A DNA stretch of 64,000 nt, taken from Acidibrevibacterium fodinaquatile (GTDB lineage: Bacteria; Pseudomonadota; Alphaproteobacteria; Acetobacterales; Acetobacteraceae). The notes under the pieces were generated by a model. It made no database searches. It had not been told where the DNA came from and was given only the letters and a program-made list of their open reading frames with translations. Made by a program: the position numbers and the translations under genes. This document shows positions 1 through 64,000 of the stretch, in pieces (the first letter of the stretch is position 1; every line of letters starts with the position of its first letter). The stretch spans positions 1,426,001 to 1,490,000 of the forward strand of contig NZ_CP029176.1 of assembly GCF_003352165.1 (NCBI RefSeq). The letters run 5' to 3'.

Positions 1-1
1 G

Positions 2-679
2 CCGGCCGAGCCGTTCAAGGTCAATCCGATCCTCTCACGCGCGATGGACCGGATTCTGATCCTGCACGCCGATCACGAGCAGAACGCTTCGACCAGCACC
101 GTGCGCCTTGCCGGTTCGACCGGCGCCAATCCGTTCGCCTGCATCGCCGCCGGCATCGCGAGCCTCTGGGGCCCGGCGCATGGCGGCGCCAACGAGGCGG
201 TTTTGAAAATGCTCGAGGAAATCGGCCATGTCGATCACATTCCCGAGTTCATCGCCCGCGTCAAAGACAAGAACAGCAATGTTCGGCTGATGGGCTTTGG
301 CCATCGCGTCTATAAAAACTATGACCCACGCGCCAAGATCATGCAGCGCACCTGCCACGAAGTTCTCGGTGAACTCGGCATCAAGGACGACCCGCTGCTC
401 GATCTCGCGATCGAACTCGAACGGATCGCCCTCAGCGACGAGTATTTCATCTCGAAAAAGCTGTATCCCAACGTCGATTTCTATTCCGGCATCATTCTCA
501 AGGCGATGGGTTTTCCGACCAGCATGTTCACGGTGCTGTTCGCGGTCGCGCGCACCGTGGGCTGGATCAGCCAGTGGAAAGAGATGATCGAGGATCCCTC
601 CCAGCGCATCGGCCGCCCGCGCCAGCTCTATACCGGCGCGCCGATGCGCGATTTCGTCCCGCGCTCGCACCGCGATTGA
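2..679 (+). CDS. gltA: Citrate synthase, C-terminal part (5' end outside window)
   Basis: Condenses acetyl-CoA with oxaloacetate to citrate at the entry of the TCA cycle in the cytoplasm. The reading frame is already open at base 2 and runs to a TGA at 677-679. It shows the citrate synthase motifs GGANEAV and [14 protein letters not shown] (active-site His of the C-terminal half), and the C-terminal RPRQLYTG typical of type II hexameric bacterial enzymes. About 225 residues are present, roughly half of a normal 430-residue enzyme, so the gene is cut by the window edge and not broken. It converges on the next gene with only about 40 bases between the stop codons. Confidence 0.97.
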
Positions 680-719
680 GTTTTCCGGAGGCGGCGGCGC
701 CCGCGCCTTACGTTTTGCC

Positions 720-2339
720 TTACGCCGGCATCGCCCGCGCAAGGATTGGCGATGTGTCGATCGCCGCATCGAAGGCGCCGTAAGCGGCGCCGCGTGGCGA
801 GAGGCGCAGGCGGCAAAAGGCTTCGGCGAGCGGGTTTTCCGTGGTGAGGAGCACGGCGGCGCTGGCGGCGAGCGCGATCCGCTCGACGAGCAGCCGCGCC
901 TGCGCTTCTCCAGCAGGTTCGAGCGCGATCTCGGCGATCCAGGCATCATAGAGCCTTTCGCGGCCGCGTGCCGCCTCGAGAAACGCCCGGAGTGCGGCAA
1001 CGCTTGCCGCCTCGCGGGCGAGCGCGCGCAGCACGTCGAGCGCGATGACATTGCCCGAGCCCTCCCAGATCGCATTCAGCGGCGATTGGCGAAAAAGCCG
1101 CGGCATCGGCCCGCTCTCGATATAACCGCCGCCGCCCACGCACTCCATCGCCTCGGCAACGAAGCCCGGGGCGCGTTTGCAAATCCAATATTTGGCGCAC
1201 GGGAGCAGAATGCGGGCGAGCGGATCCGCCGCGTCGAGCGCGGCGGCGAGGCGGAAGGCGAGCGCCGTCGCGGCTTCGCTTTCGATCGCGAGATCGGCGA
1301 GCACCGCCGCCATCGCCGGCTGATCGAGCAGCCGCCGCTGAAAGGCGGTGCGATGGGCGGTGTGCCAGAGCGCTTGCGCCAGCGCCGCGCGCATTTGCCC
1401 GGCCGAGCCAATGGCGCAATCGAGCCGCGTGTGCTGAACCATTTGGAGGATGGTCGCGATCCCGCGGCCCTCCGCGCCGACGCGTTCGGCGAGCGCGCCA
1501 TGATAGTCGATTTCCGAGGAGGCGTTCGCGCGATCGCCGAGCTTGTCCTTGAGGCGGATGATGCGAAATCCGGCGTTGCGCGTGCCATCGGGCAGCCAGC
1601 GCGGGACGAGAAAGCAGGTGAGGCCGTCTTTGGCATAGGCGAGCGTGAGAAACGCATCAGACATCGGCGCCGAGCAGAACCATTTATGGCCGGTGAGGCG
1701 ATACCAATTGCCGTCCGCGATTTTTTCGGCGCGGGTGGTGTTGGCGCGGACATCGGAGCCGCCCTGTTTCTCGGTCATCGCCATGCCGATCGTGACCCCG
1801 GCTTTTTCCGCGGCCGGGCGCGAAGCGGGATCGTAGCGGCCGGCGAGGATGCGCGGCACCCAAACGGCGGCGATCGCGGGTTCGGCGCGCAAGCTGGGGA
1901 TGGCGGCGTAGGTCATCGTCATCGGACAACTGGTGCCGGGATCGACCATGCCGGTGAGGGTGAGGATGGCGGCGTGGGCGACATGGCCCGCCTCCGTCCC
2001 GTCCCAGGCGAGCTTCGCAAAGCCGCTTTCGAGGCCGAGCGCCATCAACTGGTGATAGGCGGGGTGGAAGGTGACCTCGTCGATGCGCTGGCCGAAGCGG
2101 TCGAAATTTTCCAAGACCGGCGGGTTGCGCTCAGCGGCGATACCCCAGGCGATGGCGTCCGCCGAGCCGGCGCGCGCGCCGAGGGCGGCGAGCCGTGCCT
2201 CATGGCGGGCGCCGCCGGCGTTTGCCACCGCGTCCATCAAGGCGCGGTCGCTGGTGAAAAGATTGCTATTTTCGAGCGGCGGCGGCTGGTTGAAAACCTC
2301 ATGCGTGTCGAGCACGGTGACGGGCCGGAGGGCGGTCAT
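720..2339 (-). CDS. AidB-like acyl-CoA dehydrogenase family flavoprotein
   Basis: 539 residues. It belongs to the acyl-CoA dehydrogenase superfamily, which uses FAD. The family signature MTEKQGGSDVRAN lies mid-protein. The segment FHPAYHQLMALG and the C-terminal GGGYIESGPMPRLFRQSPLN followed by an IWEGSGN motif are characteristic of the AidB branch, linked in E. coli to the adaptive response to alkylating agents; the true substrate is not known. I chose the ATG at 2339 because residues MTALRPVTVLDTHEVFNQPP begin there as in AidB proteins and GGGGAGAAA precedes it. The open frame continues upstream to 2654 without homology. It is divergent from katG across a 200-base shared promoter region, so a stress role is plausible. 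Confidence 0.85.
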   Translation of the reverse strand: MTALRPVTVLDTHEVFNQPPPLENSNLFTSDRALMDAVANAGGARHEARLAALGARAGSADAIAWGIAAERNPPVLENFDRFGQRIDEVTFHPAYHQLMALGLESGFAKLAWDGTEAGHVAHAAILTLTGMVDPGTSCPMTMTYAAIPSLRAEPAIAAVWVPRILAGRYDPASRPAAEKAGVTIGMAMTEKQGGSDVRANTTRAEKIADGNWYRLTGHKWFCSAPMSDAFLTLAYAKDGLTCFLVPRWLPDGTRNAGFRIIRLKDKLGDRANASSEIDYHGALAERVGAEGRGIATILQMVQHTRLDCAIGSAGQMRAALAQALWHTAHRTAFQRRLLDQPAMAAVLADLAIESEAATALAFRLAAALDAADPLARILLPCAKYWICKRAPGFVAEAMECVGGGGYIESGPMPRLFRQSPLNAIWEGSGNVIALDVLRALAREAASVAALRAFLEAARGRERLYDAWIAEIALEPAGEAQARLLVERIALAASAAVLLTTENPLAEAFCRLRLSPRGAAYGAFDAAIDTSPILARAMPA

Positions 2340-2376
2340 GGCGTGGTTTCTCCCCAAAGATCGCGCGAAAAGGTAG

Positions 2377-4713
<2,337 letters not shown>

Positions 4714-5209
4714 GAGGGGCTGGCGCCGGGATTTTCGGCCTGAGCGCGACGCCTGCCAGGGCGTCCGGGGTTGGGGTTGACGGGATGCCTTGCAGCCGGG
4801 CCGGGATTGCGTCATGATGTCTTTTAACTTGCTGGCGAGCGCGGAGGGGTGTTTTGCTCCGTCTGCGGGGTGCTGGCGGGTTCGGTAGCCCGTGCGGATT
4901 GTGCCCGGTCAGGCGTTTTCGTGCCTGGCGAATAGCATGTCCGGTGCAGCTGGCACTGGTTTGCGCTGATCTATTGCGGTGTTCGCCGACCTGTCGGCCG
5001 TGCCGCCCGTAACCTTGAGATTGTTTGCCCGACCGTGATTTTTCACTCTTCTCGCAATGCCGATGCCCGCAGCGCCTCCCCCGAGGCCGCGGGCGCTATG
5101 TTTGATCGGTGTGAGAGCGGTCGCCCGCGGTCTCTTTCCCGCTTTTCCCGTCGCCGGTGGAGCTTGTTTTGCGCAGCGCTCCCGGCGCCGCTCCGGAGTT
5201 TTCATTTCC
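4714..5209. other. 496-base gap; leader region of rne
   Basis: No convincing gene on either strand; the open frames here lack family resemblance. Two short perfect inverted repeats are visible: GACGCC/GGCGTC at 4748-4753/4760-4765, just after katG and without a T-run, and GCCGAC/GTCGGC at 4985-4990/4993-4998. RNase E genes usually have long 5' untranslated regions used for autoregulation by RNase E cleavage, and this gap is long enough to hold one. I could not place a promoter with confidence. Confidence 0.4.
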
Positions 5210-7837
5210 ATGACCAAACGCCTGCTCATCGATGCCTCCCACGCGGAAGAAACCCGCGTGGTCGTGATCGACGGTAATCGCATCGAGGATTTCGACGTCG
5301 AGACCGTCGCCCGCAAGCAAATCAAGGGCAATATCTATCTCGCCAAGGTGGTGCGGGTCGAACCCAGCCTCCAGGCCGCTTTCGTCGAGTATGGTGGCAA
5401 TCGCCACGGGTTTCTCGCGTTCAGCGAAATCCATCCCGATTATTACCAGATCCCGGTCGCCGATCGCCAAAAGCTTCTCGCCATGCAGGCCGCCGCGGCC
5501 GGCGATGACGACGATTCCGATGATGAGTTGCCGGCCGCCATGGCTGCGCCCGACCAGCCGCCGGGCGAGCAGCCGGCGGTCGAGGACCATGCGCTTTTTG
5601 CCGCCGATCCGGCCAGCGCTGGCGGCGCCGGCGAGGACGGCGCGGCGGCGTCCGCCGCGCCCTCTGACAACGACCCGCCGGAGAGCGAACAAACCGAGGG
5701 TGATCGGCCCGAGCGCGAGGCGCCCGAGACCTTCGGCGGCGGCGACGGCGAGAGTGGCGAGGAGGGGCGCGAGCCGCGTCTTTTGCCCCGCTTTCTGCGC
5801 CAGTACAAAATCCAGGAGGTCATCCACCGCCGCCAGATCATGCTGGTCCAGGTGGTGAAGGAGGAGCGCGGCAGCAAAGGCGCGGCGCTCACCACCTATA
5901 TCTCGCTCGCCGGCCGCTTTTGCGTGCTCATGCCGAATTCGTCGCGCGCCGGTGGGGTTTCGCGCAAGATCACTTCGCTCGCCGATCGCCGCCGCCTCAA
6001 GGAAGTGATCGCCGAACTCGGCATTCCGGACGGGATGAGCATGATCGTCCGCACCGCCGGGGCCAACCGTCCGAAACCGGAGATCAAGCGCGATTGCGAA
6101 TATCTTTTGCGACTCTGGGACGATATCCGCGAAACCACCCTCGCGTCGATCGCCCCGGCATTGATCTATGAAGACGCCTCGCTGATCAAGCGGGCGATCC
6201 GTGACGTCTATTCGCGCGACATTGACGAGGTGATCGTCGATGGCGAGGCGGGCTGGCGGAGCGCGCATGAATTGATGCGCCTTCTCATGCCGAGCCATGC
6301 CAACAAGGTGATCGCGTGGAACGATGGCGGCACGCCGCTTTTTGCGCATCACCAAATCGAATCCCAGCTCGAGGCGGTGTTCAGCCCGACCGTGCCGCTC
6401 CGCTCCGGCGGCTATCTGGTGATCAACCAGACCGAGGCGCTGGTCGCGATCGACGTCAATTCCGGCCGCGCGACGCGTGAACGCGATATCGAGGATACCG
6501 CGCTCCGCACCAATCTCGAAGCCGCCGAGGAGGCGGCGCGGCAATTGCGGCTGCGCGACCTTGCCGGGCTGATCGTCATCGATTTCATCGACATGGAGCA
6601 GCGCCGCCACAATCTCCAGGTCGAGCGGCGGCTGAAAGAGGCGCTGCAGCAGGATCGCGCCCGCATTCAGGTCGGCTCGATCAGCCATTTCGGCCTCCTG
6701 GAAATGAGCCGCCAGCGGCTCCGCCCCTCGCTCACCGAAACCAGCCTCGTCACGTGCCCGCATTGCGGCGGGCTTGGCCATGTCCGCAGCACCGAAAGTG
6801 CCGCGATCCACGTGCTCCGCGCGGTCGAGGAAGAAGGTGCCAAGCGTCGTGCCGCCGAAATCGCCGTGCATGCGGCGGCGCCGGTGGTGCTCTATGTCCT
6901 CAACAACAAGCGGACCCTGCTTTCGGAGATCGAGACCCGGTTCGGGATGCGGGTTGCGTTCCAGATCGACGCCAGCCTGACCGGCCAGCAGATTCGCATC
7001 GAACGCATCCGCGCCCAAACCCGGACCCAGGGCGAGGGTGAAGCCAGCGCGCCGCGGCTGCTCGCGCGGGCGCCCGAGGAGTCGGCTGCGGCGGAGGCGC
7101 CGGTGGTGGCGAAGCCCGCACTCGTCGCGCCGGACGCCGAACGCGCGGCTGGGGAAAGTGCTGCGGAGGGGAAGCTCGCCGAAGGCGAGGAGCGCAGCAA
7201 ACGCCGCCGCCGCCGCCGCCGCCGGAGCGGAAGCAAGCGGCGCGAGGAGATGGCGCCCGGCAACGAGGCCGCCGCCACGCCGGTCTTGACGGTGGACGCG
7301 GAAGAGATCGGCGAGGCAGAAGCGGCGCCGAGCGGCGAGGCGCCACCGGACATGGCGTTCGAGCCATTCGCATCCGAGCCCGCCGCATCCGACGCCGTCG
7401 CCGCGCCGGCGCAGGACGTCGCGGCGGACGCGCCGGCCCCATTGATGGCCCCGTTGGCGGTCGCGACAATGGCCGACCCCACGACGGACGCTGCGGCCGG
7501 TTCAGACGCTGCCCCCGCGTCCGAAGTGGAGGCCGCGCCAGCGGGCGAGGCGGCGCCGAAGCGCCGCCCCCGCACGCCCCGCCGCACGCCCCTTGCGCCG
7601 CGCCGGCGCAAGACCGTGGTCGCGGCCGATGGCGAGGCGCTTCCCGATCTCGCTCTGCCTGGCGCCCCGCAGCCGGAACTGTTGCCGCTTGAGCCGCCGA
7701 TGTCCGCCGCGCCGCCCGCCATGGCCGCGCCGCCGGTGCCCGAGCCCGTCGTGGTGAACGTCGAGACCGGCACACCCGATATCGTCGCCGATACCCCCCC
7801 CGAGGCGCCGCGCAAGCGCGGCTGGTGGCGGCGCTGA
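5210..7837 (+). CDS. rne: Ribonuclease E
   Basis: 875 residues. Endoribonuclease that starts mRNA decay and processes rRNA, and scaffolds the degradosome at the inner membrane. The start MTKRLLIDASHAEETRVVVI is conserved in the family and the ATG at 5210 follows CCGGAG. The S1 domain is split by an acidic low-complexity insert of about 100 residues (positions ~95-195), as in other alphaproteobacterial RNase E. The catalytic DNase I-like domain shows AIDVNSGRATRERDIE and the Zn-link CPHCGGLGHVRS. The C-terminal tail (after ~residue 620) is disordered, Ala/Pro/Glu-rich with two Arg-rich clusters suited to RNA binding, and ends in KRGWWRR. The open frame extends upstream to 5057 but without homology. 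Confidence 0.96.
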   Translation: MTKRLLIDASHAEETRVVVIDGNRIEDFDVETVARKQIKGNIYLAKVVRVEPSLQAAFVEYGGNRHGFLAFSEIHPDYYQIPVADRQKLLAMQAAAAGDDDDSDDELPAAMAAPDQPPGEQPAVEDHALFAADPASAGGAGEDGAAASAAPSDNDPPESEQTEGDRPEREAPETFGGGDGESGEEGREPRLLPRFLRQYKIQEVIHRRQIMLVQVVKEERGSKGAALTTYISLAGRFCVLMPNSSRAGGVSRKITSLADRRRLKEVIAELGIPDGMSMIVRTAGANRPKPEIKRDCEYLLRLWDDIRETTLASIAPALIYEDASLIKRAIRDVYSRDIDEVIVDGEAGWRSAHELMRLLMPSHANKVIAWNDGGTPLFAHHQIESQLEAVFSPTVPLRSGGYLVINQTEALVAIDVNSGRATRERDIEDTALRTNLEAAEEAARQLRLRDLAGLIVIDFIDMEQRRHNLQVERRLKEALQQDRARIQVGSISHFGLLEMSRQRLRPSLTETSLVTCPHCGGLGHVRSTESAAIHVLRAVEEEGAKRRAAEIAVHAAAPVVLYVLNNKRTLLSEIETRFGMRVAFQIDASLTGQQIRIERIRAQTRTQGEGEASAPRLLARAPEESAAAEAPVVAKPALVAPDAERAAGESAAEGKLAEGEERSKRRRRRRRRSGSKRREEMAPGNEAAATPVLTVDAEEIGEAEAAPSGEAPPDMAFEPFASEPAASDAVAAPAQDVAADAPAPLMAPLAVATMADPTTDAAAGSDAAPASEVEAAPAGEAAPKRRPRTPRRTPLAPRRRKTVVAADGEALPDLALPGAPQPELLPLEPPMSAAPPAMAAPPVPEPVVVNVETGTPDIVADTPPEAPRKRGWWRR

Positions 7838-7890
7838 TCGTCATGGGGGGATAACGGATCGTCGCGGCGGCGGCGGATGGCGGGACAGAG

Positions 7891-8556
7891 ATGACAGATG
7901 ACGGCGATCGTCATAAGTTGACGGCCATGTCAGCGTCACCCCATGCCGATCTTAGCCCCACCGGTCGCGCGACCCGCGCTGCCATCACCGATGCGGCAGA
8001 GCGGTTGTTTCGCACCCTCGGCTATCAGAAAACCACGGTCGCCGATATTGCCCGCGAACTTCATATGTCGCCGGCCAATGTCTATCGGTTCTTTGCGAGC
8101 AAAGCGGCGATCAATCAGGAAATCTGTGCGCGCATTCTCGCCGGCCTCGATGCCGCGGCCTGGGAGGTGGCGCGCGGCCCCGGTAGCCCGCCGGAGCGCG
8201 TGCGCGCGCTATTTCATCTTCTGCAGCGCGAGACCGAAGATCGGTTTTTCAAGGAACGGCGGATGTATGACATGATCGCCGCCGCCTTGCAGGAAAACTG
8301 GCCGATCGTCGGTGCGCATATCCACGAGATCGACGCCGCGTTTCGTCACATCGTCGATGAGGGACAGGCGCAGGGGGTTTTCGCCCGCCTCGACGGCGAG
8401 GATGTCGTGCGCTTTCTTCATGGCGCCTGCGCGATTTTCACCCATCCCGCGATGGTCGAGAAGTGCCTGGCGATGGACGAAAATCTCGCCGCGATCGCCG
8501 AACGCACGGCCAATTTCTGCCTGCGTGCCTTGCGCCCGGACGGGTCGCCAGAGTGA
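7891..8556 (+). CDS. TetR-family transcriptional regulator of the adjacent RND pump
   Basis: 221 residues. The N-terminal TetR helix-turn-helix is clear: AAERLFRTLGYQKTTVADIA then HMSPANVYRFFASK. The rest is a helical ligand-binding domain without a recognisable ligand. The ATG at 7891 follows GGGACAGAG; an in-frame ATG at 7927 has no ribosome binding site. It sits directly upstream of an RND membrane-fusion gene and pump, in the usual arrangement of a local repressor. TGAC/GTCA palindromes lie over its own 5' end and in the promoter of the pump operon, so it probably controls both itself and the pump. Confidence 0.9.
   Translation: MTDDGDRHKLTAMSASPHADLSPTGRATRAAITDAAERLFRTLGYQKTTVADIARELHMSPANVYRFFASKAAINQEICARILAGLDAAAWEVARGPGSPPERVRALFHLLQRETEDRFFKERRMYDMIAAALQENWPIVGAHIHEIDAAFRHIVDEGQAQGVFARLDGEDVVRFLHGACAIFTHPAMVEKCLAMDENLAAIAERTANFCLRALRPDGSPE
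7899..7932. promoter_or_regulatory. Candidate TetR autoregulatory operators
   Basis: Two overlapping-style palindromes sit inside the first codons of the regulator: TGAC-N7-GTCA at 7899-7913 and TGAC-N6-GTCA at 7919-7932. The same half-sites recur in the pump promoter at 8578-8589. Location inside the coding start is unusual but compatible with binding close to the transcription start, particularly if the true start is the ATG at 7927. This is inference from pattern only. Confidence 0.35.
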
Positions 8557-8566
8557 TGATTGTTTT

Positions 8567-8595
8567 CTGACGATTATTGACAAACGTCATTTAAT
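8567..8595 (+). promoter_or_regulatory. Promoter of RND operon with embedded TetR-type operator
   Basis: A -35-like CTGACG (8567-8572) and a -10-like TTTAAT (8590-8595) are separated by 17 bases. The spacer contains the perfect palindrome TGAC-AAAC-GTCA (8578-8589), and an outer TGACG/CGTCA pair (8568-8572/8585-8589) overlaps the -35. A repressor bound here would block RNA polymerase. The site starts about 10 bases after the stop codon of the TetR gene and about 35 bases before the fusion-protein ATG. Confidence 0.5.
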
Positions 8596-8629
8596 CAGCC
8601 AGGCTCGCCGCGTTGCCCGGAGAGAGCCC

Positions 8630-9724
8630 ATGCCCGTCCCCGTCCGCCTTCCGCCGCTCGCCGTTTTGATGCTGCCCGCGCTGCTGCTTGGCGGCTGCTT
8701 CGAGCGGACGGTGGCGCGTGTCGAGCACACGCCACGCCCGGTCGCGGTCGTTTCGGTCGCGCTCACCGCGGATGCCGAGACCAGGGACTATAGCGGCATT
8801 ATCGCGCCGCGCCGGGCGCCGGCGCTGGGCTTTCGCGCCGGCGGGCGCATCGCCGAGCGCCTGGTCGATGTTGGTGCGCGGGTCAAAGCGGGGGATGTGC
8901 TGGCCCGGCTCGACCCGAAAGATCTGGCGCTCGCTGTCCGCAGCGCCGCGGCCGACCTCGCCGCCGCCCGTGCGCAGGCGGCGCAGGCGTTGGCGGATGC
9001 CAGGCGGAGCGCCGAACTCCGCCGTGACGGTTGGACCGCTGCCGCCGCCGATGAGGCCAAGCAGGCCGCGGCCGGCACCGCCGCCGAACGCGTCACCGCC
9101 GCCACCGCGGCGCTGGCGCTGGCCGAACGCCGCCTATCCGACGGTGAATTGCGCGCCCCGCAGGATGGGGTGATCACCGCCGTGCTGCGCGATCGTGGCA
9201 GCGTGGTTGCGGAGGGGGAGGCGGTATTCGAACTCGCCGAGGCCGGCCCACCCGAAATCGTCGTCTCGCTCCCCGAGCAGGCGCTGGCCGACGCCGATCG
9301 CCCGGACACGACGGTGACGCTTTGGGCGCGGCCGGGCTTTGTGCTCGCGGCGCGGCTGCGCGAACTCGCGCCGAGCGCCGACCCGCGGCTGCGCACCTAT
9401 GCCGCGCGCTATGTGCTGGTGGATGCCCCCGCGTTCGTCGCCTATGGCATGTCGGCGACACTCCATCTCGCGGTCCGCGGGGCTGATCGCATCGCCCTGC
9501 TGCCGGCGGCGGCGCTGATCGATCGCGGTGACGGGCCGAGCGTTTGGACGGTCAAACCAGACGGCACGCTGGCCGCGCAAGCCGTGACACTGCGCCGCTT
9601 TGAGCAAGATCGCGTCGCCGTCTCCGGCCTTGCCGACGGCGCGATGGTGGTCGCGCTCGGGGCGCAGAAACTCGATCCCGGGGCGCGTGTACGCATCACC
9701 GATACGCTGCCCGCGGCCGAGTGA
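8630..9724 (+). CDS. RND efflux membrane-fusion (periplasmic adaptor) lipoprotein
   Basis: 364 residues. Links the inner-membrane RND pump to an outer-membrane channel. The N-terminus is a lipoprotein signal ending in LLLGGC, with the lipid-modified Cys at about residue 23. The family pattern follows: a biotinyl-lipoyl half (ALGFRAGGRIAERLVDVGAR), an Ala-rich helical hairpin (residues ~95-170) and the return strand ELRAPQDGVITAV. Start ATG at 8630 follows GGAGAGAG. It ends 36 bases before the pump gene and is clearly co-transcribed with it. No TolC-like channel gene is nearby, so the channel must be encoded elsewhere. Confidence 0.93.
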   Translation: MPVPVRLPPLAVLMLPALLLGGCFERTVARVEHTPRPVAVVSVALTADAETRDYSGIIAPRRAPALGFRAGGRIAERLVDVGARVKAGDVLARLDPKDLALAVRSAAADLAAARAQAAQALADARRSAELRRDGWTAAAADEAKQAAAGTAAERVTAATAALALAERRLSDGELRAPQDGVITAVLRDRGSVVAEGEAVFELAEAGPPEIVVSLPEQALADADRPDTTVTLWARPGFVLAARLRELAPSADPRLRTYAARYVLVDAPAFVAYGMSATLHLAVRGADRIALLPAAALIDRGDGPSVWTVKPDGTLAAQAVTLRRFEQDRVAVSGLADGAMVVALGAQKLDPGARVRITDTLPAAE

Positions 9725-9760
9725 TCGCACGCGACGCGGGCGCATGAGCGGGGGCATGGC

Positions 9761-12700
9761 GTGAGCGGATTCAATCTCTCAGCCTGGGCGGTTCGGCATC
9801 GCGCGCTTACCGGATTTTTGATCGCGCTGATTTTTGTCGCCGGCGCCTTCTCCTATACCCGGCTCGGGCGGAACGAAGATCCGAATTTCACCCTCAAACT
9901 GCTGGTGGTGTCGGCGCAATGGCCGGGCGCGACGGCGGCGGAGACGCAAAATCTCGTCGCCGACCCGATCGAACGCAAGCTGCAGGATCTCGCCCATCTC
10001 GACAATTTTTTCACGTATGTAGAGCCCGGTCTCGCGGTGACGATGGTGCTGTTCGAGGATTCGACGCCGCCCAAAGACGTGCCGGAACTGTTTTATCAGA
10101 CACGCAAAAAACTCGACGATCTTCGTCCCAACCTGCCGCCGGGCGTCCTTGGCCCGATCGTCAACGACGAATACGCGGATGTCTATGGCGCGGTGTTTGC
10201 GCTCACCGGCACCGACAACGCCGCGCTGACGCGCGAGGCCGAGCGCGTGCGTGATCGCTTTCTCAAAGTGCCGGGGGCAGAAAAAGTCACCATCCTTGGC
10301 GAAATTCCCCGCACCATCGATGTCACCTTCCGGCAAAGCCGGCTCGCCGCGCTCGGTGTTACGGTGCCGGAGATCGCGCAAACGATCGCGCGCCAGAACC
10401 TGCTGGCGCCGGCTGGGCTGATCCAAACCGGAACCACCGAGGTGCCGCTCCGCGTCGCAGGCGCACTGGCCGGACCGCGCAGCCTCGCCGCGGTGCCGAT
10501 CACCGCCAATGGCGCTTTGCTCCGGCTCGGGGACATCGCCGAAATCCATCGCGGCTATCAGGATCCACCGGCTTTTTCCATCCGCCATGACGGTGCGCCG
10601 GCGGTGGTGGTTGCGGTGTCAACACAGCCGCGCGTCAACCGGCTGGCCTTTGGCGTCGCGCTGCGCGCGGCCGCGGCGGACATCCGCGCCGATCTCCCGA
10701 CCGGCATCGTTTTGCAACAAATCGCCGATCAGCCGAAAGTCATCGCCGAATCGGTCGATGAGTTTCTGCTCAAATTTACCGTCGCCCTCGGTGTTGTCCT
10801 TCTGGTTTCATTCTTTTCGTTGGGCTGGCGGACGGGAATCGTCGTGGCGCTGGCGGTGCCGCTCACGCTTTCCCTGGTTTTCGTCGCGATGGATCTGCTT
10901 GGGATCGAATTGCAGCGGGTTTCGCTCGGCGCGCTGATCATTTCGCTCGGCCTGCTCGTCGATGACGCGATCATCGCGGTCGAAACCATGGTGGTGAAGC
11001 TGGAAGAGGGGTGGGAGCGAGAGCGCGCGGCGGGTTTTGCCTGGCAATCGACGGCGTTTCCAATGCTGACCGGAACCTTGGTGACGGCCGCGGGATTTTT
11101 GCCGATCGGATTCGCGCGCTCTTCGACCGGTGAATATGCTGGCGGCATTTTCTGGGTCGTTGCCGTGGCGTTGCTGGCGAGCTGGGTGGTCGCGGTGGTT
11201 TTCACCCCCTATCTCGGGGTTCTCTTATTGCCGCAGCCGAAAAAAGCCCTGTCCCACGCGGCGATCTATCGGACGCCACTTTACCGGCGACTGCGGCGGA
11301 TGGTGACCTTCGCGGTGCAATATCGCGGCGCCGTCACCCTGGCGACGGTTGCGCTGTTCGTGCTTGCGGTTGCTGGCGCCGGACTGGTGAAGCAGCAATT
11401 TTTTCCGGCCTCGGCCCGGCCCGAATTGATCGTTGACGTCACCCTGCGCCAGGGCGCGAGCCATGCCGCAACCGAGGCTGCGGTCGCCAAAGTTGAAGAT
11501 TTGCTTGCCAAGGATCGCGACGTTCTGTGGTACACGAGCTATATCGGTGGTGGCCCGCCACGATTCATTCTCTCGTACAACCCGACGCTGCCCAATAACG
11601 CGGTCGCGACCATCGTGATGACGACGCGCGATATGGCGGCGCGTGAGCGGGTGCGGGCGCGGCTCCTGGCGTTTGCCGCCGGCGAGGGCGTGCCGGCGGC
11701 GCGGCTTCACGTCTCGCGCATCGAACTCGGGCCGGCGGTCGGGTTTCCGGTGCAGTTTCGCGTGATGGGCGATGATCTCGCCGGCGTGCGGCATGCCGCC
11801 GATCAGGTTTTGGCGGCGCTCCGCGAAACCCCTGGCGCGCGCGATGCGCAGCTCGCCTGGGGCGAGCGCGCGCCCTCGCTCCGTCTTGCGCTCGATCAAG
11901 CGCGGGTGCGCGAACTCGGCCTTGCGCCCGCCGATATCGCGGCGACACTGGATGCGCTGCTCTCGGGCCTCGTCGCGACCGAGATTCGCGATGGCACCAA
12001 GGTGATTGACGTTGTCTTGCGCGCCGCCCCCGAGGAGCGGCGCGATCTCGCCCATCTCCCCGATCTCATCGTGCCGACCGCCGCTGGCGGATTGCCGCTC
12101 GCGCAGATCGCCCGGCTGGAGCCGCAAACCGAGGAGCCGATTCTCTGGCGGCGCAACCGCCAACCGACGCTCATCGTTGAGGCCGAGCTGCAGGACGGGT
12201 TGCAGGCGATCGACGTGAGCGCGGCCGCCGAGGCGCGTATCCGCGCCCTCGCGCTGCCGCCGGGTGTGCATGTCGAAACCGGCGGCGCGGTGGAAGAATC
12301 GGCCAAGGCGAACGCCGCTTTGGTCGCGGTTTTCCCGGTGATGGTCGGCGCGCTGCTTTTGCTGCTGATGATCCAGTTGCAAGATCTCCGCCGCGTGCTG
12401 CTGGTTCTGGCGACGATGCCGCTTGGGTTGATCGGCGCGGTGCTGGCGCTGCTGCTCGCCGATGCGCCGTTCGGGTTCGTCGCTCTGCTCGGGGTGATTG
12501 CGCTCGGCGGGATGATCATGCGCAACACCATCATCCTCGTCGATCAGGTGCGGCAAGATCAGGCGGCGGGCTTGCCGCTCCGCGAGGCGATCATCGAAAG
12601 CACGGTGCGCCGCGCGCGGCCGGTGGTGCTGACCGCGCTGGCCGCGGCACTCGCTTTCATCCCGCTCAGCTTCAACGTCTTTTGGGGGCCGATGGCGCTC

Positions 12701-12829
12701 GCGATGATCGGCGGTCTTTTGGTTGCGACGGTGCTGACGCTGGTATTCCTGCCGGCGCTCTATGCGCTCGCCTTCCGGGCCGAGAAGGCGCGGGAGGCAG
12801 CTTCAGTGCCCGTCATGGCGACGAAGTGA
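9761..12829 (+). CDS. RND efflux transporter, inner-membrane pump (AcrB/MexB superfamily)
   Basis: 1022 residues, full length for the proton-driven AcrB superfamily. The first membrane helix is followed by the family segment NEDPNFTLKLLVVSAQWPGA. TM4 contains GLLVDDAIIAVETM, holding the paired Asp residues of the proton relay. The second half repeats the fold, with a large periplasmic loop and C-terminal helices ending near GGLLVATVLTLVFLPALYAL. The start is GTG at 9761; no in-frame ATG fits. The NEDP segment is typical of the subgroup paired with short fusion lipoproteins. Substrate cannot be read from the sequence. Confidence 0.95.
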   Translation: MSGFNLSAWAVRHRALTGFLIALIFVAGAFSYTRLGRNEDPNFTLKLLVVSAQWPGATAAETQNLVADPIERKLQDLAHLDNFFTYVEPGLAVTMVLFEDSTPPKDVPELFYQTRKKLDDLRPNLPPGVLGPIVNDEYADVYGAVFALTGTDNAALTREAERVRDRFLKVPGAEKVTILGEIPRTIDVTFRQSRLAALGVTVPEIAQTIARQNLLAPAGLIQTGTTEVPLRVAGALAGPRSLAAVPITANGALLRLGDIAEIHRGYQDPPAFSIRHDGAPAVVVAVSTQPRVNRLAFGVALRAAAADIRADLPTGIVLQQIADQPKVIAESVDEFLLKFTVALGVVLLVSFFSLGWRTGIVVALAVPLTLSLVFVAMDLLGIELQRVSLGALIISLGLLVDDAIIAVETMVVKLEEGWERERAAGFAWQSTAFPMLTGTLVTAAGFLPIGFARSSTGEYAGGIFWVVAVALLASWVVAVVFTPYLGVLLLPQPKKALSHAAIYRTPLYRRLRRMVTFAVQYRGAVTLATVALFVLAVAGAGLVKQQFFPASARPELIVDVTLRQGASHAATEAAVAKVEDLLAKDRDVLWYTSYIGGGPPRFILSYNPTLPNNAVATIVMTTRDMAARERVRARLLAFAAGEGVPAARLHVSRIELGPAVGFPVQFRVMGDDLAGVRHAADQVLAALRETPGARDAQLAWGERAPSLRLALDQARVRELGLAPADIAATLDALLSGLVATEIRDGTKVIDVVLRAAPEERRDLAHLPDLIVPTAAGGLPLAQIARLEPQTEEPILWRRNRQPTLIVEAELQDGLQAIDVSAAAEARIRALALPPGVHVETGGAVEESAKANAALVAVFPVMVGALLLLLMIQLQDLRRVLLVLATMPLGLIGAVLALLLADAPFGFVALLGVIALGGMIMRNTIILVDQVRQDQAAGLPLREAIIESTVRRARPVVLTALAAALAFIPLSFNVFWGPMALAMIGGLLVATVLTLVFLPALYALAFRAEKAREAASVPVMATK

Positions 12830-12869
12830 TCACTTTCGCGCCGACATGCTCGCGCGCGCCGAGCCTCTG

Positions 12870-12898
12870 TTGACCCTGGCGAGACGAGTTCCTAACCT
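12870..12898 (+). promoter_or_regulatory. Candidate sigma-70 promoter for hrcA
   Basis: TTGACC (12870-12875) and TAACCT (12893-12898) are separated by exactly 17 bases, giving a start point near 12905, about 15 bases before the hrcA ATG. No CIRCE inverted repeat (TTAGCACTC-N9-GAGTGCTAA) is visible here, so this copy of hrcA does not appear to be autorepressed through CIRCE. Confidence 0.45.
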
Positions 12899-12919
12899 CT
12901 ATGGCGTAATGCTATCCGT

Positions 12920-14005
12920 ATGATGGATCAGAAACCGGTCACGCCCTTCATTCCCCCCCGTTCCGGCCTGTCGCCGTCGGTCATTGATGCGCGTTCGGCC
13001 GCGATCTTGCGCGAAATCGTCGAGCAATATGTCGCGACCGGCGAGCCCGTGGGGAGCCGTACCTTGTCGCGCCGCCTGCCGCTCGCCCTCTCGCCGGCGA
13101 CGATCCGCAACGTCATGGCCGATCTCACCGAGCAGGGGCTGCTTTACGCGCCGCATACCTCCGCCGGCCGCCTGCCGACCGATCGCGGGCTGCGGCTCTT
13201 CGTCGACGGCTTGCTGCAATTCGGCGACCTCTCGGAGGAGGAGCAGGAGACCATCAGCGCGGCGCTGCAAGCCTCCGGGCGCAGTCTCGAGACCACCCTC
13301 GCCGAAGCCGGAAGCCTGCTCTCAGGTCTCTCCGCGGCCGCGGGCCTGGTGCTTGCGCCAAAGGCCGAGGGGCCGCTCAAGCATATCGAATTCGTCCCGC
13401 TCGGCACTGGCCGCGCCCTCGTCGTCCTCGTCAATGCCGATGGCCAGGTCGAAAACCGGGTCATCGACACGCCGCCCGGCTTGCCGCCGGCGGCGCTGCA
13501 GCAAGCGAGCAATTATCTCAATGCCCGCCTCTCCGGCCGCTCGATCGAGGAGGTCCGGCGCGTGGTGAGCGAGGAAATCGCCGCCGATCGCACCGAGCTC
13601 GATACGCTCGCAACGCAAATCGTCGCCGCCGGGCTCGCGACCTGGACGGGCGAGGGGCGTGGCGGCAGCTTGATCGTGCGCGGCCAAGCGCGGCTTCTGG
13701 CCGATGTCACCGAGATCGAGAGGCTTGCGACCATCCAGGCTTTGTTCGAGCGGCTGGAAACCCAGGAAACCATGCTCAAGCTGCTCGAACTGGTCGAGGT
13801 CTCAGAAGGGGTGCGGATTTTCATCGGCGCCGAGAGTGGGCTGTTTGATGCCTCTGGCCTCAGCATGATCGTCGCCCCGGCGCGCAACACCGCTGATCGC
13901 ATCGTCGGCGCGATCGGCGTCATCGGCCCTTCGCGGATCAATTATGCCCGCATCATCCCGGTGGTGGACTATACGGCGCGCGTGATCGGCCGTTTGCTCG
14001 GCTGA
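12920..14005 (+). CDS. hrcA: Heat-inducible transcription repressor HrcA
   Basis: 361 residues. HrcA binds CIRCE operators and represses groESL/dnaK-type heat-shock genes, with GroEL helping it fold. The N-terminal winged helix is clear: VEQYVATGEPVGSRTL, LSPATIRNVMADLTEQGLL and the conserved HTSAGRLPTDRGLRLFVDGL. The central GAF-like domain and the C-terminal SRINYARIIPVVDYTARVI complete the family. Two ATG codons lie at 12920 and 12923; either could start. It is usually followed by grpE, but here the next gene is aroC on the opposite strand 13 bases away. Confidence 0.95.
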   Translation: MMDQKPVTPFIPPRSGLSPSVIDARSAAILREIVEQYVATGEPVGSRTLSRRLPLALSPATIRNVMADLTEQGLLYAPHTSAGRLPTDRGLRLFVDGLLQFGDLSEEEQETISAALQASGRSLETTLAEAGSLLSGLSAAAGLVLAPKAEGPLKHIEFVPLGTGRALVVLVNADGQVENRVIDTPPGLPPAALQQASNYLNARLSGRSIEEVRRVVSEEIAADRTELDTLATQIVAAGLATWTGEGRGGSLIVRGQARLLADVTEIERLATIQALFERLETQETMLKLLELVEVSEGVRIFIGAESGLFDASGLSMIVAPARNTADRIVGAIGVIGPSRINYARIIPVVDYTARVIGRLLG

Positions 14006-14018
14006 CGGCCAAGCCTCG

Positions 14019-15122
14019 CTAATTGCGCGGCAGACGCGGCTGCTCGGGGCTGTCCGGGTTCTGGGCGCGGTTGCGGAGCAAATGGTCAGCGAGGACGAGC
14101 GCCATCATCGCCTCGCCCACCGGCACCGCGCGGATGCCAACGCAGGGATCATGTCGGCCGCGGGTTGCGACCTCGACGTCGTGGCCGGTGCGGTCGACCG
14201 AGCGGCGCGGGGTGAGGATCGAACTCGTCGGCTTGACCGCGAAGCGGGCAATGATCGGCTGGCCGGTCGAAATGCCGCCGAGAATGCCGCCGGCGTGATT
14301 GCTCGCGAATAAAACCGCGCCGTCCTGCATGCGCATCTCGTCGGCATTGTCCTCGCCGCGCAAGCGGGCGGCGGCGAAGCCGTCGCCGATTTCCACGCCC
14401 TTGACGGCGTTGATCCCCATCAGCGCGCTCGCGAGATCGGCATCGAGTTTGCCATAAAGCGGCGCGCCCAATCCCGGCGGCACGCCCTCGGCGACGATCT
14501 CGACCACCGCGCCGACCGAGGAGCCGGATTTGCGGATCTCGGCAAGATAGCTCTCCCAAACGCCGACGCACACGCGATCGGGGCAGAAAAACGGATTACG
14601 CGCGACCTCCGCCCAGTCCCAATTGCCGCGCTCGACCGGCTTGTCGCCGATCTGGACGAGGGCGCCGCGGATGGTCACCCCCGTCCCGAGCACCTTGCGC
14701 GCAATCGCGCCAGCAGCGACCCGCATCGCCGTCTCGCGCGCCGAAGATCGCCCGCCGCCGCGCGGATCGCGGATGCCGTATTTGAGTTCATAGGTGAGAT
14801 CGGCGTGGCCGGGGCGAAAGCGCGCCGCAATCGCCTCATAATCCTTGGACCGGGCATCGGTGTTTTCGATCTCGAGCGCGATCGGCGTGCCGGTGGTTTG
14901 CCCCTCGAAGACGCCAGAGAGGATGCGCACCCGATCGGCTTCCTGGCGCTGGGTGGTAAAGCGCGACTGGCCGGGGCGGCGTCGGTCAAGGAAAGGCTGG
15001 ATATCGGCCTCTGAGAGCGCGATTCGCGGCGGACAGCCATCGACGACACAGCCGATCGCCGGGCCATGGCTCTCGCCCCAGGTGGTCACGCGCAAGAGAT
15101 GGCCGAAACTGTTATGGGACAT
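14019..15122 (-). CDS. aroC: Chorismate synthase
   Basis: 367 residues. Converts 5-enolpyruvylshikimate-3-phosphate to chorismate with reduced FMN, the last common step to aromatic amino acids. All three family signatures are visible: [17 protein letters not shown] near the N-terminus, [20 protein letters not shown] with the flavin-site residues, and near the C-terminus [20 protein letters not shown]. It converges on hrcA and is followed upstream, on the same strand, by a T-rich repeat region and fabI. Full length and intact. Confidence 0.97.
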
Positions 15123-15160
15123 GAGGTGGCCATACGATCAGGGGGAAGCCCAGGAAGACT

Positions 15161-15294
15161 CTTCTTTTTCTGAAGAAAAAGAAGCAAAAAGACTTTTGTC
15201 CGTTGGGCAGTGCCTACGGCACTGCCCGCGCCGAGGAAACGGGATAAAAGTTTTTTGGTTCTTTTTTTCAAAAAAGAACGAAGCTCTTTTTCTA
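15161..15294. repeat. T-rich intergenic repeat, site 1 (aroC/fabI), with two inverted arms
   Basis: Left arm: a perfect 10-bp hairpin CTTCTTTTTC/GAAAAAGAAG (15161-15170/15175-15184, loop TGAA). Middle: a perfect 10-bp GC hairpin GGGCAGTGCC/GGCACTGCCC (15205-15214/15218-15227, loop TAC). Right arm: GTTCTTTTTT/AAAAAAGAAC (15258-15267/15270-15279), then CTTTTTCTA ending at 15294. The left arm is the reverse complement of the hairpin at 54437-54460. The middle and right arms match the site at 21274-21350. The final CTA is the complement of the fabI TAG stop codon, so the repeat abuts or overlaps the gene end. Confidence 0.85.
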
Positions 15295-16161
15295 ATCCGT
15301 GCTGGCTGCGATATCGGGCGCCGCCGGGTTCTTCATGCCGACGATGTGATAGCCGGAATCGACGTGATGGACCTCACCGGTGACGCCGGAAGCGAGGTCA
15401 GAGAGAAGATAAAGCCCAGCGCCGCCGACATCCTCGATGGTGGTGTTGCGCTCGAGCGGCGAATTGAGTTGATTCCAGCGCAGAATATAGCGGAAATCGC
15501 CAATGCCGTTGGCCGCCAGCGTTTTGATCGGGCCGGCGCTGATCGCATTCACCCGAATGCCGGCGCCACCGAGATCGGCGGCGAGATAACGCACCGACGC
15601 CTCGAGCGCGGCTTTGGCAACCCCCATGACATTGTAATGCGGGATCACCTTCTCAGCACCGAGATAGGAAAGGGTGAGCAGCGCCCCGCCCGGCCCCATC
15701 ATCGGCACCGCGCGCCGCGACACGGCGACGAAGCTATAGCAGGAAATATCGAGAGCCTGCAGGAAGGCCTCGCGCGGCGTGTCGAGATAGCGTCCGCGGA
15801 GATAGGATTTATCTGCCCAGCCAATGGCATGGACGAGGAAATCGAGCCGATCCCAGCGCCTGGCAAGGGCGGCGAAGGCGGCATCGATGCTGTTTTCTTC
15901 GCCGACATCGCATGGGAAGACGAGATCAGAGCCGATGCCGGCGGCGAGCGGCCGCACGCGGCGCTCCAAGGCTTCGCCTTGGTAGGTGAAAGCGAGCGCA
16001 GCACCTTGGGCGGCGCAGGCATGCGCAATGCCCCAGGCGAGCGAGCGGTCATTGGCGACCCCCATGATCAGGCCGCGCTTGCCGGCGAGCAAGGTTCCGG
16101 CGGCGGGCGTCTCGGCAAGCGGGACGGGAGCGGAAAGGGTCGTTTCGTTGGAATGGGACAT
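15292..16161 (-). CDS. fabI: Enoyl-[acyl-carrier-protein] reductase (NADH), FabI
   Basis: 289 residues. Reduces trans-2-enoyl-ACP in the final step of each fatty-acid elongation cycle. SDR fold with the FabI-type cofactor segment GLIMGVANDRSLAWGIA, the VHAIGWADKSYLRG stretch, and the catalytic Tyr-X6-Lys spacing within SYLGAEKVIPHYNVMGVAKA. Downstream come SAGPIKTLAANGI and HHVDSGYHIVG. I chose the ATG at 16161, preceded by AAGGGATAG; the frame opens further up to 16230 with no homology. The N-terminus is about 25 residues longer than E. coli FabI. The TAG stop coincides with the end of an intergenic T-rich repeat. Confidence 0.93.
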   Translation of the reverse strand: MSHSNETTLSAPVPLAETPAAGTLLAGKRGLIMGVANDRSLAWGIAHACAAQGAALAFTYQGEALERRVRPLAAGIGSDLVFPCDVGEENSIDAAFAALARRWDRLDFLVHAIGWADKSYLRGRYLDTPREAFLQALDISCYSFVAVSRRAVPMMGPGGALLTLSYLGAEKVIPHYNVMGVAKAALEASVRYLAADLGGAGIRVNAISAGPIKTLAANGIGDFRYILRWNQLNSPLERNTTIEDVGGAGLYLLSDLASGVTGEVHHVDSGYHIVGMKNPAAPDIAASTD

Positions 16162-16285
16162 CGAGGATCTATCCCTTCTCGGTTGAGTGCCTGACCCTCT
16201 CTCGTGACACAGCCGGGCGCTGTTGGGCAAGAGCCATGGCGCAAACGCGCCCGGGTCAGGGTCGCGGCCGCGCGCGGAAATGCCC

Positions 16286-18898
16286 TCAGGCGATGGCGAG
16301 CCGCGCCTCCAGCACGTCGTCTTCGCCGGGCAGGCGATGGAGGGAAAAGCCGAGATGGCGGACGAAAGCGAGCATCGGCGCGTTATCGGCGAGGATCTGG
16401 CCGACGATCTCGGTCATGCCTTGCCCGCGCGCCCAGCCGATGAGGCAGTGCATGAGCCGCGTTGCGAGCCCCTTTCCCTTCATGTCCGGCTGCACGATGA
16501 TCGCAAATTCGCTGCTCCCTTCATCGAGTTCGCGCACCAAGCGGGCAACCCCGACGGTCTCGCCGGTGCTCTCACGGACGGCGATGAAGGCGATTTCGCG
16601 TTGATAATCGACTTGCGTCATGCGCGCCATCTGCTCGGCCGCGAGCGTGCGCATGGGCGAGAAGAAACGATAGCGGATGTCTTCCGGGGCAAGGCGCTGG
16701 AAGAACGCTCCATGCGCCTCGGCGTCCTCGGGGCGGATCGGGCGGAGCAGCAGCCTCTCGCCGCCGGCGGTCCAAATTTCCTCGAGTTCGGCGGGATAAG
16801 GCGGGATGGCGAACTCTGCGCGGCTTCCCCGCGGGCGCAGCGTGAGCCCGGCATCACCGACCAGAACCCCCTCGCCATCGACGAATAGCGGATCGATGCG
16901 CAATGTCGCGATTTCGGGAAAATCGATCACCAATTGCGAGATCCGCACCAGGGTCTCGGCGATGGCGTCGCGGTTCGCCGGCGGAAATTCCCGAAACGCG
17001 CCGAGTAAGGGCGCAAAGCGCGAGCGCGCGATCAGCGCCTGCGCGAGCGGCAGGTTGAGCGGCGGCAGATCGACGACGCTTTCGCCGAGAATGGCGCCGG
17101 CGCTGCCGCCAAGGCCGAAGCCGAGCACCGGGCCGAACACCGCGTCGTCACCGAGAGTGATCGCCAACTCGCGGGCGCGGCGGATCTGGCGCTGGACGAG
17201 AAACCCGTGCGTCGGCGCTTGCCCAGCGGCCATCCGCGCCGCGGCGCGGGTGACGGCGGCGGCGTCGGCGAGATCGAGAACGACGCTCGGCGCGCCACGC
17301 TTCTCGGTGCGCCGCAGCTTGAGCGCGATCGGAAAGCCGAGCATCGTCGCCGCCGCCCCGGCATCCTCGGGGCTTGCCGCCGCCCGCGTCGGCACCACCG
17401 GCACGCCATAGGCGGAAAGCACCGCCATCGCCTCATCCTGCAGCAGCGCGAGACGCTCGGCCCGGCGCGCCGCGGCGAAAACCCGCGTCACCGCCACCCG
17501 GTCAGGAAGCAGGCGCAGCACCGTGCTCGGCGGCAATTCGCGCGCGGCGAGCCGGTTGCGGCGATGCTGAAGAAGATGATGAAACCCATGCACCGCCTGC
17601 TCTGGGGTCGCGAAGACCGGCAATCCGGCATCGGCGAGGCGCAAGCGCAATGGCGCTGCGGTGGTTTCCCCCATCGCCGCGACGAGGAGCGGGCGTTTGA
17701 TGGCGCGCGCGCTGGCGGCGATCGCGCTGGCCCAGGCTTCGTCGTCGGCGGCGCTTGGGCGCAGCGGTGGCGGGGCGAGAATGGCGAGGATACCGCCAAT
17801 GTCTGGGTCGCGGGCAAGGTTTTCGATCGCCGCCGCGCACCGCGCCGGCGAGTCGAGACCGAGATAAAGCGGCTCGAGGGCGCCGCCTTGACCGGCGAGT
17901 TCAGGCGGCAGCGGCCGCGCCAGCGCCGTCCGGATCGCCGATGGCAGCGGATGGAGCGGAACACCGAGGCGGAGCGCTTCATCCGCCGCCATTTCGCCGG
18001 GGGCGATGGCGGTGGTGACGATCGCGAGCGGCTCGCGGGTGAGAGGATTGGCGCGGCTCAGGGTTTCGGCGGCGGCGAGCAGATCCTCAAAATGGTTGAC
18101 GACGAGCAGCCCGGCGCGCCGGCCGGCGGCGGCGAAAGCGGCCTCGGCCGCGGGTCCGATGCCGGTTTCGTCTTCGCTATCGCGCAGCAGGCCACCGGCA
18201 CAAAGCGCCACCACCGGGCGCAGGCGGGCGGCGGCGCGGGCGGCGGAGATGAAGGCGCGCGGGTTTTTGAGCCGGCGGATATCGAGCAAAATGGCGCCGG
18301 TCGCGGGATCGCGCGCGAGCCAATCGAGCGTCAGGCCGAAGCCGATATCGGCGTTGCCGCCGATGCCGACGATGTGAGAAAAGCCCACCCCGTTCGGCCC
18401 CGCCCAATCAAGCACGGCGCGGCAGAGCGCGGCCGATTGCGAGACCAGCGCGGTGCGCCCCGCCGGCACCGGGAGATGGCCGAGCGTTGCATTCAGCCCG
18501 TGCGCGGGAACGGCGAGCCCGAAAGAGCCCGGCCCGAGCACCCTGACGCCGCTCGCGCGCGCCGCATCGCGCAGCCCGGGCATCATCGCGGTCGCGATCG
18601 CGGCAAAACAGCCACGCGCCGCGAGCCCGCCCAGCACGGCGCGCGGATCGTCGAGTGGTGCTGCGAGAATCGCGACGTCGAACGGCGCGACATCCGGGCG
18701 CGCCGCGCCGGCTTGCGGCGATATGGCGAGATCGCCGGCATCGAGCGTCGCGATGGCGCCGGCGAAGCCGCCGGCGCGGAGATTGGCAAGCACGATCGCC
18801 CCCTCCGCGGTCTCGGCACCGAACACGGCGACGCTATCGGGACGGAACAGCCGCTCCGGGTGGAAGCGATGGCGGGAAGCGCTTGGCAGCCATGGCAT
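16286..18898 (-). CDS. Bifunctional acyl-CoA synthetase-like / GNAT protein lysine acetyltransferase (PatZ-like)
   Basis: 870 residues, close to the length of the Pat/PatZ (YfiQ) protein acetyltransferases. Order of domains: N-terminal CoA-binding fold (FRPDSVAVFGAETAEGAIVLANL), a CoA-ligase-like domain with GFSHIVGIGGNADIGFG, an ATP-grasp-like region (residues ~480-700), and a C-terminal GNAT domain (residues ~725-870) with VGVARLVRELDEGSSEFAII and the acetyl-CoA loop QPDMKGKGLATRLM. Such proteins acetylate lysines, for example in acetyl-CoA synthetase, and respond to acetyl-CoA and cAMP in some species. The target here is unknown. It stands alone between fabI and the NRAMP leader. Confidence 0.88.
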   Translation of the reverse strand: MPWLPSASRHRFHPERLFRPDSVAVFGAETAEGAIVLANLRAGGFAGAIATLDAGDLAISPQAGAARPDVAPFDVAILAAPLDDPRAVLGGLAARGCFAAIATAMMPGLRDAARASGVRVLGPGSFGLAVPAHGLNATLGHLPVPAGRTALVSQSAALCRAVLDWAGPNGVGFSHIVGIGGNADIGFGLTLDWLARDPATGAILLDIRRLKNPRAFISAARAAARLRPVVALCAGGLLRDSEDETGIGPAAEAAFAAAGRRAGLLVVNHFEDLLAAAETLSRANPLTREPLAIVTTAIAPGEMAADEALRLGVPLHPLPSAIRTALARPLPPELAGQGGALEPLYLGLDSPARCAAAIENLARDPDIGGILAILAPPPLRPSAADDEAWASAIAASARAIKRPLLVAAMGETTAAPLRLRLADAGLPVFATPEQAVHGFHHLLQHRRNRLAARELPPSTVLRLLPDRVAVTRVFAAARRAERLALLQDEAMAVLSAYGVPVVPTRAAASPEDAGAAATMLGFPIALKLRRTEKRGAPSVVLDLADAAAVTRAAARMAAGQAPTHGFLVQRQIRRARELAITLGDDAVFGPVLGFGLGGSAGAILGESVVDLPPLNLPLAQALIARSRFAPLLGAFREFPPANRDAIAETLVRISQLVIDFPEIATLRIDPLFVDGEGVLVGDAGLTLRPRGSRAEFAIPPYPAELEEIWTAGGERLLLRPIRPEDAEAHGAFFQRLAPEDIRYRFFSPMRTLAAEQMARMTQVDYQREIAFIAVRESTGETVGVARLVRELDEGSSEFAIIVQPDMKGKGLATRLMHCLIGWARGQGMTEIVGQILADNAPMLAFVRHLGFSLHRLPGEDDVLEARLAIA

Positions 18899-19103
18899 AA
18901 CGGCACCTTATAGCATGTTGCGCCGCAATAAAGGATAGCACAGCCGGCGCAGATCTGTCGTGCGAGCCGGCACGGCCATGGCGGCCGATTTTTTCTCGCG
19001 CCAGGCGTTTTTTTCCTTGCCGTGGCCCGGGTCAGAGTCTTATCTAGGCGACGGAGAGGCGCGCCAAACCGTAAGCGTGCGCTTGTGCCTCGTTCCAGGC
19101 CAT
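18899..19103. other. Gap upstream of the NRAMP leader; no gene
   Basis: Divergent region between the PatZ-like gene and the NRAMP transcription unit. It contains the candidate promoter at 19017-19045. The one open frame here (18960-19148, plus strand) overlaps the promoter, has no ribosome binding site and no recognisable sequence, so I do not call it. Confidence 0.6.
19017..19045 (+). promoter_or_regulatory. Candidate promoter of the NRAMP leader transcript
   Basis: TTGCCG (19017-19022) and TTATCT (19040-19045) are separated by 17 bases. Transcription would begin near 19052, leaving a leader of about 280 nucleotides before the first start codon at 19334. This is a visual match only. Confidence 0.5.
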
Positions 19104-19330
19104 GAGGCTTGGGGCGATTGGGTCAACTTTCTGTCAGGGATCACATGAACCCGCGATCTAGTAGCCAGCCCTCGGAGAGCCATAGTTGGCGCTTAGCGCC
19201 TGCTTTGCCGCCGTCGGGATGGGTCGCCGCCCGGGATCCGCATGTGACCGTTAAGGCGCCAGCGCTTCGCTGCTGACGCCAAACGGCCAAGCCTCCCGGG
19301 CTCGAGTTACCACTTGAGCAAGAGGAGGCT
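19104..19330 (+). ncRNA. Structured leader RNA with Shine-Dalgarno switch (riboswitch-like, class unassigned)
   Basis: A closing helix P1 pairs GAGGCTTGG (19104-19112) with CCAAGCCTC (19287-19295), 9 bp without mismatch. Inside, TCACATG (19141-19147) can pair with CATGTGA (19241-19247). GGCGC-TTA-GCGCC forms a hairpin at 19188-19200. GGCGCCAGC (19255-19263) pairs with GCTGACGCC (19272-19280) with one mismatch. The P1 3' strand also supplies AGCCTCC (19290-19296), which is complementary to GGAGGCT (19324-19330), the ribosome binding site of the next ORF. An inner helix GCTCGAG/CTTGAGC (19300-19306/19313-19319, one G-U) would extend that alternative hairpin. The two structures exclude each other. 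I could not match it to yybP-ykoY, M-box, ykkC or other classes by eye. Confidence 0.6.
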
Positions 19331-19333
19331 GTG

Positions 19334-19537
19334 ATGGCCGTCTTTACCTTTCCTCGTCAGATCCGCGTGCCTGGCAATCGCCCGGCCGTAACACGTCGTT
19401 TGGTTTCCGACGCGGCGCCCGCGGGGCAGGTCGCGCGCCCGGTGCTCGACCTTCGTTGGCGGCACGATGACGAAGGCCGCTTGCGTGCGCATTGGGGCCT
19501 CGCCGCGACGCGCCCGCGGGTATCGTTGCTTGGTTGA
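19334..19537 (+). CDS. Small protein encoded in the NRAMP leader (67 aa)
   Basis: 67 residues with a strong ribosome binding site (AGAGGAGG, 19321-19328) six bases before the ATG; a GTG directly before it is also possible. The second half reads RPVLDLRWRHDDEGRLRAHW, a compact Trp/Arg pattern that I recall from small proteins next to NRAMP genes in other Proteobacteria, though I cannot confirm this. There is no signal peptide or membrane helix. It lies 85 bases upstream of the transporter in the same direction, so it may be a regulatory leader peptide, a translational-coupling device or an accessory protein. Function unknown. Confidence 0.6.
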   Translation: MAVFTFPRQIRVPGNRPAVTRRLVSDAAPAGQVARPVLDLRWRHDDEGRLRAHWGLAATRPRVSLLG

Positions 19538-19545
19538 ATCGCAAC

Positions 19546-19566
19546 GAGCGCCGGCCGCCGGCGCTC
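19546..19566 (+). other. GC-rich hairpin between small ORF and NRAMP gene
   Basis: GAGCGCCGG (19546-19554) and CCGGCGCTC (19558-19566) form a perfect 9-bp stem with a CCG loop. No T-run follows, so it is unlikely to be a strong intrinsic terminator; it could stabilise the transcript or tune translation of the transporter. Confidence 0.5.
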
Positions 19567-19622
19567 GCCGCACTCATTCCCCTCAGCCAGGCGCCGCCTT
19601 GGCACAGAACGGACCTGATACC

Positions 19623-21260
19623 ATGACCCATATCGACAAGCTCGACACCCTGACCAAGGAGGCGGTGCTCGATTCCGCCCATCTCGGTGACATCACCGGC
19701 GCCCTCGGCACCATCCGGCGCGACGATGACGGCCCCCGGCGCAACCTCGTCGCGCGTCTCGCGACTCTGCTTGCGGTCGTCGGCCCCGGCCTCATCGTCA
19801 TGGTCGGCGACAACGACGCCGGCGCCTTCGCGACCTACACCCAGGCCGGCCAGACCTATGGCAGCACGCTGCTCTGGACGATGATCCTGCTCGTCCCGGT
19901 CCTCTATGTCTGCCAGGAGATGGTGGCGCGGCTCGGCGCGGTCACCGGCGTTGGCCATGCGCGGCTGATTTTCGAGCGTTTCGGCCGGTTCTGGGGCGCG
20001 TTCAGCGTCATCGATCTCTTTGCCCTCAACGCGCTCACCATCGTCACCGAGTTCATCGGCATCAGCTTGGCGATGGATTATTTCGGCCTCTCGAAGCCGC
20101 TTGGCGTCCTGGTTGCGGCCGGGCTCACCATTGCCGCGGTCAGCACCGGGAGCTTCCGGCGTTTCGAGCGTTTTGCGGTGCTGCTCTGCCTCGGCAGTCT
20201 CGCGATCGTGCCGATTTTCGTGGTCGCTCATCCCCCTCTCGGCGAGATGGCGCGAGACCTCGTGGTGCCGGGTCTGCCGCCGGGCAAGCTTTCGGACATC
20301 ATGCTGCTCATTATCGGCCTCGTCGGCACCACGGTTGCGCCCTGGCAGCTATTTTTCCAGCAAAGCTATATCATCGACAAGCGCCTGCGCCCGCGCTTCA
20401 TGGCCTATGAGCGGGTCGATATGGCGCTCGGCATGGTCTTTACCCAGGTCGGTGCCATCGTGATGATCGCGATCGCCGCCGCGGCGTTTGCCGGCAAGCC
20501 GGAATTCGGCAATTTCACCGATGCCGGCGGGGTGGCTGCCGGATTGGCCAAATATGTCGGGCGTTGGGCGGGAGATCTGTTTGCGATCGGCCTCGTCGAT
20601 GCGGCGCTGCTCGGGGCTGCGGCGGTTGGTCTCTCCACCGCTTATGCGTTCGGCGATACGTTGTCGGTGCGCCATTCGCTGCACCGCAAGCCGAATGACG
20701 CGCTGGGCTTTTATCTGATCTATGGCGCGCTGATCGCGATCTCGGCGGCGATCGTCTTGATCCCGGGCTCGCCGCTTGGGCTGATCACCGAGGGGGTGCA
20801 GGTGTTGGCTGGCATTCTGCTGCCGAGTGCCACGGTGTTTCTGCTGCTTCTCTGCAACGATAAGGCCGTGCTCGGCCCGTGGGTGAACGGCAAGTGGCAG
20901 AATTTGCTCGCCGGGGTGATCGTTGGTGTGCTGGTTATTCTGTCGATCATTCTGACCGCGGCGGTCGTGTTCCCGGACATCACCGATGGAGAGATCATCG
21001 CGACGCTCATCGGCGGTGCGGTGCTCGGCGTTATCGGCTTTCTTGTCACACGCCTGGTGACGAAGCGTGGCCTGGCGCCGGAGACGGGCGATGTCGCGGC
21101 GCTTGATCGCGAGACGTGGCGCATGCGGCCGCTCGCCGACCTGCCGCCGCTGCGGCTGTCGCCGGCGGCGCGGCTGTGGATGGGCATCTTGCGCCTTTAT
21201 CTCGTGGTGGCGGTGGGCATGGCGTTGTTTGCGGTCGTCAAGCTCGCTCTCAGCCACTGA
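19623..21260 (+). CDS. NRAMP-family divalent metal ion transporter with non-canonical metal site
   Basis: 545 residues, polytopic inner-membrane protein of the SLC11/NRAMP fold. The TM1 motif, canonically DPGN, reads D-A-G-A within MVGDNDAGAFATYTQAG. The TM6 motif, canonically MPHN, reads A-P-W-Q within GTTVAPWQLFFQQS. The Asp is kept, but the Asn and Met ligands of Mn/Fe transporters are both Ala. This departs from MntH and resembles the NRAMP-related branch for which magnesium transport has been reported. A conserved TEFIGISLAMDYFGL segment and RRFERFA follow. Start at ATG 19623; its ribosome binding site is weak, compatible with coupling to the small ORF upstream. Confidence 0.85.
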   Translation: MTHIDKLDTLTKEAVLDSAHLGDITGALGTIRRDDDGPRRNLVARLATLLAVVGPGLIVMVGDNDAGAFATYTQAGQTYGSTLLWTMILLVPVLYVCQEMVARLGAVTGVGHARLIFERFGRFWGAFSVIDLFALNALTIVTEFIGISLAMDYFGLSKPLGVLVAAGLTIAAVSTGSFRRFERFAVLLCLGSLAIVPIFVVAHPPLGEMARDLVVPGLPPGKLSDIMLLIIGLVGTTVAPWQLFFQQSYIIDKRLRPRFMAYERVDMALGMVFTQVGAIVMIAIAAAAFAGKPEFGNFTDAGGVAAGLAKYVGRWAGDLFAIGLVDAALLGAAAVGLSTAYAFGDTLSVRHSLHRKPNDALGFYLIYGALIAISAAIVLIPGSPLGLITEGVQVLAGILLPSATVFLLLLCNDKAVLGPWVNGKWQNLLAGVIVGVLVILSIILTAAVVFPDITDGEIIATLIGGAVLGVIGFLVTRLVTKRGLAPETGDVAALDRETWRMRPLADLPPLRLSPAARLWMGILRLYLVVAVGMALFAVVKLALSH

Positions 21261-21273
21261 GTCTTACCCTCGC

Positions 21274-21350
21274 GGGGCAGTGCCGCTGGCACTGCCCCAA
21301 CCGGGAAAAGTTTTTTTTGGTCCTTTTTTTCAAAAAAGAACTTTTTTCTA
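21274..21350. repeat. T-rich intergenic repeat, site 2 (NRAMP gene/rimI); probable terminator
   Basis: An 11-bp GC hairpin GGGGCAGTGCC/GGCACTGCCCC (21274-21284/21288-21298, loop GCT) is followed by an A/T hairpin of the form TCCTTTTTT/AAAAAAGAA and then CTTTTTTCTA ending at 21350. It is the same two-module element as at 15205-15294. Read on the plus strand, the hairpins followed by T6 could terminate the transporter transcript. The last three bases are the complement of the rimI TAG stop codon. Confidence 0.8.
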
Positions 21351-21785
21351 CTTTTCTGCCAAGTCTCTCCCCATCGTTACCGCATCCCCGCCATTCGCGT
21401 AATAGCGCCGGCGGCGGCCGATGGGGCGAAACCCCGCCGCGGCATAAAGCGCGTGCGCGGGGTGATTTTCGGCGGCGACCTCGAGAAACATCACCGCCGC
21501 GCCACGCCGCGCCGCTTCCGTCATGGCGGCGCTGAGCAGGGCGCGGCCGAGCCCCTGCCGGCGGCGCGTGGGAATGACGGCGAGGGTTAGAATCTCGGCC
21601 TCACCGGCGATCGCCCGCGCGAGGATCATGCCGCCATCTGGCGCGATCAGCGCGAGTGTGCCGGGGAGGCTGAGCTGAGTTGCGATCACGGCGGCATCCC
21701 AGCGATCGGTGGGCGGAAAACATGCCGCGTGAATGGCGGCGAGGGCGTCACTGTGGGCGAGGGAGGCCGGCTCTATCTCTGTCAT
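21348..21785 (-). CDS. rimI: Ribosomal protein S18 alanine N-acetyltransferase RimI-like
   Basis: 145 residues, single GNAT domain. Family features are the acetyl-CoA-binding loop PTRRRQGLGRALLSAAM and the C-terminal FLEVAAENHPAHALYAAAGF followed by RRRYYANGGDAVTM, the RimI-type ending. It acetylates the N-terminus of a ribosomal protein in E. coli. It overlaps tsaB by four bases (ATGA at 21782-21785). The rimI-tsaB pairing is common and supports both calls. Its stop codon lies within the T-rich repeat. Confidence 0.88.
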   Translation of the reverse strand: MTEIEPASLAHSDALAAIHAACFPPTDRWDAAVIATQLSLPGTLALIAPDGGMILARAIAGEAEILTLAVIPTRRRQGLGRALLSAAMTEAARRGAAVMFLEVAAENHPAHALYAAAGFRPIGRRRRYYANGGDAVTMGRDLAEK

Positions 21786-22426
21786 GCCGGTGGCGGGCGC
21801 AAGGTGGCGGCGATGGCGGCCGGCGGTTCGGCATAGACCGGCTGGGCGGCGCGCGGCGGCAATCCGGCGGCCAGACGGCGGGCGGCGGCGGCGGCGACCA
21901 GGCCGGCGGAGGGTACGGAAAACTCACTTTGGCGCACCTCGATCCCGCGCGCGGCGAGCTGTTCGGCGACCAGCGCCGCGGCCTCGCCGGCGACGGTGAC
22001 GGCACCGGGCGGCGCCGGCAGATGGGCGAGATCGAAGCGGCCTTGCGTGCCCTCCAACCCGTCGATGAAGACTCCACCGAGGCGATGGGGCAGGGCGACC
22101 CAGAAGGCGCCCGCGGGTGGCGCCGGCAAGGCTTCCGCCACGGTCTCGGCGAGGGTGACGCCGGTGAGCGTGGCGCCATGCCCGAGGGCGAAGCCCTGCG
22201 CGAGCGCGATCGCGGCGCGCAGGCCGGTGAAGCCGCCCGGCCCGATCATCACCGCGACGAGATCTATCCGCCCCGGCGCCGCCGCGAGCGCTTCCGCGAG
22301 CAGGGTCGCAAGGACCGCGCTTTGTCCCCGCGCCGGCGCCGCCGACCGCTCGGCGCACACCCTACCCTGCTCGCTCACCGCCACCGAGCAGGTGGCGAAA
22401 GCGGCGTCGAGGCCGAGAATCCGCAT
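21782..22426 (-). CDS. tsaB: tRNA t6A37 threonylcarbamoyladenosine biosynthesis protein TsaB
   Basis: 214 residues. TsaB pairs with TsaD and TsaE to make the universal t6A modification at tRNA position 37. The ASKHA-fold N-terminus MRILGLDAAFATCSVAVSEQ and the signature GPGGFTGLRAAIALAQGFAL are present (GPGSFTGLR in most homologues). It lies 11 bases downstream of infC and overlaps rimI, so translation-related genes are grouped here in one minus-strand unit. Confidence 0.92.
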   Translation of the reverse strand: MRILGLDAAFATCSVAVSEQGRVCAERSAAPARGQSAVLATLLAEALAAAPGRIDLVAVMIGPGGFTGLRAAIALAQGFALGHGATLTGVTLAETVAEALPAPPAGAFWVALPHRLGGVFIDGLEGTQGRFDLAHLPAPPGAVTVAGEAAALVAEQLAARGIEVRQSEFSVPSAGLVAAAAARRLAAGLPPRAAQPVYAEPPAAIAATLRPPPA

Positions 22427-22437
22427 CGCGGCCCCGC

Positions 22438-22974
22438 TCAGCGCGGGCTCAGCACCATGACCATCTGGCGGTTTTCCAGGCGCGGCATCTGCTCGACCTT
22501 GGTCGCGGCGTCCATATCGGCGCGGATGCGTTCCAGCACCTTGACGCCGATTTCCTGGTGCGCCATTTCGCGGCCGCGGAAACGCAAGGTGACTTTGACC
22601 TTGTCGCCTTCCTCGATGAAGGATTTCATCGCCCGTAATTTCACCTGATAGTCGTTTTCATCGATATTCGGACGAACTTTGATCTCTTTGATTTCGATAA
22701 CTTTTTGTTTTTTCTTGGCTTCGTTTTTCTTCTTCTGGATTTCGTATTTGTATTTTCCGTAGTCGAGGATTTTCACCACCGGCGGATCGGCGTTGGGGCT
22801 GATCTCGAGAAGATCAAGGCCGACGGCATAGGCCCGGGCTTGCGCTTCGCGGGCGCTCATGACGCCGATCATCTCTCCGTTCTCGTCGATCAAGCGGACC
22901 TGGGGGTTGCGGATCTCCTCGTTGACGCGGGGGCCGTCGCGCGTCGGCGCGGCGGGCAGGGGGGGTCTGGCGAT
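22438..22974 (-). CDS. infC: Translation initiation factor IF-3, non-AUG start
   Basis: 178 residues if started at ATC 22974. IF-3 binds the 30S subunit and checks the start codon. The IF-3 N-domain ([19 protein letters not shown]) continues upstream of any ATG/GTG/TTG that would give a full protein. An in-frame TGA lies two codons before the ATC, so translation must start between them and the conserved region. The ATC is eight bases after AGGAG (22983-22987), which fits the rare-codon start (AUU in E. coli) used for IF-3 autoregulation. The C-domain reads [18 protein letters not shown]. No rpmI or rplT follows; tsaB does. Confidence 0.93.
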
Positions 22975-23055
22975 GGGTCACTCTCCTCTGGCTGTGACGG
23001 GGTAGGGTCTCTTACCGCGCCGAGTTTTGCCGAACCCGGCGGCGGTGATCAAGCA

Positions 23056-24993
23056 TTACCGTTGCAATGCCGGCAATAGATCGGGTGGCGTCGCCTCGCG
23101 CGCAAGCCGTGCGACGGCCTCGTCGAGCGCCAGCACCTCCTGCGCCGCGCCACCGAGCCGACGCAGCGCAACCGTCCCGCTCTCCGCCTCCTTGCGCCCG
23201 ACGACGATGAGGACCGGCACATGGGCAACGCTATGGGTGCGCACTTTGGCGTTGATTTTTTCGTTGCGGGTGTCGCACTCGACGGCGAGACCGGCCTCGC
23301 GCAGACGCGCCGCGACTTCCTCGGCATAGGAATCGGCGTCCGAGACGATGGTCGCGACCACCGCCTGGACGGGCGCGAGCCAAAGCGGGAAGCGCCCGGC
23401 ATGATGCTCGATCAAAATGCCGAGAAACCGCTCGAAACTGCCCAAAATCGCGCGATGCAGCATCACCGGGCGATGGCGGGCGCCGTCTTCGCCGACATAA
23501 TCGGCATCCAGCCGCTCGGGCAGCACGAAATCGACCTGCAAGGTGCCGCATTGCCAGTCGCGCCCGATCGCATCGCGCAGCACGAATTCCAGCTTCGGGC
23601 CGTAAAACGCGCCTTCGCCGGGATTGAGGGTGTAGGTGACGCCGGCGGTGGCGCAGGCCTCGCTGAGCGCCTGCTCGGCGCGGTCCCAGACGGCGTCGCT
23701 GCCGGCGCGGATCAGGGGGCGGTCGGAAAATTTCACCTGAAAATCGGGGAAACCGAAATCGCGATAGATTTGGCCGAGGAGTTCGACGAAACGCACGGTT
23801 TCCGCGGCGATCTGATCTTCGGCGCAGAAAATATGGGCATCATCCTGGGTGAAGGCCCGCACCCGCATGATGCCGTGCAGCGCGCCGGACGGCTCATAGC
23901 GGTGGCATGCCCCGAATTCCGCCATCCGGAGCGGCAATTCGCGGTAGCTGCGCACCCCCTGGCGGAAGATCTGCACATGGCAGGGGCAGTTCATCGGCTT
24001 CAGGGCGAGGGTTTTTTCCTCTTCCTCGACGGTCGCGATGAACATGTGCTCGCGGAATTTTTCCCAATGGCCGGAGGCTTCCCAGAGCGCGCGATCGACG
24101 AGCTGGGGCGTGCGCACCTCCTGATAGCCGTTGGCGTCCAAGCGGCGGCGCATATAGGCCTCGACGCGGCGATAAAGCGCCCAGCCCTTGGGGTGCCAGA
24201 AGACGCTGCCGACCGCTTCCTCCTGGATGTGAAACAGATCCATCTCGCGCCCGAGCCGGCGATGATCGCGCCGCTCGGCTTCGGCGAGCTGCGTCAGATA
24301 GGCGTCAAGCTCCTTTTTGTCACGCCAGGCGGTGCCGTAGATCCGGCTCAGCATGGCGTTGCGGTGATCGCCGCGCCAATAGGCGCCGGCGACTTTCATC
24401 AGCTTGAAGGCGTCCCCGACATCGCCGGTCGTGCGCATATGCGGGCCGCGGCAGAGATCGACCCACTCGCCCTGGCGGTAAAGCGTGATCGTCTCGCTCG
24501 GCGGGAGATCGCGGATGATCTCCGCCTTGTAGCTCTCACCGCGGCCGGCGAAAAACGCGATCGCCGCCTCACGCTCCCAGACCTCGCGCACGAAGGGGGC
24601 GTTGGCGGCGATGATGTCGCGCATCTTGGCTTCGATCGCCGGGAAATCCTCGGGCGTGAAGGGCTCGGGGCGGGCGAAATCGTAATAGAAGCCGTTTTCG
24701 ATCGCCGGGCCGATCGTCACCTGGGTTTCGGGATAGAGCGCCTGCACCGCCTCGGCCAGCACATGGGCGGCGTCATGGCGGATCAGGGTCAGCGCTTCTT
24801 CATCGCGGCGGGTGATGAAGCGGATGGCGGCGTCGTGCTCGAGCGGGCGCGAGAGATCACGCGTCTCACCATCGACCACCACGGCGAGCGCCGCGCGCGC
24901 AAGGCCCGGCCCGATTGCGGCGGCGAGTTCGGCGCCGCTCGGGGCGTGGTCGAAATGGCGGACCGAGCCATCGGGAAGGGTGAAAGCGGGCAT
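23056..24993 (-). CDS. thrS: Threonyl-tRNA synthetase
   Basis: 645 residues, full length class II synthetase. Domain order: N-terminal TGS domain ([18 protein letters not shown]), the editing domain with [16 protein letters not shown] and [18 protein letters not shown], the catalytic core with [13 protein letters not shown] and the motif 2 region [20 protein letters not shown], and the C-terminal anticodon-binding domain. The Zn-binding Cys and His residues are visible in the motifs. It lies 81 bases upstream of infC in the usual thrS-infC order. Confidence 0.97.
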
Positions 24994-25032
24994 GCCGGAA
25001 TCCTGACTGGTGAGAGCGGAAAATCTATGGCC

Positions 25033-25941
25033 TCAGGGCAGCGCCGCCGCAACCCTCGCAACCGGGAGATCGGCGAGGTCGGGCATGGCGAGGATCACCG
25101 GCCAGCCGCCATCGGGATAGCGTGGCGCGGTGATCGCGGGATCGGAGGCGCTGGAAAACAAGACGATCGCCGGCCGCCCGAGCAGGGTTGCGAGATGCAT
25201 CGGCCCGGTATCGTTGCCGATCACCAGCGCGGCGCCGGCGAGGACGGGGCCGAGATCGGCGAGCGTGGTGCGCCCGGTGAGATCGATCGCTTCCGGCGCA
25301 CGGGCGCGAATTTCGGCGGCGAGCGGCGCCTCGGCGGCGCTCCCGATCACCAGCGGCGTCGTGCCACGGGCGGCGAGCAAGGCCGCGACCTCGCCGAACA
25401 GCGCCGCGGGCCAACGCTTCTCCGGCCGATGCGGCGCAGCCCCGGGCGCGAGGACGGCATAGGGCGGGGCAATCCCGGCCGGGCGCGCCCCGCCGGTCAG
25501 CCAGGCGAGTTCGGGTGCTGGAAACGTGCTGATTCCGGCCATCGCCAATTGCTCGCGCTGGCGCTCGCTCGTGTGCATGAAGTCACGCCGCGGATTGGCG
25601 TGCGGCAGGGCGCAGCCAGGGGCGATGCCAGACCAGCGCGGCCGCCCGGCGAGCCAGAAATAGCGGTTGCTCCGCGCTGAGGTCTGTAAATCATAAACCA
25701 GATCGAAACCACGCAGCTGGCGGCGCAGCGCACGCAGCCCGCGAAGGTTCCACCAGGCCGGGCGCGGGTCGAGACGGATCGCGTCAAACCACGGCGCGCG
25801 CGCGGCCAGGGCGGCAAACGGCGCGGTGGTGAGGAGGGTGATGTGATCGCTGGCGTGATGGCCGCGAATCGCGGCAAACGGCGGAAAACTTTGGATGAAA
25901 TCGCCGAGGGCGCCGAGCCGGATGACGAGGATGCGGCTCAT
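25033..25941 (-). CDS. Glycosyltransferase family 9 (heptosyltransferase-like)
   Basis: 302 residues. The start MSRILVIRLGALGDFIQSFP is the GT9 N-terminal signature, and VIGNDTGPMHLATLLGRP is the conserved C-terminal acceptor/nucleotide-sugar motif. APGAAPHRPEKRWP is the mid-protein hallmark. Such enzymes add heptose or similar sugars to lipopolysaccharide core at the cytoplasmic face. Its start overlaps the stop of the preceding GT4 gene by four bases (ATGA), and thrS begins 39 bases after its stop. Confidence 0.9.
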   Translation of the reverse strand: MSRILVIRLGALGDFIQSFPPFAAIRGHHASDHITLLTTAPFAALAARAPWFDAIRLDPRPAWWNLRGLRALRRQLRGFDLVYDLQTSARSNRYFWLAGRPRWSGIAPGCALPHANPRRDFMHTSERQREQLAMAGISTFPAPELAWLTGGARPAGIAPPYAVLAPGAAPHRPEKRWPAALFGEVAALLAARGTTPLVIGSAAEAPLAAEIRARAPEAIDLTGRTTLADLGPVLAGAALVIGNDTGPMHLATLLGRPAIVLFSSASDPAITAPRYPDGGWPVILAMPDLADLPVARVAAALP

Positions 25942-27101
25942 CGCAGCAATTCCGCATAGACGGCGAGGGTTGCCGCCTGCATCGCCGCCGTCGTGAAGCG
26001 CGCGAGGATCGCCGCGCGTGCCCGCGCGCCGAGCGCCGCGCGGTCGGCCGGTGAAAGCGCGAGGGCCTCGCCAACCGCCGCCGCCAGCGCCGCCGGGTCA
26101 CCAGGCGTGACCAGCCAGCCGGTCTCGCCGGCGCGGATGGTTTCGCGCGCGCCGCCATGATCGGCAGCGATGACCGGCCGCGCCATCGCTTGCGCCTCGA
26201 TCACCGTGCGGCCGAAGGCTTCGGGGCGGGTGGAGGCATTGATGACGGCGTCGGCGAGGGCGTAGGCGGCGGGCATGTCGGCGCAATCACCGGCGAAGAT
26301 GACCCGTTTCTCGACCCCGAGCCGATGTGCTGCGCGGCGCAAGGCGTGGGCGAGCCGGCCGCGTGGATCGCCGCCGGCGAAGACCAAAACCGGATCGGGA
26401 GCGAGCCGCGCCAGCGCCGCGATCGCGACCGCGTGCCCTTTCCAGGCGCTGAGCCGCCCGGGCAGCAGAAGCACCGGCCGGCCGGGCGGCAATCCCCAGC
26501 CTTCGGCGAGCGCACGCTGACGGGCGAGACCGGGCGGGTCGGCGAGCGTCGCCGGATCGAACATCGCCGGATCGACACCGCGCGGGATGACGCGCAGCCG
26601 CCAAGGCTCGATCCGATAGCGCTCGAGGATGAGGGCGGCGATGAAGTCGCTGATCGCGATCACCCGCTCGCCGCGCGCCATGACGCTGTTATAGGCGCGT
26701 TTGCCGGGGAAATTCTCGGTGTAAGCGCCGTGATAGGTGGTGATGAAGCGGGTCGCGGCGCGGCTGCCGGCAAGCCAGGCCGACCAGGCCGGGGCGCGCG
26801 AGCGGGCATGGATCAGGGCGACGCGCTCGCTGGCGACGATCTCGGCAAGGCGGGCGGCGTTGCGCCAGATCGCGAACGGCGATTTGCGGGTGAGCGGCAG
26901 CGTGATGTGATGCCCGCCGGCCGCCTCGATCGCCGCGACCAGCCGCCCACCGGCGGAAGCGACCAGGGCGACGCCGCCGGCGCGCGCGATCGCCGCCGTC
27001 ATCTCGAGCGTGCCGCGCTCGACGCCGCCGGTATTGAGCGCCGGCAGCACTTGGAGGATCACCGCGCCGGCGGGAATCGGCGGAAACGGCTGCGCGGCCA
27101 T
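25938..27101 (-). CDS. Glycosyltransferase family 4 (group 1)
   Basis: 387 residues from the ATG at 27101; a GTG directly upstream (27104) is also possible. GT-B fold: N-terminal ALNTGGVERGTLEMTAAIAR acceptor loop, and the C-terminal donor-binding EAFGRTVIEAQAMARPVIAA with the EX7E-type glutamates. It transfers a sugar from an activated donor, probably onto a surface polysaccharide or lipid. The ATG overlaps the queD stop by one base (TGATG), so translation is likely coupled. Confidence 0.9.
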   Translation of the reverse strand: MAAQPFPPIPAGAVILQVLPALNTGGVERGTLEMTAAIARAGGVALVASAGGRLVAAIEAAGGHHITLPLTRKSPFAIWRNAARLAEIVASERVALIHARSRAPAWSAWLAGSRAATRFITTYHGAYTENFPGKRAYNSVMARGERVIAISDFIAALILERYRIEPWRLRVIPRGVDPAMFDPATLADPPGLARQRALAEGWGLPPGRPVLLLPGRLSAWKGHAVAIAALARLAPDPVLVFAGGDPRGRLAHALRRAAHRLGVEKRVIFAGDCADMPAAYALADAVINASTRPEAFGRTVIEAQAMARPVIAADHGGARETIRAGETGWLVTPGDPAALAAAVGEALALSPADRAALGARARAAILARFTTAAMQAATLAVYAELLR

Positions 27102-27460
27102 CACCCCGGCCGGTAGAGGCAGCGCTCGCCGAGCGAGTCCCGGCAGATCGCGACGCTGACGAGACCGGGAAATTCGCGCGCCAAATGCCGCCAGACGAAG
27201 AGGGCGAGCCGCTCCAACGTCGCCGGCGCGAGTTCGGGGATTTCATCGAGAAAATGGTGATCGAGGCGCTCGCGCACCCGCGCCAGCGCTTGGGCGAACA
27301 GGCCGAGATCGACCAGCATGCCATTGTCCCCGATCTCGCCGCCGATCGTCACCTCGGCGCGGTAGGAATGGCCATGGACGCGCCGGCTGGCCTCGGTCTC
27401 GATCGTCCGTACCAGCGTATGCGCGGCCTCGAAACGGAATTCTTTGGTGAGCTGGAACAT
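27101..27460 (-). CDS. queD: QueD-like 6-pyruvoyl/6-carboxytetrahydropterin synthase family protein
   Basis: 119 residues. In the queuosine/7-deazaguanine pathway QueD makes 6-carboxytetrahydropterin. The zinc-binding His residues are present in FRFEAAH and RRVHGHSY, and the catalytic Asp-His in ERLDHHFLDEIP. However the position of the catalytic Cys (KCGRLHGHS in E. coli) is Ser (EASRRVHGHS), and the pterin-anchoring Glu near the C-terminus aligns with Asp in CRDSLGERCLYR. Its start overlaps the queE stop by one base, so pathway membership is supported by context. Activity or substrate may differ from classical QueD. Confidence 0.85.
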   Translation of the reverse strand: MFQLTKEFRFEAAHTLVRTIETEASRRVHGHSYRAEVTIGGEIGDNGMLVDLGLFAQALARVRERLDHHFLDEIPELAPATLERLALFVWRHLAREFPGLVSVAICRDSLGERCLYRPG

Positions 27461-28113
27461 CAGGGAATGCCGATGAATTTATGGGTCTGCAGCGAGAGCC
27501 GCCAGCGTGGATGCGCCGCGATATAGGCGATCGCCGCTTCGGTATGGCGGGCGCGGTCTGGCCCGTCCATCGGTTGGAGCAGGAAATGGCGGAAGGCGAG
27601 GCCGAGAAAGCGCTCGGGCGGCGCCTCGGGCTGCGGATAGACGAGCTTCAGCTCATCGCCGTGATCGAGGACCAGCGGTGCCGCGGCTTTCGGGCTCACG
27701 CAAACCCAATCGATCCCGGGCGGGGCGGGGAGGGTGCCGTTGGTTTCGATCGCGATGGTGAAGTTTTCCCGATGCAGCGCCGCGATCAGCGCGGGATCGA
27801 CTTGGAGCAGCGGCTCACCGCCGGTCAGCACCACGAACCGCCCCTCGCGTCCCGCCCGCCAGCGCGCGGCGATGGCGGCGGCCAGCGCCTCGGCGCCGGC
27901 GAAGACCCCGCCGCCCTCGCCATCGGTGCCGACGAAGTCGGTGTCACAAAACCGGCAAACGGCGCCCGCCCGGTCCTGCGCGCGGCCGGACCAGAGATTG
28001 CAGCCGGCAAACCGGCAAAACACCGCGGCCCGCCCGGCCTGAACCCCCTCGCCCTGGAGGGTGAAGAAAATTTCTTTGACGGCGTAGCGCGAGGAAGCGG
28101 GGGTTTCGACCAT
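27460..28113 (-). CDS. queE: 7-carboxy-7-deazaguanine synthase QueE (radical SAM)
   Basis: 217 residues from the ATG at 28113; the frame opens further up without homology. Radical SAM enzyme that contracts 6-carboxytetrahydropterin to 7-carboxy-7-deazaguanine. It shows KEIFFTLQGEGVQAGR and the iron-sulfur Cys cluster spread over CRFAGCNLWSG and CRFCDTDF, the CX14CX2C variant found in QueE. The GGEPLLQ motif is also present. It is followed with a one-base overlap by queD. Confidence 0.93.
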   Translation of the reverse strand: MVETPASSRYAVKEIFFTLQGEGVQAGRAAVFCRFAGCNLWSGRAQDRAGAVCRFCDTDFVGTDGEGGGVFAGAEALAAAIAARWRAGREGRFVVLTGGEPLLQVDPALIAALHRENFTIAIETNGTLPAPPGIDWVCVSPKAAAPLVLDHGDELKLVYPQPEAPPERFLGLAFRHFLLQPMDGPDRARHTEAAIAYIAAHPRWRLSLQTHKFIGIP

Positions 28114-28254
28114 GGCGCCGGGTTTTACCCGCGCGTCGCGGCGGCGTCCATCAGGGGCCGTGGCGCTTCGGCCTGACACAGAGCGCGCCCAGAGGGCGCC
28201 CAGAGCGCGCCCGAAGGGCCGCGCGATTTCGCCCGGCCGGCGCCCGGCCGGCGC

Positions 28255-28971
28255 TCAGATCGTCTCGGTATCGAGGGCGTAGCCGGCGGCGCGGACGGTG
28301 CGGACGAGGTCGGTCTCGTCGCCGACATTGAGCGCCTTGCGCAGACGCCGAATATGGACATCGACGGTGCGCGGCTCGACATGGATATCAACCCCCCAGA
28401 CCGCATCGAGCAATTCCTCGCGCGAAAACACCCGGCGCGGATGCTGCATGAGGAAATCGAGCAGGCGGTATTCGGTCGGGCCGAGATGGACGGGGCGAGT
28501 GCCGCGATAGACGCGGTGCGAGGCGAGATCCATGACGATGTCGTGGAATTCGCGCCGTCCCTTGCCGTTGCCGCCGCTCGCGCGGCGCAAGAGGGCGCGC
28601 ATGCGGGCAAGCAACGCCTCCATGTTGAACGGCTTGGTGATGTAATCATCGGCGCCGGTATTGAGGCCGCGGACGGCGTCTTGCTCGTCGTTGCGCGCCG
28701 TCACCATGATCACCGGCAGGTCACGGGTCGCGCTCGAGCGGCGGATCTGGCGGCAGACCTCGATCCCGGAAAGCGTCGGCAGCATCCAGTCGAGCAGCAC
28801 GATATCGGGCTCGTGCTCGCTGATGCGGAGCAGGGCCTCCTGCCCGTCCCCCGCTTCCTCGACGGCGAAACCCTGTTTTTCGAGATTATAGCGCAGCATC
28901 GTCGCCAAGGCCGCTTCGTCCTCGACGATCAGCACTTTCGGTTTGGCGGGGTGGAAAACGCCTTCGGGCAT
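28255..28971 (-). CDS. phoB: Phosphate regulon response regulator PhoB
   Basis: 238 residues. OmpR/PhoB family. Receiver domain with KVLIVEDEAAL, phospho-acceptor Asp in DIVLLDWMLP, and conserved Lys in YITKPF. The C-terminal winged helix ends RTVDVHIRRLRKAL. PhoB binds Pho boxes and activates phosphate-starvation genes; two such boxes precede pstS. It is the last gene of the pst-phoU unit, 26 bases after phoU. No phoR histidine kinase gene adjoins it. Confidence 0.95.
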   Translation of the reverse strand: MPEGVFHPAKPKVLIVEDEAALATMLRYNLEKQGFAVEEAGDGQEALLRISEHEPDIVLLDWMLPTLSGIEVCRQIRRSSATRDLPVIMVTARNDEQDAVRGLNTGADDYITKPFNMEALLARMRALLRRASGGNGKGRREFHDIVMDLASHRVYRGTRPVHLGPTEYRLLDFLMQHPRRVFSREELLDAVWGVDIHVEPRTVDVHIRRLRKALNVGDETDLVRTVRAAGYALDTETI

Positions 28972-28997
28972 GGCGTGGCTCCTTGATCGGGGCTGGT

Positions 28998-29714
28998 TCA
29001 GGATTGCGCGAGCCCGGCATAGGGCGAGTGTTCGCCCTTCGGCCGGGTTTCAGGCAGGGTTTCGCCGGTCGCGGTGTAGTGGACTTTTTCGGCGATGTTG
29101 GTCGCGTGATCGCCGATGCGTTCGAGATTCTTGGCGATGAACAGAAGATGCGTGCAGGGCGTGATGTTGCGCGGATCCTCGATCATGTAGGTGATGAGTT
29201 CGCGGAAAATGGTGTTGTAGATGTCATCGACCGCTTGATCAGAGCGCCAGACCGCGATCGCCTTGGCGGCATCGGTCTCGCTCACCGCGTCGATCACCGC
29301 TTTCAAATTCTCCTGCACCATGCGCGCCATGTGGGCGATGCCGGTGAGGCTATAGGGCAACGGGAATTGCGCCAGCACCAGGCTGCGCTTGGCGACATTG
29401 GCGGCATAGTCGCCGATCCGCTCGAGATCGGAGGTGATTTTCAGGGCGGCGACGATCTTGCGCAGATCATTGGCGACCGGCTGACGCAACGCGAGCAGAC
29501 GAATGACGAATTGCTCGACCTCGCGCTCCAGGGCATCGACGCGGGGATCGATTTCGATCGCGCGCGCGGCGGCGGCGCCGTCCTGGCCGACCACCGCTTG
29601 CGCCGCGAGCGCTGTCTGGCTCTCGACCAGCCCACCCATCTCGGCCATCAGATCGGCGAGGCGCTTTAGCTCCTGCTCGTAGCTTTTCACGATATGCCCC
29701 ATGTTTTCAGACAT
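28998..29714 (-). CDS. phoU: Phosphate-specific transport accessory protein PhoU
   Basis: 238 residues, a cytoplasmic six-helix metal-binding protein with two PhoU repeats. It tells PhoR the state of the Pst transporter and prevents toxic phosphate uptake. The start MSENMGHIVKSYEQELKRL is at ATG 29714 after GAGGG. Metal-cluster motifs appear as ERIGDYAANVAKRS and ERIGDHATNIAEKV, one per repeat. It sits between pstB and phoB. Confidence 0.95.
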   Translation of the reverse strand: MSENMGHIVKSYEQELKRLADLMAEMGGLVESQTALAAQAVVGQDGAAAARAIEIDPRVDALEREVEQFVIRLLALRQPVANDLRKIVAALKITSDLERIGDYAANVAKRSLVLAQFPLPYSLTGIAHMARMVQENLKAVIDAVSETDAAKAIAVWRSDQAVDDIYNTIFRELITYMIEDPRNITPCTHLLFIAKNLERIGDHATNIAEKVHYTATGETLPETRPKGEHSPYAGLAQS

Positions 29715-29741
29715 GTTCACCCTCTGTCATGCCGCCCGCGC

Positions 29742-30563
29742 TCAGCCGAACCGTCCGGTGATGTATTCCTGGGTGCGGCGCTGGCGTGGCGCCGTGAAGA
29801 TCTGCGCCGCGGGCCCGACCTCGACCAGTTCGCCGAGGTAGAAAAACGCCACCTGATCGGCACAGCGCGCCGCCTGCTGCATGTTGTGGGTTACGATGAC
29901 GATGGTGAAATCGGATTTCAGCTCGTCGATCAGTTCCTCGATTTTGAGCGTGCTGATGGGGTCGAGCGCGCTGGTCGGCTCGTCGAGCAGGATCACCTCG
30001 GGGCGGATGGCGATCGAGCGGGCGATGCAGAGGCGCTGCTGCTGACCACCGGAAAGCGCGGTCGCCGGCGCGCGCAGCCGGTCCTTGACCTCGTCCCAGA
30101 GGGCGGCGCGCGAAAGCGACCATTCCACCCGCTCATCCATCTCGGCGCGGGAAAGCCGCTCATGCAGGCGCGCGCCAAACGCGATATTGTCATAGATCGA
30201 CATCGGGAACGGGGTCGGCTTCTGAAACACCATGCCGATCCGCCGGCGCAGCGTATTCACATCGACATCGGGGCTGATGATGTTTTCGCCATCCATCATC
30301 ACCCGCCCGGTGGCGCGCTGGCCGGGATAGAGGTCGTACATGCGGTTGAGCACGCGGAGCAGCGTCGATTTGCCGCAACCCGAGGGGCCGATCATCCCGG
30401 TCGCCTGCCGGTCAGGAAGGGCAAGGGTGATGTTTTTCAGGGCCTCCGTCGTCCCATAGAAGAAATGCAGATTCTCGATCATGATCCGCGCTCCCGCCTC
30501 GCCGGCGGCGGCGAGGTCGGGTGTGGTCATGGCGGCGCTGGCATCCATCGGCGATCCTTTCAT
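29742..30563 (-). CDS. pstB: Phosphate ABC transporter ATP-binding protein PstB
   Basis: 273 residues from ATG 30563, preceded by GGGAGACGAG. It powers high-affinity phosphate uptake at the inner membrane. Walker A is GPSGCGKST, the ABC signature is [16 protein letters not shown], Walker B is [12 protein letters not shown], and the H-loop is VTHNMQQA. It starts 17 bases after pstA ends, and phoU follows. Confidence 0.96.
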
Positions 30564-30580
30564 CGCTCGTCTCCCGCCAC

Positions 30581-31450
30581 TCACGCTTTGCGTGGCCGCA
30601 GCAGGAGGCGCGAGCCCAGGCTGAGCAGAAGCACGAATACCGTCATCAGCAGTGCCCCCGCCCAAGCGAGCTGCTGCCAGGCGGGATAGGGGCTGAGCGC
30701 GAACTGGAAGATCACCACCGGCATGTTGGCCATCGGCCTGGTGATGTCGAAGCTCAGATACTGGTTGTTGAGCGCGGTGAAGAGGAGCGGCGCGGTCTCG
30801 CCGCTGATCCGCGCGATGCCGAGGAGAAGGCCGGTCAGCATCCCGGTGCGCGCCGCCGGATAAAGCACGAACAAGACCATCCGCCAGAGCGGCGCGCCGA
30901 GCGCGAGCGCTGCCTCACGCAGCGAAACCGGCACCAGCCGTAGCGTCTCGTCGGTGGTGCGGACCACCACCGGCAACAACACCATCGCCATCGCGACGGC
31001 GCCGGCGATGCTGGAAAAATGGCCGCTCGGCTGGACGATGATTTCATAGACGAAAAGGCCGGTGACGATCGAGGGTGCGGACAGCAGGATGTCGTTGACG
31101 AAGCGCACTGCCTCCGCGATCCAGCGCCGCCCGCCGCTTTCGGCGAGGTGGGTGCCGGCGAGAATGCCGATCGGCGCCCCGAGCAGCACCGCGAGCGCGG
31201 TCATCATCACGCTGCCGAGAAGCGCGTTGAGCAGCCCGCCTTCGCTCCCGGGCGGCGGGGTCATGCGGGTGAAGAGATGCGGGCCGAGGGCGGCGGCCCC
31301 GTTGACGATAATGGTCGCGAGGATCCAGACCAGCGCGATCAGGCCAGCGAGCGTCGCGAGGGTGGCAAGCGCGAGCGCGAGCCCGTTTACCGCCTGGCGA
31401 CGCAGCATCCGCGCCCCGCCCGCGCGGCGCATCGCGTCATTTTTGCTCAT
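30581..31450 (-). CDS. pstA: Phosphate ABC transporter permease PstA
   Basis: 289 residues from ATG 31450, which overlaps the pstC stop by four bases (ATGA, 31447-31450). Six membrane helices; the binding-protein-dependent permease EAA loop reads [20 protein letters not shown]. It pairs with PstC to form the membrane channel. Confidence 0.95.
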
Positions 31451-32418
31451 CGCGCTCGCTCCCCGGCGGTGAGCCGCGCGAGTAGCCATTTCGCCAGGGC
31501 GAGCACCACGAAGGTGATGGCAAAGAGAACAAAGCCGAGCGCGATCAGCGAAGAGCGGTAGATGTCGCTATCCGCCTCGGTGAATTCGTTGGCGATCGCG
31601 GCGGCGATCGAGGTCGAGGGCATGAGCAGCGAGGCGCTGAAATCATGGGCGTTGCCGAGCACGAAGGTGACCGCCATGGTTTCGCCGAGGGCGCGGCCGA
31701 GGCCGAGGAAAATCCCGCCCATGACCGCGCTTTTGGTGTAGGGCAGCACCACCCGCCAGACCAGCTCCCAGCGCGTCGCCCCAAGCCCGAGCGCGGATTC
31801 GCGCAGAGCCTGCGGCACCAGGCGGAACACGTCGCGCATCACCGAGGAGATGAACGGCACCACCATGACGCCGAGAATGAGCCCGCCGGTCAGCATGCCG
31901 ATGCCGAGCGGCGGGCCATCGAACAAAACGCCGAGCAGCGGCAGCGGCCCGAGGGCCGCGGTCAACGCCGGCTCGACGTGATCGGCCATGAAGGGCGCGA
32001 AGACGAAAAGCCCCCACATGCCATAAATGATGCTCGGGATGCCGGCGAGCAGCTCGATCGCGCCGCCAATCGGGGCGCGGAGCCAGACCGGCGCGACTTC
32101 GGTCAGGAAAAGTGCGATGCCGAAGCTGACCGGCACCGCCGTCAGCATGGCGATCGTCGAGGTGACCAGGGTGCCATAGATCGGCACCAATGCGCCGAAA
32201 TCGCGATGCACCGGATCCCAGGCAAGACCGGTGAGGAACGCCAGACCGAAGTGCCGGAAGGCCGGCAGCGCCCCCCAGAAAATCGCCAGCGCCGCGCCTC
32301 CGAGCAGCGCTAGCACCATCACCGCGGCGCCGGCGAGGAGGATGCGAAACAGCCGATCGCCAAACGGGAGCCAGCGGCGCGCCGGGGCGTGCGCGCGCGG
32401 CAATGCGATCCCGCTCAT
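31447..32418 (-). CDS. pstC: Phosphate ABC transporter permease PstC
   Basis: 323 residues from ATG 32418. Permease with the EAA loop ESALGLGATRWELVWRVVLP and the PstC-typical ELLAGIPSIIYGMWGLFVFAP. It lies 34 bases after the pstS stop and overlaps pstA. An alternative upstream start to 32547 lacks homology and would overlap pstS. Confidence 0.95.
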   Translation of the reverse strand: MSGIALPRAHAPARRWLPFGDRLFRILLAGAAVMVLALLGGAALAIFWGALPAFRHFGLAFLTGLAWDPVHRDFGALVPIYGTLVTSTIAMLTAVPVSFGIALFLTEVAPVWLRAPIGGAIELLAGIPSIIYGMWGLFVFAPFMADHVEPALTAALGPLPLLGVLFDGPPLGIGMLTGGLILGVMVVPFISSVMRDVFRLVPQALRESALGLGATRWELVWRVVLPYTKSAVMGGIFLGLGRALGETMAVTFVLGNAHDFSASLLMPSTSIAAAIANEFTEADSDIYRSSLIALGFVLFAITFVVLALAKWLLARLTAGERAR

Positions 32419-32452
32419 CGAGGCTGGTCCCGCTCGCGCCGCGCGCCCGCTG

Positions 32453-33469
32453 TCACGGCTGATTGGCCTGCCAATAGGCTTCGATGGCGGCGGTGAGGCT
32501 CGCCGGCAGCGGCACATAGGCGAGGGCTTCGGCGTCGGCGTCGCCATGGGCGAAGGCCCAGCGGAAGAAGTCGAGCGCCGCTTTGCCGGCCGGCGTCGCC
32601 AGCGCGGTGCGGTGGATCAGGATGAAGCTGGTCGCCGCGATGGGATAGGCATCGTCACCCGGCGCATTGGTCAGCACCAGGTCGAAATCCGAGGTTTTGG
32701 ACCATTCCGCGCTCGCCGCCGCCGCTTGGAACGAGGCCTTGCCCGGTTCCGGATAGCGCCCGGCGGCGTTCTGGACCAAGGCGTAGCTCATCTTGTTTTG
32801 CAGGATATAGGCGTATTCGAGATAGCCGATCGACCCCTTGATCCGCTGGATATAGGCCGCGACCCCCTCATTGCCCTTGCCGCCGACGCCAGCCGGCCAC
32901 GAGACCGAGGTGCCCTCGCCGATGCGGGCCTTCCATTCCGGGCTTACCTTGGCGAGATAATCCACCCAATTGAAGGTGGTGCCGGAGCCGTCCGAGCGAT
33001 GGACGACAGTGATCGCCATCGCCGGCAGCGTGAGCCCGGGATTGAGCGAGACGATCTCGGGATCATTCCAAGTCTTCACCCGCCCGAGATAGATATCGGC
33101 GAGCGCTGGCCCGGTCAGGCGCAGCGCCCCGGGCGCAATCCCGGGGAGATTGACCGCCGGTACCACCGCGCCGACGACGGCGGGGAATTGGAGCAGCCCT
33201 GCCTCGTGCAAATCGGCGGGGGGAAGCGGCATGTCGCTCGCGCCGAAGGTGACGGTGCCGGCTTTGATCTGCGCGATGCCGCCGCCCGAGCCGATCGACT
33301 GATAATTGATCTTGGCGCCACCCTGCTTGCTGTAATCGTCCGACCATTTGGCGAGCAGAGGATAGACGAAAGTCGAGCCGGCGCCGGTGATCGACTCGGC
33401 GGCGAAGCTCGGGGCAAACCCCGACAACAGCGCGAGCCCGAAGGCGAGCGCCGCGATGGCTGATTTCAT
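32453..33469 (-). CDS. pstS: Phosphate-binding periplasmic protein PstS
   Basis: 338 residues. High-affinity periplasmic phosphate receptor of the Pst transporter. An N-terminal signal peptide (cleavage near residue 23, PSFA/A) is followed by ITGAGSTFVYPLLAKW, the phosphate-binding loop shared by the family, and HRSDGSGTTFNW with further ligand residues. ATG 33469 follows AGGAG. It is the first gene of the pstSCAB-phoU-phoB unit and is preceded by two Pho boxes. Confidence 0.96.
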   Translation of the reverse strand: MKSAIAALAFGLALLSGFAPSFAAESITGAGSTFVYPLLAKWSDDYSKQGGAKINYQSIGSGGGIAQIKAGTVTFGASDMPLPPADLHEAGLLQFPAVVGAVVPAVNLPGIAPGALRLTGPALADIYLGRVKTWNDPEIVSLNPGLTLPAMAITVVHRSDGSGTTFNWVDYLAKVSPEWKARIGEGTSVSWPAGVGGKGNEGVAAYIQRIKGSIGYLEYAYILQNKMSYALVQNAAGRYPEPGKASFQAAAASAEWSKTSDFDLVLTNAPGDDAYPIAATSFILIHRTALATPAGKAALDFFRWAFAHGDADAEALAYVPLPASLTAAIEAYWQANQP

Positions 33470-33541
33470 AACAACTCCTCATGGTCGGGTGACGCATCGG
33501 GCCGAACTGGCGGCAAATTAGGCGGCGATGGCGGCGTGATG

Positions 33542-33569
33542 ATTGCAGTTTTATGAAGCTTTTGTGACA
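33542..33569 (-). promoter_or_regulatory. pstS: Pho box 2 upstream of pstS
   Basis: On the minus strand, TGTCACAAAAG, CTTCATAAAAC and TGCAATCATC follow each other in 11-base steps, matching the PhoB direct-repeat pattern (CTGTCAT every 11 bases). It lies about 70-100 bases before the pstS start codon. A -10-like TAATTT is near 33515-33520 on the same strand. Confidence 0.7.
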
Positions 33570-33594
33570 TCGAGGGATGTTGGTGGCGGAGTTT

Positions 33595-33611
33595 ATGACA
33601 AAACAGTGACA
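33595..33611 (-). promoter_or_regulatory. pstS: Pho box 1 upstream of pstS
   Basis: On the minus strand, TGTCAC and TGTCAT are spaced exactly 11 bases apart, giving a canonical two-repeat PhoB site about 130 bases upstream of pstS and about 20 bases beyond the mutL stop codon (33632). Together with box 2 it implies strong phosphate-starvation induction. Confidence 0.7.
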
Positions 33612-33631
33612 TTCAGTGGCTCAACGGCGGC

Positions 33632-35440
33632 TCAACGGCGGCCAAACAGGCGCTCGATGTCGGCGCGGCACAGGCGGAGGAAGGTCGGGCGGCCATGGCT
33701 ACAGGTCGCGGCGCGTGGCGTTGCCTCCATATCGCGCAGAAGGGCGTTCATTTCCGCCGCTTGCAGCCGCCGCCCGGCCCGGATGCTGCCATGGCAGGCG
33801 AGACGCGCCAGCACCGCATCAAGCCGCGCGGCGAGCGAGGTCTGGGCGCCGCTGTCCGCGAGTTCGTCGGCGATGTCGCGGAGCAGCGGCCCTGGCTCCG
33901 GCGCCCCGAGTGCTGCCGGGAGCGAGCGGACCAGGATCGCTTGCGGCCCGAAAGCCTCGATCTCGAGCCCGAGCTGCGCCAGCGCCGCGGCTTCGGCGAG
34001 AACCCGCTCGGCCTCCGCGGCCGAGAGTTCGACCACCGCCGGCAACAGCAGCGGCTGCGCGCGCACGCCGCCGGCCGCCCATTCACGGGCGAGGCGTTCT
34101 TGGGTCAGCCGCTCATGGGCGGCGTGCTGATCGACGATGACGAGCGCGCCATCGCCGGTGAGCGCCAGGATATAGGTCTCGAGCACTTGCGCGACCGCGG
34201 CGCCGAGCGGGTAATCGATCGCGGCTTGGACCGCTGCGGACTCGCGCACGGCGGACGCTGCTGGCGGATCCGCGGCAGCGATCTGGCGCGCGGCCGGCGG
34301 CGCTGCAAGCGCGAGCGTGGGTTCGGCGAACTGCATCGCCGCCATGCTCTCGGCGGCGGCGGTTCCCAAGCCGGATGCGCCCGAGGGGGCATCGCCGGCG
34401 CGGGAATGGCCGAAGCGGGGAAGGGGGGGGCGGGCTGCCGACAGCGTTCCCGCTGGCGTTGCGAGTGTGGCGCGCAACGCCCCGATCACCAGCGCGCGCA
34501 CCCCGGCGGGGTCGCGGAAACGCAGCTCGGTCTTAGCCGGATGGACGTTCACATCGACCTCATCGGCGGGCAGGTCGAGGATCAGGGCAGCCACCGGATG
34601 GCGCCCGGCGGGAATGACGTCGCGATAGGCGATGCGCAGCGCCGTGCGGAGCACCGGGTCGATCACCGGGCGGCGATTGACGATGAAATGCTGCAACGCG
34701 GCATTGGCGCGGGTGAGATGGGCGGCGCCAGCGAAGCCGGAGAGCCGCATCTCGCCGCGCTCGGCGGCAAGTGGCAGCAGATTATCCGCCGCCGCCGCCC
34801 CGAACAAAGCGCCGACGCGGGCGGCGAGTGGCTCGGGGGCGCGCTCGAAAATCACCCGTCCATCGACTTCGAAGCGAAATCCGACGGCAGGCGCGGCGAG
34901 CGCCAGGCGTCGCGCGACGGCCTCCGCCGCCTCGGCCTCGCTCCGCGCCGATTTGAGGAATTTCCGCCGCGCCGGCGTCGCGAAGAAGAGATCGCGCACC
35001 ACGACCTCGGTCCCCGGCGGGCCGGCGGCGGGAACCGGGTCAAAAACCCGGCCGCCCTCGACGCGGATGGTCATGGCGTGATCGGCGTTACCCGGGCGCG
35101 AGGTGAGAGAAAGCCGGCCGGCGGCGCCGATCGAGGGCAGCGCCTCGCCACGAAACCCGAGCGTGGTGATGCGGATCAGCTGCTCATCGCCGAGCTTCGA
35201 GGTCGCATGGCGCGCGATCGCGAGCGGCAGATCGTCGGCCGCGATGCCGGCGCCGTCATCGGTGACCGCGATGCGGGCGATGCCGCCTTCCTCGATCGCG
35301 ATGGCGATCCGCCGCGCCCCGGCATCGAGCGCGTTTTCGACCAACTCCTTGACCACCGCCGCCGGCCGCTCGATCACCTCGCCGGCGGCGATGCGATTGA
35401 CCAGCGCCTCGGGCAGCAGGCGGATGCGGGGTGATGCCAT
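33632..35440 (-). CDS. mutL: DNA mismatch repair protein MutL
   Basis: 602 residues. The GHKL ATPase N-terminus is complete: LVNRIAAGEVIERPAAVVKE, DDGAGI and the ATP lid ATSKLGDEQLIRITTLGFRG. The C-terminal dimerisation domain contains DQHAAHERLTQE, the metal-binding motif of endonuclease-active MutL (absent from E. coli), plus ACHGSIRAG and CSHGRP. MutL links MutS recognition to strand removal. Its stop codon sits in a short direct duplication (33618-33640), where GGCTCAACGGC occurs twice in tandem. It reads toward pstS. Confidence 0.96.
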   Translation of the reverse strand: MASPRIRLLPEALVNRIAAGEVIERPAAVVKELVENALDAGARRIAIAIEEGGIARIAVTDDGAGIAADDLPLAIARHATSKLGDEQLIRITTLGFRGEALPSIGAAGRLSLTSRPGNADHAMTIRVEGGRVFDPVPAAGPPGTEVVVRDLFFATPARRKFLKSARSEAEAAEAVARRLALAAPAVGFRFEVDGRVIFERAPEPLAARVGALFGAAAADNLLPLAAERGEMRLSGFAGAAHLTRANAALQHFIVNRRPVIDPVLRTALRIAYRDVIPAGRHPVAALILDLPADEVDVNVHPAKTELRFRDPAGVRALVIGALRATLATPAGTLSAARPPLPRFGHSRAGDAPSGASGLGTAAAESMAAMQFAEPTLALAAPPAARQIAAADPPAASAVRESAAVQAAIDYPLGAAVAQVLETYILALTGDGALVIVDQHAAHERLTQERLAREWAAGGVRAQPLLLPAVVELSAAEAERVLAEAAALAQLGLEIEAFGPQAILVRSLPAALGAPEPGPLLRDIADELADSGAQTSLAARLDAVLARLACHGSIRAGRRLQAAEMNALLRDMEATPRAATCSHGRPTFLRLCRADIERLFGRR

Positions 35441-35480
35441 GGCGGACTCTTACCCGATCGCGCCGCGAGGCAGAAGCCGC

Positions 35481-36800
35481 CTACAGGATGAACCGGCTGA
35501 GATCGCCGCGCGCGGCGAGCGGCGTCACCCGCTCGCGGACATACTCGGCGGTGATGGTGATGGTCTCGCCGGCGCGGTCAGAGGCGGTGAAGCTGATCTC
35601 CTCGAGCAGTTTTTCGAGGACGGTATGGAGTCTCCGCGCGCCGATATTCTCGATCCGGTCATTGATGTCGGCGGCAAGCTCGGCGAGCGCCTCGATCGCC
35701 CCGTCCTCGAACACCAGCTCCACCCGCTCGGTCGCCATCAGCGCCGCCGATTGCTTGAGGAGCGAATGCTCGGGCTCGGTCAGGATGCGGCGGAGATCGG
35801 CGCGGCTGAGCCCGGCGAGTTCGACCCGGATCGGCAAGCGCCCCTGCAATTCCGGCAGCAGATCGGAAGGTTTGGCGAGATGGAAGGCACCGGAGGCGAT
35901 GAACAGGATATGGTCGGTCTTGGCCGGGCCGTATTTGGTGTTGACGGTGGTGCCTTCGATCAGCGGCAGCAGATCACGCTGGACGCCTTCGCGCGAGACG
36001 TCGCCGCCGCGAAACCCGCCCTCGCTGGTGCGGGCGCAGATCTTGTCGATCTCGTCGAGGAAAACGATGCCGTTATTCTCGGCATGCGCCAGCGCGTCCT
36101 TGGCGAGACGGTCATTGTCGAGCAGCTTGTCGGCTTCCTCGCGCAACAGCGCGCGGCGCGCCTCGGCGAGCTTCATCCGCCGCGCCTGCGGCTGGCGCCC
36201 GAGCATGCCCTTCATCATCTCCGAGAGATTGATCATTTGCCCGGGCGGCATGCCGGGGAGGTCGATCTGGCCGATCGGCAGCCCGGGCGCCTCAGAAAGG
36301 CTGATTTCGATTTCTTTGTCCTCGAATTCGCCATCGCGGAGGCGCCGGCGGAACTGGCTTCTGGTGTCGGCGGAGGCGCGTTCGCCGACGAGCGCGGTAA
36401 TCAGCCGCTCTTCGGCGGCGAGTTCGGCCTTGGCCTCGACCTCGCGCCGCGAGGCCTCGCGCAGCATCGCGAGCGAGACATCGACGAGGTCGCGCACGAT
36501 TTGGTCGACATCGCGCCCGACATAGCCGACCTCGGTGAACTTGGTCGCCTCGACCTTGAGGAACGGCGCCTGCGCGAGTTTGGCGAGACGGCGGGCGATT
36601 TCGGTCTTGCCGCAGCCGGTCGGGCCGATCATCAGGATGTTTTTCGGCACCACCTCTTCCCGCAGCGCCTCCGGCAAATGCTGGCGCCGCCAGCGGTTGC
36701 GGAGCGCAATGGCGACGGCGCGCTTGGCCTCGTTCTGGCCGACGATGAAACGGTCGAGTTCGGAGACGATCTCGCGCGGCGAATAGGTTGGTACCTCCAT
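35481..36800 (-). CDS. hslU: ATP-dependent protease ATPase subunit HslU (ClpY)
   Basis: 439 residues from ATG 36800. AAA+ unfoldase of the HslUV protease. Walker A is GPTGCGKTE, the substrate pore loop is GYVGRD, and Walker B is IVFLDEIDK; the C-terminal tail ends LSRFIL, which docks into HslV. The ATG overlaps the hslV stop by one base, so the two are translated together. Confidence 0.96.
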
Positions 36801-37375
36801 CAGCCGGCCTCCCCGATGGTCTCGATGATGACGTTGTGATTGGTATAGACGCAGATCTCGGCGGCGATCGCCATGGCGCGGCGGGCGACGTCTTCGGCGC
36901 TCAATCCCGGAATGTCGATGAGCGCGCGCGCCGCGGCGAGCGCGTAATTGCCGCCCGAGCCGATGCCGATGACGCCGTCCGAGGGTTCCAGCACATCGCC
37001 ATTGCCGGTCAGGGTAAAGCTCCGTTCGGCGTCCGCGACCGCCATCATCGCCTCCAGCCGGCGGAGATAGCGGTCGGTCCGCCAATCTTTGGCGAGTTCG
37101 ACGCAGGCACGCTCCAACTGGCCGGGAAAGCGTTCGAGCTTGGCCTCGAGCCGTTCGAGCAGGGTGAAGGCATCGGCGGTGGCGCCGGCGAAACCGGCGA
37201 GCACGCCGCCCGAGGGGCCGATGCGCCGCACCTTGCGGGCATTGGCCTTGATCACCGTCTGGCCGAGGCTCACCTGGCCGTCACCGGCCATCGCGACGCC
37301 GCCTTTGCCGCGAACGCAGAGGATGGTGGTGCCATGCCAGCCGACGGGATCATGGGGGGAAGGGTTCTGGGTCAT
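36800..37375 (-). CDS. hslV: ATP-dependent protease peptidase subunit HslV (ClpQ)
   Basis: 191 residues. Threonine protease related to the proteasome beta subunit. The nucleophile Thr lies in HGTTILCV, so about 15 N-terminal residues form a propeptide removed by processing. [15 protein letters not shown] and [16 protein letters not shown] are conserved. It precedes hslU on the same strand with a one-base overlap. Confidence 0.95.
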
Positions 37376-37481
37376 GGCCGGCTAAATGGCGCGGCCGGCG
37401 AGGGCGCACAAGCCCGGACCTGGGCGCGGGCTGGTCAAACCCGCCATGCCGGCCCAGAATGACGCGAGAAGGGGGAACGCG

Positions 37482-38879
37482 ATGACCGAGGGAAAGCACG
37501 AGGAGACGCGTCTCGCGATCACCGCGCGGCTCGACCGGCTGCCGGCGACGAAAACCATCTGGCGCCTGGCGGCGCTGCTGTCGATCGGCGGCATGTTCGA
37601 GTTCTATGATCTTTTCTTCACCGGCTATGTCGTGCCCGGGCTGGTCAGGGACGGGCTGCTCGCCCATGTCCGGGTCGGGATTTTCGCCGGCCCCGCGGCT
37701 TTCGTCGCCGCGACCTTCGGCGGCCTCTTTCTCGGCACCATCGGCTTCGGCTTCGTCGCCGACCGGTTCGGCCGCCGACCGATCTTCACCGCCGCGCTGC
37801 TTTGGTACAGCCTCTGCACCGCGATCATGGCGTTTCAACAGACGCCCGCCGGCTTGCTCGTCTGGCGCCTCATCGCTGGCATCGGCATCGGCATCGAGCT
37901 GGTGACCATCGACACCTATCTCGCCGAGCTAGTCCCGAAAGACGTGCGCGGCCGCGCTTTCGCGTTCAACCAGGTGATGCAGTTTTCCGCCGTGCCGGTG
38001 GTCGCCCTGCTTTCGTGGCAATTGGTGCCGCGCACGGTGTTTGGCCTCTCGGGCTGGCGGATCGTCGTTTTGATCGGCGCGCTCGGTGCCGCCGTCGTCT
38101 GGCTGCTCCGCCGCGGTCTTCCGGAAAGCCCGCGCTGGCTCGCGGGAAAGGGGCGATTGGCCGAGGCCGAGCGGATCACCGCGGCCCTCGAAGCGCGCGT
38201 GATCGCCGATCGCGGCGGCGCGGCACTGCCTTTGCCGCTGCGCGATGCCATCGAGGAGGTCGCGGCGGCCGGGCATTTCGCCGAAATCTGGCGCCCACCC
38301 TATCGCGCGCGCACCATCATGCTGATGGTGTTCCAGTTTCTCCAGACCATCGGGTTTTACGGCTTCGCGAGCTGGGTCCCGACGCTGATCGCCGAACAAG
38401 GCATCGCGATTGGCCATAGCCTGCTTTATGCCTTCGTGATTGCGATCGCCAATCCGTTCGGCCCGGCGCTCGGGCTTGTCTTCGCCGACCGCATCGAGCG
38501 CAAATGGCAGATCGTCTTCGCGGCCCTCGGAATCGCCGCCGCCGGCCTCGCGTTTGCCGCCCAGCGCACCATTCCCGGCCTTATTGTCTGTGGCGTTGTC
38601 CTCACGCTGGCGAACAATATTCTCTCGTTTTCCTTTCACGCTTATCAGAGCGAGCTTTATCCGACGCGGGTGCGGGCGCGCGCCGTCGGCTTCGTCTATT
38701 CCTGGAGCCGGTTATCGGCGGTGTTCGTCAGTTTCCTCATCGCCGCTCTCCTTCATCTCGGCGGCGTGCCCGCGGTGTTCGTGTTCATCGCCGCGGCGAT
38801 GGCGGGGGTGATGATCGCGATTGGTGTCTTTGGCCCGGCGACCGGCGGGCGGCAATTGGAGGCGATTTCGCCGGATTGA
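37482..38879 (+). CDS. MFS transporter (metabolite:H+ symporter type)
   Basis: 465 residues from ATG 37482 (ribosome binding site AAGGGGGA at 37469-37476). Twelve predicted membrane segments with MFS motifs DRFGRRPIFTAALLW after TM2 and ELVPKDVRGRAFAFNQ in the TM4-TM5 region, as in sugar/organic-acid symporters. Substrate cannot be told. It heads a likely three-gene operon with an isocitrate-lyase-like enzyme and an SDR, suggesting uptake of an organic acid that those enzymes break down. Confidence 0.88.
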   Translation: MTEGKHEETRLAITARLDRLPATKTIWRLAALLSIGGMFEFYDLFFTGYVVPGLVRDGLLAHVRVGIFAGPAAFVAATFGGLFLGTIGFGFVADRFGRRPIFTAALLWYSLCTAIMAFQQTPAGLLVWRLIAGIGIGIELVTIDTYLAELVPKDVRGRAFAFNQVMQFSAVPVVALLSWQLVPRTVFGLSGWRIVVLIGALGAAVVWLLRRGLPESPRWLAGKGRLAEAERITAALEARVIADRGGAALPLPLRDAIEEVAAAGHFAEIWRPPYRARTIMLMVFQFLQTIGFYGFASWVPTLIAEQGIAIGHSLLYAFVIAIANPFGPALGLVFADRIERKWQIVFAALGIAAAGLAFAAQRTIPGLIVCGVVLTLANNILSFSFHAYQSELYPTRVRARAVGFVYSWSRLSAVFVSFLIAALLHLGGVPAVFVFIAAAMAGVMIAIGVFGPATGGRQLEAISPD

Positions 38880-38922
38880 CAAGCAAGGCGGGACGCGAAA
38901 CCCTGGGTCGGAGAGGAAACCC

Positions 38923-39801
38923 ATGATGTCCGCCGGCCAAAAACTCCGCGCCTTGCTCGCATCCCCTGGTCTGCTCACGCTGCCCGGCGTTTACGATGGC
39001 ATTTCCGCGCGGCTCGCTGAAAAGGCGGGGTTTTCCGCCCTTTACATGACCGGCTACGGCGTTGCCGCCTCCGCGTTTGGCCTCCCCGATGCCGGCCTGG
39101 TTTCGGGCAGCGAGATGCTCGATCGCGTGCGCATGCTGGCTGGCGCGGTTTCGCTGCCGTTCATCGCCGATGGCGATACCGGCTATGGCGGTTTGCTCAA
39201 TGTCGATCGCACCGTGCGCCAGTATGCGCGGGCGGGGGCGGCGGGGATTCAGATCGAGGATCAGGAATTTCCCAAAAAATGCGGCCACACGCCGCATCGC
39301 CGGGTGGTTGCCGCCGCCGATGCCGAACGAAGGGTGCGCGTGGCCGCCAGCGCTCGCCCCGATCGCGATTTCCTCATCGTCGCCCGCACCGATGCCGCCG
39401 GCGTTTTGGGGCTCGACGAAGCGCTCCGGCGCGGCGAGCGGTTTCTCGAAGCCGGCGCCGATATCCTGTTCATCGAGAGCCCGGAAAGCCTCGAGGATCT
39501 CCGCCGCATCGGCGAGACCTTCCGCGGCGCCCATCTGCTTGCCAATCTGGTCGAAGGTGGGCGGACGCCGGTGCTCGCCGCCGCCGACTTGCAGGGGCTT
39601 GGCTTCAAGATCGCGCTTTATCCCGCGACCGGGTTCCTCGCCGCCGCTCTGGCCGTGGCCGGCGCCTATCGCACGCTTGCCGAAACCGGGTCGAGCCAGG
39701 GGGTGGCGCTTTATCCCTTCGCCGCGATGAATGCCCTGATGGGGTTCCCGGCGGTGTATGATTTCGAAAAAACCTGGATCGAGACGGAGGATAAACGATG
39801 A
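38923..39801 (+). CDS. Isocitrate lyase/PEP mutase family enzyme (2-methylisocitrate lyase-like)
   Basis: 292 residues. TIM-barrel enzyme of the ICL/PEP mutase superfamily. Family features are [10 protein letters not shown] (Mg-binding loop), [12 protein letters not shown] with the catalytic Cys (KKCGH), and [17 protein letters not shown]. Related enzymes are methylisocitrate lyase, dimethylmalate lyase and carboxyphosphonoenolpyruvate synthases; the exact reaction is not readable. ATG codons at 38923 and 38926 are both possible. The stop overlaps the next start by four bases (39798-39801). Confidence 0.88.
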
Positions 39802-40550
39802 GCGGCAAGGATCGGGTCGCCTTGGTGACGGGGGCGGGGAGCGGCGTCGGCCGGGCTTCGGCGCGGGCGCTGGCGGAAGCCGGCTTCGTCGTGGCGCTCG
39901 CCGGGCGCCGGCGCGCGGCGCTCGAGGAGACAAAGGCGCTGCTCCCGCCCGGGCGCGGCCTTGTGATCGAAGCCGATGTCGCCGATCCGGCCTCGGTTTC
40001 GGCGTTGTTTGCGACGATCGGGCGGGAATGCGGCCGGCTCGATCTTTTGTTCAACAATGCCGGGATCAATGCCCCCGGCGTGCTGCTCGAGGATCTCGCC
40101 TACGAGGATTGGGCGAAGGTGGTCGCGATCAACCTCACCGGGGCGTTTCTCTGCGCCCAGGCGGCGTTTCGCATGATGAAGGCGCAGAGCCCGCAAGGCG
40201 GCCGGATCATCAATAACGGCTCGATTTCGGCGCACGCGCCGCGCCCCAACTCGGTCGCCTATACGTCAACCAAGCACGCGATCACCGGGCTCACCAAATC
40301 CCTCTCGCTCGACGGCCGCAAATACGACATCGCCTGCGGCCAGATCGATATCGGCAATGCCGAGACCGAAATGGCGGCGCGCATGAAGCACGGCGTCATC
40401 CAGGCCGATGGCCGCATCGCCGCCGAGCCGCTGATGGATGTCGAGAACGTTGCCCGTTCGGTCGCGTTCATGGCGAGCCTGTCGCTCGACGCCAATATTC
40501 AGTTCGTGACCGTGATGGCGACCAAGATGCCGTTCCTCGGGCGCGGCTGA
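39798..40550 (+). CDS. SDR-family oxidoreductase (operon with ICL-like enzyme)
   Basis: 250 residues. Classical short-chain dehydrogenase with [14 protein letters not shown] cofactor motif, NNAG, the catalytic Ser in [12 protein letters not shown], and YTSTK (Tyr-X3-Lys). Starts at the ATG that overlaps the upstream gene's stop. It probably oxidises or reduces an intermediate related to the product of the ICL-like lyase. The chemoreceptor remnant follows its stop codon. Confidence 0.88.
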
Positions 40551-40562
40551 AATCCATCAAGA

Positions 40563-40670
40563 GGTCGCCCGGCCGCCCGCGCGACGGAGGAAATCTCCAC
40601 CCAGATCGCGGCCATGCAGGACGAGACCAAGACCGCCGTCACAACGTTGCGCGGTGTGAGCGATCGATAA
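40563..40670 (+). pseudogene. Remnant of a methyl-accepting chemotaxis protein
   Basis: The plus-strand frame here encodes ATEEISTQIAAMQDETKTAV followed by TTLRGVSDR and a TAA at 40668. The A-T-E-E-I-S-x-Q-I-A-A-M-Q pattern is the coiled-coil signalling helix of bacterial chemoreceptors. About 30 codons remain; no ATG, receptor tip or ligand domain is nearby. It is therefore a leftover of a deleted gene. Confidence 0.6.
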
Positions 40671-40708
40671 CGGCGGCGGCGATCCGATGCCGAGCGGGCG
40701 ATCGAGGG

Positions 40709-41971
40709 TCAGAAAACCTGCTCGCCGTGAAGCGCGATATCGAGCCCCTCGCGCTCCTGGTCGCGGGTGACACGGAGGCCGAGGACGAGATCGGTGATCT
40801 TCAACAGCACCCAGCTCGCAGCACCCGACCAGATGATGGTTGCGAGGACCGCGATCGCCTGGACACGGAGCAGCGGCAGGCCGCCGGCATAGCCGCCGAT
40901 GGCGCTGTCCGGCGATGCGCTGAGCGGTGCGAAAGCGAACCAGCCGGTGGCGAGGGTGCCGATGATGCCGCCGACGCCGTGGACACCGAACGCGTCAAGA
41001 CTGTCATCATAGCGGAGCGCTGCCTTGAGGCTGGTCGCGCTCCAGAAACACGCCGTCCCGGCGACCAAGCCGATGCCGAGCGCGGGGCCAGGAAGCACGA
41101 AACCGGCCGCCGGGGTGATCGCGACGAGCCCCGCCACCGCCCCCGAAATCGCGCCGAGAACCGAGGGTTTGCCGCGTAGAAGCCATTCGCAGAAGATCCA
41201 GCTCAAGGTGCCGGCGGCGGCGGCGATCTGGGTCACCAGCACCGCAAGGCCGGCGCGCGCGTTGGCCCCGAACGCGCCGCCGGAATTGAAACCCATCCAG
41301 CCCACCCAAAGCAGCGAGGCGCCGATCACCGCATAGCTCAGATTCCACGGCGCCATGTTTTCCTGCCCATACCCGATGCGTCGGCCGAGCATCAGCGCGC
41401 AGACCAGGCCGGAAATGCCGCAATTGATTTCCACCACCGTGCCGCCAGCAAAATCCGCGACCCCGAGGCGGGCAAGCCACCCGGTCGGCGCCCAAACCCA
41501 ATGCGCGAGCGGGGCATAGACCACCAGCGACCAGAGCGCGAAAAACATGAGTAGCGCTGAAAATTTCATCCGATCGGCGCAGCTTCCGGTCACCACCGCC
41601 GGGGTGATGATGGCAAACGCCATCTGGAACATCAGAAATACCGTTTCGGGAATGGTCATCGGCTGCGCGGCGTCGGTTCCGGCGCCAAGCGTGAACGGCT
41701 TGTCCCAGGTCTCGGCGAGTCCGTTGAGGAACAGCCGCGAGAAATCACCGAGCCAAGCATTGCCGTTGGTGAAGGCCAGCGAATAGCCGGCGATCATCCA
41801 AAGGACGGTCATCGCGGCGCACAAGGTGAAGGATTGCATCATGATCGCCAGCACGTTCTTCTTGCGGACCATGCCGGCATAAAAGAGGGCGAGACCGGGC
41901 ACGGTCATCAGGAGCACGAGCACAGTGCTGACCAGAACCCAGGCGACATCACCTGGAACGACGTGCTGCAC
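40709..41971 (-). CDS. amt: Ammonium transporter Amt
   Basis: 420 residues from the GTG at 41971, which follows AAAGGAAA; an upstream TTG at 42025 would overlap a terminator. Eleven-helix Amt/Rh channel. It shows FYAGMVRKKN, CADRMKFSALLMFFALWS, SLDAFGVHGVGGIIGTL with the pore His, and TRDQEREGLDIALHGEQVF at the cytoplasmic C-terminus where PII proteins bind. No glnK gene adjoins it; an IS lies where glnK often is. It reads away from gltB, so ammonia uptake and assimilation genes are neighbours. Confidence 0.94.
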   Translation of the reverse strand: MQHVVPGDVAWVLVSTVLVLLMTVPGLALFYAGMVRKKNVLAIMMQSFTLCAAMTVLWMIAGYSLAFTNGNAWLGDFSRLFLNGLAETWDKPFTLGAGTDAAQPMTIPETVFLMFQMAFAIITPAVVTGSCADRMKFSALLMFFALWSLVVYAPLAHWVWAPTGWLARLGVADFAGGTVVEINCGISGLVCALMLGRRIGYGQENMAPWNLSYAVIGASLLWVGWMGFNSGGAFGANARAGLAVLVTQIAAAAGTLSWIFCEWLLRGKPSVLGAISGAVAGLVAITPAAGFVLPGPALGIGLVAGTACFWSATSLKAALRYDDSLDAFGVHGVGGIIGTLATGWFAFAPLSASPDSAIGGYAGGLPLLRVQAIAVLATIIWSGAASWVLLKITDLVLGLRVTRDQEREGLDIALHGEQVF

Positions 41972-42022
41972 GAGACGTTTCCTTTGGCGTCGAAGAGGGA
42001 TGAAAGCGCTTGGCGCTCTGTT

Positions 42023-42060
42023 CAAAAAAGCGCGCCAGCCCTGGCGGAGACCGGCGCGCT
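42023..42060 (-). terminator. Intrinsic terminator of the gltD-gltB transcript
   Basis: On the minus strand AGCGCGCC (complement of 42053-42060) pairs with GGCGCGCT (complement of 42029-42036), an 8-bp GC-rich stem with a 16-base loop, followed directly by TTTTTT. This is a textbook rho-independent terminator. It lies between gltB and amt. The IS insertion at 42068-42932 separates it from gltB, so the terminator probably ended the gltB message before the insertion. Confidence 0.75.
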
Positions 42061-42067
42061 CTCTTTA

Positions 42068-42932
42068 GAGCCCCTTTCAAAACCGCTTGTACCTTGATTC
42101 AATTTGATTCATGAAGGGGCATGCCCGCGCCCCAACTCTCCGACAGCCTGTGGTCGATCCTCGAGCCCTTGCTCCCTCCGCCGCGCCCGCGGCCAAAGGG
42201 TGGCCGGCCGCCGATCTCGGCACGCGCCGCGCTGACGGGCATTCTGTTTGTGCTACGCAGCGGCATTCCCTGGGAGATGTTGCCTCGCGAGATGGGCTGC
42301 GGCTCTGGGGTAACCTGCTGGCGGCGCCTGCGCGACTGGCAAGCGGCCGGCGTCTGGGAGCGGTTGCACCGCGAGTTGCTGCGCCGCTTGCAAGACGCCA
42401 ACCGCATCGACTGGAGCCGGGCCGCGCTGGACAGTTCCTCCATCGCGGCAAAAAAGGGGGTGCCGCGACCGGGCCGAACCCGACCGATCGGGGCCGTCCC
42501 GGCACGAAACGCCACCTCGTCACGGACCGTCACGGTATCCCGCTCACGTTCGCCCTGACCGGGGCCAATGTGCATGACAGCGTGCCCTTCGAGCAGATGC
42601 TCGATGCGATCCCAGCGATCCGCGGCAAGCGCGGCCGGCCGCGGCGCAGGCCGAGAAAGCTGCACGCGGACAAGGCCTATGATCATCGCCGCTGCCGCCG
42701 CGCCTGCCGGCAGCGAGGCATCACGCCGCGCATCGCCCGGCGCGGCGTCGAGACCAGCGAGCGTCTCGGCCGCTATCGCTGGGTCATCGAACGCACCTTC
42801 GCCTGGCTCAATCGCTTCCGGCGTCTCACCATCCGCTACGAGCGGCGCATCGATATCCACAGCGCGTTTACAAGCATCGCTTGCTCCCTCATCGCCCTCC
42901 GGGCTCTGGAGGGAAGGTTTTGAAAGGGACTC
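42068..42932. mobile_element. IS5-family (IS427-like) insertion sequence, 865 bp, intact
   Basis: Terminal inverted repeats GAGCCCCTTTCAAAACC (42068-42084) and the complement of GGTTTTGAAAGGGACTC (42916-42932) match at 16 of 17 positions. A 3-bp duplication TTA flanks it (42065-42067 and 42933-42935), consistent with recent transposition. It carries one transposase encoded by two overlapping frames. It sits between the gltB stop and the gltB terminator, about 100 bases upstream of amt. Confidence 0.9.
42121..42923 (+). CDS. IS5-family DDE transposase made by programmed -1 frameshift
   Basis: OrfA (42121-42558) begins MPAPQLSDSLWSILEPLLPP and contains the first catalytic Asp in RAALDSSSIAAKK. 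The frame then changes at the slippery heptamer A AAA AAG (42450-42456, zero frame), after which the -1 frame reads KRHLVTDRHGIPLTFALTGA and continues with the second Asp (NVHDSVPF) to 42923. The catalytic Glu is in RYRWVIERTFAWLNRFRRL. The fusion is about 267 residues. The heptamer is the classic E. coli-type slip site, so this is a functional frameshift and not a mutation. Confidence 0.9.
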
Positions 42933-42980
42933 TTAATGGGCGGCGACCGCGTTGTCTAATGCCGCTTCACGGGCCGCAGC

Positions 42981-45900
42981 TCAGGCGCGTTCCGCCATCT
43001 CCGCGGTGAGCGGGGCTGACAGGTATTTCACGTAATCCTTCGGCACCACCTGCCAGAAATGCGGCAGCGCGCGGTCCCAATCGTGGAGGATCATGGCGGC
43101 GTAGCGGCTCGCGGTTTCCTCGACATGGCGGGCAATCAGGGCGCGCAATTCGGCTTCCCAATGGCCGGTCGTAACGCGCTGCCACGACAACGTCTCAGGA
43201 TTGAGCCGCTTTTCGAACAATGCCGCCGGGTCATAGACGAACGCCATGCCGCCGGTGAACCCGGCGCCGAAATTATCGCCAACCGCGCCGAGAATGACCA
43301 CCGTGCCGCCGGTCATATATTCGCAGCCATTGGCGCCGCAGCCCTCGACCACCGCGATCGCGCCGGAATTGCGCACCGCGAAACGCTCGCCCGCCTGGCC
43401 GGCCGCGAACAAGGCGCCGGCGGTCGCGCCATAGAGCACGGTATTGCCGATGATGGTGTTGTCGGGGCTGTGCAATGTCGAAGACGGCGCCGGGCGCACG
43501 ACGATCGTCGCCCCGGAAAGCCCCTTGCCGACATAGTCGTTGGCGTCGCCGAAGACTTCGAGTTTCAACCCGCGCACCGCGAACGCGCCGAGCGATTGGC
43601 CGGCCGAGCCGCGCAGACGCACCGTGACGTGATCGGGCTGCAACTGCGCGCGGCCGAGCTTGCGGACGATCTTCGAGGAGAATTTGGTGCCGACGGCGCG
43701 ATGGGTGTTGCGGATCGTGTATTGCAACTGCATCTTCTCGCCGTGCTCGAAAAACGCCGCGGCGTCGGCGATCATCTGTGCGTCCAGCGTCTCCGGCACC
43801 TCGTTCCGCCCGCTCACCGTGCAATAGCGCGCATAGGGGCCGGGATCGGCTTGCACCAAAAGCGGGTTGAGATCGAGATCATCGAGAATTTCGGCGCCGC
43901 GGCTGACCTGATGCAGCATGTCGGTGCGGCCGATGACTTCGGCGAGCGAGCGCACGCCGAGGGATGCGAGAATGCCGCGCACATCCTCGGCGATGAAGGA
44001 GAACAGGTTGATCACCTTCTCCGGCGAGCCTTCGAACTTGGCGCGCAGCGCTTCATCCTGCGTGCAGACGCCGACCGGGCAGGTATTGGAATGGCATTGC
44101 CGCACCATGATGCAGCCCATGGCGATGAGCGAGGTGGTGCCGATGCCGAATTCCTCCGCCCCCAGCATCGCCGCGATCACCACGTCGCGCCCGGTCTTGA
44201 TGCCGCCATCGGTGCGCAGCTTCACGCGATGGCGCAAGCGGTTGAGCATCAGAACCTGATGCGTCTCCGAAAGCCCCATCTCCCACGGCAGCCCGGCATA
44301 TTTGATCGAGCTTTGCGGACTCGCGCCGGTGCCGCCGGCATGACCCGAGATCAGGATCGCATCCGCTTTCGCTTTCGCGACCCCGGCGGCGATGGTGCCG
44401 ATGCCGCTTCGCGCGACGAGCTTGACGCAAACCGTGGCGTCCGGGTTGATCTGCTTCAGATCATAGATGAGCTGCGCCAGATCCTCGATCGAATAGATAT
44501 CGTGATGCGGCGGCGGGCTGATCAGCATGACGCCCGGCGTCGAATGGCGGAGTTTCGCGATCAGTTCCGTCACCTTGAAGCCAGGCAATTGTCCGCCCTC
44601 GCCGGGTTTGGCGCCTTGCGCCACTTTGATCTCGATCTCGCGGCAATTATTGAGATATTCGGCGGTGACACCGAATCTCCCTGAGGCGATCTGCTTGATC
44701 GCGGACGAGGCATTGTCACCGTTCGGGCGTGGCATGGCGCGATTCGGGTCCTCGCCGCCTTCGCCCGAATCGGAGCGCGCGCCGATCCTGTTCATCGCGA
44801 TCGAGAGCGTCTCATGCGCCTCCGGGCTCAGGGCGCCGAGCGAAATCCCTGGTGCCAGCAGGCGCTTTCTGATCTCCGTGATGCTTTCCACCTCGTCGAT
44901 CGCAATCGGCGTGCGGCCGGCGCGGAAATCGAGGAGATCGCGAAGGGCGATCGGCGGCATCTTGCGCACCATCTCGGCATAGCGGCGATAGGTGGTGTAG
45001 CTGTCGGTCGCGACCGCGGTTTGCAGCGTGTGGATCAGACCAGCCTCGAACCCATGCACCTCGCCGCGGCGGCGGAGCTTATAAAGCCCGCCGATCGGCA
45101 GCGTGCCCGCCTCGCCCTGCCACGCGCTCTTGTGCAGATCGAGAACCCGGCGGGCGATGCCGGCGAGCCCGATCCCGGAAATGCGCGATGGCATACCGGG
45201 AAAGAATTCCGCGACCAGAGCACGCGAAAGGCCGATCGCTTCGAAATTATAGCCGCCGCGATAGGATGAGATCACCGCGATGCCCATTTTCGACATCACT
45301 TTCAGCAATCCCTTATCGACTGCTTTCTTATAGCGCTGGACAGCGGTTTTAAGCGACATGTCACCGAACAAGCCGCGCCGCTGGCGGTCCGCGATCGCTT
45401 CCTGCGCGAGATAGGCGTTGACCGTCGTCGCGCCGACGCCGATGAGCACGGCGAAATAATGCACGTCATGGCATTCGCCGGCGCGGACATTGAGCGACGT
45501 GAAGGTGCGCAAACTTTGGCGCACGAGATGGGTGTGAACCGCGCCGGTCGCCAAGATCATCGGGATCGGCGCTCGCGCCTCAGACTGCGCCTCATCGGTC
45601 AGAATGACATGGGTCGCACCGGCGCGGACACCTTCCTCGGCTTCGCTGCGGATGCGATCGAGCGCGGCGCGAAGACCAGCCTCACCATCGCTCACCGGAA
45701 ACGTGGCATCGACGATGACGGCCGAGGTCCCCATATAGGCCGCCATCGCCTGGAATTCGGCGTTCGAAAGCACCGGGCTTTCGAGCTGCAGGAGATCGCA
45801 CTGGCTGGCATCCTCGTCGAGCACATTGCCGAGATTGCCGAGCCGGGTCTTGAGCGACATCACCCGGGTTTCGCGCAGACTGTCGATCGGCGGGTTGGTC

Positions 45901-47510
45901 ACCTGGCTGAAGGCTTGGCGGAAAAAATGATGAAGGCCACGATAGCGCTCCGACAGCACCGCGATCGGGGTGTCATCACCCATCGAGCCGATGGCCTCGT
46001 TCGCCTCCTCGACCATCGGATGGAGGATCAGTTCGAGGTCTTCGAGCGACACCCCAACCGCGATCTGCCGGCGCCGCAGCGCCTCGCCGGTGAAGGCCAC
46101 CGGTTCCGTTGCATCGGCGCGAACGATATGGTCGATTTCGCGAATATGCTTGACCCAGGCGCCAAAATTCTGGCGCGCAGCGAGCCGGTCCTTCAATTCG
46201 GCATCGCCATAGAAACGCGCGTGATCGAGATCGACCGCGATGGTCTGGCCGGGGCCGACGCGACCCTTTTCGACGATCTCGACCTCGTCGAGCTTCACCA
46301 TGCCGGTCTCCGAGCCGACGATGAGGAGATGATCGCGGGTGATGGTGTAACGCAGCGGGCGCAAGCCGTTGCGGTCGAGCCCGGCGATCACCCAGCGCCC
46401 ATCGGTCGCGGTCACCGCCGCCGGGCCATCCCACGGTTCCATCACCGCGTTGCAATAGAGAAACATGTCGCGATGCGCTTTGGGCATCGTCGCGTCCTGG
46501 CCGATGCTCGCCGGGATCATCAGCGCTTTCGCCATCGGCGCGTCACGCCCGGCATGGACGAGAAGTTCGAAGACGTTATCAAGGATCGCGGTGTCCGAGC
46601 CGCCGGCCTGCACGACCGGCTTGATGTCGTCGAGATAGGGATCGAGCGCACCGGCCGCGAGCCGCGTCTCATGGCTTTTCATCCAGTTGACGTTGCCGGC
46701 GAGCGTGTTGATTTCGCCGTTATGGGCGAGCATGCGAAATGGCTGCGCCAGCCGCCAGGTCGGGAAGGTGTTGGTCGAATAGCGCTGATGATAGATCGCG
46801 AAACGCGAGACGAAGCGCGGATCGAGAAGATCGGGATAGAAATCGGTCAGACTCTCGGCAAGGAACATGCCCTTGTAGATGATCGAGCGGGCCGAGAGGG
46901 AGCAGAAATAGAGTTCGGGAATCTGCGCCTGCTGCGCGAGTTTCTCGATCCGGCGGCGAATGACGAAGAGGTCGCGCTCGAAGGTCGCGGGGTCGGCATC
47001 GCGGGCGTTGCCGATCATGATCTGCTCGATCTCGGGCCGGGTCGCGTTCGCTTTCTCACCGATGCAATCGACATTGATCGGCACTTGCCGCCAGCCATAG
47101 ATGGCATAGCCGAAGGCGAGGATTTCGCTTTCCACGATTTCGCGACAGCGCTCCTGCGCCGAGAGATCGGTTTTCGGAAGGAACACCTGCCCGACCGCGA
47201 TCGGCCCGGGATAGCGCAGTGTGTCGCCGCCGCGCTCGACCGCCTCGATGAAGAAATCCTGCGGAATTTCGATATGGATGCCGGCGCCGTCACCGGTCTT
47301 GCCGTCGGCGTCCACCGCGCCGCGGTGCCAGACGGCGCGCAAGGCATCGATCCCGGCCTGGACGACGTCGCGCCGCTTTTTGCCGTCGAGGGCACAGACC
47401 AGCCCGACGCCGCAGGCATCGTGCTCTTGCGCGGGGGCATAGGTTTCGCCGAGCCGGGCGGCATTTTCCGCGAAACTGCGGAGGAAATCGGCGGCGCTTT
47501 CGTCACTCAT
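42981..47510 (-). CDS. gltB: Glutamate synthase (NADPH) large subunit
   Basis: 1509 residues, full length. Takes the amide of glutamine and makes two glutamates from 2-oxoglutarate. The N-terminal nucleophile Cys follows a 30-residue propeptide (HDACGVGLVCALDG). Further features are the FMN domain with GHAGGTGASPQSSIKYAG, the 3Fe-4S cluster CHSNTCPVGVCTQ, and the C-terminal beta-helix with GGMAFVYDP. ATG 47510 follows TGAGGAG. It is the last gene of gltD-DUF2059-gltB; the IS lies 49 bases beyond its stop codon. Confidence 0.97.
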   Translation of the reverse strand: MSDESAADFLRSFAENAARLGETYAPAQEHDACGVGLVCALDGKKRRDVVQAGIDALRAVWHRGAVDADGKTGDGAGIHIEIPQDFFIEAVERGGDTLRYPGPIAVGQVFLPKTDLSAQERCREIVESEILAFGYAIYGWRQVPINVDCIGEKANATRPEIEQIMIGNARDADPATFERDLFVIRRRIEKLAQQAQIPELYFCSLSARSIIYKGMFLAESLTDFYPDLLDPRFVSRFAIYHQRYSTNTFPTWRLAQPFRMLAHNGEINTLAGNVNWMKSHETRLAAGALDPYLDDIKPVVQAGGSDTAILDNVFELLVHAGRDAPMAKALMIPASIGQDATMPKAHRDMFLYCNAVMEPWDGPAAVTATDGRWVIAGLDRNGLRPLRYTITRDHLLIVGSETGMVKLDEVEIVEKGRVGPGQTIAVDLDHARFYGDAELKDRLAARQNFGAWVKHIREIDHIVRADATEPVAFTGEALRRRQIAVGVSLEDLELILHPMVEEANEAIGSMGDDTPIAVLSERYRGLHHFFRQAFSQVTNPPIDSLRETRVMSLKTRLGNLGNVLDEDASQCDLLQLESPVLSNAEFQAMAAYMGTSAVIVDATFPVSDGEAGLRAALDRIRSEAEEGVRAGATHVILTDEAQSEARAPIPMILATGAVHTHLVRQSLRTFTSLNVRAGECHDVHYFAVLIGVGATTVNAYLAQEAIADRQRRGLFGDMSLKTAVQRYKKAVDKGLLKVMSKMGIAVISSYRGGYNFEAIGLSRALVAEFFPGMPSRISGIGLAGIARRVLDLHKSAWQGEAGTLPIGGLYKLRRRGEVHGFEAGLIHTLQTAVATDSYTTYRRYAEMVRKMPPIALRDLLDFRAGRTPIAIDEVESITEIRKRLLAPGISLGALSPEAHETLSIAMNRIGARSDSGEGGEDPNRAMPRPNGDNASSAIKQIASGRFGVTAEYLNNCREIEIKVAQGAKPGEGGQLPGFKVTELIAKLRHSTPGVMLISPPPHHDIYSIEDLAQLIYDLKQINPDATVCVKLVARSGIGTIAAGVAKAKADAILISGHAGGTGASPQSSIKYAGLPWEMGLSETHQVLMLNRLRHRVKLRTDGGIKTGRDVVIAAMLGAEEFGIGTTSLIAMGCIMVRQCHSNTCPVGVCTQDEALRAKFEGSPEKVINLFSFIAEDVRGILASLGVRSLAEVIGRTDMLHQVSRGAEILDDLDLNPLLVQADPGPYARYCTVSGRNEVPETLDAQMIADAAAFFEHGEKMQLQYTIRNTHRAVGTKFSSKIVRKLGRAQLQPDHVTVRLRGSAGQSLGAFAVRGLKLEVFGDANDYVGKGLSGATIVVRPAPSSTLHSPDNTIIGNTVLYGATAGALFAAGQAGERFAVRNSGAIAVVEGCGANGCEYMTGGTVVILGAVGDNFGAGFTGGMAFVYDPAALFEKRLNPETLSWQRVTTGHWEAELRALIARHVEETASRYAAMILHDWDRALPHFWQVVPKDYVKYLSAPLTAEMAERA

Positions 47511-47520
47511 GGCGTGCTCC

Positions 47521-48036
47521 TCAGACCCTGATGCCGCGTTTGCGCAGTTCGTCGGCGTGTTTCTGGACGGCGTCGCGGGCGATTTTCTGGCCCCAAATCA
47601 TGCCCGCCTGGATGCTTTTGCCGGTGATCGCCGGCGTTGCCGCGAGCAGATGCTGCCCGGCCGGGGTTTGGTAGAAAGCGGTGACGGCGCGGAGATCAGC
47701 GGCGCTGAGGGCGCCGGCCCAAATCATCGCGATCTGGTGCTTGAGATCGGGGAGGCCGGCGCGAAATTCCGGCATCAGGAGAGTATCGACGATCTTGCCG
47801 GCTTCATCGACCGAGGGCGCGCCGGCAGCGGTGAGGATGGTGATCAGGCGCTCGCGCATCAAGGCCAACACCGGCGCCATCGTCGCTTCCGAGGCGGTGA
47901 GGTCGGCGAGCGCCGTGGCCTCGCGCATGGCGGCCTCATCGGCGCCGGCCGGGCGCGGGGCGATGGCGGCGAGCATGAGGGCGAGGACGGCGGCGCGCCT
48001 CAGCGCGGCCCGCAGCGGGGGAGGGGAGGGCATCAT
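47521..48036 (-). CDS. DUF2059-family secreted protein between gltD and gltB
   Basis: 171 residues with an N-terminal signal peptide (MMPSPPPLRAALRRAAVLAL...) and a helical DUF2059 domain, including LPDLKHQIAMIWAGALSAAD followed by AFYQTPAGQHLLA. The function of the domain is unknown. ATG 48036 overlaps the gltD stop by four bases (ATGA) and it ends ten bases before gltB, so it is embedded in the glutamate synthase operon. A second ATG at 48033 is an alternative start. Confidence 0.82.
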   Translation of the reverse strand: MMPSPPPLRAALRRAAVLALMLAAIAPRPAGADEAAMREATALADLTASEATMAPVLALMRERLITILTAAGAPSVDEAGKIVDTLLMPEFRAGLPDLKHQIAMIWAGALSAADLRAVTAFYQTPAGQHLLAATPAITGKSIQAGMIWGQKIARDAVQKHADELRKRGIRV

Positions 48037-49469
48037 TCCGCCGCCTCGCGTGCCGGCGCCTGCGCTTCGAGCCAGGCATGCATCCGCGAAGCCGCATCCC
48101 GCCCGTCGCGGATCGCCCAAACGACGAGGCTGGCGCCGCGCACGATATCGCCGGCGGCGAAGACGCCGGGGAGAGACGTCATGAAGTCACGCGGCTGGAT
48201 ACGGAGCGTGCCGTGGCGGGTGACTTCGAGACCAGGCTCGCCGAACGCCGCCGGGATGGGTTCGGGATCGAAGCCGAGCGCCTTGATCACGAGATCGGCG
48301 GGGACGGTGAAATGGCTGCCCGTCACCGGCTCGACCGACTGCCGCCCGGAGGCATCGGGGAGGCCGAGCCGCATGCGGGTCGCGCGCACCCCGCTCACCC
48401 CGTCGTCACCAAGGAACGCTTCCGGCGCCGAGAGCCAGAGGAATTCCACGCCCTCCTCCTCGGCGTTTTTCACCTCCCGGAGAGAGCCCGGCATGTTGGC
48501 GCGATCGCGGCGATAGAGGCATTGCACCGAGCGCGCACCCTGGCGAACCGCGGTGCGCACGCAATCCATCGCGGTATCGCCGCCACCGATGACGACGACG
48601 CGCTTGCCGGCGGCATTCAGGGTGCCAGAGTCGAAATCCGGCACGGCGTCACCAAGACCTTTGCGGTTGGCGGTGATGAGATAGTCGAGCGCGGGCACGA
48701 TGCCAGGCAGGCCGGCGCCGGGGCCGCCGATCTCGCGTGGTTGATAGACCCCGGTTGCGATCAGGATCGCGGCATGGCGGGCGCGGAGATCGGCGAAGGC
48801 GAGATCGCGCCCGATCGCGACATTGGTATGGAACTGAATGCCCGCCGCTTCCAAGAGCCGCCAACGCCGGAGTACGATCTCCTTTTCGAGCTTGAAATTG
48901 GGGATGCCATAGATCATCAGCCCGCCGACCCGATCATGGCGATCATAGACATGAACGCCGTAGCCCCGGGCGCGGAGTTCCTCGGCCGCCGCGAGCCCGG
49001 CCGGGCCGGCGCCGATGATGCCGACCGAGAGGCCGCGTTCACGCGCCGGCCGGCGCGGCGCAACCCAGCCCTCGGCGAAGGCGGTATCGGTGATGTAGCG
49101 CTCGACGGCGCCGATGGTGACGCTTTCGAAGCCTTTCTCGATGACGCAATTGCCCTCGCAGAGCCGATCCTGCGGGCAGATGCGGCCGCAAATCTCAGGA
49201 AAATTATTGGTGGCGCTGGAGAGCGCGTAGGCTTCCTCGAGCCGGCCCTCGGCGGTGAGTTTCAGCCAGTCGGGAATATTGTTGTGGAGCGGGCAATGCA
49301 CCGAACAGAACGGCACGCCGCATTGGCTGCAGCGACTCGCCTGCGCCGCCGCCGCCTTCTGGTCGAAACGCGCGTAGATCTCCTCGAAATCGCTGCGCCG
49401 GGCCGAAATGTCACGCTTATCCGGCATCTGTTGCGACAGATGGACGAATTTCAGCATGCGTTCGGGCAT
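48033..49469 (-). CDS. gltD: Glutamate synthase (NADPH) small subunit
   Basis: 478 residues. Passes electrons from NADPH to GltB through FAD and 4Fe-4S centres. N-terminal Cys clusters are CSQCGVPFCSVHCPLHNNIP and ICGRICPQDRLCEGNC. FAD site GIIGAGPAGLAAAEELRARG, NADPH site VVVIGGGDTAMDC and the C-terminal GVFAAGDIVRGASLVVWAI are present. It is first in the operon, so the order is gltD before gltB, opposite to E. coli. Confidence 0.96.
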   Translation of the reverse strand: MPERMLKFVHLSQQMPDKRDISARRSDFEEIYARFDQKAAAAQASRCSQCGVPFCSVHCPLHNNIPDWLKLTAEGRLEEAYALSSATNNFPEICGRICPQDRLCEGNCVIEKGFESVTIGAVERYITDTAFAEGWVAPRRPARERGLSVGIIGAGPAGLAAAEELRARGYGVHVYDRHDRVGGLMIYGIPNFKLEKEIVLRRWRLLEAAGIQFHTNVAIGRDLAFADLRARHAAILIATGVYQPREIGGPGAGLPGIVPALDYLITANRKGLGDAVPDFDSGTLNAAGKRVVVIGGGDTAMDCVRTAVRQGARSVQCLYRRDRANMPGSLREVKNAEEEGVEFLWLSAPEAFLGDDGVSGVRATRMRLGLPDASGRQSVEPVTGSHFTVPADLVIKALGFDPEPIPAAFGEPGLEVTRHGTLRIQPRDFMTSLPGVFAAGDIVRGASLVVWAIRDGRDAASRMHAWLEAQAPAREAAE

Positions 49470-49660
49470 TCCCCACTCCCTGGTTGCGAAAACCGCGCAG
49501 CGTCACGTCGGTGTTCCGCTCTATAAACCAGGCGAGGCTAGGATGCGAGAGGAAAAAGCGCCAAAACGTCCGGATTGGTGATTATTTTGCCAAGTTTCCT
49601 TCAGTGCGCGCCAAGTCCGCAGGACCTCCGCAGCGAAATAGGGGTCATATCGGACCTAAT

Positions 49661-50611
49661 TTACACACTCGCCAGCATTATGTGTCCCCCGCCCCGGCGG
49701 TAAAGGCGAAGATACTCCGGAACCACCAGCTCGACCGGGGTTGGCGTGATCCCAAGCGTCGCCAAATCCGGGGCGCCTGGTGCGACGACATTGTCGCGTG
49801 CCAGCAAAAGCAGCTGATCGCGGGTGAGCGGCTTTCCTGGCAAATGCTCGGCGAGTGCCGCGCCGAGCGCAACCAGCGCCATCGGCAGCGAGACCAGTTT
49901 CCGCCGCCGGCCGGTCGCTTTCAGCACATAAGCAACGAGTTCGCGGAACTGCCAGACCCGCGGCCCGCCGAGCTCATAAATGCCACCGGCGGCGTCCGGA
50001 TTTTCGAGCGCGACCATGATCGCATCGGCGACATCGCCGACATAGACCGGCTGCATCCGGGTCTCACCGGCGATCACCGGCATGACCGGCGAGAGCTGCG
50101 CGATCCGGCCGAGGCGGTTGAAGAATTCGTCCTCCGGCCCAAACACGACCGAGGGGCGAAGAATGGTCGCGGTCGGGAAGGCGGCGCGCACCCTTGCCTC
50201 CCCCTCGCCCTTGGTCGCGGCGTAGCGGCTCCGGCTCGCGGGATCGGCGCCGATCGCCGAGACGTGGACGAGGCCGCGCACGCCAGCGGCGCGCGCGAGC
50301 GTTGCCACCCGCTCCGCGCCCTCGGCATGGGCGCGCGCGAAATCGCCCGCCCGGCGCTCGGCGAGCAGGCCGACCAGATTGACCACCATGTCCGCGCCCT
50401 CGACCGCGCGGGCGACGGATTTTTCGTCATCGAGCGGCGCATAGAGCGGCACGATCTGCCCGACCGCGCCCATCGGCTTCAAAAACAGCGCCTTGTCGGG
50501 GTCGCGACTGCCAATCCGTACCACCACGCCGCGTTGCGCCAGACGCTTGACCACGTAGCGGCCAATGAACCCGGCGCCGCCGAACACTGTCGCAACCTTA
50601 CGCGTCGTCAT
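49661..50611 (-). CDS. Complex I NDUFA9-like atypical SDR protein
   Basis: 316 residues. Atypical short-chain dehydrogenase/epimerase with KVATVFGGAGFIGRYVVKRL as its N-terminal NAD(P) site, and VHVSAIGADPASRSRYAATK followed by ATILRPSVVFGPED. These features match the family related to the mitochondrial complex I subunit NDUFA9, common in alphaproteobacteria. A role in complex I assembly or stability is inferred, not shown. It is divergent from the lipoprotein gene at 50862. Confidence 0.85.
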   Translation of the reverse strand: MTTRKVATVFGGAGFIGRYVVKRLAQRGVVVRIGSRDPDKALFLKPMGAVGQIVPLYAPLDDEKSVARAVEGADMVVNLVGLLAERRAGDFARAHAEGAERVATLARAAGVRGLVHVSAIGADPASRSRYAATKGEGEARVRAAFPTATILRPSVVFGPEDEFFNRLGRIAQLSPVMPVIAGETRMQPVYVGDVADAIMVALENPDAAGGIYELGGPRVWQFRELVAYVLKATGRRRKLVSLPMALVALGAALAEHLPGKPLTRDQLLLLARDNVVAPGAPDLATLGITPTPVELVVPEYLRLYRRGGGHIMLASV

Positions 50612-50804
50612 GCTAGCTTCTCCCCCTCACGCGCCATCGCCTTGATCCTTTCCGAGCCGACCACGGATAAGCCCGTTTCACGGACCCCCTTGCACATAGA
50701 GGCAAGCCTCGAATCGGGCAAATCTTTGCCGCGCCGAGACGGGCGCGCTTTCGCCTTTGGCGCTTGTTCTTGGGTTTTCTCTACAACTCAAAGCGGCAGA
50801 CGCG

Positions 50805-50810
50805 TATAAT
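50805..50810 (+). promoter_or_regulatory. Consensus -10 box for the lipoprotein gene
   Basis: TATAAT matches the sigma-70 -10 consensus at every position, 52 bases upstream of the ATG at 50862. The -35 at a 17-base spacing (TACAAC, 50782-50787) is weak. Confidence 0.45.
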
Positions 50811-50861
50811 TTTTGCTCCAAGGGTCCGCGCGGGCCGATGACGGCAAGGAATTTCAGCGCC

Positions 50862-51467
50862 ATGAGAGCGTATCATGTAAACGGATGGTGGCGCGGTCTC
50901 GCAGTGGCGCCGTTGCTCTCCCTGCTCGCCTGCAATCCGGCCACCACGCCGGCGCCGCCGCAAACCGAGCCGGCCCCGCTGCCCGTCCCGCCGGCGCCGC
51001 CGGCGAAGAGCCAGGCGACGAAGCCACGCCCGCCCCTCGATGCCGCCTGGTCGTTCGAAGTCAGTGATGGCGCCTGCCGCGCCAGAGCGAGCGCCGGCGC
51101 GGCGATGGTCAGTCTCGATGTCGCCGATGACGGCACGCTCGTGATCGATGCCGCGCCTGGCGCCGATATCGCCGCCTATCTCCGCGCCGCCCGCCGCCAA
51201 CCGCCTTTGCTCAAGGTGGTTGCGGAGGGCGAAAGCTGGCAATGGCGCTTACACGCGACGCCGGCGCACCAGTTCGAGATCCGGCTCGCCCCAAGCAAGG
51301 CGGCGCTGGCGCAGAGTCTCCTCATGCTACGCGGCAGCAGCGTCACGATGAGCGTCACCTCGGCGCAGGAGCAGACGCTGCATCTCCCACCGGCGGGGAG
51401 CCCTGGCGCGGCCTGGTTTGCTTGCGCGAAAACCCGGATGCAATCCGCCGCCGGCGATGGCTCCTGA
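50862..51467 (+). CDS. Putative lipoprotein of unknown function
   Basis: 201 residues from ATG 50862 after AAGGA; an upstream in-frame ATG at 50838 is less likely. A lipoprotein signal ends in LLSLLAC (lipid-modified Cys at about residue 24), followed by a Pro-rich linker and a globular domain (residues ~60-200). A C-terminal pair of Cys (GAC, FAC) could form a disulfide. I do not recognise the family. It converges on the sensor gene at 51482. Confidence 0.7.
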   Translation: MRAYHVNGWWRGLAVAPLLSLLACNPATTPAPPQTEPAPLPVPPAPPAKSQATKPRPPLDAAWSFEVSDGACRARASAGAAMVSLDVADDGTLVIDAAPGADIAAYLRAARRQPPLLKVVAEGESWQWRLHATPAHQFEIRLAPSKAALAQSLLMLRGSSVTMSVTSAQEQTLHLPPAGSPGAAWFACAKTRMQSAAGDGS

Positions 51468-51481
51468 CCGCTGGCGCGGCC

Positions 51482-52906
51482 TCACGCCGCCATTTTGCTA
51501 CTCTCACCGCCCTTCGTCGGGATCGGGCCGGCGTGGGCCGCGGTGTGCTCTTCGTCGACCCGCACCGGCGCCACCGGCGCCGGGCGGGCGATGCCCCAGA
51601 ATCCGCCTTCCGGTCCATATTGCGGCTGACCACTCAGCGAAAGCCGCAGCACCCGCCCTTCACCGAGCAGGAAATCGACTTCGAGATCGGTGAACGGGGT
51701 GCCCTGCCGCACCGCGGTGACAAGCCGTTCCCACGCCTCCGGCAGCTCGCCCATGTGACCGGCGATTTTCGCGAAATCCTGTTCCGACGTCAGCCCGTTC
51801 GGACCATACACACGGTCTTCGATGCATTTCGGGATATTGCCGCCGACACCGCTTACCCGGCCATCGCGGGTGAGAAACCAGAACCAGACCGCGGGCGAGG
51901 GATCGAACGCGGCGAGATGGCGCTCGCGCTCCTCGGCGGCGCGCAATTCCGGTGCGGCCAGCGCCTGCAAATGCCGCCGTTCCATCCTGCGGCCGAACAG
52001 AAAGGCGGCGAGGATTGCACACCCGATGCCGAGGGCGGCGTTCACGGCATTGCGGAGCAGGCGATGGCCGTCCGCGGCAGACATCGCGGCGACGTAATCT
52101 TCGGTCGCCGACCAGGTGAGCGCCGAATGCGGCAGCACGATCTTTCCTTCGACGATGGTCGCGACGCCGAACGCTCGGAAAGCGCGTTGCAGGAAAGCGA
52201 GGGCTGCCCGCATCGGCGGCGGCGCCGGGGCGGGTGCTGGCGTCTCGAGAACGATCCGCGTGTCACCCTCACCGAGCGTGACCGAGAGCCCGGCGAACCG
52301 ACCGGACGGGGTCAGAAGGCGGCGAAGCGCGGCCTCGCCGAGAAACGTGCCGATGATCCCCTTCACCCCCGAGGGATCGACCAGCCGCCGATAGAGAACG
52401 ACCCCGCGCGCGCCGCTGCGAAATTTATCCGCCGACTCGCCCAAAGGGTCGCGTGTCACATCCGAAATCGCCGCCGCATCATCGGCGGCCGCATTGCCGA
52501 GCGCCTGATGGAACCAGGGCTCGGCGGCAATGGAGGTGCGGTCGCCGGCGAGCAGGCCGGTCGCGGCGACGAGGTGGCCAGCGGCGTCGAAGAGAAACAG
52601 CCCCTGGGTGAGATCGGCCTCGCTTTCGAGGCGCAGCATGCGTGTGGTCAGTGCGAGCCGGTCCGGCTTGCGGAGATCGTCATCATGGAAAGCCGCGAAA
52701 AGATGGTCCGCGCGGATGGCGGCGGTCGCGAGGCGCGCTGCGGTAACGTCCTGGAAGATTTTGATATCGGCAAGCGAAACCTGTCTTAAAACACCAATCT
52801 CGGCCATCATCCAGGCGGCGATCGCGGCGACCACCAAAAGCCCGGTCACGCCACCAATCACCCAACTGCGAGTCCGCGCCTTACGACGCGACGTTTGGGC
52901 TAACAT
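51482..52906 (-). CDS. Orphan membrane sensor: periplasmic Cache-like domain plus cytoplasmic PAS-like domain
   Basis: 474 residues. TM1 (residues ~15-34) and TM2 (~286-304) enclose a periplasmic segment of about 250 residues, with a LFLFDAAGHLVAATG stretch like double-Cache sensors. The cytoplasmic part begins with a short coiled coil (RRMERRHLQALAAPELRAAE), then a PAS-like fold (residues ~330-445: FDPSPAVWFWFLTRDGRVSG). No HAMP, kinase, GGDEF, EAL or chemoreceptor domain follows; it ends in a charged tail. The output partner is unknown. Confidence 0.7.
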   Translation of the reverse strand: MLAQTSRRKARTRSWVIGGVTGLLVVAAIAAWMMAEIGVLRQVSLADIKIFQDVTAARLATAAIRADHLFAAFHDDDLRKPDRLALTTRMLRLESEADLTQGLFLFDAAGHLVAATGLLAGDRTSIAAEPWFHQALGNAAADDAAAISDVTRDPLGESADKFRSGARGVVLYRRLVDPSGVKGIIGTFLGEAALRRLLTPSGRFAGLSVTLGEGDTRIVLETPAPAPAPPPMRAALAFLQRAFRAFGVATIVEGKIVLPHSALTWSATEDYVAAMSAADGHRLLRNAVNAALGIGCAILAAFLFGRRMERRHLQALAAPELRAAEERERHLAAFDPSPAVWFWFLTRDGRVSGVGGNIPKCIEDRVYGPNGLTSEQDFAKIAGHMGELPEAWERLVTAVRQGTPFTDLEVDFLLGEGRVLRLSLSGQPQYGPEGGFWGIARPAPVAPVRVDEEHTAAHAGPIPTKGGESSKMAA

Positions 52907-53042
52907 GTAAGCGCCTCCATGTCCCTCACGGGGCTCAGCTTCGATGGTTGGAGGCTGGTCTCAAATGGTTAAAGATTCTCTAACGCAAACATAACACAAA
53001 ATTATTGCGCGCAGGGCGATTGACGGCCGCCAAACCGGCCTT

Positions 53043-53354
53043 TCAGCGCGGGTGATGGCGGGAGCGGCGGGTTTGCGCGGTGCTGTGCAGCGTCAGCGCG
53101 GCGCCGCCGAAAACGATGCCGATGGTAGCCGGAAGCAGCCAAGCCGGGCGTAGCAGGAGCGGCAACGCGACATCCACCCAGACCCAGGGCGGCAGGTAAT
53201 TGGCGATTACGCCATGAATATGCCCGGGCAAGAGCGGGTCGATCAGGGCGAGCACCGCGGCCAGCGACGTGTCCGGCGGGATCGTGATCGCGAGCGCGAA
53301 GGCCGCGATGAAAAATCCGACCGCGATGATCGTGCAGGGACGCAAGACATTCAC
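53043..53354 (-). CDS. Small membrane protein coupled to msrP
   Basis: 103 residues starting at GTG 53354, overlapping the msrP stop. Two or three hydrophobic segments (residues ~5-25 and 60-90) and a basic C-terminus (TRRSRHHPR). In many bacteria msrP is followed by msrQ, a heme-containing membrane partner; this protein is much shorter and lacks visible conserved His pairs. It might be a substitute partner or unrelated. Family not recognised. Confidence 0.6.
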   Translation of the reverse strand: MNVLRPCTIIAVGFFIAAFALAITIPPDTSLAAVLALIDPLLPGHIHGVIANYLPPWVWVDVALPLLLRPAWLLPATIGIVFGGAALTLHSTAQTRRSRHHPR

Positions 53355-54280
53355 ATGAAAAGTGGTTCTGTCATGCGATCAGCATACAACGAAGCGACGA
53401 AGGCGCCATAGCCATTATAGATCTGGGTTGGCACGCGCTCATTGCTGCCGAGCAGGCGCTCGCTGGCCTGGCTCCAGCGGGGATGCGCGACATTGGGGTT
53501 GACATTGGCCCAGAACCCGTATTCGCGCGGCTGAATGCTTTGCCAAAACACCGCCGGGCGTTTGTCGGAAAGCGTGATCTTGACCAGCGATTTCGCGGAT
53601 TTGAAGCCGTATTTCCACGGCACCACGAGGCGGATCGGGCCGCCATTCTGAGGCGGCAGCGGCTTTCCGTAGAGGCCGGTCGCGACGAAGGCGAGGTCGT
53701 TTTCAGCCTCGTCGATCGTCAGCCCCTCGACATAGGGCCAGGGATACCAGGGTTGGCTGAGACCGGGCATCACTTTCGGGAGCATAGCGGTCTGAAATAC
53801 GACATATTTCGCCGAACCGAGCGGCTCGACAGCCGCGAGCAGGCGGCGCAGCGGAAACCCTGTCCAGGGCACCGTCATGGCCCAGGCTTCGACGCAACGA
53901 TGGCGATAAATCCGTTCTTCCTGCGGCATTTTGTTCAGAATGTCGTCGATCGCGAAGGTCTGTGGTTTGGCGACCATGCCATCCACCGCGATCGTCCAGG
54001 GCCGCAGCGGCAGGCTCTTGGCGTCCTCCCAGAGATCCTTATCGTCGCTGAACTCGTAGTAATTATTGTACGTCTCGGCGTCCTTTTCGGCGGTCAGGGC
54101 GCGGCCCGGGGGAAAACGCGGGTCGGGGGTCAAGGGGGGCGGGGTGTCGGCGCGGGCGGCGGGGCTCGCGAGGCCAAGGGCTGCGGCGCCCGCGATCAGG
54201 TGCCGCCGGCCGAGGGCCAAGGCCTCCGGTGTCACGGCCCGTTCGGGGAGTTCCCAGCCACGCGGATTGTGGATCAGCAT
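53351..54280 (-). CDS. msrP: Protein-methionine-sulfoxide reductase catalytic subunit MsrP (YedY)
   Basis: 309 residues from ATG 54280, preceded by AGGAGAAGG. Molybdopterin enzyme that repairs oxidised Met in periplasmic proteins. A Tat signal with GRRHLIAGAAALGLASPAARA is followed by the molybdenum-ligand Cys in IYRHRCVEAWAMTVPWTGF. Further family segments are NGGPIRLVVPWKYGFKSAKS and the C-terminal NERVPTQIYNGYG. A T-rich repeat lies upstream (54403-54470). Confidence 0.93.
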   Translation of the reverse strand: MLIHNPRGWELPERAVTPEALALGRRHLIAGAAALGLASPAARADTPPPLTPDPRFPPGRALTAEKDAETYNNYYEFSDDKDLWEDAKSLPLRPWTIAVDGMVAKPQTFAIDDILNKMPQEERIYRHRCVEAWAMTVPWTGFPLRRLLAAVEPLGSAKYVVFQTAMLPKVMPGLSQPWYPWPYVEGLTIDEAENDLAFVATGLYGKPLPPQNGGPIRLVVPWKYGFKSAKSLVKITLSDKRPAVFWQSIQPREYGFWANVNPNVAHPRWSQASERLLGSNERVPTQIYNGYGAFVASLYADRMTEPLFM

Positions 54281-54402
54281 CTGCCTTCTCCTGCTGAAAA
54301 TGTTTCGCCTGCCTGCGGGATGTGGGCTTTGCCGAAAGTTTGTCACCGGTATGGCGACGAACGTGAACGAAAATATAACCCCTCCAACAAGCCCTTCCAG
54401 GC

Positions 54403-54470
54403 TTTCGCGCCAAGAAAGCGGGAGAAAGTCTTTTTGCTTCTTTTTCTTCAGAAAAAGAAGCTTTTTCTAT
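54403..54470. repeat. T-rich intergenic repeat, site 3 (msrP/SDR)
   Basis: Contains a perfect 10-bp hairpin CTTCTTTTTC/GAAAAAGAAG (54437-54446/54451-54460, loop TTCA), the exact reverse complement of the hairpin at 15161-15184. The flanking AAAGTCTTTTTG and the terminal CTTTTTCTA are also shared with site 1. The upstream part includes a CTTTCGCGCCAAGAAAGC stem-like sequence in place of the GC hairpin of sites 1 and 2. Confidence 0.8.
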
Positions 54471-54484
54471 GATCGCACCAAGCG

Positions 54485-55237
54485 TCACCCTGCGGCGCGG
54501 GTGCGGGCGGCGACATAGCCGCGATTCCAGGTCGGGGTGATCAAAACCTCGTTGAGACAGACCGACGCCGGCAGACAGGCGACATAGCGGATGAGATCGG
54601 CACAATCTTCAGCCTTGAGCATCCGCGCCCGCTCCTCGGCGCTCACCGGCACCGGGCGGCGGTCGAGAATCGGGGTTGCGACCTCGCCCGGGCAGATCAC
54701 CGTGGAACGGATGCCATGCACGCATTCCTCCATGTTGAGACTATGGCTCATCGCCACCACCGCATGTTTGGCGGCGGAATAAGCGGGACCACTGAGCAGG
54801 CTCACGAAGCGCCCGGCGAAGGAGGCGGTGTGGATCAGGAGCCCGTCTTTCTGCGCCCGCATCATCGGCAGCACCGCGATGACGCAGTAGAAGGCGGCGT
54901 GGAGATTGGCGCCGAACACCTCGTCAGCGCCGGCGGCGGAGAGTTCCGCCCAGGCGCGGCGAAGCACGTTGAGCCCGGCATTGTTGACAAGAATATCGAG
55001 CCGGCCAAAGCGTTTGGCGATGGCGGCGGCGATCGCCGGCGCGGTCGCGGGGTCGGCGAGATCGCCGGCCTCGAGGCTGGCGCCGGGAATGTCGGCGGCC
55101 ACCGCTTCCAGGCTTTCGCGCCGCCGCCCGCTGAGGACGACATGCGCTCCCTCCGCGGCCAGCGCCCGCGCGGCGGCTGCGCCGATGCCACTGCCGGCGC
55201 CGGTGATCCAAGCGATTTTTCCTTCCAAGCGAGCCAT
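54485..55237 (-). CDS. SDR-family oxidoreductase
   Basis: 250 residues from ATG 55237, preceded by GGGAGG. Classical SDR: ITGAGSGIGAAAARALAAEG cofactor motif, NNAG, Ser in LIHTASFAGRF and YSAAK active site, with CPGEVATPI downstream. Substrate unknown. It is transcribed toward msrP and divergent from the TPR-sulfotransferase gene. Confidence 0.88.
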   Translation of the reverse strand: MARLEGKIAWITGAGSGIGAAAARALAAEGAHVVLSGRRRESLEAVAADIPGASLEAGDLADPATAPAIAAAIAKRFGRLDILVNNAGLNVLRRAWAELSAAGADEVFGANLHAAFYCVIAVLPMMRAQKDGLLIHTASFAGRFVSLLSGPAYSAAKHAVVAMSHSLNMEECVHGIRSTVICPGEVATPILDRRPVPVSAEERARMLKAEDCADLIRYVACLPASVCLNEVLITPTWNRGYVAARTRAAG

Positions 55238-55294
55238 CGCATCCTCCCTCACGGTAATGATTTCTTAGGAGCGGTGAGGATAGAACCCGCGACG

Positions 55295-57244
55295 ATGCAG
55301 GCCAACCGCAAACAACGCCGGGCCCATGCGCACGACGTCGCCGCCGGTATGTCGGGACGGGCGGCGGCGGGCGATCCTGCCGGTATCGCACATGAGGCGG
55401 CGCGCCGGCTCGCCGCGGGGGATGCGGCGGCGGCGGCGGCGGTGCTTGCGCGTGGCGTCAAGCGCTTTCCGACCCACCCCGAACTCGGTAACAATTACGC
55501 CAATGCGCTTGCCGGGCTTGGCCGCTTGGCCGAGGCGGCCGCCATTTTCGAGAGGGTGCTGGCATTGCGCCCGGCCTTTCCCGAGGCGCTGAACAATTAT
55601 GGCAGTGTCCTCGAAAAACTCGGCCGGCTCGATGACGCGGCGGCGCGGTTCCGCGCGGCGATCGCGCTCGCGCCTGGTCTCAATGTTGCGCATAATAATC
55701 TCGCGGGCGTTTTGAAGGCGCTCGGCGATGTGGCGGGCGCGGAGGCGAGCTATCGCCGCGCGATCGCCCTTGATCCCAGCGCCGCGAGCCCGCTGTTCAA
55801 TTTCGGCACCTTCCTGATCGAGCAGCACCGCGAGGTGGAGGCGGTTTCCTGCCTTGAGCGGGTGCGCGTGAGCAACCCGGACAATATCCCGCTATTGAAC
55901 AATCTCGGCGTCGCGCTCAAGACCCTCGGGCGTTTTGCGGAGGCCGAGCGCTATCTCTGCCGCGCCCTCAGCCTCGCCCCGGACTACGCCGATACCCATC
56001 ACAATCTCGGCACCCTCCGCCATGCCGAGGGGGCTCTCGCGGCGGCGCGAGATTGTTATCACCGCGCTCTCGCTCTCCGCCCGGACATGGCCAACACGTG
56101 GTGCAATCTCGGCAGCACGCTGGCGGCGCTCGGCGATCTCGAGGGCGGGCGGGCGGCGCTTCGCCGGGCGATCGCGCTCTCGCCGTTCGTTCCCGTCTAT
56201 CATCGCTATCTCGCCGATATCATCACCTTCACGCCGGGTGACGCTGATGAGCGGGCGCTCGCCGGGCTCGCCGCGCGGCTTGCCGCGTTTCCGCCGGAGC
56301 AGCGGCTCGATGCGCATTTCGCGCTGGCCAAGGCGGCGAGCGATTGCCGCCGCCACGATGTCGCGATGACCCATTACCTCGCCGGCAATGGCTTGAAGCG
56401 CAGCCTCATCACCTATGACGAAACCGCCGAACTCGCGGCGTTAGCGGCGATTCCCGAACGGTTTCCCGCGCCCTTGGTGCGCGCGGGTGGCGGCGATCCC
56501 GATCCGCTGCCGATCTTCATCGTCGGTATGCCGCGCTCGGGGACGACCCTGGTCGAGCAGGTGCTGGCGAGTTTGCCTGGCGTTCATGGCGGCGACGAGA
56601 TGGATGCGCTCGACAAGACCCTGGCCCGCTTCCCGGCGCCCGAGACGCTGGATGAGGCAGGATTTCGGGCGTTGGCGGCGGATTATCTCGCTCGCATCCG
56701 GGCGCTGGCCCCCGGGATGCGGCGCATCACCAACAAGGTGCCGCTCAATTTCCGCCATCTCGGCCTGCTCCATCGCGCATTGCCGGCGGCGAAATTCGTG
56801 CATGTCTTTCGTGATCCGCGCGATACCTGTGTTTCGTGCTTTACCAAACTGTTCAGCGGCGCGCTTGATTTCACCTATGATCTTGGCGAGCTCGGCCGCT
56901 ATTACCGCGCCTATGAACAGGTGATGGCGCATTGGCGGGCGGTGTTGCCGGCGGAGACGCTGCTCGATCTTCGCTATGAGGATTTCGTCGCCGATCTCGC
57001 CGCCCAAGCGCGCCGGCTGGTCGCGTTTTGCGGCCTCCCTTGGGACGAGATCTGTCTTCGCTTTTTTGAAACCGACCGCACCGTGCGCACGGCGAGTGTT
57101 GCCCAGGTGCGCCGGCCGCTGTTTTCGTCCTCCATCGGCCGCTGGCGGGTCTATGGCGCGGCGCTCGCCCCGCTCGAGGCGGCGCTTGGCCTCCCACCCA
57201 CCGAGGATGCGGCCGCGACTCCGGCGCTTGCGGCGGCGGGATAG
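55295..57244 (+). CDS. TPR repeat protein with C-terminal sulfotransferase domain
   Basis: 649 residues from ATG 55295; a second start at 55349 is possible. Residues ~25-330 form about eight 34-residue TPR repeats, for example PELGNNYANALAGLGRLAEA and LNNLGVALKTLGRFAEAERY. Residues ~400-640 are a PAPS-dependent sulfotransferase: the phosphosulfate loop PIFIVGMPRSGTTLVEQVLA and the 3'-phosphate region HVFRDPRDTCVSCF. TPR-sulfotransferase fusions are frequent in alphaproteobacteria; the acceptor is unknown, possibly a surface polysaccharide, protein or small metabolite. Confidence 0.9.
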   Translation: MQANRKQRRAHAHDVAAGMSGRAAAGDPAGIAHEAARRLAAGDAAAAAAVLARGVKRFPTHPELGNNYANALAGLGRLAEAAAIFERVLALRPAFPEALNNYGSVLEKLGRLDDAAARFRAAIALAPGLNVAHNNLAGVLKALGDVAGAEASYRRAIALDPSAASPLFNFGTFLIEQHREVEAVSCLERVRVSNPDNIPLLNNLGVALKTLGRFAEAERYLCRALSLAPDYADTHHNLGTLRHAEGALAAARDCYHRALALRPDMANTWCNLGSTLAALGDLEGGRAALRRAIALSPFVPVYHRYLADIITFTPGDADERALAGLAARLAAFPPEQRLDAHFALAKAASDCRRHDVAMTHYLAGNGLKRSLITYDETAELAALAAIPERFPAPLVRAGGGDPDPLPIFIVGMPRSGTTLVEQVLASLPGVHGGDEMDALDKTLARFPAPETLDEAGFRALAADYLARIRALAPGMRRITNKVPLNFRHLGLLHRALPAAKFVHVFRDPRDTCVSCFTKLFSGALDFTYDLGELGRYYRAYEQVMAHWRAVLPAETLLDLRYEDFVADLAAQARRLVAFCGLPWDEICLRFFETDRTVRTASVAQVRRPLFSSSIGRWRVYGAALAPLEAALGLPPTEDAAATPALAAAG

Positions 57245-57406
57245 CTTTCCCCCTCCGCACCCCTGCCATGCGCGGCCCCGCGAAGGCTTGCCGGGGCGAA
57301 CGCGCGCGATCATAGTGCATTGCAACAAACCGGTGCGCTGCGTCGATGGGTTTCGCCCGCGCGGCCGCTTGCGCCGGTGCGCCGCCCCTTGCGAAGGAGA
57401 GCCCCG

Positions 57407-57832
57407 GTGCCGGAACACCCGCTGCCGCGCCATTGGCAGCCGAAAACCACTGAGACATCTGGCCGCTGGCCGCTGCCGCCGCTGCTGGTCGCCCTCGCGC
57501 GGGGGCTCAAGGGACATTGCCCGGTCTGTGGCCAGAGCCACATCTTCAACGGTTATCTGCGCGTGGTGAAGCAGTGCCAGAATTGTGCCGCGCCGCTCGG
57601 CGAGGTGCGCTCAGACGATATGCCACCTTATTTCACCATCGTCATCGTCGGCCATCTCGTCATTCCCGGCATGCTGATCCTCGAGCAGACCGAGGCGCCG
57701 CCGCTTTGGGTGCATATCGCGATCTGGGTGCCGCTCACCCTGGCGCTGACGCTCACTCTGCTCCGCCCGGTCAAGGGCGCGACGCTCGGGCTGATGCTCA
57801 GTCTCGGGCTGATGAAGGAGGGCGGCTCATGA
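57407..57832 (+). CDS. DUF983-family membrane protein
   Basis: 141 residues. The GTG at 57407 is the likely start, seven bases after GAAGGAGA. It shows the DUF983 zinc-ribbon-like GHCPVCGQSHIFNGYLRV and a following CxxC (CQNCAAPLGE), then two membrane helices with YFTIVIVGHLVIPGMLILE and WVPLTLALTLTLLRP. Function unknown; often found near cytochrome oxidase genes in alphaproteobacteria, though none is here. Confidence 0.82.
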   Translation: MPEHPLPRHWQPKTTETSGRWPLPPLLVALARGLKGHCPVCGQSHIFNGYLRVVKQCQNCAAPLGEVRSDDMPPYFTIVIVGHLVIPGMLILEQTEAPPLWVHIAIWVPLTLALTLTLLRPVKGATLGLMLSLGLMKEGGS

Positions 57833-57862
57833 GGCCACCCGGCCGGGGCTAGCCATCGGGCC

Positions 57863-58339
57863 ATGGCGTCAGAGGGGCAAAATCGTCTGGAACGCGTGGT
57901 GTTGACCGGCGAGGCGCTGAGCCGGCTGTCGCCGCTTCTCGAAGCCGATCGCGCGCAAGCGGTGCATGATCTGGAAGCGGACAGCCATTTCTCGCTCCCC
58001 GGCCGCGAGGGGCCGTTTCACCTCCATCTCTCCATCCAGGAAGGGCGCCTGGTGTTCGATATCCGCCGCCAGGATGACACGCCAGAGGCCGTCCATGTGC
58101 TCGCGCTCGGCCCGTTCCGCGGGTTGATCAAGGATTACCACCTTCTGGTCGAGAGCTATCACCTCGCGATCGCCGAGGGTCGCGAGGCGCGTATCCAGGC
58201 GATCGACATGGGACGGCGGGGCCTCCATAACGAAGGCGCGAGCTTGATGCGCGAGCGGCTGGCGAGCAAGGCCGAGATTGATTTCGAAACCGCGCGGCGG
58301 CTGTTCACCCTGGTTTGCGTGCTGCATCAACGGAGCTGA
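57863..58339 (+). CDS. UPF0262 family protein
   Basis: 158 residues. Conserved alphaproteobacterial protein of unknown function with the C-terminal signature AIDMGRRGLHNEGASLMRER and FETARRLFTLVCVLHQRS. Start ATG 57863. It lies 30 bases after DUF983 and nine bases before mtnA, so it is probably part of one unit. Confidence 0.85.
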   Translation: MASEGQNRLERVVLTGEALSRLSPLLEADRAQAVHDLEADSHFSLPGREGPFHLHLSIQEGRLVFDIRRQDDTPEAVHVLALGPFRGLIKDYHLLVESYHLAIAEGREARIQAIDMGRRGLHNEGASLMRERLASKAEIDFETARRLFTLVCVLHQRS

Positions 58340-58348
58340 CAGGTCCCG

Positions 58349-59431
58349 ATGAAGATCGATGGCACCCCTTATCGCGCGATTTGGCTCGACCAGGATGGCT
58401 GGTCGGTGCGCATCATCGATCAGACCAAACTGCCATGGTCGTTCGAGATCCTGCGTCTCACGACGCTCGAGGAGGCGGCGCACGCGATCCGCGCCATGCT
58501 GGTCCGCGGCGCGCCGCTGATCGGGGCGGCGGCGGCCTATGGGCTCTGTCTCGGCCTTCGCGCCGATCCTGGGACGGCGACGCTGGCGCGCGGCGCCGAG
58601 CTCCTGATGGCCACCCGCCCGACCGCCGTCAATCTCGCTTGGGCGATCGAGCGCATGCGGGTGCGGCTCGAAAACCTGCCGCCCGACCGCCGCGTCGCCG
58701 CCGCTTATGCCGAAGCCGCGGCGATCGCCGAGGAGGATGTCGCGTGCAATGCGGCGATCGGCCGCGGCGGGCTCGAATTGATCGTCCATGCCGCCGCCGG
58801 CAGGCGGGTCAATATTCTGACGCATTGCAATGCCGGCTGGCTCGCGACCGTCGATTGGGGCACGGCACTCGCGCCGATCTACATGGCGCATGACCATGGC
58901 GTCGATGTCCATGTCTATGTCGACGAGACACGGCCGCGCAACCAGGGGGCGGCGCTGACCGCCTGGGAACTCGGCAAGCATGGCGTTGCGCATACCTTGA
59001 TCGCCGATAATGCCGGCGGCCACCTGATGCAGCGCGGCAAGGTCGATCTGGTGATCGTCGGCGCCGACCGGGTGACGCGCGCCGGCGATGTCGCCAACAA
59101 GATCGGCACCTACCTCAAAGCGCTGGCGGCGCGGGATGCCGGTGTGCCGTTCTGGGTCGCCGTCCCCTCCAGCACCATCGATTGGACGATCCGCGACGGG
59201 ATCGCCGCGATCCCGATCGAGGAGCGGGCGGCAAGCGAGGTGACGATGGTCACCGGCCGTGCTCTCGATGGCAGCATCGCGACGGTGCGCCTCTGCCCCA
59301 AGGAGACCCCGGCCGCTAATCCCGCCTTCGACGTCACGCCGGCGCGGCTGGTGAGCGGCTTCATCACCGAGCGCGGCCGCTGTGCCGCGAGCGAGGGCGG
59401 GCTGTTATCCCTGTTCCCCGAACACAAATAA
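58349..59431 (+). CDS. mtnA: Methylthioribose-1-phosphate isomerase MtnA
   Basis: 360 residues. Isomerises 5-methylthioribose-1-phosphate to the ribulose form in methionine salvage. eIF2B-like fold with [17 protein letters not shown], the catalytic Cys in [20 protein letters not shown], and Asp in [20 protein letters not shown]. Related isomerases also act on other 5-deoxypentose phosphates. No other mtn gene is near. Confidence 0.93.
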
Positions 59432-59449
59432 CCCCGAGCGGGGGGAATC

Positions 59450-60619
59450 TCAGGCGAACGTCAGATCGGGCGGCAGGCCGAGGAGATGGCGGCCGACGGT
59501 CTCGAAATGGTTGCTCCGCGCCTGCACCTGCTGGGAAACCGCGAAACTGTCGCGAAACCGCCGCTCGAACGGCGAGCCATCGAAAATCGCGTTCACGCCG
59601 GCGGCATGATAGAGGGCGACGGTGACCTCGCGCGCCTCGGCGAGGGCATGCGAGGCAGAAGCGCGGATCGTCATGCGTTGATCGAGGCCGAGGCCGCCGG
59701 TCGCGACGATTTCCGCCATGCCATCCTCGAGGCTCGCCGCAATGAAGCTGCGCGCGGCCTCGATGCGGGCATGCAGCCGGCCGGTTTCGCCCTGGACGCT
59801 GGCGCTTTCGGCGAGCCGGGCTTGGCCTTCGCGCGGGGTTTTCTTGACCGCGAGCGCGAGGAAATCCGCCATCATCGCCTGCGCGAGGCCAAGGGCGACG
59901 GAGGCGAAGCCGCACGCATAGATGTGGTTGGTGTTGAAGCGATAGAGCGGCGCCGGGTGGAGGATTTCGGCGTTCACGTCGCGCGAGAGGGTGAGATGGT
60001 CGGGGACGAAGAGATCACTGACCTCATAGCTGTCGCTGCCGGTGCCACGGAGACCGATGACGTGCCAGTTATCCTCGATCCGCGCCAGCTCACGCGGAAA
60101 CAGCATGGTGCGCTCGATGAGAGCGCCGGTTTCGTCGCGGGCGGCGCCGCCATCGGGCAGGATGACGCGGCAATGTCCGCCGAGCCAGGTTGCGTGCCGG
60201 CTGCCACTCGCGAAACCCCATTTGCCGTTGACGCGGTAGCCGCCGGCGACCTTCTCCGCTTTTCCGGCTGCCCCCGCCCCCCAGGCGAGCACCGCGCGCG
60301 GCGGCCCGAACACCTCCCGCGCCGCACCAGGGGCGAGATAGCCGGCCGAGAGCGAGCAGCCGGCGGTCTGGCAGACGCACCAGGCGGTCGCGGCGTCGGC
60401 GCGGGCGAGGGTCTCGATGACCCGCACGAATTCCGCCGGCGCCAGCTCCGCGCCTTCGAGGGTTTTGGGCAGCAGGAGACGAAACAGCCCCGCCTCATGC
60501 AGCGCATCGACGAGATCTGCGGGCAATTCCCGCTCACGCTCGATCCGCCCCGCCGCCGCCGCGATCATCGGCGCCAACCGCCGCGCCGCCGCCATTTCCC
60601 GCCTCTCGTCCATGCGCAT
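59450..60619 (-). CDS. Acyl-CoA dehydrogenase-like flavin monooxygenase
   Basis: 389 residues, acyl-CoA dehydrogenase fold. It resembles the two-component flavin hydroxylases (HsaA/HpaB/DszC-like): NGKWGFASGSRHATWLGGHC, GLRGTGSDSYEV, and a C-terminal domain without the usual acyl-CoA dehydrogenase catalytic Glu segment. Such enzymes use reduced flavin from a separate reductase to hydroxylate aromatic or sulfur compounds; no reductase gene is nearby. The neighbouring intradiol dioxygenase suggests aromatic degradation. ATG 60619 (or 60613); the ribosome binding site is weak. Confidence 0.78.
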   Translation of the reverse strand: MRMDERREMAAARRLAPMIAAAAGRIERERELPADLVDALHEAGLFRLLLPKTLEGAELAPAEFVRVIETLARADAATAWCVCQTAGCSLSAGYLAPGAAREVFGPPRAVLAWGAGAAGKAEKVAGGYRVNGKWGFASGSRHATWLGGHCRVILPDGGAARDETGALIERTMLFPRELARIEDNWHVIGLRGTGSDSYEVSDLFVPDHLTLSRDVNAEILHPAPLYRFNTNHIYACGFASVALGLAQAMMADFLALAVKKTPREGQARLAESASVQGETGRLHARIEAARSFIAASLEDGMAEIVATGGLGLDQRMTIRASASHALAEAREVTVALYHAAGVNAIFDGSPFERRFRDSFAVSQQVQARSNHFETVGRHLLGLPPDLTFA

Positions 60620-60646
60620 TTTCTGCGTAACGTCCGGCTGTCTACT

Positions 60647-61072
60647 TCACTCTGGCAGCATCGTGCCCGAGCCGCCGAATTCGGCCGGGAAATCGGCGAA
60701 TTTCGGCAGGCCGTCATGAAGATGCAGCACCGTCTCGCTGTAATTGACATGCAGCGCCGGCTGGTAGTCGAGGCTTGGGATCGTTGCCGAGAAGACATCG
60801 ACGAGGCCGAGCGGCGGATGGTTGGTCATCAGATGCCCGCCGCAGAGCGCGCAGAATTTGCGCTCGCTCATCGGCGTCTTGGCGAAGGTCGCGAGATGTT
60901 CCTCACCCTTGGTGACCTTGACCGCCTCTGGCTTCCACAGGCTGAAGGCATTCACCGGCCCCCCCGACCAGGAGCGGCAGGAGCGGCAATGGCAATAGCC
61001 CATGCCTTCGGGCTCGCCAGTGACTTCGATCGCGATGGCGCCGCAGAAACAAGCGCCCTGATGCGTCGGCAT
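60647..61072 (-). CDS. GFA (glutathione-dependent formaldehyde-activating) domain protein
   Basis: 141 residues. The zinc-binding GFA/CENP-V fold is shown by GACFCGAIAIEVTGEPEG, the YCHCRSCRSWSG segment and FCALCGGHL, holding the paired Cys residues. Members bind glutathione or zinc; few are true formaldehyde-activating enzymes, so the reaction is unknown. Strong ribosome binding site GGAGGAG before ATG 61072. Confidence 0.85.
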   Translation of the reverse strand: MPTHQGACFCGAIAIEVTGEPEGMGYCHCRSCRSWSGGPVNAFSLWKPEAVKVTKGEEHLATFAKTPMSERKFCALCGGHLMTNHPPLGLVDVFSATIPSLDYQPALHVNYSETVLHLHDGLPKFADFPAEFGGSGTMLPE

Positions 61073-61147
61073 GGTTCGTCTCCTCCGGTTTTTCTCCCCC
61101 GATCGTGCCTTATTGCGCCCGGCGCGGCAAGCCGGGCCGGCGATCCG

Positions 61148-62023
61148 TCATCGCCGATCGGGCGGATCGGCGGTGGGCGCATCGGCGTCCGCGACCAGGA
61201 CGAAGTCGAAGGGCGAGCGCCAGCGTGTGCGCCCGTCTGTCGCTGGCTCGAACGGCGCGATCAGGGATGCCTTGACGCCGAACACGGCGTCCGTGGAGAG
61301 CCAGGGATCATCACCAACGAACGTGTGGGTGACCAGGCGCTGATAACCCGGTGCGGTGATCATGAAATGCATATGCGCCGGCCGCCTCGGATGGCGCCCG
61401 AGGGCAGTGAGCATTTTCCCAACCGGCCCATCATCGGGGATCGGGTAGCTCACCGGCTTGATACCGATGAATTCGTAATGCCCGTCCGGGCCGGTGATGA
61501 AAACCCCGCGATTATTCCATTTGTCCTGCAGGCCGGGCTGCTGGACGGAATAGAACCCCTCCGCGTTGTCCGACCACACGTCGATCCGCGCTCCCGCGAT
61601 CGGCGCGCCGCCGAGGGTGAGGACGCGGCCGGTATAAAGACAGGTCTCCCCCTTGCCATCGAGCGAGATGGTGTCGCCCATCGCCCGCTCCGGCGCGCCG
61701 GCGACATGAAACGGGCCGAGGACGGTATTCTCGGTCGCTCCCGGCGGACGGCGGTGATTGATCGCATCGACCAGCATCGAGAGCCCGAGGACATCCGAGA
61801 GTAGGATGAATTCCTGCCGCTCGTCGCTGCACATCTGGCCGGCCTTGGTGAGGAAATCGATGCCGAACGCCCATTCCGCTTCGGTCAGCGCCACCTCCTT
61901 GGCGAAAGCGTGCAGATGGCGGACCAGCGCCGCCATGATCTGCCGCAGACGCGGATCGATCTCCGCGCCCATGCGGGCATTGACGGTCTCTTCTGAATTC
62001 GCCTCGGTGAAATAGCGGGGCAT
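61148..62023 (-). CDS. Intradiol ring-cleavage dioxygenase (hydroxyquinol 1,2-dioxygenase-like)
   Basis: 291 residues. Cleaves a catechol or hydroxyquinol ring between the two hydroxyls, using Fe(III). The four iron ligands fit Tyr in NAEGFYSVQQPG, Tyr in PVSYPIPDDGPVG, and two His in HPRRPAHMHFMI. The N-terminal helical domain EAEWAFGIDFLTKAGQMCSD is typical of the hydroxyquinol/catechol group. A strong CAGGAGG precedes ATG 62023. The truncated alcohol dehydrogenase lies upstream in the same direction. Confidence 0.88.
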   Translation of the reverse strand: MPRYFTEANSEETVNARMGAEIDPRLRQIMAALVRHLHAFAKEVALTEAEWAFGIDFLTKAGQMCSDERQEFILLSDVLGLSMLVDAINHRRPPGATENTVLGPFHVAGAPERAMGDTISLDGKGETCLYTGRVLTLGGAPIAGARIDVWSDNAEGFYSVQQPGLQDKWNNRGVFITGPDGHYEFIGIKPVSYPIPDDGPVGKMLTALGRHPRRPAHMHFMITAPGYQRLVTHTFVGDDPWLSTDAVFGVKASLIAPFEPATDGRTRWRSPFDFVLVADADAPTADPPDRR

Positions 62024-62077
62024 GGTTTCCTCCTGATGCCGGCTCTTTGTCTCATCCTGGCCCGACGCCGGTTGCCC

Positions 62078-62240
62078 TCACGTGCGAACGACAATCTTCA
62101 AATGGTTGCCAGCCGGGTCGAGCAACGCCTCGAAGCCCTTGGCGACGACGTCGGCGGCGTCGATCCGCGCGGTGATGACTTTTTCCACCGGGAAAGCGCC
62201 GGTGGCAATCAGGCGGGCGATAGGTCGCCAGACCTGTACC
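62078..62240 (-). pseudogene. C-terminal remnant of a zinc-type alcohol dehydrogenase
   Basis: The minus-strand frame ending in TGA at 62078-62080 encodes RPIARLIATGAFPVEKVITA and continues to FEALLDPAGNHLKIVVRT. This is the C-terminus of medium-chain Zn alcohol dehydrogenases (the DDVV-KGFE-LLDP-GN-LKI pattern). The frame is closed by a stop codon about ten codons further upstream, near 62251, and the tRNA gene follows. The 5' part of the gene is missing, apparently lost when DNA was inserted or rearranged at the tRNA. Confidence 0.65.
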
Positions 62241-62285
62241 GGATCACTTCACAGCCTCGGACAAGGCTGCTAAGAGGCTCCCCAG

Positions 62286-62361
<76 letters not shown>

Positions 62362-62705
62362 ATGAAATCAATGGGTTAGAGCGCCAGATAGGGCCGGATT
62401 GATTACCGAAAAAAATTCGGGGCATCGCTGGGGCATCACAAACGGCCCGACAGGAACCGCGTATCGGCACGCATCTCGCGGCCATCTCGCCTCTATCTCG
62501 CGCCGGTGTGACGCCATATCCTCGCCGCCGGCAGCGGTCCGCCGCTATCGAGCGCGGCTTGCAGCGGATCAGGCCAGCATCCGCGATGGAAGCATTGCCG
62601 GGACCAGCCGCGCACGTCTCATGACACGGGATCACCCGTCGATCACCACCACGCCGATCCTGGCCGATCGCTCAAGAGCCTCAAGCCGGCGCATAAGCGA
62701 TCCGT
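62362..62705. other. 344-base gap beside tRNA-Lys; boundary of mobile element
   Basis: No supported gene. A minus-strand frame (62324-62635) ends in AVGLEPTAR, which is just the tRNA read as protein, and I reject it. A 20-codon minus-strand ORF at 62632-62694 (MRRLEALERSARIGVVVIDG) may be the cut start of a lost gene. I see no integrase gene here. Confidence 0.55.
62632..62694 (-). pseudogene. Short ORF, possible truncated phage-type gene
   Basis: The 20-residue frame MRRLEALERSARIGVVVIDG starts 12 bases after the DUF5681 gene stop and ends in TGA. Its RRLEALER coiled start resembles small helical proteins found in prophage-like modules. Too short to assign; may be a truncated remnant or a chance frame. 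Confidence 0.25.
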
Positions 62706-63149
62706 TCACGTGCCTTCCGACCGCGCTTCTAGCGCACGGATGCGGGCGTCGAGATCAAGACTTTCGATCGTGCGGCGAGATGTCTCGATCAGCGCGAGCA
62801 GCGGTGCGGCATCACCCGGCGCGAGATCGCCGCACCCGACCGCATCCGCGACCCTTTGGATCGCCGCTTGGCAATCCGCCAGCGTGCCGAGCGAGCCGAG
62901 GTCCATCGTCGTCGTGCCGCCGCGCGGGACGGGCGCGCCACGATCGAGGATAAGCTTTCGATCGGCGGTGCTATCGTTCATCGCCGCCTGGTAGCAACGC
63001 TCAAGAACGGCCGGCGTCATATAGTCAAGCATCTCGCCGATGACACGCTCGCGCCTCGGCCGGCCGCCGGGGTTGCCGGAATGACCAGGCTTGAAGCGAC
63101 CAGCAACGTCGCGAGCGCCTGTTCTTTCCTTGTTTTCAGGATGGTTCAT
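62706..63149 (-). CDS. DUF5681-domain protein (mobile-element associated)
   Basis: 147 residues. The N-terminus GRFKPGHSGNPGGRPRRERV is the DUF5681 signature, seen mostly in prophages and integrated elements; function unknown. The C-terminal half is helical. It overlaps the next upstream gene by four bases (63146-63149), as do its neighbours, so they form a tight minus-strand operon. Confidence 0.75.
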   Translation of the reverse strand: MNHPENKERTGARDVAGRFKPGHSGNPGGRPRRERVIGEMLDYMTPAVLERCYQAAMNDSTADRKLILDRGAPVPRGGTTTMDLGSLGTLADCQAAIQRVADAVGCGDLAPGDAAPLLALIETSRRTIESLDLDARIRALEARSEGT

Positions 63150-63400
63150 GTCGCTTTTGTCCTTCTCGCTCTGCGGCCGCGCCGCATTTTCTCGTCGAGA
63201 TCGTAAAGAATGAACAGCGCAACAGCGGCATCTCGATCCCCGGCCTTCATCAACTCGCCAAGCCGCGTGATGGCGGCAACGGGATCGCTACCGGGTTCGC
63301 CATCTTCGAAGATCGCCGCGCGCACGACGGAATAGCAGGCTCGCGCCTCGCCATCGGCCGCCAGCCAGGCATCGTCGTCATCATCATCGGATGAGGTCAT
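63146..63400 (-). CDS. Small acidic hypothetical protein in mobile operon
   Basis: 84 residues. Begins with an Asp-rich tract (MTSSDDDDDDAW), then a predicted helical body and a basic end (KMRRGRRARRTKAT). No family recognised. Start and stop overlap neighbours by four bases, which is the main support for it being real. Confidence 0.55.
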   Translation of the reverse strand: MTSSDDDDDDAWLAADGEARACYSVVRAAIFEDGEPGSDPVAAITRLGELMKAGDRDAAVALFILYDLDEKMRRGRRARRTKAT

Positions 63401-63600
63401 GGTGATTCCCTTTCCAAAGTCCGCACCAGCCGGCGGCAGGCCGCGATCAACTCGCTCTTGCTCTCATGCCATCGCTCCGGCTGTTGCCAATCTGGTCGCA
63501 ACCGTTCGGCCATCTCTGCTAGGCGGCGAGCGCTCTCAGCCGGGGTCTCATCGCGGCGATCGCCACCAGTGCCGCGCCAGGCGGTCGAGCGCGGGATCAT
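63397..63600 (-). CDS. Small hypothetical protein in mobile operon
   Basis: 67 residues from ATG 63600; the frame opens further to 63630. Trp- and Arg-rich, with a C-terminal helix ELIAACRRLVRTLERESP. No family recognised. Its ATG overlaps the upstream stop by four bases (63597-63600). Confidence 0.5.
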   Translation of the reverse strand: MIPRSTAWRGTGGDRRDETPAESARRLAEMAERLRPDWQQPERWHESKSELIAACRRLVRTLERESP

Positions 63601-64000
63601 TGCGCCGCCTCTGCTTCGGCATCCGTCCACCCATCTTCAAGCGCGAGCCGCGCGGCCATTCCGATCGTCGCGATCGGCACGCAAGGCAGCAGCGTGCTGG
63701 CGATCTCGGATCGAGCATGACCGGCACGGCGCATCACCGCGGCAGCCTCGCGCACCCGATCCGGCGCGGCGAGCGGATCAGCGCCGGCGATCGCTGCCAC
63801 CAGACTGGTGATCTCGCTCATCGAGAGCAGCGCCGGGTCGTTCTCGTTCGCCGCATCGGATCGCAAGAGCGTGAGCAGTTCCGGCTTGAGGCGCCGTGCT
63901 TCGGCGAGCAACGCGGCCGGGGGTTCGGCCGCTGCCTGCCACTCTAGGTTGCCGTCACCATCGAGCGCGAGCACAACGCCGGCTTCGGCAAGCCGCTCGC
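63597..64000 (-). CDS. TubC N-terminal-like docking-domain protein (5' end outside window)
   Basis: The minus-strand frame is open to the window edge; the part seen is about 133 residues. Reading through a GTG at 63974, the upstream codons add RLAEAGV, giving RLAEAGVVLALDGDGNLEWQ and, further on, LLAEARRLKPELLTLLR. This matches the small TubC N-terminal docking fold (LLAELRAxGVxLxxxGDxLxYxAP) that also occurs in plasmid and prophage proteins. The C-terminal part is helical. Function unknown. Confidence 0.55.
   Translation of the reverse strand, partial: ERLAEAGVVLALDGDGNLEWQAAAEPPAALLAEARRLKPELLTLLRSDAANENDPALLSMSEITSLVAAIAGADPLAAPDRVREAAAVMRRAGHARSEIASTLLPCVPIATIGMAARLALEDGWTDAEAEAAQ

Follow-up and report, generated by a model that had tools for sequence, protein, structure and literature searches.

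The window analyzed here is a stretch of 64,000 nucleotides from Acidibrevibacterium fodinaquatile (contig NZ_CP029176.1), and the locus of interest is a metal transporter gene on its forward strand that is preceded by a long leader, an arrangement already recognized in a preliminary description of this DNA and supported by the present analysis. Between a promoter-like pair and the transporter gene lie a short upstream ORF (uORF), a hairpin that covers a Shine-Dalgarno (SD) sequence, and a second small ORF, with the following coordinates.

19017..19045, + strand: promoter-like pair TTGCCG-17-TTATCT, from a by-eye reading of the window sequence
19136..19140, + strand: Shine-Dalgarno-like AGGGA, presumably serving the uORF; an SD-like 4-mer precedes the uORF in 38/46 non-redundant leaders
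19145..19276, + strand: candidate uORF for a 43 aa leader peptide, MNPRSSSQPSESHSWRLAPALPPSGWVAARDPHVTVKAPALRC, from the sequence and comparison among relatives
19145..19195, + strand: region 1, uORF codons 1-17, the conserved N-terminal part and presumed pause or abort zone
19229..19236, + strand: region 2, GCCCGGGA, uORF codons 29-31, putative anti-anti-SD, from swap and covariation tests
19285..19339, + strand: hairpin predicted to cover the small ORF's SD and its start codon (GGCCA/TGGCC, AGCCTCC/GGAGGCT, GCTCGAGT/ACTTGAGC)
19294..19301, + strand: region 3, TCCCGGGC, partner of region 2 or part of the SD hairpin
19324..19330, + strand: region 4, the SD GGAGGCT of the small ORF
19334..19537, + strand: small ORF2, 67 aa (MAVFTFP...RWRHDDEGRLRAHW...), with an ATG at the equivalent place in most relatives read
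19623..21260, + strand: Nramp-related (NRMT-like) importer, 545 aa, with GDNDAGA ... GTTVAPW (Pfam Nramp, 1.1e-78)

A similar promoter-like pair, TTGCC(G/C)-17-CTATCT, was seen by eye at equal spacing in three other leaders (L003, L004, L005). The uORF stop lies 8 nt upstream of the SD hairpin (19285-19339). No Pfam match was obtained for the window copy of ORF2, scanned as 68 aa from a GTG one codon upstream; by eye, ORF2 and its equivalents in several Acetobacteraceae and Rhizobiales repeatedly start with MA(V/A)F and contain W...GRL...W. At three loci (L012, L011 and L159) it seems to be the importer itself that the hairpin controls. Elsewhere in the window, a tRNA gene at 62286-62358 is the sole Rfam match at gathering score.

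The solved structure nearest to the importer (19623-21260) is 7qia (E 5.1e-54; runner-up 9e-19), which we take to be EleNRMT, the transporter of the NRMT ion-site study. An excerpt of PMC8806188 gives the ion site of the NRMT clade of SLC11 as DxxG-TxxA/T. The importer has a TTVA that fits TxxA, and its D65-A-G-A68 has Ala in place of Gly; because DAGA stands where DxxG is expected, we call the protein NRMT-like only. The sequence NDAGG is present in other leader-linked importers.

A DNA search of 60 relatives located the widely shared part of the leader between about 19136 and the point where the small ORF starts. The distribution searches used a model of this segment (uORF SD to small ORF start) built from sequence only. 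The leader was found in 57 of 249 genomes of the family Acetobacteraceae at E <= 1e-4, in 14 of 385 class-wide genomes at E <= 0.01 (7 of them at E <= 2e-10, the other 7 failing a closer look), and in 3 of 398 genomes across the phylum, the window's own genome being counted each time. It was also present at 12 of 80 named importer loci (E <= 3.1e-10), including those of Rhizobium, Sphingobium, Telmatospirillum and the gammaproteobacterium Dyella. From 80 rows we removed 8 weak matches without a uORF (L108-L114, L117) and added one leader by hand (L049), which gave 73 instances, mostly from Acetobacteraceae; removing L016, at a contig end, and L147 and L170, in which no SD was found, left 70, and clustering reduced these to 46 non-redundant leaders. 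The codon table has n = 45, L167 being omitted. An importer HMM match lies downstream of the leader in 63/73 instances and in 41/46 non-redundant ones; the importer is absent within the sequence examined in 10/73 instances, 3 of which have at most 551 bases.

The window genome itself carries a second copy of the leader elsewhere (L017, G000:C1:2897009-2897214, minus strand), in which the uORF, region 2 and the SD hairpin are all present. It is followed by a short ORF and then by a protein that looks secreted and has a carboxypeptidase-regulatory-like domain, and no importer was found within the 1561 bases examined. Similarly, one leader (L007, in G032) precedes a gene for an EipB-like envelope protein, with no importer within the 1500 bases examined, and four further copies (L139, L140, L146, L147) have no importer within 1418-2300 bases downstream.

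The preliminary description had overlooked the uORF (19145-19276), whose start codon is the ATG within the strand 19141-19147, one side of a helix that it had listed. Comparison among relatives brings out this ORF as the conserved element, at the level of the sequence. In leader copies an AGGGA- or AAGGA-like SD is followed by ATG, and in 46/46 non-redundant leaders the frame is open from this ATG and closed after 35-46 codons, the commonest length being 43 (L147 and L170 have uORFs of 34 codons, slightly outside the range of the 46). The ORF2 SD starts 39-54 nt past the uORF stop in 38/46. A short ORF with its own SD thus appears to lie just before a hairpin predicted to hide the next SD. In most copies the peptide starts with M-N/K-P-R-S/P-S-S-Q-P/S-x-E-x-H/D-S-R-R; past codon 17 it drifts, while its length and stop position are retained.

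Codon 11 is acidic in 45/45 leaders, through GAG, GAA or GAC, and codon 15 encodes Arg in 37/45 through a mixture of AGR and CGN codons (AGG, CGG, AGA and CGT among others). Because these residues are kept through differing codons, we argue that selection acts on the peptide; codons 11 and 15, the fixed ORF length and the in-frame spacing are the signs of peptide constraint. Codon 4 is CGA in 40/45, codon 5 TCT in 28/45 and codon 14 AGT in 43/45, and all three rare codons are found in region 1 of the window uORF (CGA4, TCT5, AGT14), together with the acidic residue at 11. In eight window ORFs CGA accounts for 5 of 273 Arg codons, and AGT and TCT for 7 and 6 of 125 Ser codons; since the rare CGA (codon 4) and AGT (codon 14) are nearly fixed, the codon choice or the RNA is also constrained. 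Codon 13 is Asp in 16/45, and the window peptide has one acidic residue near its start, a weaker feature than the mgtL and mgtQ motifs. Counts of synonymous and non-synonymous changes fail to tell the true frame apart from one shifted by +1 (2491/9945 versus 2516/9777 synonymous) and are uninformative on the frame because third positions are conserved too. Likewise, early stops in frames 1 and 2 are a weak control, since they are mostly fixed by the conserved letters ATGA and CTAG.

At the RNA level, the anti-SD arm (19290-19307) has two possible partners, either the SD arm (3:4) or, through its TCCCGGGC, the GCCCGGGA in codons 29-31 of the uORF (2:3). Across the 46 non-redundant leaders, region 2 pairs better with its own region 3 than with swapped ones (z = 6.1, 0/2000), and control segments tested against region 3 gave z = -0.6 for codons 18-26, -0.4 for codons 35-end and 1.8 for codons 1-17. 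The counterpart of region 2 starts at codons 28-30 in 44/45 aligned leaders, and its first base is in frame in 39/45. In an alignment of 45 leaders made without regard to the helix, 90.3% of the 2:3 cells are paired and 23 cells are doubly changed, versus 7.1 +- 2.1 after shuffling (0/500); both sides have changed at 6/8 pairs, a count matched by 25/500 shuffles. Shifting the partner by one column lowers the pairing to 59-61%, and the outermost pair is weak, being unpaired in 19/45. Examples of the helix in divergent sequence are GCTCGGGAG/CTCCCGAGC (L012), CGCGGGA/TCCCGCG (L011), GCTCAGGG/TCCTGAGC (L053) and CCCAGGA/TCCTGGG (L049). Leader by leader, comparison with codon-shuffled uORFs gave 23/70 at p <= 0.05 and 4/70 at p <= 0.01 (median 0.13); support for 2:3 is therefore collective, because individually most helices fail to beat codon-shuffled uORFs.

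The SD hairpin is conserved as well, with compensatory changes among the 46 non-redundant leaders: the swap test for 3:4 gave z = 4.9 (0/2000), and 37 cells are doubly changed versus 21.6 +- 4.4 after shuffling (0/500). Neither the number of doubly changed pairs nor that of pair types exceeds what shuffling gives (330 and 234 of 500), and the GGCCA/TGGCC base of the hairpin lies outside the pairs counted in these covariation tests. By comparison among leaders, then, two mutually exclusive helices with covariation support, 2:3 and 3:4, are found at this locus. A further helix was tried and rejected: a 1:2 pairing of the uORF start with codons 26-38, including 19141-19147/19241-19247, is weak (z = 1.4; 2.8 with 5/2000) and is not claimed here. 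Partition-function folding shows the SD mostly paired with or without region 2, its median probability of being unpaired ranging from 0.24 to 0.39 over all five states. As the SD is mostly paired at equilibrium, the switch would have to be kinetic or ribosome-driven.

These results bear on a reading of the leader as a ligand-binding riboswitch, the view taken in the preliminary description, according to which a domain closed by a P1 helix would fold around a metal or a metabolite and switch the SD hairpin, the ORF being incidental. The observations behind it are largely accurate. The promoter-like pair, both P1 strands (GAGGCTTGG at 19104-19112 and CCAAGCCTC at 19287-19295), the helix TCACATG/CATGTGA (19141-19147/19241-19247), the internal helix GGCGCTTAGCGCC (19188-19200), the helix GGCGCCAGC/GCTGACGCC (19255-19263/19272-19280, one mismatch), the helix GCTCGAG/CTTGAGC (19300-19306/19313-19319, one G-U) and the complementarity of AGCCTCC (19290-19296) to GGAGGCT (19324-19330) can all be read in the window. 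The leader is a structured one, the region 19045-19345 being more stable than chance (z = -3.0, 0/100 shuffles equal), and nucleotide conservation is strong even at third positions (CGA 40/45, AGT 43/45), in line with this reading. The idea of exclusive folds, also in keeping with a riboswitch, stands in that an alternative helix with compensatory changes exists, but this helix is 19229-19236/19294-19301, which had gone unlisted, and not P1.

The 9-bp P1 itself did not withstand comparison. Among eight leaders compared it is found in the window only and is missing from the seven relatives, and it lacks the compensatory changes among homologues that had been named in advance as its test; moreover, in the 100 nt upstream of the uORF, pairing with a leader's own anti-SD arm is no better than with swapped ones (z = -0.8, 46 non-redundant leaders). 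Outside the eight, L002 matches the window at 100% identity along the query, so that it too has P1, and L016, which is nearly identical, has GAGGCCTGG, which fits the same anti-SD arm but for one mismatch. Nor does the leader match a known riboswitch class: it has no Rfam match at gathering score, the best below-threshold E being 0.96, no M-box was matched in the window leader by Rfam scans, and a scan of 18 of the 80 importer loci gave no match in the leaders. A riboswitch would also leave without a role a frame that is open and of near-fixed length in 46/46, with region 2 in frame in 39/45, and an Arg and an acidic residue that are kept via different codons. We consider an aptamer distinctly unlikely; because what is conserved is an ORF whose length hardly varies and whose peptide shows signs of constraint, a leader-peptide attenuator fits the data better. 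The earlier observation is thus partly confirmed and its interpretation partly supported: the region lacks the look of a classic riboswitch, and translation of a conserved mini-gene probably decides between two competing folds.

We propose that this leader is a translational attenuator that would work like Salmonella mgtQ, early pausing on the leader peptide turning the importer on, and to this reading, built on sequence comparison and analogy, we give a probability of about 0.72. A ribosome would translate the 43-codon uORF and, on reaching the stop, would have cleared region 2 and come to rest between it and region 3; the SD arm would then be paired to region 3 (3:4), keeping both ORF2 and the importer off. 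Should the ribosome pause or drop off within the first ~17 codons, region 2 would be free and could pair with region 3 during transcription (2:3), the ORF2 SD would be open, and ORF2 and the importer would be translated. Low Mg2+ may affect how stable the ribosome is, or how it elongates, at the conserved codons, in the manner reported for mgtQ and mgtL. Translation of the uORF, pausing on it and the direction of control are what we infer, the last because equilibrium folding shows no switch; 2:3 would need to form first, during transcription.

Simpler uses of the uORF are conceivable. In plain translational coupling, a ribosome ending at 19276 would melt the base of the hairpin and feed ORF2, so that more uORF translation would mean more importer. 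The short distance from stop to hairpin and the nearly constant uORF length are what coupling predicts, but the covarying 2:3 helix inside the uORF and the conservation of codons 1-17 are left unexplained by it, and abortion of translation at low Mg2+ would turn the importer off; we regard it as unlikely. The same codons 1-17 could instead form an amino-acid or tRNA attenuator, on which ribosomes stall at rare Arg (CGA) and Ser (TCT, AGT) codons when charged tRNAs are scarce. Codons that are rare in the eight window ORFs and frequent or nearly fixed at positions 4, 5 and 14 would suit such a device, yet what usually follows the leader is a metal importer gene, and no amino-acid gene is among the few others identified, which makes this explanation very unlikely. 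Finally, the conserved N-terminal peptide might be that of a small protein acting in trans, for example on the importer; strong conservation is limited to about the first 17 codons, however, and the placement of the uORF against the hairpin, together with the 2:3 helix, suggests a role in cis, so that we give a trans-acting product hardly any credence.

For the attenuator that we favor, the signal is most likely low Mg2+, which we infer; Mn2+ or another ion may serve instead. A Pfam search of the window genome gave no match to MgtE or CorA (MgtA-type ATPases were outside the search), whereas the same search found them in 9 and 14, respectively, of 14 control genomes; the window genome has three Nramp-family genes. 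Among 120 family genomes, whose membership was inferred from handle numbers (sum = 120), CorA is absent from 17/27 with the leader versus 19/93 without it (Fisher p = 6.6e-5, uncorrected for phylogeny). MgtE is present in 12/120, and some genomes that lack CorA have it, such as the leader-carrying G015. The absence of CorA and MgtE and the association of the leader with a lack of CorA fit a Mg2+ importer.

Many importer homologues without a uORF of the window type have a different short ORF that follows an SD. Burkholderiaceae have MPDSDSYPLCR and MPDPEP, Pseudomonas has MDPSSSRPVTLTGMVPPGR, Ralstonia MDSPSRPY, Rhizobiales MNDGPSRP (with TTG as the start codon in most cases) and Streptomyces MDGSSHSPGHS. 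No candidate uORF was found upstream of some importers (for example L030, L032, L036, L044). A signature defined post hoc as an ATG behind an SD, Asp, Glu or Asn at residues 2-4 and at least 3 Ser or Pro in residues 2-10 occurs upstream of 37/79 importers, 3 of the 37 being the window's own uORF type, versus 0/79, 2/76, 0/76, 1/74 and 3/77 in controls, where some of the matches (L026, L054, L068) resemble real leaders. Four Rhizobiales loci (L043, L064, L071, L073) have two uORFs in series, an MGS-type before the small ORF and MNDGPSR or MKDGPSS just before the importer; two Aquitalea loci (L031, L034) likewise have two, MPSDS and MDPYPSS. In Burkholderia sp. H160 (L026), a second DSDSYP-type uORF, at position 4728, and then a second small ORF lie downstream of the importer.

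It is tempting to see in these ORFs a common theme. NRMT-like Mg2+ importers of many Proteobacteria and Actinobacteria might be controlled by short leader peptides rather than aptamers, with each uORF sensing Mg2+ through the ribosome and acting on a structure that hides an SD; this extension is tentative and we would put it slightly short of even odds. The lineage-specific sensor uORFs would be, with the same reserve, MNPRSSSQPxExDSRR, MPDSDSYP, MPDPEP, MDPSSSRP, MNDGPSRP and MDGSxxSPGHS, the SD-hiding structure having been examined for the MNPRSSSQPxExDSRR type alone. If true, ribosome-based Mg2+ control would extend to a different transporter family and to other phyla, and the recurrent uORFs would form a natural variant set for learning which nascent chains destabilize ribosomes at low Mg2+. 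The Acetobacteraceae leader would itself be a covariation-supported attenuator that matches no Rfam family, present in 57 of the 249 genomes searched. In open-licence PMC, no uORFs before NRMT-like genes were mentioned in the titles and abstract starts of the matches listed, and no paper was found containing the uORF peptide.

Several known systems resemble this leader in part, as far as excerpts of the cited papers describe them. The M-box that precedes NrmT genes (PMC4072509) is likewise a cis-acting RNA control of an Nramp-related Mg2+ transporter, but there an aptamer binds the metal, in most cases together with a transcription terminator, and no M-box match was found here. The translational M-box of Mycobacterium (PMC12810186) comes close in architecture, being a Mg2+-linked leader with SD, anti-SD and anti-anti-SD elements that controls a small conserved ORF; its sensor, however, is the M-box aptamer, none of which was found in our leader. 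Ribosome-based control of Mg2+ uptake is represented by mgtL and mgtQ in E. coli and Salmonella (excerpts of PMC11282234 and PMC8092293). Like the window leader, mgtL of E. coli and Salmonella encodes a leader peptide before a Mg2+ importer, and its early residues destabilize the ribosome in low Mg2+, as may happen here, but it works through Rho-dependent termination and has an EPDP motif (excerpt of PMC11282234), in place of which uORFs of the present kind carry an acidic residue at codon 11 with His or Asp at codon 13. The MPDPEP uORFs of Burkholderia relatives are closer to mgtL and resemble its destabilizing EPDP (same excerpt). The nearest parallel for the proposed attenuator is mgtQ, found before mgtB in Salmonella, in which 2:3 forms and the transporter SD is opened when the ribosome is held up early in the uORF (excerpt of PMC8092293). 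In that account mgtQ is an intergenic ORF of 8 codons, whereas our uORF has 43 codons with region 2 inside it; the peptide is also another one, and the Nramp-related importer is preceded by a further small ORF. Common to both, judging from the same excerpt, are a short uORF before the SD-sequestering stem-loop of a Mg2+ transporter (here a putative one) and the alternative 2:3 and 3:4 helices; early acidic codons promote downstream translation in mgtQ, and the one acidic residue near the start of the window peptide may play a like part.
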